Source: a virus
Strand: one strand, 5' to 3'
IMG/VR virus record: IMGVR_UViG_3300030104_003897
Location: 1-35,382 of that record
Length of the DNA: 35,382 nt
The notes under the pieces were generated by a model, which saw only the letters and a program-made list of their open reading frames with translations, was not told where the DNA came from and did no database searches. Positions 1-35,382 of the stretch are shown here, piece by piece (position 1 is the first letter of the stretch; the number at the start of each line of letters is the position of its first letter). A program made the position numbers and the translations under genes.

Positions 1-2
1 AA

Positions 3-3000
3 ACTATAGGAACTGGTGTTACCATAACAGGAATAACTACAACCAATGATTTATCTGTATCTGGTATTGCTTCCTTCTGGGGTCCAGTATGGGATTCCAC
101 TGGTAGTTATGGTGCTCAATCTGGATTTATTTTGGAAACAAACCAAGAAAGTGGTGTAAGGTGGGTTTCTCCTAGTGATTTAACTTTAGAAAATGCAAAT
201 AAAGTTGGTGTAGGTAGTATAAATGCAGCAGATGCTGGTATAGGAACTCATTTTATAACTTTTGTTGATAGTAATAACTACCCTACTAGAGAGAATGAGA
301 AAATTTATTCAACTGGTTTATTTGTTTATGATCCTCAAGATCATGGTAGAGTTGGTATAGGAACTACAATTCCATCTGATACTTTAAGTGTTCTTGGTAT
401 ATCTTCATTTAAAGGTGATGTATATTTTAATGGTACTGATGAAAATAATCTTGGGATTACTTCACTTACTTGGAGAAGATCGGCAGGAATATTAGAATTT
501 AAAACTAATGTTATAGCAAGATTTGGTGATGATGATGGAGATAATAATCCAGGATTGGAAATTTATCATGATGGAACTGATAGTATTATTCATGATAATG
601 GAGAAGGTAATTTAAATTTAAAAACAGGAGACTCTTCAATACAACTTCTTAGTAATGATACTGAGTCTATGGTTGTTGCCAAAGCAAATTCTTCAGTTGA
701 GTTATATTACGATTCTGTAAAGAAATTAGAAACTTCTGGCATAGGAATTACGGTAACAGGAATTACTAGTACTAATCAATTGATGGTTACAGGTGCATTT
801 TATGATAAAGATGGTGATTCAGGTGGAGAAAATCAAGTATTAGCTTCTACAGGAGCAGGAGCAGTTGATTGGATTGATCCAGATAGTTTATCAGCTGATA
901 GTGCAAATAGAATTAAAACTTGTGGTGTTACTACTGATCGTACATATCATTTAACATTTGTTGAGGATAATAATACTAGTAGTAGTGATCCAAATCCTGG
1001 AGCATTAGAGCAGGTTTATACTGGTGTTGGTATAACATTTAATGCTAATAATGATTATCTCTATCTTGGTGGATCTTTACATTTAGATGGTACGGGTGCT
1101 GATACTGATGGTGATATTCATAGTTGGGGTGGATCCGATGGTGAATTTACTATTTCTAATGAAGGTTCAGGTGCTATACATTTACTTGTACAAGATAATG
1201 ATCCTAATACTGCTGGAATTGGTATTGTTAGTTTTACTGCAGAAAATAATGCTAAGAAAACATATTTTGAGTCAAATGTAAATCCAAAGGCACATCAGAC
1301 TTATAATTTAGCAGAAAGTAATATTCATCGTTGGGCTAATGTTCATGCTCAAAATTATCATGGAGAATTTTTAAACATTTATGATTCTAATAGTACTAAT
1401 AAAATTACTCTTCAATCTCCAGCCACAGGAAATTTAACAGCAGATTATACACTTACATTACCTGTAGATGCTGGAAGTGCTGATGGTGATGTTCTTCAAA
1501 CTGATGGAAATGGTGTATTAAGTTGGACTACAAATAGTCCTGGAACACCAACTGCAGCAGGGGATGATAAACAAGTTCAGTTTAATGACAAATCTTCGGG
1601 TAGCAATGTTCTTTCTGGTGCCGCAGAATTACTATTCACTAAATCAGATACTGCTCCAAATTTAGTACTAAAGTCTAAGGATACTGATACAGCTAGTAAT
1701 GGTGGTTATATACAAGTTAGAAATGCAGGTTCCACTAACACCACTCTAAATGCTGCAACGATTAATTCAGAGGGTGGATTAGAACTAAAGAGAACTAATG
1801 AATCAGTAGCAGGTGGTGGTCCTTTTATTGATTTCAAATATGATGCGACTGACATGGATGCTCGCATTCAAATGGATATTGCTAGTGGAACTACAAGTGA
1901 TGATAAGTTTTCTGCAATTAGGTTTTCAACAGGTGGTGGTGGCATTTATGATGCTACAACCAACACAAGTGGTAGAGTAACTGAAAAATTACGTATCGGA
2001 AAAGATGGAGAAATTGGAATTCAAGGTGGTGCTCAGGTATATGATGCTTCTAGCGACACCGTTTCTACTAATCATAGAACTTCTGCTCAAATTTATGGAA
2101 CACAAGGTCAGGTATTAAAGAGTAATGGACTGGGTGCAAGTGTTTATTGGGATAATGAAGGTACTGGTAGTGGTATTTCTGCTGTACAGGTTAAACAATA
2201 TTCTGATGATTTAGGTACTGGTCCGGGTCAGAGTACTCCAAGAACTCAAAGAACTTGTGATGCACCTATTACTGTTGCTACTTCTGGTAATACTGCAACT
2301 ATAGGTATTGGTTCTACTAGTAATGCTTATGGTAGTAGATATATTGGTGATACTGAACCTACTGGTAATCTTTGTGAAGGTGATATTTGGTATGATACTA
2401 GTTCATCTGGTAGTGGTGGTGTTAATGGTAGTACAGGGGTAACTAAAGTTGCAATTATAAGAGATCAAAAAAATTCAAATGTTGATGGTGGATATACAGA
2501 TAAAGTAGCTACTGGTGAAAATGGCTCATGGAATGATAGAGATTTAACCGTAAAGGATGATCCATTTAGTTTTGTAACTCTTTATCCAACTGCAAATGGT
2601 CAGACAACTTATAGTCGAGGAAAAACACCTGGTTATTTTTCACTACCAGCAGGAACATATAAGATTAGATTTAAAACAGGAGGTATTCAGCTTTATGAAC
2701 ATCTAGGATCATTGATATGGAGTAAGACGCAAAGTGATATAAGTTCTGAATATGATTGGACCACCAATCCAGCACAAAATTTTGTTGATGGAGGTTATTG
2801 TTTAGGTACAACTGCTCTTTCAAAGGGATATAATCCTTCAGCTTCAATACAAAACTATGATTTAACTTATTCTACAGGTTCGACTGTTGTTACTATAACC
2901 GAAACTTCTTATTTTAAAGTAGTACATTATTCCAATAATAATCCAGGTGCTGAATATGCATTTGGTTCAAGGATTCATAGTAGTGTAAATAATATAGACA

Positions 3001-5192
3001 AAAATAATTACACAATTGTAGAAGTAGAAGATTTAGCAACTGCTGTTAAAGAAGTAGATGTAGTAAATACAGGAATAACTAAGGTTGCAACAGTAAAAGA
3101 TGTAAAGGCATATGATGCTAATGGAGGAACATTTGCTGCTGCTACATGGGTTCATAGAACTTTAAATACACTAAGTGATCCACACAGTATTGGTCTTAGT
3201 ATTAGTGGAAATATAGTCACTGTTCCTGCAGGTACTTATAGTATGAGGTGGAGAGCTCCTGCTTATTTGTGTAATCGTTTTACTTCTAGGTTAGCTTATT
3301 CATCTACTAGTACTACAGTTGCATCTGGTATAACTTATGTTGATGGAACCACAGGTTATTCGCATCAATCTGACGGTAAAAGTGTTGAGGAGTCATTCGG
3401 AGAAATTGCTTCTATAACATTTAGTGCTACCACTTATCTTAAAATTGAACAATATAGTGCTACAGGATATACAGCACAAGAAAGTGGATTAGGAGTCTCT
3501 TCTGGTATTAGTGGTGTTGATTCAGTTTTTACCACTCTTGAGATAGAAGATCTAGCAACTGCTATTAAAGAAGGAAGTGGTGGTGGTTCATCTGCATTAA
3601 TTAGTGTAAAGGATTATGGTGCTGTGGGAGATGGTAGTACAGATGATACTGCAAGTATTCAAACTGCTATAAATGCCACATCAGCACTTAAACAAAGACT
3701 ATACATCCCTGCTGGTACATATATCGTTTCAAGTTTATCTCTTCTAAATAATACTTATCTATTTGGTGTTGGTACTTTAAAAAGAAAGGCAAGTTCAGCA
3801 GGTTTTGTAATTACAGCTAGTAGCAAAAATAATTGTATCCTTAAAGGATTTACCATTGATGGAAATAAATCTGCTGTTACTGATGCTACTAAAGCAGCTA
3901 TCCGTATTAATGGTGGGTATCAAATAGTCATTGATGGAATTACAGTAACTAATCATAATTATGATGGAATTTCCATTACAAACACAACTGATAGAACACA
4001 AAAAACAGAAAGTTATATTAAAAATTGTACAGTTAGTGATTCTGAAAGATATGGGATTGAAGTACAGGACGTTAAAGATTTAACGATTATTGGTAACTTG
4101 ATTTCTAATCTTTCAGGTGCCTCTAATCCAATACAAAATACTGGAATTTCGATTTTTGGAACATCTGCTGATAAGACTGATTTAGTTACTGTAGAAGGTA
4201 ATACAGTTATAGATGCAGGTGGAGCAGGTATATCTGCTCCATATTTTTATACAGATCCTGGTGCTCCGTATCCAGTTGGATATTTTGGTGTATCAAAAGT
4301 ACAAATTATCGATAATAAGGTAAAAGGTTCAGGTTATAATGGTATAGTAGTTCAGACAAATAATGGTATTGTTTCTAATAATATATGTGATGATAATGGT
4401 ACAACTACTGGTCATCAAGGAATTCTTATTAATGGTCACTACATAACTGTTGATGGTAATAGTTCTATTAATAATAAAGGAGTCGGCATAGACGTTGGAG
4501 ATGGCAAGTTTGTTACAGTTACAAATAATATTGTTAACAACAACGTACAAATAGGAATAGAAATAAATTCATGTGAAAGTTGTATAGTTGACGGTAATAT
4601 TGTTAGAAGTAATTGGTTAGGAGATGCAGATGCGGATGCAAAAATTAGAGCAGGTATACTTGTACAGGAAGATACTGGTCAGTTTATAGGAGGTTGCAAA
4701 GATATAACTGTTTCAAATAATGAAGTAAAAACTGGAACTAATCAAGCATATGGAATTTCAGTTCTTAATCCTTATGGTGCTAGAGTCAGCGAGACTGATC
4801 CCACAGACAGAGTTTCAATTATAGGTAATAGTTTAACAGGGTCAGGAAGTACTAGAGCTTTAAATATAGAAACTGATAATGGAACTTTTATATGTGAAAA
4901 AAATATTGATTATTTACCAGGTGATATTGCTTCTGCTACATCAATAACTGTTGATCAAAATACAAATTTTGCCATAGTTACAGGAACTACAACAATTACA
5001 TCTATCGTTACAGATACAGCTAAATATCAACGTGGAAGAATGTTAACAATATTATTTACAGGAGCTTTACAAGTTACAGATGGTCCAAATTTAAAACTAA
5101 ATGGCAATTTAACAACTAGTGATGGAACCACATTAACACTGGTTGCTAAGGATAGTAAATGGTATGAAGTTTCTAGGAGCATCAATTCGTAG
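3..5192 (+). CDS. Tailspike/tail-fibre protein with pectate-lyase-type beta-helix (5' partial)
   Basis: The reading frame is open from the first bases of the window, so the true start lies upstream; a TTG at 132 is only an internal codon. The visible part is 1729 residues. The N-terminal half has GIGTT/GITST-type repeats and fibre modules such as YHDGTDS. Residues about 813-1190 hold two copies of a C1q/TNF-like jelly-roll module. From about residue 1198 the signature VKDYGAVGDGSTDD opens a Pectate_lyase_3-type right-handed beta-helix that runs to the C-terminus, with many N-rich rungs. Known family members are trimeric phage tailspikes or fibre depolymerases that bind or cut surface polysaccharide; that this one degrades glycan is an inference, since no catalytic residues were pinned down. 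It heads a run of structural genes and is followed by a 91-nt gap with a late promoter. Confidence 0.85.
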   Translation, partial: TIGTGVTITGITTTNDLSVSGIASFWGPVWDSTGSYGAQSGFILETNQESGVRWVSPSDLTLENANKVGVGSINAADAGIGTHFITFVDSNNYPTRENEKIYSTGLFVYDPQDHGRVGIGTTIPSDTLSVLGISSFKGDVYFNGTDENNLGITSLTWRRSAGILEFKTNVIARFGDDDGDNNPGLEIYHDGTDSIIHDNGEGNLNLKTGDSSIQLLSNDTESMVVAKANSSVELYYDSVKKLETSGIGITVTGITSTNQLMVTGAFYDKDGDSGGENQVLASTGAGAVDWIDPDSLSADSANRIKTCGVTTDRTYHLTFVEDNNTSSSDPNPGALEQVYTGVGITFNANNDYLYLGGSLHLDGTGADTDGDIHSWGGSDGEFTISNEGSGAIHLLVQDNDPNTAGIGIVSFTAENNAKKTYFESNVNPKAHQTYNLAESNIHRWANVHAQNYHGEFLNIYDSNSTNKITLQSPATGNLTADYTLTLPVDAGSADGDVLQTDGNGVLSWTTNSPGTPTAAGDDKQVQFNDKSSGSNVLSGAAELLFTKSDTAPNLVLKSKDTDTASNGGYIQVRNAGSTNTTLNAATINSEGGLELKRTNESVAGGGPFIDFKYDATDMDARIQMDIASGTTSDDKFSAIRFSTGGGGIYDATTNTSGRVTEKLRIGKDGEIGIQGGAQVYDASSDTVSTNHRTSAQIYGTQGQVLKSNGLGASVYWDNEGTGSGISAVQVKQYSDDLGTGPGQSTPRTQRTCDAPITVATSGNTATIGIGSTSNAYGSRYIGDTEPTGNLCEGDIWYDTSSSGSGGVNGSTGVTKVAIIRDQKNSNVDGGYTDKVATGENGSWNDRDLTVKDDPFSFVTLYPTANGQTTYSRGKTPGYFSLPAGTYKIRFKTGGIQLYEHLGSLIWSKTQSDISSEYDWTTNPAQNFVDGGYCLGTTALSKGYNPSASIQNYDLTYSTGSTVVTITETSYFKVVHYSNNNPGAEYAFGSRIHSSVNNIDKNNYTIVEVEDLATAVKEVDVVNTGITKVATVKDVKAYDANGGTFAAATWVHRTLNTLSDPHSIGLSISGNIVTVPAGTYSMRWRAPAYLCNRFTSRLAYSSTSTTVASGITYVDGTTGYSHQSDGKSVEESFGEIASITFSATTYLKIEQYSATGYTAQESGLGVSSGISGVDSVFTTLEIEDLATAIKEGSGGGSSALISVKDYGAVGDGSTDDTASIQTAINATSALKQRLYIPAGTYIVSSLSLLNNTYLFGVGTLKRKASSAGFVITASSKNNCILKGFTIDGNKSAVTDATKAAIRINGGYQIVIDGITVTNHNYDGISITNTTDRTQKTESYIKNCTVSDSERYGIEVQDVKDLTIIGNLISNLSGASNPIQNTGISIFGTSADKTDLVTVEGNTVIDAGGAGISAPYFYTDPGAPYPVGYFGVSKVQIIDNKVKGSGYNGIVVQTNNGIVSNNICDDNGTTTGHQGILINGHYITVDGNSSINNKGVGIDVGDGKFVTVTNNIVNNNVQIGIEINSCESCIVDGNIVRSNWLGDADADAKIRAGILVQEDTGQFIGGCKDITVSNNEVKTGTNQAYGISVLNPYGARVSETDPTDRVSIIGNSLTGSGSTRALNIETDNGTFICEKNIDYLPGDIASATSITVDQNTNFAIVTGTTTITSIVTDTAKYQRGRMLTILFTGALQVTDGPNLKLNGNLTTSDGTTLTLVAKDSKWYEVSRSINS
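2439..3570 (+). repeat. Tandem duplication of a C1q/TNF-like fibre module
   Basis: Two consecutive protein modules align in the same order. Copy 1 covers residues about 813-1017 of the partial protein and copy 2 about 1024-1190. Each opens with GVTKVA or GITKVA, continues with a D..GG segment, a R-L-x-V/T-L-x-D-P core and an AGTY strand, and closes with EDLATAVKE or EDLATAIKE. The second copy has the clearer C1q-like core (LNT..D, AGTYSMRW.AP.Y). The nucleotide sequences have diverged, so the duplication is old. Confidence 0.7.
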
Positions 5193-5223
5193 AGGATGTT
5201 ATATGTTACATGAAAACTCCTTC

Positions 5224-5252
5224 TTGACAAAATTCAAAAGTATCTTTAAAGT
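5224..5252 (+). promoter_or_regulatory. Possible sigma70-like promoter upstream of the giant fibre gene
   Basis: TTGACA at 5224-5229 is a perfect -35 hexamer. Seventeen bases further on is TAAAGT, a poor -10 (4 of 6). It sits a few bases upstream of a better supported late promoter, so it may be chance. Confidence 0.25.
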
Positions 5253-5256
5253 TGTT

Positions 5257-5264
5257 AATAAATA
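5257..5264 (+). promoter_or_regulatory. T4-like late promoter (NATAAATA)
   Basis: AATAAATA matches the T4/cyanophage late promoter consensus NATAAATA exactly and lies 20 bases before the ATG of the 2387-residue fibre gene, in a short intergenic gap. Recognition would be by the phage late sigma factor (gp55 type), which is not in this window. Confidence 0.7.
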
Positions 5265-5283
5265 GTTAAAAAAATAATAGATA

Positions 5284-8200
5284 ATGGCAATTAAGGTATA
5301 CAAAGGTGGTTCTTGGGTTAATGCGACAGGTGTTTCTGCAATAGGAAAGGCTGATAGACTTGCTATTGGGCAGACTAATACTTCTCTTCCTGAAGCTGAT
5401 AAAAAATATTATCTTTCTTTTGTTGACGTTAATCATCCATATAATGCTAGACAATATGAGGATTTTTATACTGGTATTGGAATAACCTATAGTCCTATTA
5501 GTAAATCTCTTGGTGTAGGTGGTGTATTATATTTAAGTGGTCAAGAAAATAATTTTCAGGGATCTATAAGAAGTTATGGTGGAGCAGATAAATTATTTGT
5601 TATATACAATGAAAGTGCTGAAGGTGTAATTGCTATAAATCCAGCAAATAGTGCTGGACTTAATAATGTAGGAATTGCTACTTTTAAAAGAGGTGCTGCT
5701 GCAGCTGACGATGACTCATATTTTAGATCAAATGTAAGTCCACCTAAAGATTGCAGTGGGATTTATAATCTAGGAAAACCAGAAGAAAAATGGAATAATG
5801 TTTATGCTAATTGCTTCATAGGTAATGGTAGTGGACTGGATGGTACTGGTGAATGGAAAGAGGATACTTATAAAAACTTAAAGGCAGGTACTGAGGCTGG
5901 TCAGTCTATTACTGCAGAGACTTGTTATAATATTTTTGCAGGATTCAAATCTGGATGTCTTACTACTGGTGCTGGTGGTGCTGGTGGTAGTGATCAAATT
6001 GCAGATGGTAATGTTTTCTTAGGTACTTATACAGGAAGGTGTAACACCACTGGAGCTTATAATTTTTATGGTGGATATTTTGCTGGACGTGGTAAAGATC
6101 CTTCATCAACTGGAGATGCTAATGTTTTTATTGGTAGGTCTGCGGGACAAGAGATTAATACTGGTAGTAATAATACATTTTTAGGAAAATATGCAGGATT
6201 GGGTATTGATAGTGGAGATAATAATATTCTTCTAGGTCCTCTTGCTGGTCGTCATTTATCTTCAGCATCTCAAGTAATTGCACTTGGTGTCCGTGCAGGA
6301 TTTTGTAATATCAGTGGAAATAGTGGTGTTTTCTTAGGGACTTATGCAGGTCGTAATGTTACTAGTGGTGCTGGTAATGTTGCAATGGGAATGAATGCAC
6401 TAAGAGGAGAAGATGGTGTTAATATTACTGGTGGATTTAATGTTGCTCTTGGATATGCTGCTGGAAGAACTCTTGGACCAGTTGGTGAAGTTCTTGGTCA
6501 AGGAAATGTATTTTTAGGAGCAACTGCTGCAGAGAATCAAACAGCCGGAGATTTTAATGTTGCGATTGGTTATGGTGTTTGTTTAGCAAATACAACATCT
6601 GGTGGTCAATTAGCAATTGGTGTAGCTGATAAGACTTGGATGTCAGGTGATAGTTGTTTTAATATTAAACCTGGTAGAGGTATAATAGATTGTGCTGGTT
6701 CTTGTGGAACATCTGGTCAGGTATTAACTTCACAACAAGTAGCAGGTACTGGAGGTAATCCAAATGATTATTATGTAAAATGGGATTCAAATGTATCTAC
6801 GGCAACTAAAGCAGATAAAATAAAAATAACTGATGATATAGAAGCAGATGAGGATCCAAAAATTCACTATATTCATTTTGGTGAAAAAACTAGTGATTAT
6901 GATGATGTTAAAGTAGATAGTAATGGATTATCTTATTATCAAGCAAGAGATGATGAAAAATGGGTTGGAATTGGTACTACTTCTCCACATGATAGTACTG
7001 GAAATGCTAGTGGATTAGCACTTTCACGAGCTGATGGTCAAGTAAGATTGGTCATGAAGAATAATGATACTGGTCATGATGATGGTGATGGAAGCCATAT
7101 TGTTATTGGATCAAAGGATTTTACTTTTGAGAATAGAACTTCTGAAGGTCACTTATATTGGTCAACCAATATTGCAGCAACTGGTGCAGCAGCTGATATT
7201 GGTAAGAGAATGACTCTAACTCCAGAGGGTCATGTTGGTATAGGAACCACAAATCCAATTGCTGATGATCCTAATACTGGTAAAACAATTAAAGATTATC
7301 TTGAGGATAATAATAGTGTTTTAGCTGTTGGTGTTGTTACTGCTCGTGATTATTATGGAACATTTAAAGGTACGATTTCTCCTGATGCATCAATAACATT
7401 AGATAAAATTGAAGAAGGTAGTACATCAGCAGAAGTAGTTGATATTAGTACTGATGGTTTCCCATTTGGACACTTCAAGGTATTAACAGAAGGAACCGAA
7501 AGACTTCGCATCACAGGAATTGGATCGGTTGGTATTGGAACTACTAATCCTATCTCACCCCTTCATATAAAGACCCTTGGTAACGGAACAGCATCTGGAG
7601 GTACAAATCCACTTATAACTCTTCATAGTGGTAGTCCTCCAAGAAATAATTGGATTGGAATCAAGGATGCTGATAATTTAGTAATTGCTGCTGATGATGA
7701 TAATCAGGGAAATGATTCTACTATTAGATTTTGGATTGATAGTAATGAAAGACTTCGCATCGGTACTTATGGACAAATTGGTTTAGGTAAGGATGTAGAT
7801 GGAACATTGACTAATGATTTTGGAACAAATGATCAAGTATTAACCAGTAAAGGTCCTGATGCTGCAGCTGTATGGCAAGACCTTGGTGGTATTCCTGCAA
7901 GTGTAGCAAATCAACTTAAAATTACAAAGACTGCTAGTAAGACTGAGTTGTATCTACTTGGTGTTGAAAATGGGGTTGGAGAAGATACTGCTGAAGGTAA
8001 TATAACAACAAAAACAGTATATCAAAAAACTCAAAATACCTTATTTTTTGATACTTCTAATGATACTCTTCGAGTACCAAAAATTAGAGGTCAACTTATT
8101 GCTGGCAGTGGTGATTGGCCAGCAATTCAAGGTAATCTTACAATACAAACAAATCATCTTATACCTAGTAGTAATGCAACAATTAATAGTCAAGGTATAG

Positions 8201-11200
8201 TTATTGACCCACTTGAGATCACTAATGTTGGATCAGGATATGGAAATGGATATGTTACTAATATTCCTACTTCAGGTGGTACTGGTACTAACTTAACTGT
8301 TAATACGACTACTGGTGGTGGTGTTCTCCTTAATATTGCAGTTAATAGTGGTGGTACAGGTTACGTAGTTGGAGATACAGTATCAGTTAATCTTAATGGT
8401 AATACTAGTGCAACCTTTAAAATTACTGCTGTTAATACTGAGGTTACTGGTGGACAAAACTTAGGTTCAGAAACAAAGAAATGGGCAAATGTTTATGCTC
8501 AGAAATTTGTTGGTGCTTTGGGTGGAACTGCAGATAGTACAGATCAGATTAAAGTTCAAAAGAATGAAGATGCAGGAAATATTCATTACTTTGGTATGGT
8601 TAATGGTGCTGGTGAAAAAGGATTTCCTATTAATAAAACTGTTTATACCGATACTTCTTTATACTATGTTCCAAGTACTGATATATTAACCGCATCTAAT
8701 ATAACAGTCACTACTAAGTTACATGTAACGGGTAATACTGAACTTGGAGATAGTGCTACTGAAGATACGATAATATTTACTGGTAAAGTTAATAGTTCCG
8801 TATTACCAAAAACTAATGCACCTGATTCAGATCCACTAACCACTGGTTATGATCTTGGTGGAAGTAATAATTATTGGAGAACAATTTATGCCAGAGAATT
8901 TAAAGGTTCTGTAGTAGGAGATGCTACATCTGCAAAAACATTAAATATTGGAACAGATAATACTGCTGCTGATCGTTATTTAACCTTTGTTGCTGATAGT
9001 GGAGATGGTAAAAATGTATATATGGATAGTGAACTTAAGTATAATCCTAATACTGATACTTTAACTCCTGTAAATTTAAGTGTAACTGGAGATACAACTC
9101 TAGGTAACGAACTAACAGGAGAAGATCCTGATACAACAACATTCAATTCTCATGTAATCAGTCATATCCTCCCAGGAGGAACATTAACTGATGATGCATC
9201 ACAGTATAATCTTGGAGAATCTACTCGTAAATGGAATACGGTTTATGCAAATGAATTTAGTGGATCTTTTACTGGATCAATAGAAAAAATTAAGACAACT
9301 AAAAGTGAAGATCAAGCTAAAACTTACTTAACATTTACTACGACTACACCAGCTACTACTGGAAACCTAGATTCATTTCTTCTTACAAATCCACACTTAT
9401 ATTTTAGATCAAATTCTACAAGTCCTGGTGAGAAATTAACCGTTGATTGTCAACTTGATGTTAGTGGTGATGCATCATTTGCTGAAAATGTTACTTTTGG
9501 AAATAGTGGTACTACTGATGATATAGTAACATTTAATAGTAAAGTTGCTAGTCATGTATTCCCATCACATAGTGCAACTGCTGATAATGATACTAGTGGT
9601 AAAGATCTTGGTGATTCTAATAATTATTGGAGAAAGGTTTATGCCAGAGACTATGCTGGTACATTTACTGGTACTTTAACATCAAGAAACATTGCAATGA
9701 CTGGTGATATTGCATGGAATGTTGATTTTGATGCTAGTGGTGATGTAACTGCAGATGGAACTATTCAGCCAGCTGCAGTTGATGAAAGTATGCTTAATAT
9801 TACTAATGCTCCATCTGCTGATAATGTTGGATATTTTCTTAAATTAGTTGATGCAACTGGAACTTTAACTTGGTCTCAAGTTTCTGCTGGAGATGGAGTA
9901 TCCCTCAAGTTTATTGAGTTAACAGATACACCTACTGCATATGCTTCTGGTGCTGGTGATAAAGACAAACTTGTTGCAGTTAATAGTGCTGGAAATGCAT
10001 TAATATTTACTGATGCATCTAATGTAGGTACTGATACTTTTGTTACTGGTGCGAGTTTTGTATCCATAACAGGAGGTAAGCAATTACAATTAACAAGAAA
10101 TAATAATCAATCTCAATTAACAGCAAATCTTACTTTATCGGATCTTGGTGGTGTTAATAAGTTCTTAGACCTTACAGATGTTACTCCTACCACCTATGAC
10201 GGACAAGCACACAAATTTGTTAGAGTTAATAAACCTAACACAGGTAATGATAATGGTAGTGGACTAGAATTTATTGATGCTACTGGTTTTAATAGTGATT
10301 TTAGTTTTATTGGATTATCTGATACACCTACTGAATATGCTGGTTCTGCTGCTGATAAAGACAAATATGTCAGGGTTAATAGTGCTGGTAATGGGTTAGT
10401 ATTTGATAGTGCAACGATTTCTGCAGGTACGGTTGATCTTGGTAAAACAGGAGATACTGACCATGATAACTGGCATTTCATATTTGCTGATTCTAGAGAT
10501 GGAGGAAGTGAAACACTTTATGTGAATAATGATGCAAATCCAGCTCTCATTTATAAAGATAGTACAAGTACTCTCCAGACAGTAAATTTATCTGTTGCTG
10601 GAAGTACTACTCTTGGTGATGCTACTGTTGAGACTGATACAGTAACATGGAATGCAAGGAGTGGAACGATATTACCATCAGGTACTAGTGGTACTCAAGA
10701 TTTAGGTAGTAGCACTTATAAATGGGGTACTGTTTATGCTAATACTATTGCAGGAACATTATCGGTTAGTACAGGTGCTACACAAGTTTTATATACAGGT
10801 GAAGATAGTTCTAGTAATCCTATAGTTGCTGGTACTGGTAATTTTACATTTGTAGAAACTAACACCAGAAGTACATTACTATTAACTAATGGTAATAGTT
10901 CTGGTTCTGGTGGTGTAGTTAAAGTATCATCAAAAAGTGATGCGAATTATGTTGAAATGCATTGTGATGGTGGTATAGAGATATGTAGGAGTATCAAAGA
11001 TACAGGTTTAGGTGGTGGAGCATATCTTGATTTTAAAGATGCTACTGGTGATGATTATGATGCCCGTATACAATTAGCAACAAATGTAGCTGATGCTGGT
11101 TGGAATGTAAATAACGATAAGGGTGGATTAATATTTGAAACTGGTGGTGCAAATCGTCGTCATATGTTGTTAACTAAGGATGGAGTTTTAGGTATAACAA

Positions 11201-12447
11201 CAGGTACGGATGCCAATGCAATAAAAGCCAATAATGGTACTAATTCATGGAAGACTGGTTTTGTTCCAGGAATACCTAGAGATTCTAATTTAAACGACGC
11301 ACACAATATAAACAACACAGTTGTTTTGGATGTTAATGGTACAATAATGCTTCGGGCAAACAACCCATTTCCAAACACCCAATCAAACAGTAGAAGAGAA
11401 GGAGGTCAAATAGTATTCAATAATTCTGAAGATACGGTAGGATTTAGTGTTGATGTTTATGGTACTACTGCTAATAATAGTAGTCTAAGAATTATTGATG
11501 AGAAAGAACCACAAGATAATAGAGGAACTCAAAGATTTGCCATGAATCGTGGTGGTGCAATAACCTTTAAGCCTTATAGTGGTGCAGATACTGGTCGTAG
11601 TAATGCTGATGCTGATTATGGAGTGAGTGGTTATGTTCTAACAAGTAAAGGAGTTGATGCTTCTCCTTTATGGGAACCTGCTCCTGCTGGTGCATCAGCA
11701 CTAAAGACTAAAGTGAGATATCACCAGGGTGGTTTTACAATATATACACCTACAACTGGTACCAAATTTATTCGTGTTCAAGTCATTGGACCTGGTGGAG
11801 GAGGTGGAGGACTTGATGCTGATTCTGATGATGATACGTTGAGTGGTAGTGGAGGAGGTGGTGGTTACTGCGAATCTTACATTACTATTGCTGGTAATTC
11901 TAATCTTGGTACAATGGTCTACCAAAGTGCTACTGGTGGTACAGGTGGTACTACTGGTGGTAGTGATGGTGCCACTGCTAGTATATCAATGTTCTGGACA
12001 AGTTATGGAACCGCAAATCAAATCTGTATGAAAGCTTGTGGTGGTCAAGGGGGTGAAGGATCACATAATGCTAATACTAATCAGCTCTCAGGTAATGGTG
12101 GAGAGGCTTTATATGAGAAGGGTACTACTGCTACTGGTGGTGTCATTAGTGTGTATGATTCTGCTAATCCTCCAAGTGGTGGAGAACTTCCAACCGGGTT
12201 GGACTTCATATATCTCTCTAAGGGTGAACAGGGAGTGAATAATTATACTACCAAGAAGCGTTATCCTGGTCCACCATCAGGTATAGGATATCAGTCATGG
12301 GATATTGATGGTGGTGGTTCTAATGGTATGGGTGGATATACTTATGGATATGGTGGTCATGGTTGTTTTGATAATGAAAGTTATAACAGAGTTGGGGGGA
12401 ATGGAACTGATGGTATTGTTATTGTTACAGAATTCGGAGATTTCTAA
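5284..12447 (+). CDS. Giant tail-fibre/virion structural protein with glycine-rich C-terminal tip (2387 aa)
   Basis: The ATG at 5284 follows a late promoter and an A-rich leader without a strong Shine-Dalgarno site. The N-terminal part resembles the preceding fibre (AIGKADRLAIGQTN, YLSFVD). Residues about 213-450 contain roughly eleven NxxxGxxAG repeats, like those of trimeric adhesin heads. The middle has GIGTTNP repeats, six copies of an LG....W..VYA..F.G module, and three copies of a FLxLxDTPxxY...VNSAGxGLxF module. A GTGYVVGD module lies near residue 1010. From about residue 2140 a glycine-rich domain (VIGPGGGGGG, then GSGGGGG) forms the C-terminus, as in phage adhesin tips. It is most likely a trimeric long fibre that contacts the host surface; the exact position in the virion cannot be told from sequence. 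Two bases separate it from the next ATG. Confidence 0.85.
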   Translation: MAIKVYKGGSWVNATGVSAIGKADRLAIGQTNTSLPEADKKYYLSFVDVNHPYNARQYEDFYTGIGITYSPISKSLGVGGVLYLSGQENNFQGSIRSYGGADKLFVIYNESAEGVIAINPANSAGLNNVGIATFKRGAAAADDDSYFRSNVSPPKDCSGIYNLGKPEEKWNNVYANCFIGNGSGLDGTGEWKEDTYKNLKAGTEAGQSITAETCYNIFAGFKSGCLTTGAGGAGGSDQIADGNVFLGTYTGRCNTTGAYNFYGGYFAGRGKDPSSTGDANVFIGRSAGQEINTGSNNTFLGKYAGLGIDSGDNNILLGPLAGRHLSSASQVIALGVRAGFCNISGNSGVFLGTYAGRNVTSGAGNVAMGMNALRGEDGVNITGGFNVALGYAAGRTLGPVGEVLGQGNVFLGATAAENQTAGDFNVAIGYGVCLANTTSGGQLAIGVADKTWMSGDSCFNIKPGRGIIDCAGSCGTSGQVLTSQQVAGTGGNPNDYYVKWDSNVSTATKADKIKITDDIEADEDPKIHYIHFGEKTSDYDDVKVDSNGLSYYQARDDEKWVGIGTTSPHDSTGNASGLALSRADGQVRLVMKNNDTGHDDGDGSHIVIGSKDFTFENRTSEGHLYWSTNIAATGAAADIGKRMTLTPEGHVGIGTTNPIADDPNTGKTIKDYLEDNNSVLAVGVVTARDYYGTFKGTISPDASITLDKIEEGSTSAEVVDISTDGFPFGHFKVLTEGTERLRITGIGSVGIGTTNPISPLHIKTLGNGTASGGTNPLITLHSGSPPRNNWIGIKDADNLVIAADDDNQGNDSTIRFWIDSNERLRIGTYGQIGLGKDVDGTLTNDFGTNDQVLTSKGPDAAAVWQDLGGIPASVANQLKITKTASKTELYLLGVENGVGEDTAEGNITTKTVYQKTQNTLFFDTSNDTLRVPKIRGQLIAGSGDWPAIQGNLTIQTNHLIPSSNATINSQGIVIDPLEITNVGSGYGNGYVTNIPTSGGTGTNLTVNTTTGGGVLLNIAVNSGGTGYVVGDTVSVNLNGNTSATFKITAVNTEVTGGQNLGSETKKWANVYAQKFVGALGGTADSTDQIKVQKNEDAGNIHYFGMVNGAGEKGFPINKTVYTDTSLYYVPSTDILTASNITVTTKLHVTGNTELGDSATEDTIIFTGKVNSSVLPKTNAPDSDPLTTGYDLGGSNNYWRTIYAREFKGSVVGDATSAKTLNIGTDNTAADRYLTFVADSGDGKNVYMDSELKYNPNTDTLTPVNLSVTGDTTLGNELTGEDPDTTTFNSHVISHILPGGTLTDDASQYNLGESTRKWNTVYANEFSGSFTGSIEKIKTTKSEDQAKTYLTFTTTTPATTGNLDSFLLTNPHLYFRSNSTSPGEKLTVDCQLDVSGDASFAENVTFGNSGTTDDIVTFNSKVASHVFPSHSATADNDTSGKDLGDSNNYWRKVYARDYAGTFTGTLTSRNIAMTGDIAWNVDFDASGDVTADGTIQPAAVDESMLNITNAPSADNVGYFLKLVDATGTLTWSQVSAGDGVSLKFIELTDTPTAYASGAGDKDKLVAVNSAGNALIFTDASNVGTDTFVTGASFVSITGGKQLQLTRNNNQSQLTANLTLSDLGGVNKFLDLTDVTPTTYDGQAHKFVRVNKPNTGNDNGSGLEFIDATGFNSDFSFIGLSDTPTEYAGSAADKDKYVRVNSAGNGLVFDSATISAGTVDLGKTGDTDHDNWHFIFADSRDGGSETLYVNNDANPALIYKDSTSTLQTVNLSVAGSTTLGDATVETDTVTWNARSGTILPSGTSGTQDLGSSTYKWGTVYANTIAGTLSVSTGATQVLYTGEDSSSNPIVAGTGNFTFVETNTRSTLLLTNGNSSGSGGVVKVSSKSDANYVEMHCDGGIEICRSIKDTGLGGGAYLDFKDATGDDYDARIQLATNVADAGWNVNNDKGGLIFETGGANRRHMLLTKDGVLGITTGTDANAIKANNGTNSWKTGFVPGIPRDSNLNDAHNINNTVVLDVNGTIMLRANNPFPNTQSNSRREGGQIVFNNSEDTVGFSVDVYGTTANNSSLRIIDEKEPQDNRGTQRFAMNRGGAITFKPYSGADTGRSNADADYGVSGYVLTSKGVDASPLWEPAPAGASALKTKVRYHQGGFTIYTPTTGTKFIRVQVIGPGGGGGGLDADSDDDTLSGSGGGGGYCESYITIAGNSNLGTMVYQSATGGTGGTTGGSDGATASISMFWTSYGTANQICMKACGGQGGEGSHNANTNQLSGNGGEALYEKGTTATGGVISVYDSANPPSGGELPTGLDFIYLSKGEQGVNNYTTKKRYPGPPSGIGYQSWDIDGGGSNGMGGYTYGYGGHGCFDNESYNRVGGNGTDGIVIVTEFGDF
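5920..6640 (+). repeat. NxxxGxxAG repeat array inside the giant fibre
   Basis: About eleven degenerate units of roughly 18-28 residues, each built on a core such as NVFLGTYTG, NTFLGKYAG, GVFLGTYAG or NVALGYAAG. The pattern is that of beta-solenoid or YadA-head-like fibre repeats. Several units carry cysteines just after the glycines (for example GRCNTT, GFCNIS), which is unusual for a phage fibre. Confidence 0.7.
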
Positions 12448-12449
12448 TT

Positions 12450-12833
12450 ATGTCCAATCAAATTAAAATAGTTTACTTAGAAGATAATGTTGTTCAATCT
12501 GTCAGTATAGGAAAAACAACAGATCTAGATATTGGTATTACTTTAAATAGTGGTACAGAACTTATTGGAGTATCAACTACCACTAATGTTGGTTTTGGTT
12601 ATACTTATGTTGATGGTAGCTTTGTAGCACCTCCTGTACAAGAAATAACAACTGATGAAAAATGGAAAATTCTTAGACAAAGGAGAGATGATAGACTTGC
12701 TCGAACTGATTGGAGGGCATCTTCTGATTTAGTTTTGTCTGATGAATGGAAAACCTATCGACAAGCATTAAGAGACCTTCCAGCAAGTACGTCTGATCCT
12801 GCTAATCCAACTTGGCCAACAAAACCATCTTGA
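12450..12833 (+). CDS. Tail-assembly-chaperone-like protein (Phage_tail_APC type)
   Basis: 127 residues, starting two bases after the stop of the giant fibre gene, so translation is probably coupled. Residues about 70-127 match the signature of the phage tail assembly chaperone family often found beside fibre genes: RDDRLARTDW, then LSDEWKTYRQALRDLP and a Pro-rich end with NPTWPTKP. Family members are thought to assist folding or attachment of tail fibres. The N-terminal 60 residues are a small beta-rich segment with no recognised motif. The position directly behind a giant fibre supports a helper role for that fibre. The stop codon TGA lies inside the -35 box of the next promoter. Confidence 0.75.
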   Translation: MSNQIKIVYLEDNVVQSVSIGKTTDLDIGITLNSGTELIGVSTTTNVGFGYTYVDGSFVAPPVQEITTDEKWKILRQRRDDRLARTDWRASSDLVLSDEWKTYRQALRDLPASTSDPANPTWPTKPS

Positions 12834-12858
12834 CAAAATAGAATAGATAGTCTATAAT
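12830..12858 (+). promoter_or_regulatory. Consensus sigma70 promoter
   Basis: TTGACA at 12830-12835, a 17-base spacer, and TATAAT at 12853-12858: both hexamers and the spacing are perfect. The -35 overlaps the stop codon of the preceding gene. A transcript would start near 12865, which excludes a TTG at 12858 as start codon for the following gene and points to the ATG at 12882. Confidence 0.85.
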
Positions 12859-12881
12859 TGAAAAAACTTATAGTAATTCCT

Positions 12882-13067
12882 ATGGACGAGAATGTTCTTG
12901 GTGTTGTAATTGATTTGTGTTCTCGTACATTTTTGATTAAAAGTAATCAAGGGTGCGAGAAATACTTAAAATGTGAGGATACAGACCAATTCATGAGAGT
13001 ATTGAAGGTATGTACCAATCTTTTGAATGAAGATGAGATAAAATATGACTCAATACCACCTCGATAA
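12882..13067 (+). CDS. Small conserved-type phage protein with its own host-type promoter
   Basis: 61 residues beginning MDENVLGVVIDLC. The frame is open upstream to a TTG at 12858, but that codon overlaps the -10 box of a perfect sigma70 promoter, so the ATG at 12882 is chosen. The leader is about 17 bases with no Shine-Dalgarno site. The protein is mixed alpha/beta, has four cysteines, and ends in a charged LLNEDEIKYDS segment. It resembles small cyanophage proteins of unknown function by general pattern only. It is the only gene in the structural block with a consensus host-type promoter, so it could be expressed early and independently of its neighbours. Confidence 0.75.
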   Translation: MDENVLGVVIDLCSRTFLIKSNQGCEKYLKCEDTDQFMRVLKVCTNLLNEDEIKYDSIPPR

Positions 13068-13087
13068 AAATTCTTATTTTCTGCCTT

Positions 13088-13095
13088 ACTAAATA
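13088..13095 (+). promoter_or_regulatory. Possible variant late promoter (ACTAAATA)
   Basis: ACTAAATA lies 28 bases before the ATG of the 1872-residue fibre gene. It keeps the TAAATA core of the late consensus NATAAATA but differs at the second and third bases. No other promoter is visible in this 56-nt gap. Confidence 0.35.
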
Positions 13096-13123
13096 TATCA
13101 TAGAAATAGATTAGAAGTCAGCG

Positions 13124-16100
13124 ATGCCCCTGAATAAGCTAGATAATTTCCTAAAGAATGTAGAAGGTCGTATTCTTTATGTGAGTCCAAGTGATTTAGA
13201 CTCAACGGATGACATTACAAATGAAGGTAATTCTCAGACAAGACCATTTAAAAGTCTACAGAGAGCATTAATTGAAGCAGCAAGATTTTCTTATAATATA
13301 GGAAATAATAATGATTTAGTAGAGAAAACTACTATATTATTAATGCCAGGTGAATACTTAATTGATAATAGACCTGGATATGGAATATATAAAGATGGTA
13401 ATACTATAAAAGGACTAGCACCTGGTGGTGGAGATGTTGGAGTTTCAATTTTTGATTTAACATTAGACTCTAATTTTGATATAAATCAGTCAGATAATAT
13501 ACTTTATAAATTCAATAGTGTTTATGGTGGAGTTGTTGTACCTAGAGGAACATCTATTGTTGGATTAGACCTAAGAAAGACTAAGATAAGACCTAAGTAT
13601 GTTCCTAATCCTACAGATGATACTGCAACATCTGCCATCTTTAGAATAACTGGTGGATGTTATTTCTGGCAGTTCTCTATTTTTGATGGGAATGAAAATA
13701 GTGAAGTTTATGTTAATAATTCTGATGTTGAAAGACCAACGTTCTCTCACCATAAATTAACTGTATTTGAATATGCTGATGGAATAAATGAACATCCTAC
13801 TACAAAAATAGATGATTTAAATATGTATTATCATAAGCTTTCTGTAGCTTATGGTTCTGCATCTACGAGAAATATTCAAGATAAGTATGCTTCAAGTCCA
13901 AGAGGATTTGCATCAAGAAGACAAGAATATGAAATTGTTGGTGCATTTGCTTCGGATCCTATTTCCATAACAAATATTAAAGCAGGTGATGGGGTATATG
14001 CAACAAATGAAGTTACTGTAGAAACTTTAATAGATCATAATTTTGATATAGGAACTCCTATTAAAATTAATGGTGTTAGTCCAGCGGACTATAACGTATC
14101 TGCTACAGTTACACAAACATTTCCAGATGATTCTAAGAAATTTAGGTATACTCTTGCTGATTATAATCCAGGATTAGAAACTCCAGCAAATGATGTTACT
14201 GGTGCCACAGTAACTATTGAAACTGATACTGTTGATGGTGCGTCTCCATACATCTTTAACTGCTCATTACGTTCAGTTTATGGTATGAATGGTATGAAGG
14301 CAGATGGTGCTAAGGCAACTGGATTTAAATCTATGGTTGTTGCTCAGTTTACTGGTGTCTCACTACAAAAAGATGATAGAGCGTTTGTAAAATATAATAA
14401 ATCTAATAGAGCATATGAAGGAATTAATATTGTAGCAACTCAACCACCTAGATTAGCACAAGAATCATCACCAACTAATCCTTCTAGGGTGTATCATTTA
14501 GATTCTGAGGCAATTTATAGATCTGGATGGGAAACTACTCATGTTAGTATTATAAATGATGCTATTCTTCAAATAGTTTCTGTTTTTGCTATTGGATACA
14601 ATAAACATTTTGCTGCAGAAAGTGGTGGTGACGCTTCTATTACAAACTCTAACTCTAACTTTGGACAAATTGCATTAGTTTCTGATGGATTTAAGAAAGA
14701 GGCATTTGAAAAAGATGACACTAGTTATCTAACACATATTATTACACCAAAAGCAATTACTTCAGATGAAGAAGAAATTGATTGGATGAGATTTTCTGCT
14801 GATACTGGTGGTAATGGTGTATCTAGTGATGGAAAGGTATATATTGATGGATTTACAAGTGAAGATATTAAACCACCAGCTTTAACCCAAGGTTATCGTA
14901 TAGGTGCTAAAAAAGAAGATAAGATATTTGTTAAAGATGTCAGTGGTGTTGAAAAATGGGCATACATTAATATGACTGTGAGGGATGATGCTACTGGTGC
15001 TATAAGTATACTAGGAACGACTAGAAGTGTTAAAGAATATTCAGTTACTTCACCATCTGATGATAAATTTACACTGTTATCAGGAACACATCAACTTGGA
15101 ACGGGTGAAAAGGTTCTTCTTAGAAGTGAAGATGGAGATCTTCCTGAAAGTATTGAAGAAGATGTAACTTATTATGTAATTAGATATAGTCCAACACAAT
15201 TTGAATTAGCATCTTCTAAATCTAATGCTGATTTGGGAGTTGCAATAGATGTTACTGGAGGAACAAATCTTAAGGTTCTAAGTAGAGTTACTGATAAAGA
15301 TTCTGGTGATATTGGACATCCTATTCAATGGGATGATACTAACAATCAGTGGTATATTGCAACTAATAATCAAACAGATCAGAACTCTCAAGGTGCTACA
15401 CTTTTTGCTTATTTGGATAGTATAAAAGCTGCAGGTGTAAAAACAGAACCATCTTATGTTAAGAGGATAGGGGATAGTAGAATATTAGATGATAAAATAT
15501 ACAAATTAAGATTAACAGTTCCAGGTGAAACTCTTATTGCAAAAAATCCTGAAAATGGATTTATTATGCAGGAATCGAGTAGAACTGGTTATAGAAAAAA
15601 TAGTGACTTTACTATAGATACAGATACTACCGACTTAACTAGAAGTGATTATGATTATGCTAGAAATTTAAGATATATTCGCAGTGCTACTTACAATAGC
15701 AGTATTCAAAAAGTAACTATAGGTGGTAATAGAGCACATAATTTGAATGTTGGTGATACGATTGTTATTAAAGGTTTGAAATCAACAGGTAATACTACTG
15801 GTGATGATAATGTTGGATATAATGGAACCTTTATTGTAGATGGTATTACTGATAGTATGTCATTTACATATTATCCAGGAAGATCATTAGCTGCGGCAGC
15901 AACAAATCCCTTTGTAGGTGATTTTGCTGCTGAAGATCTTAATGTATCATTGCCTAGATTTGAAAGAATAGATATGCAATCAAATGTATATCTCTATAGA
16001 AATGAAATTTTTGCAAATTATAACACAAGTGATAGCACAGATGGTATATATCATGCATACCCATTAAATGCAAATAATAAATTACCTGCTGATGAAGGTG

Positions 16101-18742
16101 GATTTGAAAATTTAGAGTATAGTCAAAATGTTGTTAATTTATATCCACAACTTGATAGGGATAATATTAATGAAAATCCAAAAGGAACTAAATCATTTGC
16201 ATTAAGAGCACCATTAGGAGCAGTTGGAACTAATTATCCTGAAAGAAGTATAACAAGAGAAACAGTTGATAAACTTAATACAAATCTTGGTATTGGTTTA
16301 ACAATTAATAGTATTGCATATGATTCTAATTCTTCAACAATTACCTTTGGAAGAAATCATAACTTAGGTGGTTTGGTATCAGGTGTCCCTCAATCAGGTA
16401 GTTCTGGATATACAAATGGAACACATTATAATGTAAAGATATTTACTGATTCTGGGTTAACTACTTGGAAAGGAACATTAGCAGATATTGTAGTATCAAG
16501 TCAAGTTATTAATAAAGTAACTATTACAAATCCTGGTTCAGGTTGGTCTGCTAATGGTAAAGGATATTATGATACTAATGCTACTATTGGTATTGGTGCT
16601 GGTAGTGGTGGTCATTTATCTGCCAATACAAGTGGAGGTAATCTCACAGATGCTCAGTTAGGTAATAATACAAATCTTACAATTCAATTTACTGGATCTG
16701 ATACTACCAGTGATTTGTATTATAGAATGACTACAGTTCCTGGAACAAATCAGATTGGTATTGTAACAGCAGTTGGAGATACGAGACCTACTACAGATCA
16801 ATATGCCTTTATCGTTGGTCCTAGTATTCAATCAACTGCTGTGATAACAAGAACAGTACCAGGTTCTATAAGTGGAACTGCCACATTTACATCTACTACT
16901 CCTCATGGATTGGTTAAAGGAAATAAATTTAGATTTAATCACAGTAATAATACTAATCAGGGAGAATTTGTTGTTACTTCAGTTACAAGTCCTACAATAT
17001 TTACGACTAAAACTACTTTAAGTAATCAAACTATAAGTAATGGATGGGTTTTAAAACATGGATTGTCTGCAAATGATTCTGTTTCTCAAAAGGATAATGA
17101 AAATCTTGCTTCAAGAGGTGCAGAAATATTTAATTATGAAGTTGCTACTGGAATTGTAGGTGATAATACAAGAGATGATGTAATTGGTTCTATTACTTTA
17201 TTGAATAGTAAATCTGGTATTATAGAAAGATTCCCATATGGTTCTTATATACAAATTGGTGATGAAATTGTACGAGTTAAGAGTTCTCAATTATTAGAGT
17301 CTGGTAATAATAAAATACAAGTTATTCGTGGTGTTTTAGGAACACAAAAGCAAGATCACGGATCTGCTGCTGTATTACTTAAAAGTATTAGACCTATTGC
17401 AGTTGAATTCCATAGACCTTCTATCTTACGTGCTTCTGGTCATACATTTGAATATCTTGGTTATGGTCCAGGTAACTACTCAACAGCACTACCACAGGTT
17501 CAGGTAAAAACACTTACTGAAAAAGAAGAGTTCCTATCACAATCCCAAGAAAGAGGTGCTGGTGCAGTTGTCTACACTGGTATGAATAATAAGGGTGATT
17601 TCTACATTGGAAACCAGAAGAAATCTGCTCTAACAGGTGAGGAAATTACATTTGATACACCTATTCCAACTGTTGCTGGTGAAGATCCTGCAAGATTGAG
17701 TGTAGTATTTGATGAAGTAACTGTCAAAGAAAGATTAGTTGTTGAAGGTGGTAAATCTCAGACATCATTATCTGAATTTGATGGTCCAGTTACATTTAAT
17801 GGTGATGTTCAATTTAAAGAAGATTTAAAACTAAAATCTGGAAATGGTTCTGATAGCACATCTAGTGGTGCTCTTCAAGTTACTGGTGGTGTTGGTATTA
17901 GTGAAAACTTACATGTTGGTGGTACTATTAATTCAACTGGTAATATAACTGGTAATCTAACTGGTAATGTAACTGGTAATGTAACTGGTAATCTAACTGG
18001 TACTGCTAGTCTTGCGAATAATTTAACTGGTGAACCATCTATTACTATTAGTGGTGCTCATTTTCCTGATGATAAAAAAGCAACATTTGGTAATACTGCT
18101 GCAGATCCTGATTTACAAATATTTCATGGTGGTGCAAATTCTATTATTAGAGAAACTGGAACTGGATCACTGTATTTACAAAGTGAAGGTAATGTCTTTA
18201 TTAGTAAAGAATCAGGTAATGCCAATGATTCACTTGCTCATTTTAATGCTACAGGAGGTGTATTACTTTACTTTAATACTTCAACAGCAGGATCTGCTTC
18301 AAAGAAATTTGAAACTATTTCCACAGGAGTTAAAGTAACTGGTGAAATTCAAGCTACTGGTGACATTACTGCATATTCTTCTTCTGATGGAAGATTGAAA
18401 GATAATATCTCACCTATTAAAAAGGCACTAGATAAAGTTAATTCTATCAGTGGTAATACATTTGACTGGAATGAAAAATCTCAATATGAAGGTAAAGGTG
18501 ATACTGGTGTTATAGCACAAGAAATTGAGGCACTTAATCTTCCTGGAGTGACTACTACGAGAGATGATGGATTTAAGGCAGTAAGGTACGAGAAATTAGT
18601 ACCACTATTAATTGAGGCAGTAAAAGAACTCTCTGCGAAGGTAGATACTCTAGAAGCAATGGCACATCCGAAACCAACTGGGAAAACTCAGAAAAGGAAT
18701 GAGGATAGATTAGATGCTATTGAAAAACAGATAAATAACTAA
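13124..18742 (+). CDS. Virion fibre protein with C-terminal S74 endosialidase-type chaperone (1872 aa)
   Basis: The N-terminus (residues 19-57: LYVSPSDLDSTDD ... TRPFKSLQRALIEAARFSY) followed by LLMPGEY looks like the cap and first turns of a right-handed beta-helix and is typical of cyanomyovirus structural proteins. The long middle is beta-rich with no enzyme motif seen. Residues about 1605-1627 have GNxTG tandem repeats. The C-terminus is a Peptidase_S74 / intramolecular chaperone domain: SSDGRLKDNI at 1753-1762, DTGVIAQEIEAL, then a predicted coiled coil. In the known family this domain trimerises the fibre and cleaves itself off at the serine of the SDxRLK motif, here Ser1754, releasing roughly the last 119 residues. 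Cleavage here is inferred from motif conservation. Confidence 0.85.
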   Translation: MPLNKLDNFLKNVEGRILYVSPSDLDSTDDITNEGNSQTRPFKSLQRALIEAARFSYNIGNNNDLVEKTTILLMPGEYLIDNRPGYGIYKDGNTIKGLAPGGGDVGVSIFDLTLDSNFDINQSDNILYKFNSVYGGVVVPRGTSIVGLDLRKTKIRPKYVPNPTDDTATSAIFRITGGCYFWQFSIFDGNENSEVYVNNSDVERPTFSHHKLTVFEYADGINEHPTTKIDDLNMYYHKLSVAYGSASTRNIQDKYASSPRGFASRRQEYEIVGAFASDPISITNIKAGDGVYATNEVTVETLIDHNFDIGTPIKINGVSPADYNVSATVTQTFPDDSKKFRYTLADYNPGLETPANDVTGATVTIETDTVDGASPYIFNCSLRSVYGMNGMKADGAKATGFKSMVVAQFTGVSLQKDDRAFVKYNKSNRAYEGINIVATQPPRLAQESSPTNPSRVYHLDSEAIYRSGWETTHVSIINDAILQIVSVFAIGYNKHFAAESGGDASITNSNSNFGQIALVSDGFKKEAFEKDDTSYLTHIITPKAITSDEEEIDWMRFSADTGGNGVSSDGKVYIDGFTSEDIKPPALTQGYRIGAKKEDKIFVKDVSGVEKWAYINMTVRDDATGAISILGTTRSVKEYSVTSPSDDKFTLLSGTHQLGTGEKVLLRSEDGDLPESIEEDVTYYVIRYSPTQFELASSKSNADLGVAIDVTGGTNLKVLSRVTDKDSGDIGHPIQWDDTNNQWYIATNNQTDQNSQGATLFAYLDSIKAAGVKTEPSYVKRIGDSRILDDKIYKLRLTVPGETLIAKNPENGFIMQESSRTGYRKNSDFTIDTDTTDLTRSDYDYARNLRYIRSATYNSSIQKVTIGGNRAHNLNVGDTIVIKGLKSTGNTTGDDNVGYNGTFIVDGITDSMSFTYYPGRSLAAAATNPFVGDFAAEDLNVSLPRFERIDMQSNVYLYRNEIFANYNTSDSTDGIYHAYPLNANNKLPADEGGFENLEYSQNVVNLYPQLDRDNINENPKGTKSFALRAPLGAVGTNYPERSITRETVDKLNTNLGIGLTINSIAYDSNSSTITFGRNHNLGGLVSGVPQSGSSGYTNGTHYNVKIFTDSGLTTWKGTLADIVVSSQVINKVTITNPGSGWSANGKGYYDTNATIGIGAGSGGHLSANTSGGNLTDAQLGNNTNLTIQFTGSDTTSDLYYRMTTVPGTNQIGIVTAVGDTRPTTDQYAFIVGPSIQSTAVITRTVPGSISGTATFTSTTPHGLVKGNKFRFNHSNNTNQGEFVVTSVTSPTIFTTKTTLSNQTISNGWVLKHGLSANDSVSQKDNENLASRGAEIFNYEVATGIVGDNTRDDVIGSITLLNSKSGIIERFPYGSYIQIGDEIVRVKSSQLLESGNNKIQVIRGVLGTQKQDHGSAAVLLKSIRPIAVEFHRPSILRASGHTFEYLGYGPGNYSTALPQVQVKTLTEKEEFLSQSQERGAGAVVYTGMNNKGDFYIGNQKKSALTGEEITFDTPIPTVAGEDPARLSVVFDEVTVKERLVVEGGKSQTSLSEFDGPVTFNGDVQFKEDLKLKSGNGSDSTSSGALQVTGGVGISENLHVGGTINSTGNITGNLTGNVTGNVTGNLTGTASLANNLTGEPSITISGAHFPDDKKATFGNTAADPDLQIFHGGANSIIRETGTGSLYLQSEGNVFISKESGNANDSLAHFNATGGVLLYFNTSTAGSASKKFETISTGVKVTGEIQATGDITAYSSSDGRLKDNISPIKKALDKVNSISGNTFDWNEKSQYEGKGDTGVIAQEIEALNLPGVTTTRDDGFKAVRYEKLVPLLIEAVKELSAKVDTLEAMAHPKPTGKTQKRNEDRLDAIEKQINN
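17939..17998 (+). repeat. Five tandem 12-bp repeats (GGTAATNTAACT)
   Basis: Five consecutive 12-base units differ only at the seventh base (A, C, G, G, C). They encode GNIT, GNLT, GNVT, GNVT, GNLT upstream of the S74 domain. Such in-frame units can expand or contract by slippage and change fibre length without shifting the frame. Confidence 0.9.
18730..18737 (+). promoter_or_regulatory. Possible T4-like late promoter (GATAAATA)
   Basis: GATAAATA matches NATAAATA exactly. It lies in the last codons of the S74 fibre gene, 14 bases before the ATG at 18752, leaving a leader of only about 10 bases. Confidence 0.45.
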
Positions 18743-18751
18743 AAAGAAATA

Positions 18752-20854
18752 ATGGCAAATTATACTAAGTCATTCAATTTTAGAAATGGGGTACAGGTTG
18801 ACGATGATAATTTCGTTATAAACCCTAGTGGATTAGTAGGAATAGGAACTTCACAACCGAATAAAGAACTTGATGTTTTGGGAGATAGTAGAATCTCTGG
18901 AATTACTTCTCTTACTCATGTTGGAGTAGTAGGGGTTGTAACGGTTGGTACTGGCATCACAATGGATGCTGCGACTGGTATTATAACAGCAAATTATTTT
19001 AAGGGTGATGGTAGTGAATTAACTGGTATTGGAAATACAGGTTGGAATCAATTATATGAAGGTTCAGGTTTAACAACGTCGTTTAATATTGGTATTGGAA
19101 CAACTGCATCTGGTAATTATCAACTTCAAATTGGTAATGATCCTGTAACTGATGTTGGAGTTGGTATTACAGAAGGAAATATTACAATAAGTGGATTAAC
19201 AACAACTAAAAATCTATTTGCATCTGGAGTATCTACTGCTGTAGGATTTGCCACATTTGGGGGTGGTGTATATGTTGCTGGATTTACAACATTTTCTGGA
19301 ATTACAACGGTAAGTGGAGGTACTTTCTTTGCAGAAGATGTTACTGCATCTGGTATTTCTACTCTTAGTAATGTTGTTGTTGGTGGTGCTACAACAGAAT
19401 TAGTTGTGGGTGGTGATACGAGAGTTACTGGTATTATTACTGCAAATGTACTGAGTGCAGAAAGTCTTACAACTCAGTATCGTATTCCTTATGTTGGTGC
19501 TGGTAATACATTAGTAGAATCTGGTGCATCAGTTTATACAGATGGTACATCAATAAATGCAACTACATTTAATGCATCTTCTTTTCTTGGAATGGGTGCT
19601 GTTATTACTAGCGTTCAAGCAACAACTTTCACTGGAGGTGCTAGTGGATTAACTGGTCTTAAAGCAGAGTCATTTAATAATGGTGGAATTGGTACAGTTA
19701 AAGGATTAGAGATAACAGGATTAACTACAACAAATCTTTTATATTCAAATAATGTAGGTGTTGGAACTACTAATCCTACAAGTGATCTTGAAGTTAAGAA
19801 ACCTGAATCTTTTGTTCAATTTGTTGGTGAAGTTGGTGTATCAACAGTAAGTATTGGACAATCTCTTGGTATTGGACATAGTACTGGTGGTTTAAGATTT
19901 GGTAATTCTACTGGAACCTTTGATGTTTTCAATAATGATAAAGGTAATTTTGATAGTTATATTCATAAGTCTGCATTAGATCATAATGTTGGGGTAAGTA
20001 CAGGTAACTTTAGATGGGTACATAAAAATAGCAATGTAAGAATGGTTCTTACATATGATGGTAATTTGGGTGTTGGTCAAGCATCTCCTGAACATAAATT
20101 ACATGTTGCTGGTATATCTACATTTGATCAAAAGGCACATTTTGAAACTGATGTTGATGTTGTTGGAACACTTAGTGCTGCTACACTTAAAGGTGCTTTA
20201 TCTAATGTCACTATTAATAACCCTACTATTGATAATACAACTGGATTATCAACATTCTTTAATCTTAATGTAAAAACTAAGATAGGAATTAATTCTTCTG
20301 ATCCACAAGTAGATCTTGATGGTTGGACAGCACTTCAAGGTAGTGTAGGTGCATCTGCAAGACTTAAATCAATCGGTATTGCTACTGATAAATTAGAAGG
20401 TAATTTATTATCAGTTGATGGTGGTGGTGCATTTACAGGTACATTAGGTATAGGAACTACTGCATTAAAAACTGATATTTATGGTGATGTGGGTCAAGTT
20501 CAAGTACATGGTGGAAATGTTTATGTTGAGAATGGTGGTGTATTAATTAATAATAAATTTGGTAATTCTGTTGGTATTGGAACAACACAACCAAGATGTG
20601 TTGCTGATTTCTCTTTAGCAGGTAGACCTAGTGAAGGAGTTACACAACCTGCAAATAATTTGGGACAGGCATTTTTCTTACCACCAACAATTTCAACTGC
20701 TGAAAGAGATGGAACAGGATCATATGCCAATGCAGGGTTAACAACTGCTATTGGAGCAATTATCTACAATACCACAGTTAATAAATTGCAAGTATATACA
20801 GATCAACCTGCAAGTGGTGGATGGGAAACCATTACAAGTGCATATGCGGGGTAA
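18752..20854 (+). CDS. GIGTT-repeat tail-fibre-like structural protein (700 aa)
   Basis: Begins MANYTKSFNFRNGVQVDDDNFV, followed by SGLVGIGTSQP, the typical opening of a cyanomyovirus structural protein. GIGTT or close variants recur about every 60-120 residues and alternate with short beta modules (LDVLGDSRISGITSL, KLHVAGISTF). The C-terminus (GAIIYNTTVNKLQVYT then GGWETI) is the usual fibre end-cap seen in tail fibre and neck-appendage proteins. No S74 chaperone is present, unlike the upstream gene. It starts nine bases after the previous stop and ends four bases before the next ATG, so it probably belongs to the same late transcript. Assembly as a trimeric fibre is inferred. Confidence 0.8.
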   Translation: MANYTKSFNFRNGVQVDDDNFVINPSGLVGIGTSQPNKELDVLGDSRISGITSLTHVGVVGVVTVGTGITMDAATGIITANYFKGDGSELTGIGNTGWNQLYEGSGLTTSFNIGIGTTASGNYQLQIGNDPVTDVGVGITEGNITISGLTTTKNLFASGVSTAVGFATFGGGVYVAGFTTFSGITTVSGGTFFAEDVTASGISTLSNVVVGGATTELVVGGDTRVTGIITANVLSAESLTTQYRIPYVGAGNTLVESGASVYTDGTSINATTFNASSFLGMGAVITSVQATTFTGGASGLTGLKAESFNNGGIGTVKGLEITGLTTTNLLYSNNVGVGTTNPTSDLEVKKPESFVQFVGEVGVSTVSIGQSLGIGHSTGGLRFGNSTGTFDVFNNDKGNFDSYIHKSALDHNVGVSTGNFRWVHKNSNVRMVLTYDGNLGVGQASPEHKLHVAGISTFDQKAHFETDVDVVGTLSAATLKGALSNVTINNPTIDNTTGLSTFFNLNVKTKIGINSSDPQVDLDGWTALQGSVGASARLKSIGIATDKLEGNLLSVDGGGAFTGTLGIGTTALKTDIYGDVGQVQVHGGNVYVENGGVLINNKFGNSVGIGTTQPRCVADFSLAGRPSEGVTQPANNLGQAFFLPPTISTAERDGTGSYANAGLTTAIGAIIYNTTVNKLQVYTDQPASGGWETITSAYAG

Positions 20855-20858
20855 TTAA

Positions 20859-23570
20859 ATGGCACACGCAGTCGTTAAAGATGGTCCCTATTTTTCTGGA
20901 ACTGGACCAATATCATTTAGTGACTTAAGAAGTCAATGGTTGGGTGTTAATAGTGGTCCTGTAAAAGCATCTACATTTTTTAGAAATCTTAATCGTGACG
21001 TTCCCAATCCTGTAGTTGGTGATTCTACTGAAAATGCTGATATAGCATCAGATCCTTTTAATGCAGAGAGTTTTGAATATATTGGAACTGGTGGATTTGC
21101 TTTTTCTGGAACTGGTAGAGATTGGAAAATATCCCAGATGAGGGGTAGTATTAAAAGTTATACAATTAATCAAACAAATTCTGGAGATTATGATAAGAAT
21201 GTGGATGGAGATAATTTAGCATGGAACTCTAATCTTGATAAAACTATACCAAAATATTATAATATTCAGGGTAATATTCATGCTGTTACAGATTTACAAC
21301 CACCTACCACTGAACCAGATAATGCATTAAAATTTGTATCGGATAATATTACAAATTTAAACTTAGTGGTTAGTGGATCTGTTCTTGGTTCTGGTGGTAA
21401 AGGTGGATATTATATTGATAAGTTTAATTTAGGAAATCAACGTGGAGAACCCGGTGGACATGCCATTAAATTAAATTCTAATGATGGAAAAGGTATTGCT
21501 GTTAATGTAACTAATACTGGTAAGATTTATGGTGGTGGAGGTGGAGGTGGACAAGGTGGAACTGGATCAAAAGGACCAGATGGTGTATATTATTACCCAA
21601 GAGTAACTGGTACAAGTGTTTATTATAAGGGTGTTGCCACATTATCAGTTACTGGAACTGGATCTGGATATACAGATGGAACATACACAGCAACTGCAAC
21701 CACAGGTGGAAATGGAAATGGATTGACTGTAACAGTTACTGTTTCTTCTGGAACATTCTCATCAGTTGCTGTAGTTAATACTGGTACCTACTACAGGGTT
21801 GGAGATGTAATTACGATTCCTGCCGTGGGTAGTGGATCAGGTTTAACAGTAACTGTAACTACAATCTATGAACTAAATGAGTGGTATAGTTATCAAGTAG
21901 GTGGTAATTGTCAATGTGAGTGGTATTCAAGTTGTGGTGATAGTACAAATGATTCATGGCATTGGTCTGTTGATGAAGATAATTATTCAATACAAGATGG
22001 AGGAACTGGTTATCAAGTAGGAGATATAGTTACAATAAATGATGCTAGAAAAAGTGATGGTGCGACTGGTAATACAGTAAATGCAACTGCTGAAGTTACT
22101 TCTGTTAATGCATCTGTTGGTGCTTATATTTCTGATGGAACTGATGGTAATAATCCTGGAGATATAGTTGCTACTGGTTCTGGAACAAAACAAATAAAAA
22201 TTCGAATGGGATGGAATGATCGAACGGATTATTCAATAGGAATAGGACAATATAAAGTACCTTCCTTGGGTGTTGATTTTACACAAGGTATTAGAACTTA
22301 TAGTCGAGGACAATATGATTCTGAATCTTCATCTCCATGGTCATATGGTAATGGGAGGTTTTACCGTTGGAGATTTGGTGATGGAAATCAGTTTGGATAT
22401 GCTACATATATCAATATACTAGGATACGAAGCACTATCTGATGATAGTGGTGATCAAAGATATGTTGGTTATGGTCCTGAAGGAATACAAGTACCACAAT
22501 ATTCAAGGGATAACTATGTAGATGGTAATGGGAACCCTAATGAAACAGCACCATGGACTCAACTTATTACAGTAACGGGGGGAAATGTGTACCCATGTAC
22601 CCTTATAAAACCTCAAGATGTACCTGGTAGAAATGGTTTTTCTCAAAGCAATGATGGCAACTTCTATGATGGTGCTGATAATAATACAACAGCATCCCTA
22701 AATAATTGGTTTTTCTTTACTAATAGACAGCAAAGAATGTATTTTAAAGATGCAGATGGTAATGATGGTAATACCGCAATTTGGTTAAGTGAAGCAAATG
22801 AAACTATTTCTTTTGGTTATCAAGCAGCAAATGATCCAAATGCTAATAATAATACAAATACTGCTTTTGATAGTGCTTTACCTGTTGTTGGAGAGAGTTT
22901 TGTTGATGGAATAAAAATATTAACAGGTGGAAAAAGATATTACAAAGATTGGTATAATGAAACAGTTCAAACTACATCTGGTGGTTCAGGATCTGGATTA
23001 AAAATATTCATAACAACTAATAGGGGATGGTTGAGAGATGCCTCTAATACTAAACATGAAACAAGATCAGGATATGGTGGTACAGTACTTCAACTTGGAG
23101 GTGGAACTTATATGAGTAATAAAGCAGGTGGTGGATGTGATAGGCATTGGTCTGGATTGTATTGGAAAAAAACATGTATTGGAGCAGCATATTGTATAGT
23201 TGAAGATCCAGCAATGGGTGTTGGTGCAGAAGGTGGTGCTGGTGGTTTTGGTGGACAAGGAAAAGGATCAAATGGAGTAGGAAATGCTCTTATGACAAGA
23301 ACGGATGGTGCTGATGGTGTTGATGGTGATATTGCAAATCCACCAACAACAACTACTGATGGTGGTGATGGTGGTAATGGTGGTAATGGTGGTGATTGGG
23401 GTGTTGCTGGAGGAGATGGGCAAGATGGACAATGTAATATAGTATGTCAAAATCCTGAAGATGGTTCTGATGGTGGTGCAGCAGGTAGAGCAATATTTGG
23501 AACAAATTATACAGTAAATGATTCTAATTTCAATTCTACGAGAGTAAAAGGAGCATATCAACCTTCTTAA
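20859..23570 (+). CDS. Glycine-rich, cysteine-containing tail structural protein (903 aa)
   Basis: The N-terminus (VVKDGPYFSGTGPISFSDLRSQW) is typical of cyanomyovirus tail structural proteins in which a short GPISFSDL motif precedes a virion anchor. A glycine-rich stretch lies at about residues 220-238 and another at about 785-885 (GAEGGAGGFGGQGKG, GGDGGNGGNGGDWG). GTGYQVGD and TYYRVGDVITI modules (residues about 255-420) match a module in the giant fibre. Cysteines are clustered: CQCEWYSSC near residue 350, a C-x(12)-C-x(5)-C set near 760-775, and CNIVC near 870. Glycine-rich C-termini of phage adhesins form polyglycine sandwiches that bind receptors; that role is inferred here. It is the last gene of the structural block. 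Confidence 0.75.
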   Translation: MAHAVVKDGPYFSGTGPISFSDLRSQWLGVNSGPVKASTFFRNLNRDVPNPVVGDSTENADIASDPFNAESFEYIGTGGFAFSGTGRDWKISQMRGSIKSYTINQTNSGDYDKNVDGDNLAWNSNLDKTIPKYYNIQGNIHAVTDLQPPTTEPDNALKFVSDNITNLNLVVSGSVLGSGGKGGYYIDKFNLGNQRGEPGGHAIKLNSNDGKGIAVNVTNTGKIYGGGGGGGQGGTGSKGPDGVYYYPRVTGTSVYYKGVATLSVTGTGSGYTDGTYTATATTGGNGNGLTVTVTVSSGTFSSVAVVNTGTYYRVGDVITIPAVGSGSGLTVTVTTIYELNEWYSYQVGGNCQCEWYSSCGDSTNDSWHWSVDEDNYSIQDGGTGYQVGDIVTINDARKSDGATGNTVNATAEVTSVNASVGAYISDGTDGNNPGDIVATGSGTKQIKIRMGWNDRTDYSIGIGQYKVPSLGVDFTQGIRTYSRGQYDSESSSPWSYGNGRFYRWRFGDGNQFGYATYINILGYEALSDDSGDQRYVGYGPEGIQVPQYSRDNYVDGNGNPNETAPWTQLITVTGGNVYPCTLIKPQDVPGRNGFSQSNDGNFYDGADNNTTASLNNWFFFTNRQQRMYFKDADGNDGNTAIWLSEANETISFGYQAANDPNANNNTNTAFDSALPVVGESFVDGIKILTGGKRYYKDWYNETVQTTSGGSGSGLKIFITTNRGWLRDASNTKHETRSGYGGTVLQLGGGTYMSNKAGGGCDRHWSGLYWKKTCIGAAYCIVEDPAMGVGAEGGAGGFGGQGKGSNGVGNALMTRTDGADGVDGDIANPPTTTTDGGDGGNGGNGGDWGVAGGDGQDGQCNIVCQNPEDGSDGGAAGRAIFGTNYTVNDSNFNSTRVKGAYQPS

Positions 23571-23576
23571 TAAATA
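23569..23576 (+). promoter_or_regulatory. T4-like late promoter (NATAAATA)
   Basis: AATAAATA overlaps the stop codon of the glycine-rich structural gene and lies 21 bases before the ATG of the zinc-ribbon gene at 23598. Confidence 0.7.
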
Positions 23577-23597
23577 TCATTACGAGATTATATACTA

Positions 23598-23930
23598 ATG
23601 ATTACTGAACATGATTACCCTTCTTTACCACAAAGAGGTGGGAACTTAGCAAAATTTAGTTGGGATATTATTAAACATGCCTTGAATCATCAAGAAGATT
23701 TCTTTGTATCTGATGAAGTATTAACAAAAAGGTTAAAAATATGTCAACAATGTGAATGGTATGATATTGGACCACATGCATGTAAAAAATGTGGATGTCC
23801 ATTAGATTTTAAATCAAAAATATCAATAGAGAGTTGTCCTATTGGTTTGTGGTCTGAGCATACTGATGATTGGATGAATGGTAAGTTTGATAAGATTGCA
23901 AAGGAAATAGAAGATGGTCAAAGTTCTTAA
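23598..23930 (+). CDS. Zinc-ribbon-like small protein
   Basis: 110 residues. Six cysteines follow the pattern C49-x2-C52, C62-x2-C65-x-C67 and C80, inside the segment ICQQCEWYD ... CKKCGCPLDFKSK ... SCPIGLW. This is a treble-clef or zinc-ribbon-like arrangement similar to small cyanophage and bacterial proteins of the DUF6171 type. The N-terminus (YPSLPQRGGNLAKFSWDI) and the acidic C-terminus have no recognised motif. A late promoter immediately upstream groups it with virion-phase genes, and the terminator at 24009 closes its transcript. A role in protein-protein contact or nucleic-acid binding is possible but not shown by the sequence. Confidence 0.75.
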   Translation: MITEHDYPSLPQRGGNLAKFSWDIIKHALNHQEDFFVSDEVLTKRLKICQQCEWYDIGPHACKKCGCPLDFKSKISIESCPIGLWSEHTDDWMNGKFDKIAKEIEDGQSS

Positions 23931-24008
23931 AATCATAACTATGTTTGTAGGGGTTTAAGGCAGGGATTATAATTCTTTAAGGGAAAACCAGTGACAGAAC
24001 TGGCACAC

Positions 24009-24031
24009 GACCCAATACAGGGGTCTTTTTT
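24009..24031 (+). terminator. Rho-independent terminator
   Basis: GACCC (24009-24013) pairs with GGGTC (24021-24025) around a 7-base loop and is followed by six T. It is the first of a set of similar intergenic hairpins in this window and separates the late zinc-ribbon gene from the helicase operon. Confidence 0.8.
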
Positions 24032-24032
24032 A

Positions 24033-24041
24033 TGCTATAAT
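24033..24041 (+). promoter_or_regulatory. Extended -10 promoter for the helicase operon
   Basis: TGCTATAAT is a perfect extended -10 element (TGnTATAAT). No good -35 lies 17 bases upstream, where the terminator hairpin sits. The helicase ATG follows 21 bases later. Confidence 0.7.
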
Positions 24042-24062
24042 ATATTCAGTTGAGTTTTTTTA

Positions 24063-25241
24063 ATGCAATTACGTCCCCACCAACAGGATGCTATTGATGC
24101 TATGTTGGCAAATAATAAGGGACAAGTAATTGTTCCTACAGGTGGTGGTAAAACCATGTGTATGATTGAGGATGCTAAGAGAGTATTGAGTACAAAAGAG
24201 ATTGCAACCATTGTTGTGGTTGCCCCTCGTATTCTATTAGCAGGTCAACTATGTTCTGAGTTCATGGAACATATTGATGATGTTCAAGTATTACATGTTC
24301 ATAGTGGAGAGACTGAATACAATTCTACTACAAAGGTAGATGTAATTAGACTTCATAACAATATGTGCTATGAATCAAATAGTCATCAAATCATCTTTAC
24401 GACATATCATTCATTACAGAGAGTAATGGAAAGTGATATTGTAGTTGATGTAGTTTATTTTGATGAAGCACATAATAGTGTTCAGAAAAACTTTATTGGT
24501 GCTGTAGAGCATTTATCTCTACATTCTGAACGTGCATACTTCTTTACTGCCACACCTAAGCACAGTTTAACACCCTTCAAGGTGGGTATGAATGAACCTG
24601 ATATATTTGGCAATGTAATATGCCAAGTACCTGCACCTAAGTTAGTACAGGGTGGTTATATTCTACCACCTAAAGTTAAGGTGTATAAGACTGACATACT
24701 ACAGAAGGATGAGATAACATTTGATGTAGAATGTAATCAGATTATTGATAACATTGATGATCACAATACAAAGAAGATCCTTGTATGTGCAAAGTCAACT
24801 AAGCAGATTACAGGATTGATTACATATCCTAAGTTTATTGCTGAATTGACATCAAGAGGTTATGATTACATGTATATCACTGCCAAGACTGGTGCTGTTA
24901 TCAATGGTAAGAAAGTAAGTAGAGATAAGTTCTTTGAGGTATTATCTGCATGGGGTAAGGATGAGGAGAAGAAGTTTGTAGTTTTACATCATAGCATATT
25001 ATCTGAGGGTATCAACGTCAGAGGACTTGAGGCGGTTCTATTCTTGAGATCTATGGATTACATTGGTATCAGTCAAACGATAGGCAGAGTGATCCGTAAG
25101 GGTTGCAAAGAAAAGACTTATGGGTTAATATGTGTACCAGTGTACTCTAAAGTTGGTATCTCTACTGCTAAGAAGGTTGAAGCAGTTGTTGATACTATCT
25201 TTAATAAGGGTGAAGCAGCAACCAGTGTGGTGAAAAAATGA
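24063..25241 (+). CDS. SF2 DEAD/DEAH-box helicase
   Basis: 392 residues with the full set of SF2 helicase signatures: a Q-motif-like LRPHQQDAID at the N-terminus, Walker A PTGGGKT (residues 25-31), DEAH (134-137), motif III TATP (162-165), and motif VI QTIGRVIR (338-345). It would unwind or remodel nucleic acid using ATP. The layout resembles the RecA-like core of T4 UvsW and bacterial SSL2/RadD-type helicases, but the protein is shorter than UvsW and has no obvious extra N-terminal domain, so I do not use a gene name. It leads an operon whose next three genes overlap by four bases each and that includes a DNA methyltransferase, which suggests a role in DNA metabolism or genome protection. 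Confidence 0.9.
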   Translation: MQLRPHQQDAIDAMLANNKGQVIVPTGGGKTMCMIEDAKRVLSTKEIATIVVVAPRILLAGQLCSEFMEHIDDVQVLHVHSGETEYNSTTKVDVIRLHNNMCYESNSHQIIFTTYHSLQRVMESDIVVDVVYFDEAHNSVQKNFIGAVEHLSLHSERAYFFTATPKHSLTPFKVGMNEPDIFGNVICQVPAPKLVQGGYILPPKVKVYKTDILQKDEITFDVECNQIIDNIDDHNTKKILVCAKSTKQITGLITYPKFIAELTSRGYDYMYITAKTGAVINGKKVSRDKFFEVLSAWGKDEEKKFVVLHHSILSEGINVRGLEAVLFLRSMDYIGISQTIGRVIRKGCKEKTYGLICVPVYSKVGISTAKKVEAVVDTIFNKGEAATSVVKK

Positions 25242-25483
25242 GTAAAGAAATTCCTACAAAAGAATACATGCAAGATGGGTGGGATTCTGGACCGACTGGT
25301 TGCCATCCATATAAAAGAGGTTCACGTCATAATAAGATTGGGATGTGGATAATGTGGACATTCTATGGTATAATTACTATACAAATACTTCACGTGGTTA
25401 CAGTAATTCCATTCTTTCCTATTACTTTTATGATGCTATTAGGGTTGGGGTATATATTATATGTGGCATGGAGAGCAACATGA
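25238..25483 (+). CDS. Small membrane protein with two predicted TM segments
   Basis: 81 residues; the ATG overlaps the helicase stop (ATGA). The N-terminal 33 residues are polar and cationic with a Gly/Pro/His-rich piece (GPTGCHPYKRGSRHN). Residues about 34-54 and 57-78 are hydrophobic and form a probable helical hairpin in the membrane, with a short linker. No family recognised. Translational coupling to the helicase is likely from the overlap. Confidence 0.75.
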   Translation: MSKEIPTKEYMQDGWDSGPTGCHPYKRGSRHNKIGMWIMWTFYGIITIQILHVVTVIPFFPITFMMLLGLGYILYVAWRAT

Positions 25484-25716
25484 TTAATTGGATTAAAGGA
25501 TATGAGGATAAACATTCTAATCCTGTATTCAAACATTGTAAGAATCCCGACAAGTGGGAAGTGAAGGATAGTCGATTCATTATGTTTCGATATGGTAAAG
25601 GTGGTGCCATAGATATTAGGATCATGGAGAACAATACTGATCTTAAACATGATATAAACATTACTGTTGATAAGGATGGTAAACTAAAAGCAATAGTATC
25701 GGAGCAAACTAAATGA
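25480..25716 (+). CDS. Small protein of unknown function
   Basis: 78 residues starting MINWIKGYEDKHSN. The frame is open further upstream, but only as a shadow of the membrane-protein gene; the ATG at 25480 overlaps the previous stop (ATGA) and has GGAGA five bases upstream, so it is chosen. The sequence looks like a small alpha/beta fold (RFIMFRYGKGGAIDIRI, then HDINITVDKDGKLKAIV) with no known motif. It is embedded between the helicase pair and the methyltransferase, all joined by four-base overlaps. Confidence 0.8.
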   Translation: MINWIKGYEDKHSNPVFKHCKNPDKWEVKDSRFIMFRYGKGGAIDIRIMENNTDLKHDINITVDKDGKLKAIVSEQTK

Positions 25717-26699
25717 GAGATACAATTCTATATGGTGATTGTCGAAAGACATTAGGCACACTACATGCACAGATAACAACTGGTATTGCAGAGAGACCAC
25801 GTATGTGTGTTACATCTCCACCTTACTATGGTCTTAGAGACTATGGTGGAGAAGAATCACAGATAGGATTAGAACAATCTCCAGAAGAATATATTGAGCA
25901 GATGGTAGAGGTGATGTCATTAGTCAAAAATTGTCTTACTGATGATGGTACATTATGGTTGAATATTGGTGATAGTTATTATAACTATAGACCAGGTGTA
26001 GGTCAGGCATTAGTTAAACAAACTTTATCTAATACCAAACAAGATTTACCAGATAAATGTGCAAAACGTAATAATAAATTAGAAGGATTAAAGGAGAAGG
26101 ATTTGATTGGTATTCCATGGATGTTAGCATTTGCATTAAGAAAAGATGGATGGTATTTGAGACAGGATATAATATGGCATAAACCTAATCCAATGCCTGA
26201 GAGTGTGAGAGATAGATGTACTAAGGCACATGAGTATATCTTTCTATTGAGTAAGAATAAGAGATACTTCTATGATAATGAGGCAATCAAAGAACCTGCA
26301 AAGGATTGGGGAACCAGAGATAGAACTAATGGTAAGTATCATAATCCTGGTAGTGGACTGCAACCACATTCAGGACTGACTAAGAGTTATCCCACAAAGA
26401 ACAAGAGATCGGTATGGACTATAACAAATAAACCATACAAGGAGGCACACTTTGCTGTATTCCCACCTGAATTAATTGAACCATGTATCCTAGCAGGTAG
26501 TGAGAAGGGTGATATTGTGTTAGATCCTTTTATGGGTAGTGGAACAACAGCAGCAGTGGCAAAGTCATTAGGTAGAGATTACATAGGATGTGAGTTACAT
26601 AAGGACTATGGTAAACTAATTAAAAAAAGAATTGATGAATATGAACCAGTTAGTGAAGTGGCACAAGAACCACCCATAAGCATACTTGATATAGTATAA
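25713..26699 (+). CDS. Site-specific DNA methyltransferase, N4-cytosine/N6-adenine, class beta
   Basis: 328 residues. The catalytic motif IV TSPPYYGL lies at 34-41 and the S-adenosylmethionine-binding motif I DPFMGSGTTAAVA at 271-283. This order (IV before I) is that of class beta N6/N4 methyltransferases (PF01555). The SPPY form does not by itself decide between N6-adenine and N4-cytosine. DGTLWLNIGDSY and GIPWMLAFALRKDGWYLRQDIIWHKPNPMPESV are typical of the family. The start overlaps the preceding stop by ATGA. No cognate restriction enzyme is adjacent, so it is probably an orphan enzyme that protects phage DNA from host restriction or marks it for regulation. A PD-(D/E)XK-like protein occurs 6 kb downstream. 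Confidence 0.92.
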   Translation: MRDTILYGDCRKTLGTLHAQITTGIAERPRMCVTSPPYYGLRDYGGEESQIGLEQSPEEYIEQMVEVMSLVKNCLTDDGTLWLNIGDSYYNYRPGVGQALVKQTLSNTKQDLPDKCAKRNNKLEGLKEKDLIGIPWMLAFALRKDGWYLRQDIIWHKPNPMPESVRDRCTKAHEYIFLLSKNKRYFYDNEAIKEPAKDWGTRDRTNGKYHNPGSGLQPHSGLTKSYPTKNKRSVWTITNKPYKEAHFAVFPPELIEPCILAGSEKGDIVLDPFMGSGTTAAVAKSLGRDYIGCELHKDYGKLIKKRIDEYEPVSEVAQEPPISILDIV

Positions 26700-26721
26700 T
26701 CAAATTAGTAACAAATTCATT

Positions 26722-26862
26722 ATGAAGTGCGAAGTCAAACTCTATGTTGCTGGTTCAGTATTCACTGAGCAGGTACATGCAAGGAACTATGATGAGGCAA
26801 GGGAGGTTGCACTTGCAAGAAACCCTAATGCTAGGGTAATCAGTGTTAATGCTCGACCATAG
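26722..26862 (+). CDS. 46-residue small protein
   Basis: Starts MKCEVKLYVAGSVFTEQV and ends NPNARVISVNARP. It reads as beta-strand, helix (ARNYDEAREVALARNP), beta-strand. It resembles short conserved cyanophage proteins of unknown function. The compact fold, the position 22 bases after the methyltransferase and the one-base overlap with the next gene (TAGTG) support a real gene. No Shine-Dalgarno site is visible. Confidence 0.75.
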   Translation: MKCEVKLYVAGSVFTEQVHARNYDEAREVALARNPNARVISVNARP

Positions 26863-27086
26863 TGGTTGACTATAGAAAGTTCTATCCCTGCCCTAACAAA
26901 GGCATCCTAGACCCTCTGTGCGGCAGTCCAGAGGGTTATGTGACTAAAGATGGAATGTGGGCAGCAATTCCACTTGTTGATAGTAAGAAACTTGCCATAA
27001 TCAACAATGGTGAGTGGGTACATACTGCCAGAAATTATCAATCTGCTAAGAACTACATACTAAAAGAAATTAAGAAATCCAAATGA
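26862..27086 (+). CDS. Small protein of unknown function (GTG start)
   Basis: 74 residues: MVDYRKFYPCPNKG, then DPLCGSPEGYVTKDGMWAAIP and a Lys-rich end. It starts at a GTG that shares one base with the preceding stop; the next in-frame ATG would remove about 30 residues including the Cys/Pro motif, so GTG is preferred. The two cysteines (in PCPNKG and LCGSPEG) could be a metal site but there are too few for a classic zinc finger. No family recognised. Confidence 0.65.
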   Translation: MVDYRKFYPCPNKGILDPLCGSPEGYVTKDGMWAAIPLVDSKKLAIINNGEWVHTARNYQSAKNYILKEIKKSK

Positions 27087-27388
27087 GTGAAACTAAAAAA
27101 GATAAATGGGATCGTGGGAAGACTCTTATGCTGGAGTCTTTACATAAACCTGATGATAGATTGAGAGGATGTGCCCATAACCAGGAATGTTACCATGAAC
27201 TTATGGAGATAAGAGAGGAGGTTATTGAAATTGTGAGGAACATGCTCAATCCTCATAGTCCACCATTAGCATTTGGTAAGAAGAATAATCATGTGGAACC
27301 CACAATTACTACTCCTCATGGTGAAATCAGTGAGACTCTAATGAGTGGAGCATTGGGTGATTATTATGCAGACAAGAGAGAGTATTAG
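27083..27388 (+). CDS. Small protein of unknown function
   Basis: 101 residues; ATGA overlap with the previous gene. The N-terminal half is charged and helical (KKDKWDRGKTLMLESL, then CYHELMEIREEVIEIVRNML); the C-terminal part has PHGEISETLMSGALGDYYADKREY. It is the last gene of the operon that starts with the helicase. No motif or family recognised. Confidence 0.7.
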   Translation: MSETKKDKWDRGKTLMLESLHKPDDRLRGCAHNQECYHELMEIREEVIEIVRNMLNPHSPPLAFGKKNNHVEPTITTPHGEISETLMSGALGDYYADKREY

Positions 27389-27446
27389 TTATACTAATAG
27401 GCATAAATTTTTGTTAAATTGTATCAGCAAATACCAACACTATTTG

Positions 27447-27454
27447 CATAAATA
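27447..27454 (+). promoter_or_regulatory. T4-like late promoter (CATAAATA) that decides the start of the next gene
   Basis: CATAAATA matches NATAAATA exactly and abuts an ATG at 27455. A transcript from it would begin past that ATG, so the in-frame ATG at 27533, which has GGAGA six bases upstream, is the likely start. Confidence 0.65.
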
Positions 27455-27532
27455 ATGATAGAATTAGGGAAAACAAGATGCACTGAAACTCTTTGTTATT
27501 GTTTTTATCAATGTAATCTATGGAGAAGATTA

Positions 27533-27679
27533 ATGCACAACCTAATACCGTTCAACCAATTAGCAGGAGAAGAATTTGATACAGATAATGATTCAATCGC
27601 AGATTATTACGAGTGTTTAATCGAATGTGATGAAAGTCAATCAGTTTGTAAACGTATATGTAAGGAGGTTTTAGTTTAA
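27533..27679 (+). CDS. Twin-CX3C 48-residue miniprotein
   Basis: Starts MHNLIPFNQLAGEEFD. The frame continues upstream to an ATG at 27455, but that ATG lies at a late promoter and lacks a ribosome site, while 27533 has GGAGA six bases before it. Cysteines are C28-x3-C32 and C39-x3-C43 with six residues between the pairs (ECLIEC...VCKRIC). This twin-CX3C spacing can lock a helical hairpin through two disulfides or bind a metal ion. The protein is otherwise very acidic. Short cyanophage proteins with DYxxCxxxC and CKxxC motifs are known to me only as uncharacterised. No function assigned. Confidence 0.75.
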   Translation: MHNLIPFNQLAGEEFDTDNDSIADYYECLIECDESQSVCKRICKEVLV

Positions 27680-27756
27680 AACAATTAGACGTTTATCTTA
27701 ACAAACAAATGAACAAGTATCAACATCCACCTTAAGTAAATTCAATCAATAATCGT

Positions 27757-27785
27757 ACCCCTTGACTTTATAGTTGAGGGGTTTT
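27757..27785 (+). terminator. Probable terminator hairpin superimposed on a promoter
   Basis: ACCCCT (27757-27762) pairs with AGGGGT (27777-27782) around a 14-base loop, followed by a short T-run. The loop and 3' arm fall inside the following promoter. Confidence 0.5.
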
Positions 27786-27790
27786 ATAAT
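27762..27790 (+). promoter_or_regulatory. Near-consensus sigma70 promoter
   Basis: TTGACT (27762-27767), a 17-base spacer and TATAAT (27785-27790). Only one base departs from consensus. The ATG at 27813 follows 22 bases after the -10. Confidence 0.8.
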
Positions 27791-27812
27791 CTAAGAGTAT
27801 ATTTTTACAATT

Positions 27813-28076
27813 ATGAGAAGAAAAGCACCCATAGATACTCTCTATGATGAAATGTTAATAATGAGAGACCAATTACTGAATAGAATAGAGTTGTTAGAGA
27901 GTGATGTAGATATATTAACACAAGAAAATATGGATTATGCAAAGCAAATGTATAACTTAGAGAACTATTTGGAAGACCGTATAGATACTATGTTAGAACA
28001 TATAACAAATCTTAATAATAGTGAAGGATTTAGAAGCAGCAAAGAAACTAATCAAACAATCAAAGAAACATCCTGA
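27813..28076 (+). CDS. Small coiled-coil protein
   Basis: 87 residues, MRRKAPIDTLYDEML then a nearly continuous heptad-like helix (LLNRIELLESDVDILTQENMDYAKQ, LENYLEDRIDTMLEHI) to about residue 67. The tail is polar and Ser/Lys/Thr rich and overlaps the next gene by 56 bases. It is driven by the near-consensus promoter just upstream; there is no Shine-Dalgarno site. It resembles a small coiled-coil protein common in cyanophages, function unknown. Dimerisation is inferred. Confidence 0.75.
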   Translation: MRRKAPIDTLYDEMLIMRDQLLNRIELLESDVDILTQENMDYAKQMYNLENYLEDRIDTMLEHITNLNNSEGFRSSKETNQTIKETS

Positions 28077-28179
28077 ATGGTACACGACAGATGAGGTAAA
28101 GTATGCTAAAATAGCAAAGAAGAGACTAAAACAAGAGAAGAAGGATGCCAAACGACAGTCTAAAGGTCAATCAAAATGA
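28021..28179 (+). CDS. 52-residue lysine-rich protein (GTG start, overlapping)
   Basis: Starts at GTG 28021 inside the end of the coiled-coil gene, in another frame: MKDLEAAKKLIKQSKKHPEW, then YTTDEVKYAKIAKKRLKQEKK. A helix, a short HPEWYT turn and a second helix, about 20 lysines and arginines. The KHPEWYT..EV motif recurs in small proteins of cyanophages, which supports the frame and the long overlap. It could bind nucleic acid by charge; that is inference. Confidence 0.65.
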   Translation: MKDLEAAKKLIKQSKKHPEWYTTDEVKYAKIAKKRLKQEKKDAKRQSKGQSK

Positions 28180-28309
28180 TGATGGAACATTCAAGGTAGA
28201 ATGGGACAAACAAGACCCTAATTGGGCATTTTTAAATGAACTTACTTCTGAACAAATAGAACAACTGATTCAACAAATAGTAAAGGAGGATCAAAATGGA
28301 AGACAATGA
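28145..28309 (+). CDS. 54-residue small protein (EWDKxDPxW...FLNELT type)
   Basis: ATG 28145 lies inside the previous gene in another frame and has a purine-rich GAGAAG stretch just upstream. The protein reads MPNDSLKVNQNDDGTFKVEW, then DKQDPNWAFLNELTSEQIEQ: a strand followed by an amphipathic helix. This motif occurs in small uncharacterised cyanophage proteins. It ends 14 bases into the next gene. Confidence 0.7.
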   Translation: MPNDSLKVNQNDDGTFKVEWDKQDPNWAFLNELTSEQIEQLIQQIVKEDQNGRQ

Positions 28310-28538
28310 CCTTAAAAGTTATGCTTTGGACAATCTTAAAGCATGGGTAGAGGAGGCAATTGACAGTGATGTAACTCCAGAAGAGTTATATAATACTATA
28401 AGGACTACTGTGGTTGATAGGATAACATATCATCAAGTATGTGCCAAACATTCACAAGACATATTAGAGTTATTATCAAATAGTTCTACATATTCATTGA
28501 AAAGAACAAGAGTGGGTAAAGACCTTGATGTGATATAA
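28296..28538 (+). CDS. Small helical protein of unknown function
   Basis: 80 residues. A strong Shine-Dalgarno AAGGAGG lies six bases before the ATG. Mostly helical: LKSYALDNLKAWVEEAI, TPEELYNTIRTTVVDRITYH, AKHSQDILELL. Resembles small cyanophage proteins with a YALDNLK..V opening, function unknown. Last of four overlapping genes from the promoter at 27762. Confidence 0.75.
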   Translation: MEDNDLKSYALDNLKAWVEEAIDSDVTPEELYNTIRTTVVDRITYHQVCAKHSQDILELLSNSSTYSLKRTRVGKDLDVI

Positions 28539-28603
28539 AGTATTAAGTTATACCAACGCATTATAAAGAGATTATTAAATTTATAGATAAAACATATAAC
28601 TAA

Positions 28604-28612
28604 TGTTATACT
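28604..28612 (+). promoter_or_regulatory. Possible extended -10 promoter
   Basis: TGTTATACT fits TGnTATAAT with one mismatch; TAGATA 17 bases upstream is a weak -35 (4 of 6). It precedes the ATG at 28634 by 21 bases. Confidence 0.45.
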
Positions 28613-28633
28613 TTCAACACATTCAGGAGAACT

Positions 28634-28852
28634 ATGCTTAATTTAGACGAACGATACCATGACTATCTGCATGGTAGTAAGAAATTGAGAATTGATGGCA
28701 TAGATGAACAAGTAGTTGCGTATGGATATACTGACGATGGAAGTAGTATTGATGGATATTACTTGACAACTAAAAATTATCAATTAAAATACAACTTACA
28801 AGGAGTATTTCTTCGTATGAAAGCATTACGAGAATTTGCGAGTACGAGATAA
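28634..28852 (+). CDS. Small protein of unknown function
   Basis: 72 residues: MLNLDERYHDYLHGSKKLRI then DGIDEQVVAYGYTDDGSSID, a YYLTTKNYQLKYNL strand pair and a short basic helix. GGAGA lies four bases before the ATG. The core looks like a small all-beta fold. No known family. Its stop overlaps the beginning of the late promoter of the CP12-like gene. Confidence 0.7.
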   Translation: MLNLDERYHDYLHGSKKLRIDGIDEQVVAYGYTDDGSSIDGYYLTTKNYQLKYNLQGVFLRMKALREFASTR

Positions 28853-28858
28853 TAAATA
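28851..28858 (+). promoter_or_regulatory. T4-like late promoter (AATAAATA)
   Basis: AATAAATA matches NATAAATA exactly and lies 25 bases before the ATG at 28884. It also argues against a TTG at 28836 as the start of the CP12-like gene. Confidence 0.7.
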
Positions 28859-28883
28859 CTCATATACACATTACATTTCGATT

Positions 28884-29153
28884 ATGACTACCAAAACTCC
28901 AGATCACAACTTAGAGCATGAGGTATATCTTGATCCTAAAGATCATAAGGAACATATCAATCATGGTATGATTGAATATAGTGAAGCAGATTTAGAAATG
29001 CACAATGATGCCTTCCATGCACATAGTGAAGAAGAAGTAGACAAGAATGATGGTGCTATCAATGATTGGCACACCAGGCATGAGGATAAGGGGTTAGAAG
29101 TATATTGTGATAATCATCCTGACGCATTAGAGTGTAGAGTGTATGATGACTAG
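28884..29153 (+). CDS. cp12: CP12-like protein (Calvin-cycle inhibitor type)
   Basis: 89 residues from ATG 28884. The C-terminus, residues 72-89, reads EVYCDNHPDALECRVYDD: the C-x8-C pair with the central proline and the final ECRVYDD are the signature of CP12, the small disordered protein that in cyanobacteria binds GAPDH and then PRK and shuts off the Calvin cycle. Cyanophages are known to carry CP12 and to use it to steer host carbon toward the pentose phosphate pathway. The N-terminal cysteine pair of host CP12 is absent; instead the first 66 residues are rich in His (10) and acidic residues. So GAPDH binding by the C-terminus is likely, full PRK complex formation less certain. A late promoter precedes it and a terminator follows 22 bases after the stop. 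Confidence 0.82.
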   Translation: MTTKTPDHNLEHEVYLDPKDHKEHINHGMIEYSEADLEMHNDAFHAHSEEEVDKNDGAINDWHTRHEDKGLEVYCDNHPDALECRVYDD

Positions 29154-29175
29154 GACAGTTTAACAAGTGTAACAA

Positions 29176-29199
29176 GACCCCTATACAGGGGTCTTTTTT
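29176..29199 (+). terminator. Rho-independent terminator after the CP12-like gene
   Basis: GACCCC (29176-29181) pairs with GGGGTC (29188-29193), six-base loop TATACA, then six T. It is almost identical to the hairpin at 24009. Confidence 0.85.
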
Positions 29200-29200
29200 A

Positions 29201-29209
29201 TGGTATTAT
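29201..29209 (+). promoter_or_regulatory. Extended -10 promoter for leader RNA 1
   Basis: TGGTATTAT (TGn plus TATTAT, one mismatch). The downstream overlapping TATAAATG (29209-29216) is one base away from the late consensus TATAAATA. The same 17-base sequence TGGTATTATATAAATGT recurs at 30017. Confidence 0.6.
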
Positions 29210-29215
29210 ATAAAT

Positions 29216-29542
29216 GTGGAAAACAAACGAGGTTCTCAACTACTCTGACACGCACCAAAACTCCCATCTATGGGTGAGGTTCTAAAAGCAAGAAGCAGAG
29301 ACATGACGTTGGGGTAATCATACACAGAATACCGTCCTCAGTTTTGTTTTCCTTCACCATTTGGGCAAGGATCTATGGTTGTCTCTGTTCAGCAGAGAAA
29401 TTACGTCCTGTAAGTCCTTTACGAGGAGATGGATGTGCCTCTCGGTTCGCAACCGAAGAAAGAACTAACATCCCACGTGTTTTTTTCAGGCAGACACGAT
29501 TGAAACAACTTATGGTTGATAACAGTATCACGTTGTAAGTCC
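29216..29542 (+). ncRNA. Candidate structured leader RNA 1 (upstream of the ArdA-like gene)
   Basis: There is no credible gene between 29154 and 29581, yet the stretch is less AT-rich than its surroundings and full of complementary segments. GGAAAACAAACGAGG (29218-29232) can pair with 29336-29352 (CCTC at its start, TTTGTTTTCC at its end): 15 base pairs with two single-base bulges, beginning right at the expected transcript start. Further helices: CTCTG 29243/CAGAG 29296; CCCA/TGGG at 29263-29274; TCTCTG/CAGAGA 29382-29398; GGATGT 29431/ACATCC 29468 enclosing TCGGTT/AACCGA 29442-29456; CGTGT/ACACG 29476-29498; ACAAC 29505/GTTGT 29532. It ends with GTTGTAAGTCC, 39 bases before the ATG at 29582. 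It may be a riboswitch-like leader or a separate small RNA; no Rfam family recognised. Confidence 0.6.
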
Positions 29543-29581
29543 TGACTCATTCTCACATATTCATTCTATTCACTTTTTAAA

Positions 29582-29980
29582 ATGACAACAATGACAGAAG
29601 AAACCAAAGAACTTCTTGAAGATGTTATGGATGAAGAACTCGCATTAGAGTTTATCAAAGAGCATGGTGAAGAGAAGTTTGGTGAATACTATGAACAGTA
29701 TGAAACATTAGTGAGTGATTATGGTCAAGGGTTAGTGGATGAGTATGTAGAGGATTATGGTACAAATGGTATTGAGTACTTTGAAGATTCCTATCAGGGT
29801 GAATATGAGAGTGGAGCAGATTTTGCCGCACAAACGACATCAGACTGTGGTTATATTTCAAGAGATATGCCAAGTTGGGTTGAGATAGATTGGGCAGCAA
29901 CGTGGGAGAATCTATCCTATGATTATACAGAGATTATCATGCCTAATAACAGGGTTGCCATTTTCTCAAACAATTATTAA
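29582..29980 (+). CDS. ArdA-like antirestriction protein
   Basis: 132 residues, extremely acidic: by my count 33 Asp/Glu against 5 Lys/Arg. Residues 71-82 (YQGEYESGADFA) and 99-115 (WVEIDWAATWENLSYDY) match the conserved core of ArdA-type antirestriction proteins, which imitate bent B-form DNA and block type I restriction-modification enzymes. It is shorter than plasmid ArdA (about 165 residues); the N-terminal part is a negatively charged helical region without match to known ArdA. The start is ATG 29582; ATG 29591 is also possible, neither has a Shine-Dalgarno site. It follows a long structured leader, so expression may be RNA-controlled. Together with the DNA methyltransferase it suggests anti-restriction functions; inhibition here is inferred. 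Confidence 0.75.
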   Translation: MTTMTEETKELLEDVMDEELALEFIKEHGEEKFGEYYEQYETLVSDYGQGLVDEYVEDYGTNGIEYFEDSYQGEYESGADFAAQTTSDCGYISRDMPSWVEIDWAATWENLSYDYTEIIMPNNRVAIFSNNY

Positions 29981-29981
29981 A

Positions 29982-30008
29982 CTGGCACACATGGGGTTGC
30001 CAGACCCC
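29982..30008 (+). terminator. Competing hairpins after the ArdA-like gene (possible terminator)
   Basis: CTGGCA (29982-29987) can pair with TGCCAG (29998-30003), or GGGGT (29993-29997) with ACCCC (30004-30008). The two pairings exclude each other. No T-run follows, so termination is uncertain. The position matches the hairpins of the other intergenic cassettes. Confidence 0.4.
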
Positions 30009-30016
30009 CTCAAAAC

Positions 30017-30025
30017 TGGTATTAT
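30017..30025 (+). promoter_or_regulatory. Extended -10 promoter for leader RNA 2
   Basis: TGGTATTAT, the same sequence as at 29201, followed by the overlapping TATAAATG at 30025-30032. Confidence 0.6.
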
Positions 30026-30031
30026 ATAAAT

Positions 30032-30304
30032 GTTGAGACAAGGGTTCAATCATTTTGGATACGGCATACCAGCAATGGTACACTCCTTATATGATTACTT
30101 GATTCAACTGCTCTAATCTCCTTGTAGTTTCAGGATTAGGGGCGATAGGAAACTACACAGTGGGCAAACGCAAGGCAGGGGTGAGTAACAATTCAGGAGC
30201 ATCTTAGATTGCATACTGTGGATAACTACTCTTTGTGTTTGGAGACCTCTTGTACTGCTGATGTCTTAGGACATCTGAAAAGACAGTTTTGAAGTTGTAA
30301 GTCC
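30032..30304 (+). ncRNA. Candidate structured leader RNA 2 with H-type pseudoknot
   Basis: No gene is visible between 29981 and 30335. UACCA-GCAA-UGGUA (30067-30080) is a perfect stem with a GNRA tetraloop. CTAATC (30113-30118) pairs with GATTAG (30134-30139), and TGTAGTTTC (30123-30131) pairs over 9 bases with GAAACTACA (30149-30157). The two helices interleave, which gives the layout of an H-type pseudoknot with loops of 4, 2 and 9 bases. GATGTC-TTAG-GACATC (30260-30275) is a perfect hairpin; CAGT 30158/ACTG 30215 may close a larger domain. The stretch ends with GTTGTAAGTCC (30294-30304), as in leader RNA 1, and an ATG follows 31 bases later. Function unknown; no Rfam family recognised. Confidence 0.6.
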
Positions 30305-30335
30305 CACACCCTTTGTAAACGACACTATTATTATC

Positions 30336-30449
30336 ATGTCACCTAATTTCGCAGAATTCCTTTTGGACACTACCAACAATGGTAATGAGATACTATCAGT
30401 CCTTGAGGACATTGTAGAGGTAGTAGAGACAGGAGGAACCGATCTGTAA
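30336..30449 (+). CDS. 37-residue small protein downstream of leader RNA 2
   Basis: MSPNFAEFLLDTTNNGNEIL then SVLEDIVEVVETGGTDL. One acidic amphipathic helix with no cysteines. No Shine-Dalgarno site. The codon pattern, the position between a leader RNA and a terminator, and the absence of any other frame support it, but it is short. Function not recognised. Confidence 0.55.
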   Translation: MSPNFAEFLLDTTNNGNEILSVLEDIVEVVETGGTDL

Positions 30450-30471
30450 GACAGTTATTAAAGTGGTACAA

Positions 30472-30494
30472 GACCTCTTCACAGGGGTCTTTTT
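30472..30494 (+). terminator. Rho-independent terminator
   Basis: GACCTC (30472-30477) pairs with GGGGTC (30484-30489) with one T-G wobble and a six-base loop, followed by five T. Preceded by the conserved GACAG...AGTGGTACAA motif. Confidence 0.8.
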
Positions 30495-30496
30495 AT

Positions 30497-30505
30497 TGCT
30501 ATAAT
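30497..30505 (+). promoter_or_regulatory. Extended -10 promoter
   Basis: TGCTATAAT, a perfect extended -10 identical to that before the helicase. The next ATG is at 30536, preceded by AGGAG. Confidence 0.75.
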
Positions 30506-30535
30506 ATAAGAGTAAACAAAACAGGAGCATTTCTT

Positions 30536-30973
30536 ATGACTGCAACACCAGTTCAAACAACACTGGAAGAGAGAGTTCTTGGATGGACAGAAGGACTATG
30601 TAATTCTTTGACTGAGAATTACAAGCAACATTCAATAAGAATGTATCAAACAGGTGAATCTGAGTATTCTAGAAAGCAGTTGGAAAGTGTAGAGAATGGC
30701 ACATGGAAAGGCATGAAATTTGTTATAAAGAATGGTAGAAAGTATTATAAAATTATGCAACACGACTTCGATACATTTCAAGATAGAAATGAATATAGAG
30801 AAGGAGGTGTTCATGCCTTTGTTGATAAGAAAACAGGTGAAGTTTACAAACCTGCATCATATAATTCACCAGCAAAGTATGTAAGATTTGATTTAAGAAT
30901 CATTAGAGATCGTGCATTATTACATGATTCACAATTCACAGGATGGGCAGGTGGTTATCTTTATATTAGATAA
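30536..30973 (+). CDS. Phage protein of unknown function (HAFVDKKTGEVYKPAS type)
   Basis: 145 residues. AGGAG lies nine bases before the ATG. The N-terminal half is helical and charged. The C-terminal half contains KYYKIMQHD, then GGVHAFVDKKTGEVYKPASY and PAKYVRFDLR, ending in FTGWAGGYLYIR. This strand-rich motif with GEVYKPA and the terminal GGYLY is common in uncharacterised marine phage proteins, which supports a conserved gene. No enzyme motif was identified. It has its own terminator-separated promoter and leads a run of small genes to 32418. Confidence 0.75.
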   Translation: MTATPVQTTLEERVLGWTEGLCNSLTENYKQHSIRMYQTGESEYSRKQLESVENGTWKGMKFVIKNGRKYYKIMQHDFDTFQDRNEYREGGVHAFVDKKTGEVYKPASYNSPAKYVRFDLRIIRDRALLHDSQFTGWAGGYLYIR

Positions 30974-31011
30974 TCATCCCCACAAATTGTAAACCTTCGA
31001 TACCATTTATT

Positions 31012-31203
31012 ATGCAAATTACTACCAACAAACTTGACTTTCTATCTAATGTATTAGAGGATTTCTGTGATTTACACAAAATCAAATTGATGTCAGCAGA
31101 TGATATTTTATATGGAAGTTACAGAGACAAATTAACATCATATCAAATATCATGGTTGGAACAATATATCAATGTATGGGACATTATTCAGGAGGTAGAT
31201 TAA
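31012..31203 (+). CDS. Small helical protein of unknown function
   Basis: 63 residues: MQITTNKLDFLSNVLEDFCD, then LHKIKLMSADDILYGS and LTSYQISWLEQYINVWDII. Predicted all-helical. The motifs KLMSADDIL and LTSYQ..WL..Y...WD recur in small cyanophage proteins, function unknown. The stop TAA shares one base with the next ATG. Confidence 0.75.
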   Translation: MQITTNKLDFLSNVLEDFCDLHKIKLMSADDILYGSYRDKLTSYQISWLEQYINVWDIIQEVD

Positions 31204-31415
31204 TGAGTGAAGACTTAAATCGTATGCACTCAGTAACATTAACTGAGGGACAAATCTCTACAATTCTTTATGTTTTGGAAGGATACATTCAAGGATCTGA
31301 TGAATATCATTTCAATGATGATTTCACTAGGGATGTTGATAAGATTTTTGAGGAATTGGAGGGTGTTACCGACCAAACTTTCTTAGATGTAAACAACACT
31401 GGAGGTAAGTATTAA
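31203..31415 (+). CDS. Small helical protein of unknown function
   Basis: 70 residues starting MSEDLNRMHSVTLTEGQIST. The frame is open to 31152 but only as a shadow of the previous gene; ATG 31203 overlaps its stop (TAATG) and has AGGAGGT six bases upstream. Mostly helical, with LTEGQISTILYVLEGYIQGSD as the main segment. No motif recognised. Confidence 0.8.
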   Translation: MSEDLNRMHSVTLTEGQISTILYVLEGYIQGSDEYHFNDDFTRDVDKIFEELEGVTDQTFLDVNNTGGKY

Positions 31416-31594
31416 TGGCATATCATCACGAATGGTCACAATCTTACATGAAAGATTATCAATTAACATTTGAAGAACACCACATGAATAATGAGTGGTT
31501 CAATAATATGCTCTCTATGTTAAAACCAGAGGGTGAACTTTATGTCCCATTGTTAAACAAATCATTCAACAAATTAGGAGAAGAAGTATGTTAG
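31415..31594 (+). CDS. 59-residue small protein (LYVPLLNKSFNKLGEEV type)
   Basis: ATG 31415 overlaps the previous TAA by one base and has GGAGG upstream. It reads MAYHHEWSQSYMKDYQLTFE, a helix, then LKPEGELYVPLLNKSFNKLG. The C-terminal GELYVPxLxKSFNKxGEE motif is common in small marine phage proteins, function unknown. His- and aromatic-rich N-terminus. Overlaps the next gene by seven bases. Confidence 0.75.
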   Translation: MAYHHEWSQSYMKDYQLTFEEHHMNNEWFNNMLSMLKPEGELYVPLLNKSFNKLGEEVC

Positions 31595-31671
31595 TCTATG
31601 TAATTGGATTACTAATGGTAATCACAATCTGTTTATTCGTTTACTATCTTTCACTTTACAACCCAAATTAA
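31588..31671 (+). CDS. 27-residue single-TM peptide
   Basis: MLVYVIGLLMVITICLFVYY then LSLYNPN. Residues 2-22 are one continuous hydrophobic segment. AGGAG lies seven bases before the ATG, and the gene is spliced tightly between its neighbours (seven-base overlap, then two bases to the next ATG). A membrane miniprotein of unknown function. Confidence 0.65.
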   Translation: MLVYVIGLLMVITICLFVYYLSLYNPN

Positions 31672-31673
31672 TT

Positions 31674-31934
31674 ATGAAAAACTACACAGTTACCATTGAT
31701 GTACTAGATGCAGTTTATGATTTTTATCCAGGATTATCAACAGAAGATGCTACGAGAATTGCTGACTTGATTGTTGACAAGTGGGATTATACTGGTGAAT
31801 ATAATAAAGTTGGGGATGATATTACATGGTACGCGGATGCACTAGATATAGATTTGGAAGGTAAAGATGGGGTCGAGATACCACCCGATAACATTTATGT
31901 ACTAGATTCACCTAAGTCTTCTTTATTTCCATGA
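31674..31934 (+). CDS. Small acidic protein of unknown function
   Basis: 86 residues: MKNYTVTIDVLDAVYDFYPG, then LSTEDATRIADLIVDKWDYT and DDITWYADALDIDLEG. A strand, two helices and an acidic tail. Two bases after the previous stop and four-base overlap (ATGA) with the next gene. No family recognised. Confidence 0.7.
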   Translation: MKNYTVTIDVLDAVYDFYPGLSTEDATRIADLIVDKWDYTGEYNKVGDDITWYADALDIDLEGKDGVEIPPDNIYVLDSPKSSLFP

Positions 31935-32122
31935 TTAACACTACTATATCTTTTAAACCGACTACGAGATTTACACGTGCAGGTAAATATGGTAAACATA
32001 TTATGTGTCCTAGTTGTAAATCAATCTCTAAAGTTTATCACTTTAGTTGGTCGGGATTACAATGTCAACATTGTAAAGAATGTATAGATAAATCGTTGTG
32101 GAGTGTTGAACAATGCAAATGA
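31931..32122 (+). CDS. Zinc-ribbon miniprotein
   Basis: 63 residues; ATGA overlap with the previous gene. C26-PS-C29 and C45-QH-C48 form a two-knuckle zinc ribbon spaced 15 residues apart, with KVYHFSWSGLQCQHC between and around them; C51 and C62 are extra. Similar zinc-ribbon miniproteins with a YHFSWS..L.C motif are frequent in cyanophages. It may bind DNA, RNA or a polymerase subunit; no direct evidence. Confidence 0.75.
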   Translation: MINTTISFKPTTRFTRAGKYGKHIMCPSCKSISKVYHFSWSGLQCQHCKECIDKSLWSVEQCK

Positions 32123-32418
32123 ATAATCAAACTAAATTAACATTTGCATTGGAACATATTGCACATCTTGAAGATTACATTGAAAAGAAATCTTCGTTGT
32201 TTGATTCACTATCAACGATCAAGATTGAATTAGAAAAACAACTCAAACTAGAACAAAATAGGAAAACTAAAATGTCACAAACTCCAGAAGATTTAATCGT
32301 TAAATTAACAGAAATTGCCGACAAATTAGGTGGCAATTTGAGTAAACTTACGACTTACAATAGTGCTGGTCGAACATCAAATAAGATTGTAATCGAATAT
32401 AACATAAAAGAGAAATAA
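32113..32418 (+). CDS. Small coiled-coil protein
   Basis: 101 residues. ATG 32113 has GGAG nine bases upstream and overlaps the previous gene by ten bases; ATG 32119, which overlaps the stop as ATGA, is the alternative. Residues about 8-75 look like two helices (LEHIAHLEDYIEKKSSLFDS, TPEDLIVKLTEIADKLGG), the rest is a strand ending in KEK. No family recognised. Confidence 0.65.
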   Translation: MQMNNQTKLTFALEHIAHLEDYIEKKSSLFDSLSTIKIELEKQLKLEQNRKTKMSQTPEDLIVKLTEIADKLGGNLSKLTTYNSAGRTSNKIVIEYNIKEK

Positions 32419-32425
32419 GATGTGA

Positions 32426-32439
32426 CACTTTATAAAGTG
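32426..32439 (+). repeat. 14-bp perfect palindrome
   Basis: CACTTTATAAAGTG is its own reverse complement. It lies just after the coiled-coil gene, in the place where the other intergenic cassettes have GACA...TGGCACA, and may be a degenerate copy of that motif or a binding site for a dimeric regulator. Confidence 0.6.
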
Positions 32440-32501
32440 AACACTAAATCGTTAAATGTTAATGTTTTGGTGTAATATGTAAACAATGTATAACAAATCC
32501 C

Positions 32502-33056
32502 ATGAACGATTTTATTAATCATTTGGAAAATAATGTAAATTGGGATAAAGTTTTCGGTGTCGTTAATTCTTTATACTCAGATAAAGGATTTACATCAAAT
32601 GCTGATAACTTTGCAAGGGCAACTATGGTAGAGAAAGCATTAGATAAGTTCTCTAATTTGGAAAGAGTTGATAAGAATGGATATGATTTCTTATTTAATG
32701 ATAAGAAAGTAGAGTTAAAAATGGGTAAAAACTTATTCTATAAGAGGAAAGATCCCAATGCAACTAAGAAGTTTAAGGTTAAATCTTTCCTAAGTGAGAC
32801 TAAAACAGTGGAGGATTTTAAACAAATTAGTACATACGATTATCTCCTTGTTATAGATTTAACGGCAAAAAGAGTGGTGGTAGTTAATGATGAACATGCC
32901 CGAAGTTTATATACTGAAGGTGCTGATGGTGCTATGATTAGACTATCTAAAGGTGATTATTATGAGTGCAATTTACCTGGAATAAATGTTATCAAACCAC
33001 CTGTAAATCTTTCAGTATTGTATAATAAAGCAGATGAACAGTTCTTATCATTTTAG
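32502..33056 (+). CDS. PD-(D/E)XK-like putative nuclease
   Basis: 184 residues. The segment GYDFLFNDKKVELKMGKNLF carries D62, then E71-L-K73: the D...ExK arrangement on two adjacent strands that marks the active site of PD-(D/E)XK endonucleases. E44 in the preceding helix (VEKALDKF) fits the extra helix glutamate of many family members. A following helix and strand (KQISTYDYLLVIDL) fit the common core. This is the motif order expected of a type II restriction or recombination nuclease, but no family match was found. The gene is set apart by 83 bases from the previous one. With no methyltransferase beside it, host DNA degradation or mobile endonuclease activity are options; inference only. Confidence 0.55.
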   Translation: MNDFINHLENNVNWDKVFGVVNSLYSDKGFTSNADNFARATMVEKALDKFSNLERVDKNGYDFLFNDKKVELKMGKNLFYKRKDPNATKKFKVKSFLSETKTVEDFKQISTYDYLLVIDLTAKRVVVVNDEHARSLYTEGADGAMIRLSKGDYYECNLPGINVIKPPVNLSVLYNKADEQFLSF

Positions 33057-33128
33057 GTATGACACTTTGTAAACTGGTACGTTTTTACAACAGAATGTAA
33101 CAAAATGCTCCATAACGTCATTTTGATC

Positions 33129-33137
33129 TGTTATAAT
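33129..33137 (+). promoter_or_regulatory. Extended -10 promoter
   Basis: TGTTATAAT fits TGnTATAAT exactly. It follows a GACACTTTGTAAACTGGTAC motif like those of the other cassettes, but no clear terminator hairpin is present here. Confidence 0.6.
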
Positions 33138-33149
33138 ATGGGAGTTAAC

Positions 33150-33176
33150 ATGAATTTTTCTAATTTATGCCTGTAA
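33150..33176 (+). CDS. Possible 8-codon leader peptide
   Basis: ATG 33150 is preceded at five bases by GGGAG, the only ribosome site between the promoter and the next gene. It encodes MNFSNLCL and stops at 33176, inside the start of the following gene, in a different frame. It may feed ribosomes to the gene at 33167, which has no site of its own. Confidence 0.35.
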   Translation: MNFSNLCL

Positions 33177-33538
33177 AGTCAACCTCTGCATCTGCTGTAA
33201 AATCAACATCTACACGCAAAAGACGCACTCGTAAGACTTCACAAACTGCCGCAAAATCAGTGGCAAAAGTAACACCAACTCTAAAAACAGTTAGTGTTAA
33301 GAATGTAGGTCAATCTCCTGCCAAAAAAGTATCAACAAAGAAATTAAAAAGACCTGCTAAAACTGTTTTAACTCTTAATCATTATAAGAGAGATTTTCAA
33401 TCAAGGGTTAAAATTCACAATTATGAGTTTAACTTATTCCTTGAAGATTGCAAAAAAGGTTTACAATTAGCAGACAAATCTCTTCGTAATTTCTATGATT
33501 ATGCTTTACAATCTTACAAATTACACTTTAATGTGTGA
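33167..33538 (+). CDS. Basic Lys/Ser/Thr-rich protein
   Basis: 123 residues. The first 70 are low-complexity and highly basic (SAVKSTSTRKRRTRKTSQ, then repeated KSVAK, VSTKKLKRPAK), like histone-H1 tails. The remainder is a helical domain (LNHYKRDFQSRVKIHNYEFN, LEDCKKGLQLADKSLRNFYDYALQS). It may bind DNA non-specifically, or the tail may be a disordered linker; no family assigned. The start lies inside the overlap with an 8-codon ORF. Confidence 0.7.
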   Translation: MPVKSTSASAVKSTSTRKRRTRKTSQTAAKSVAKVTPTLKTVSVKNVGQSPAKKVSTKKLKRPAKTVLTLNHYKRDFQSRVKIHNYEFNLFLEDCKKGLQLADKSLRNFYDYALQSYKLHFNV

Positions 33539-33560
33539 CAGTAAGATTGGTGGCACACTA

Positions 33561-33582
33561 AACCCCCACTAGGGGGTTTTTT
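33561..33582 (+). terminator. Rho-independent terminator
   Basis: AACCCCC (33561-33567) pairs with GGGGGTT (33572-33578) around loop ACTA, and T continues to 33582. Preceded by GACAG...GGTGGCACA as in the other cassettes. Confidence 0.85.
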
Positions 33583-33589
33583 CATGTAT

Positions 33590-33595
33590 TATAAT
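33590..33595 (+). promoter_or_regulatory. -10 promoter element
   Basis: TATAAT eight bases after the terminator's T-run. The ATG at 33584 lies upstream of the expected transcript start, so the next gene begins at 33620. Confidence 0.55.
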
Positions 33596-33619
33596 AGAGT
33601 AGTCAATCAAAGGTATTTC

Positions 33620-33859
33620 ATGGAAATCACTTCAAGAGATGGAAATATGGTTGTTGACTTCTATCCTGTAAAGAATTGGGATGGTAAATTGATTAACAAT
33701 CGTATGCTCAAAGTATTATCATTTCGTGGTGATACTCAAAAGAAAATGATAATAACTCGTGATGAGTTTTATTATCAAGTAAGAGAGTATATTAAGGATT
33801 GTAAGTATTCAGTAACTTCTGAATATATGCCAGCACAATTTGTTACTTTGGAGGGTTAA
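33620..33859 (+). CDS. Small protein of unknown function
   Basis: 79 residues beginning MEITSRDGNMVVDFYPVKNW. An upstream in-frame ATG (33584) lies before the -10 promoter element, and AAAGG sits six bases before ATG 33620, so this start is chosen. A strand-rich N-terminus is followed by DTQKKMIITRDEFYYQVREY, a possible helix. No family recognised. Confidence 0.75.
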   Translation: MEITSRDGNMVVDFYPVKNWDGKLINNRMLKVLSFRGDTQKKMIITRDEFYYQVREYIKDCKYSVTSEYMPAQFVTLEG

Positions 33860-33861
33860 TC

Positions 33862-34089
33862 ATGTTTAAAAGTGAAACATTTGGAAGAATTTTCTGGGTT
33901 GATGATAACAATGATTTCAAATCATGCCCACTAAATGTAGATGGAACGGGTGATTTTACCTGTGAAGATTATGTTTCAGAGTGGACAGATTGGGAGGGAG
34001 TTGATTATGAAACTCTCTTTAATATCCATCAGTCATGTGTACTTAACAAGAATAATTACGCAGGTTCACTAACAATCAATGGAGTGTAA
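33862..34089 (+). CDS. Small acidic protein of unknown function
   Basis: 75 residues: MFKSETFGRIFWVDDNNDFK, then CEDYVSEWTDWEGVDYETLF. GGAGGG lies six bases upstream. Acidic and aromatic-rich, probably a small beta/alpha fold. Two bases after the previous stop. No motif recognised. Confidence 0.7.
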   Translation: MFKSETFGRIFWVDDNNDFKSCPLNVDGTGDFTCEDYVSEWTDWEGVDYETLFNIHQSCVLNKNNYAGSLTINGV

Positions 34090-34095
34090 TTAATA

Positions 34096-34323
34096 ATGAA
34101 ATTATTAGTAACCCAAATTGAATTTGATTTCAATGATAGTTTAAGTGATGAATATAGTTTATCATTAGATGAGCAAATTGCCATTACTAATGATAACTTA
34201 GGCATTTGGGAAGTTGATAACGAGGATGAATTAGTTGATAAGATAAGTGATAATTCAGGTTGGTGTATTAAGTCTATTGATTATACTTCTAATCTTATAA
34301 ATCCACTCACAAGTTATCTTTAA
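34096..34323 (+). CDS. Small acidic protein (IWEVDNEDELVDKIS...GWCIKSIDY type)
   Basis: 75 residues: MKLLVTQIEFDFNDSLSDEY, then LGIWEVDNEDELVDKISDNS and GWCIKSIDY. The IWEVDxEDELVDxIxxxxGWCIKSIDY motif occurs in small cyanophage proteins of unknown function, which supports the gene. Confidence 0.75.
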   Translation: MKLLVTQIEFDFNDSLSDEYSLSLDEQIAITNDNLGIWEVDNEDELVDKISDNSGWCIKSIDYTSNLINPLTSYL

Positions 34324-34337
34324 GGAGGACAATTCTA

Positions 34338-34532
34338 ATGACTAAATTATTAAACAGTTACACATTTGAAGCAAAGAAAATTGTATATTATTCAGTAACA
34401 GTTGGGGCAAATAATAAGACTGAAGCAAAGAGAATTGCATCTAATTTTGAACATTGCCAACATTATGAGGATGTTGAAAGATGCGAAGGATTTGAATATA
34501 AGGTAGGTAAACTATTAGATTGGACGGAGTAA
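34338..34532 (+). CDS. Small protein of unknown function
   Basis: 64 residues. A strong AAGGAGG lies nine bases before the ATG. MTKLLNSYTFEAKKIVYYSV is followed by TVGANNKTEAKRIASNFEHC and a short strand with KLLDW. It resembles small ferredoxin-like or DpnD-like folds by pattern only. Four bases separate it from the ligase-motif gene. Confidence 0.7.
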   Translation: MTKLLNSYTFEAKKIVYYSVTVGANNKTEAKRIASNFEHCQHYEDVERCEGFEYKVGKLLDWTE

Positions 34533-34536
34533 TAAC

Positions 34537-35382
34537 ATGACTAATTTACATATAGAACACCCCGAAGATACTATTTTAACTGGTGATCTTTCAGTGCTTG
34601 ATGCACTATTAGTGCCATCACATTTATCTGTTAAAATAGATGGAGCACCTGCAATCGTATGGGGCAAACATCCACAAACTAACAGGTTTTTTGTAGGTAC
34701 AAAATCAGTTTTTAATAAGAAATTAGTCAAGGTAAATTATAACCACGATGAAATAGAAACTAATCATGGAGTTGGAGATGTTGCCACTATTTTACACAAA
34801 TGCCTTTGTTATTTACCCTTTACTGATAACATTTATCAAGGTGATTTTATCGGGTTTGGTGGTAAATCAGAATACACACCTAACACAATAACTTATACAT
34901 TTGATGATGAAATTGAAGAGCAAATTGTATTAGCACCTCACACAAGATATGTGCTTGATGGTGAATATAATGGTGATGAAAATGTATTGCGTGAGTGTGT
35001 ATCAATACCATTATTACATGAACTAATTGATAGTGAGGAGTGTAAGTTTGTTCAACCAAATGCAAACTATGACCTTGAAGATTCACTTGTTAATAGAATC
35101 AAATTTGCCAAAAGTATGGCACAGTTAGTAACATTTGTGAGTAATAAAGAGTCAATAAGATTAAAGAAAGTGTTGAATGAATGTATTAAACAAGAGATAG
35201 AAATAGACTCTTATGATTTTCCAGAGAAAGAAAGTCTTATTGACTATTGGTTACTTATCAAGAGTATTAAGGAGGAATTGTTATCATCATGTTTTGATGA
35301 TTGTGAGATGATGAGTTACATTGAATATGAGGAATGTGATGGGGAAGGTTATGTTTTAACAAACCCGATTGGCACCTATAAA
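34537..35382 (+). CDS. Ligase-type nucleotidyltransferase-like protein (3' partial)
   Basis: Open to the end of the window; 282 residues seen. GGAG lies seven bases before the ATG. Residues 33-36 (KIDG in LSVKIDGAPAIVWG) match motif I of ATP-dependent DNA/RNA ligases and capping enzymes, where lysine takes AMP or GMP. IYQGDFIG (99-106) sits where the family has a strand with an acidic residue, and EGYVL (270-274) resembles motif IV, with TYK at the very end as a candidate motif V. FFVGTKSVFNK and YTPNTITY match phage proteins of the DUF6267 type as I remember them; if that is right, the biochemical role is unproven. Whether it ligates nucleic acid is inference, and the C-terminus is missing. 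Confidence 0.6.
   Translation, partial: MTNLHIEHPEDTILTGDLSVLDALLVPSHLSVKIDGAPAIVWGKHPQTNRFFVGTKSVFNKKLVKVNYNHDEIETNHGVGDVATILHKCLCYLPFTDNIYQGDFIGFGGKSEYTPNTITYTFDDEIEEQIVLAPHTRYVLDGEYNGDENVLRECVSIPLLHELIDSEECKFVQPNANYDLEDSLVNRIKFAKSMAQLVTFVSNKESIRLKKVLNECIKQEIEIDSYDFPEKESLIDYWLLIKSIKEELLSSCFDDCEMMSYIEYEECDGEGYVLTNPIGTYK

Follow-up and report, generated by a model that had tools for sequence, protein, structure and literature searches.

Exchangeable structured RNA modules in a gene-free gap before an ArdA-like gene recur among ocean cyanobacterial viruses

In the 35,382-nt stretch of viral DNA analysed here (the window), the gap without a gene that precedes an ArdA-like gene consists of at least three structured RNA modules, independent of one another and arranged in a row, with a fourth element besides; the row leads from a terminator and promoter to the ArdA-like gene. 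Leaders of this type recur in many ocean cyanobacterial viruses. Conserved structure specific to one strand, nesting of domains, conservation of a palindrome and a recurrent spacing to start codons are observed. From these sequence comparisons, we favour, with a probability of roughly 0.55, the reading that a separate phage mRNA has this gap as its 5' leader, made of exchangeable domains, in which a clamp would close the 5' end, a palindrome would pair transcripts, and the cargo gene would be controlled.

Layout and distribution of the modules

The gap (29154-29581) is bounded by a CP12-domain gene upstream and by the ArdA-like gene downstream. The latter had been named in a preliminary description of the locus, and its product matches PHROG 36653, anti-restriction protein (E 6.6e-28), whereas its Pfam ArdA match (E 0.012) is below cut-off; no solved structure was found for it by sequence. 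With 44.0% GC, the gap is less AT-rich than its surroundings, as had been noticed (34.6% GC in the window, about 32-33% in the flanking genes). Its features and neighbours are as follows.

28836-29153: CP12-domain gene (Pfam E 2.2e-8), adjacent to the leader on its upstream side
29174-29195, plus strand: intrinsic-terminator-like stem (GACCCCTATACAGGGGTC and a T run), end of the upstream unit
29204-29209, plus strand: -10 box TATTAT; P1 begins 8 nt further on, at 29218
29218-29352, plus strand: module AB, containing the 15-bp helix (covariance model R1, 74.4 bits, E 2.8e-19, this sequence being one of the seeds of the model)
29218-29232/29336-29352, plus strand: helix P1 of AB
29234-29240/29308-29314, plus strand: helix P2 of AB
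29243-29247/29296-29300, plus strand: helix P3 of AB
29241-29242 (UA), 29248-29249 (AC), 29291-29295 (AGAAG), 29301-29306 (ACAUGA) and 29315-29317 (UAA), plus strand: conserved unpaired bases of AB
29250-29289, plus strand: variable loop, the socket of P3
29364-29417, plus strand: module C, with P0 GGC/G(U)CC, P1 AGGAU/GUCCU, P2 UCUCUG/CAGAGA and loop UUCAG
29423-29473, plus strand: module D, a proposed H-type pseudoknot with S1 GAGG/CCUC, S2 GGAUGU/ACAUCC and inserted hairpin UCGGU/ACCGA
29423-29426/29438-29441, plus strand: stem S1 of D (GAGG/CCTC), interleaved with GGATGT/ACATCC
29433-29468, plus strand: possible upstream ORF (uORF) of 11 codons (MCLSVRNRRKN), behind the SD-like GAGGAG at 29423-29428
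29474-29479, plus strand: palindromic hexamer CACGTG, immediately 3' of D
29489-29542, plus strand: element E, 54 nt, described from its sequence only, homologues not having been collected
29582-29980, plus strand: gene of the ArdA-like protein, 132 aa

The preliminary description had seen a single structured RNA with its own promoter, beginning with a 15-bp helix. The promoter is supported by the terminator-like stem followed by the -10 box, and the helix is present exactly, as 10 bp, small bulges and 5 bp. The single RNA is not borne out: the gap splits into modules AB, C and D, because its pieces occur in different orders among relatives (A, B, C, D in the window versus A, C, B, D in P-SSM5). 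Element E matches module C in length and at its ends (GGCA...GTAAGTCC), with a different interior.

Conservation among relatives, which had been proposed as a check, was found piecewise. Using blastn against a phage collection, pieces of the gap matched at about 75-100% identity, mostly outside annotated genes, in P-SSM2, P-SSM5, P-SSM7, S-SSM4, S-SSM6b and single-cell marine viruses. Pattern scans of IMG/VR recovered C in 98 DNA stretches, D in at least 119, and the P1 arm in 87, some of these by chance. The complete isolate genomes P-SSM2, P-SSM5, P-SSM7 and S-SSM4 carry one AB copy each; D is present once each in P-SSM2 and P-SSM5 and absent from P-SSM7 and S-SSM4. A host origin was rejected, since one exact AB pattern and one exact D pattern gave no match in 84,980 genomes of bacteria and archaea, a scan in which divergent copies could be missed. 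In the literature searched, which took in few subscription papers, no description of the AB, C or D elements was found.

No Rfam 15 family matches the modules at gathering scores, in keeping with the earlier impression that the leader belongs to none. Searched up to E 5, the interval 29150-30540 gave no manA, wcaG, PhotoRC-II, glnA, Downstream-peptide, preQ1 or glutamine-II match, and the AB copy of S-SSM4, searched up to E 10, gave none of the first five. A SNORD49 match (E 0.15) was set aside as weak, and ARAGORN found no tRNA or tmRNA in the gap. Folding energies were not above chance (z of +0.55 for the whole gap, -0.81 for AB and -0.54 for D). Those of the whole gap and of D being uninformative, folding energy was dropped as evidence, and the case for structure thus rests on comparison.

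Comparative evidence for AB and C

In relatives of the GGGAAA type, a -10 box (TATAAT or five of its six bases) mostly lies exactly 8 nt before P1. This spacing was found with 31 distinct upstream sequences, many of them otherwise unrelated and some having a terminator of their own just before, and it is the one expected for a transcript starting at P1, where the promoter spacing would thus place the start. With other P1 types the apparent spacing differs, in part as an effect of the box search, which picks the right-most best match. AB copies of the GAGAAACAG type are without a clear sigma-70 box. Copies of this type (for instance in L016, L030, L045 and L138) are preceded by a conserved motif, TAAAGTGT, 5 nt and TAGTG, itself often preceded by CTGAAGCG; standing in place of a sigma-70 -10 box, it may mark a different promoter or the point where another RNA ends.

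The covariance model of AB, built from ten sequences and run on 100 loci with an E limit of 0.01, found 79 copies (70 distinct). Compensatory changes, which had been suggested as a check on the helices, are abundant in these homologues: 98.3% of the cells are paired versus 81.4% in shuffles, and 23 of the 27 pairs changed on both sides versus 14.5, with none of 500 shuffles as high. The covariation score of 0.456 compares with 0.156 for shuffles, and slid controls reached no more than 0.127. This alignment (A4) was fitted to the structure model; in an unfitted MAFFT alignment (A1), used as a check on P2 and P3, 97.9% of the cells are paired and the score is 0.577 versus 0.186. P1 is formed by many wholly different sequences, such as GGGAAAACAAA/TTTGTTTTCTC, GCGAAAACAAA/TTTGTTTTCGC, GTCAAGGGAT/GTCCCTTGAT and GTTGAGAGAT/GTCTCTCAAC. 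Among the pair cells of AB, G-U combinations (146) outnumber A-C ones (16), which identifies the plus strand as the folded RNA and rules out an RNA of the minus strand. Conservation of 97-100% is seen for the unpaired UA, AC, AA of AGAAG and UAA, and for A, A, U and the last A of ACAUGA, the C and G of this last motif being 89% conserved.

The loop of P3 has 4 nt in 40 copies and 17-175 nt, with different domains, in the others. Its contents include module C (about two dozen copies), an RNA named R4, a 127-nt RNA named R3, and others; one 175-nt stretch resembles a second gap of the window. A P1-like clamp is also kept where the AB core is missing, with GTTGAGGGATCTCAAC in L024, L049 and L100, and with C in its place in L036 and L027.

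Module C covaries as well, with 7 of its 14 pairs changed on both sides (0 of 500 shuffles). It lies directly before D (44 copies), alone near start codons, or inside AB loops, and is nested in R3 (at least 16 contexts) and R4 (two contexts). R3 (GTGAGGGATATGTGGTTCTACTGCC...CAGGTGTAAGCGATTCCCAGTAGGTAAATTTGGGC...CCCTCAC) is itself a recurring RNA without Rfam match, carrying C or other inserts in its loop, for instance at L011:2467-2638, L008:2324-2490 and P-SSM2 56738-56816. R4 (GTGGKATGACTTAGTACCTG...CAGGTGAAGCACCTCTTGAGCATMCCAC) occurs twice in L009, at about 2615-2697 and 3730-3860; the two copies differ in their loop inserts, and their closing pair shows a compensatory change.

Module D and its palindrome

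Two nested helices had been described in what is now D. GGATGT/ACATCC (29431-29436/29468-29473) does enclose TCGGT/ACCGA, and it is also interleaved with GAGG/CCTC, which had gone unreported; together they would make an H-type pseudoknot, with which D is consistent. Both S1 and S2 are possible in all copies and show no variation, in part since both stems were fixed in the search pattern, and covariation therefore says nothing on them. Outside the search pattern, GAGGAGATG is identical in all 124 D copies examined, and the inserted hairpin covaries at four of its five pairs. Among the matches listed by two relaxed viral scans, none was a convincing D variant with other S1/S2 pairs.

Directly after ACATCC, a perfect palindromic hexamer is present in 102 of 104 distinct D copies, compared with a mean of 12.6 and a maximum of 24 in column shuffles. 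It is of seven kinds (GCTAGC 50, CACGTG 16, CTATAG 14, CCTAGG 13, CCATGG 7, GCATGC 1, TCTAGA 1). Other offsets gave 0-7 palindromes, except for 22 at offset 2, due to GCTAGCTA. In the two exceptional copies, CCATTGG and CCTTAGG, one extra base sits between half-sites that remain complementary (3+3). The kind of palindrome is independent of the type of D hairpin. Within 250 nt, a second copy of the same palindrome was found downstream in none of 130 D copies and upstream in one; on this count, the idea that the palindrome pairs with another copy within its own leader was rejected. Two contigs carry two D copies, with the same palindrome twice in L020 and two different ones in L165. As the letters vary while palindromy is kept with practically no second copy nearby, self-complementarity is what is kept. 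This suggests pairing between mRNAs, which would explain it directly. The bare CUAUAG duplex has an energy of -3.8 kcal/mol and is a weak dimer by itself. Only such bare hexamer energies were used; dimer energies from cofolding were discarded, being constant values from a model without pseudoknots. The hexamer sits directly after D with no conserved helix around it, and so is not in an apical loop.

Two other readings of D bear on these data. Since palindromes are classic dyad sites, and since modules shuffle and different cargo genes stand behind the same D, the hexamer might be a DNA site for protein binding or for recombination in cargo-gene exchange. This we consider the least probable explanation, because all three half-site positions vary over the seven palindromes, which leaves no fixed protein site; moreover, the same gene start, ATGGGAACTCGC, is found behind GCTAGC (5), CCATGG (2) and GCATGC (1), and the two exceptional copies shift the half-sites by one base with their complementarity intact. 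It is improbable, too, that D is a leader-peptide attenuator in which the SD-like GAGGAG and the short uORF act through ribosome occupancy. GAGGAG is invariant, would be hidden by S1, and is followed by an ORF of 8-11 codons that always ends before the palindrome. However, the peptides (MCLSVRNRRKN, MCLWDRNPRKN, MCLVGRPH...) track hairpin pairing and not residue similarity, residues being exchanged (S/W/V, V/D/G, N/P/T/H/Y...) as the pairing dictates, and a uORF leaves the palindrome unexplained.

Position before genes and proposed function

For most of the 17 protein clusters behind D, 21-28 nt separate the end of the module from the start codon; one cluster (DUF6267) has 7 nt, and this window has 108 nt because element E intervenes. 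Behind AB copies that no other module follows, an ORF start, called mechanically, usually lies about 15-35 nt away, a few copies being placed otherwise or having no ORF. These ORFs include phrog_1987 proteins and small basic proteins, and some look like methyltransferases, judged from their first residues only. In S-SSM4 (L005, from about 1381 onward), an unannotated 41-aa basic ORF (MRLKNHESPRKMGRNSRSK...) starts 21 nt after AB; it lies upstream of tRNA-Val. Overall, the genes behind AB and D come from many unrelated families, mostly of unknown function, without a shared pathway.

The preliminary description had left the choice between a riboswitch, a protein-binding leader and a free small RNA. 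That AB and D stand shortly before the start codons of many gene families favours a structured cis leader over the free RNA. A free small RNA, or one that sequesters a protein in trans, the following gene being incidental, is accordingly unlikely; the distances to ORF starts are recurrently short across gene families, and in this window a search between the modules and the start codon showed no terminator-like site. On the other side, AB starts at its own promoter and is single-copy before different genes in P-SSM2, P-SSM5, P-SSM7 and S-SSM4, and a trans-acting RNA would also account for the presence of no more than one copy of AB or of D in each of these genomes. Doubtful, but less so, is the possibility that AB, C and D are tandem metabolite-sensing riboswitches, each switching translation of the cargo gene. 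The invariant unpaired residues of AB (UA, AC, AA, ACAUGA, UAA) and the invariant core of D resemble binding pockets, and cyanophages do carry candidate cis-regulatory RNAs, manA and wcaG (PMC2864571). The lack of an Rfam riboswitch match and the many unrelated families of downstream genes, which share no pathway, speak against it.

In the favoured reading, a separately transcribed phage mRNA would have a leader assembled from exchangeable RNA domains. Transcription would begin just after the terminator and the -10 box, and P1, by pairing the first bases of the transcript, could act as a clamp hiding the 5' end from decay that depends on it; 5'-terminal base pairing slows RNase E decay, according to references given in PMC3997798. 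The strictly conserved internal loops of AB may form a receptor for a protein or small ligand, and P3 is a socket for other domains. D, which would fold as a pseudoknot, stands close before the start codon in most relatives. Through the self-complementary hexamer after it, two transcripts would pair by six bases, as palindromes drive known RNA dimers (PMC7357161). Paired transcripts might then alter ribosome access when the mRNA is abundant, and the leader would control any cargo gene behind it, here the ArdA-like gene. Points against this reading are the weakness of the bare CUAUAG dimer, the lack of variation in S1 and S2, and the 108 nt between D and the start codon in this window.

Parts of this arrangement have parallels. 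The 5'-terminal stems of the E. coli ompA type are leader helices that include the first transcribed bases, as P1 would, but P1 has 15 bp and closes a core that resembles a receptor, has conserved unpaired bases and offers a domain socket. The preQ1 and glutamine-II riboswitches are H-type pseudoknots with an A-rich strand between S1 and S2 and a short distance to the start codon. Module D resembles them in proposed topology, A-rich strand and start-codon distance, and differs by its unrelated sequence (no Rfam match) and its extra inserted hairpin. Among HIV subtypes, the dimer initiation palindrome may change in sequence while its self-complementarity stays. The same holds for the D hexamer (102 of 104 copies, seven palindromes), which is likewise a six-base palindrome, but the retroviral site lies in an apical loop of a packaged genome (PMC7357161), whereas the hexamer belongs to a phage mRNA leader and stands on the 3' side of the proposed pseudoknot. 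The hatchet ribozyme also has a palindrome in its 3' part, which makes symmetric dimers and is not strictly conserved (PMC7357161), compared with 102 of 104 copies in D. The manA, wcaG, PhotoRC-II and glnA/Downstream-peptide RNAs are, similarly, structured candidate cis-regulatory RNAs of T4-like cyanophage genomes (PMC2864571, PMC9964418); the leader differs from them in having no covariance-model match, nested interchangeable domains and a palindrome tag.

As a broader and clearly more tentative proposal, these viruses may draw on a shared set of RNA domains that plug into mRNA leaders: a clamp at the 5' end, a socket for other folded RNAs, and a palindromic tag of variable sequence that pairs like mRNAs and gates translation. 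To our knowledge, no known system combines a clamp, a socket for folded RNAs and a variable palindromic tag. If these readings are true, T4-like marine cyanophages have structured RNA classes with strong covariation and domain swapping by nesting, the existence of natural mRNA-mRNA dimers in a bacterial virus would have direct evolutionary evidence in a palindrome kept for its self-complementarity and not its sequence, and the leaders would offer a handle on phage expression of host-interaction genes.

The window holds a second structured gap (29990-30335), with the same promoter type as the leader and GTTGTAAGTCC at its end. It is followed by an unannotated 37-aa ORF (30336-30449), which seems to correspond to PSSM2_071, and parts of it recur in L007, L002 and L003.
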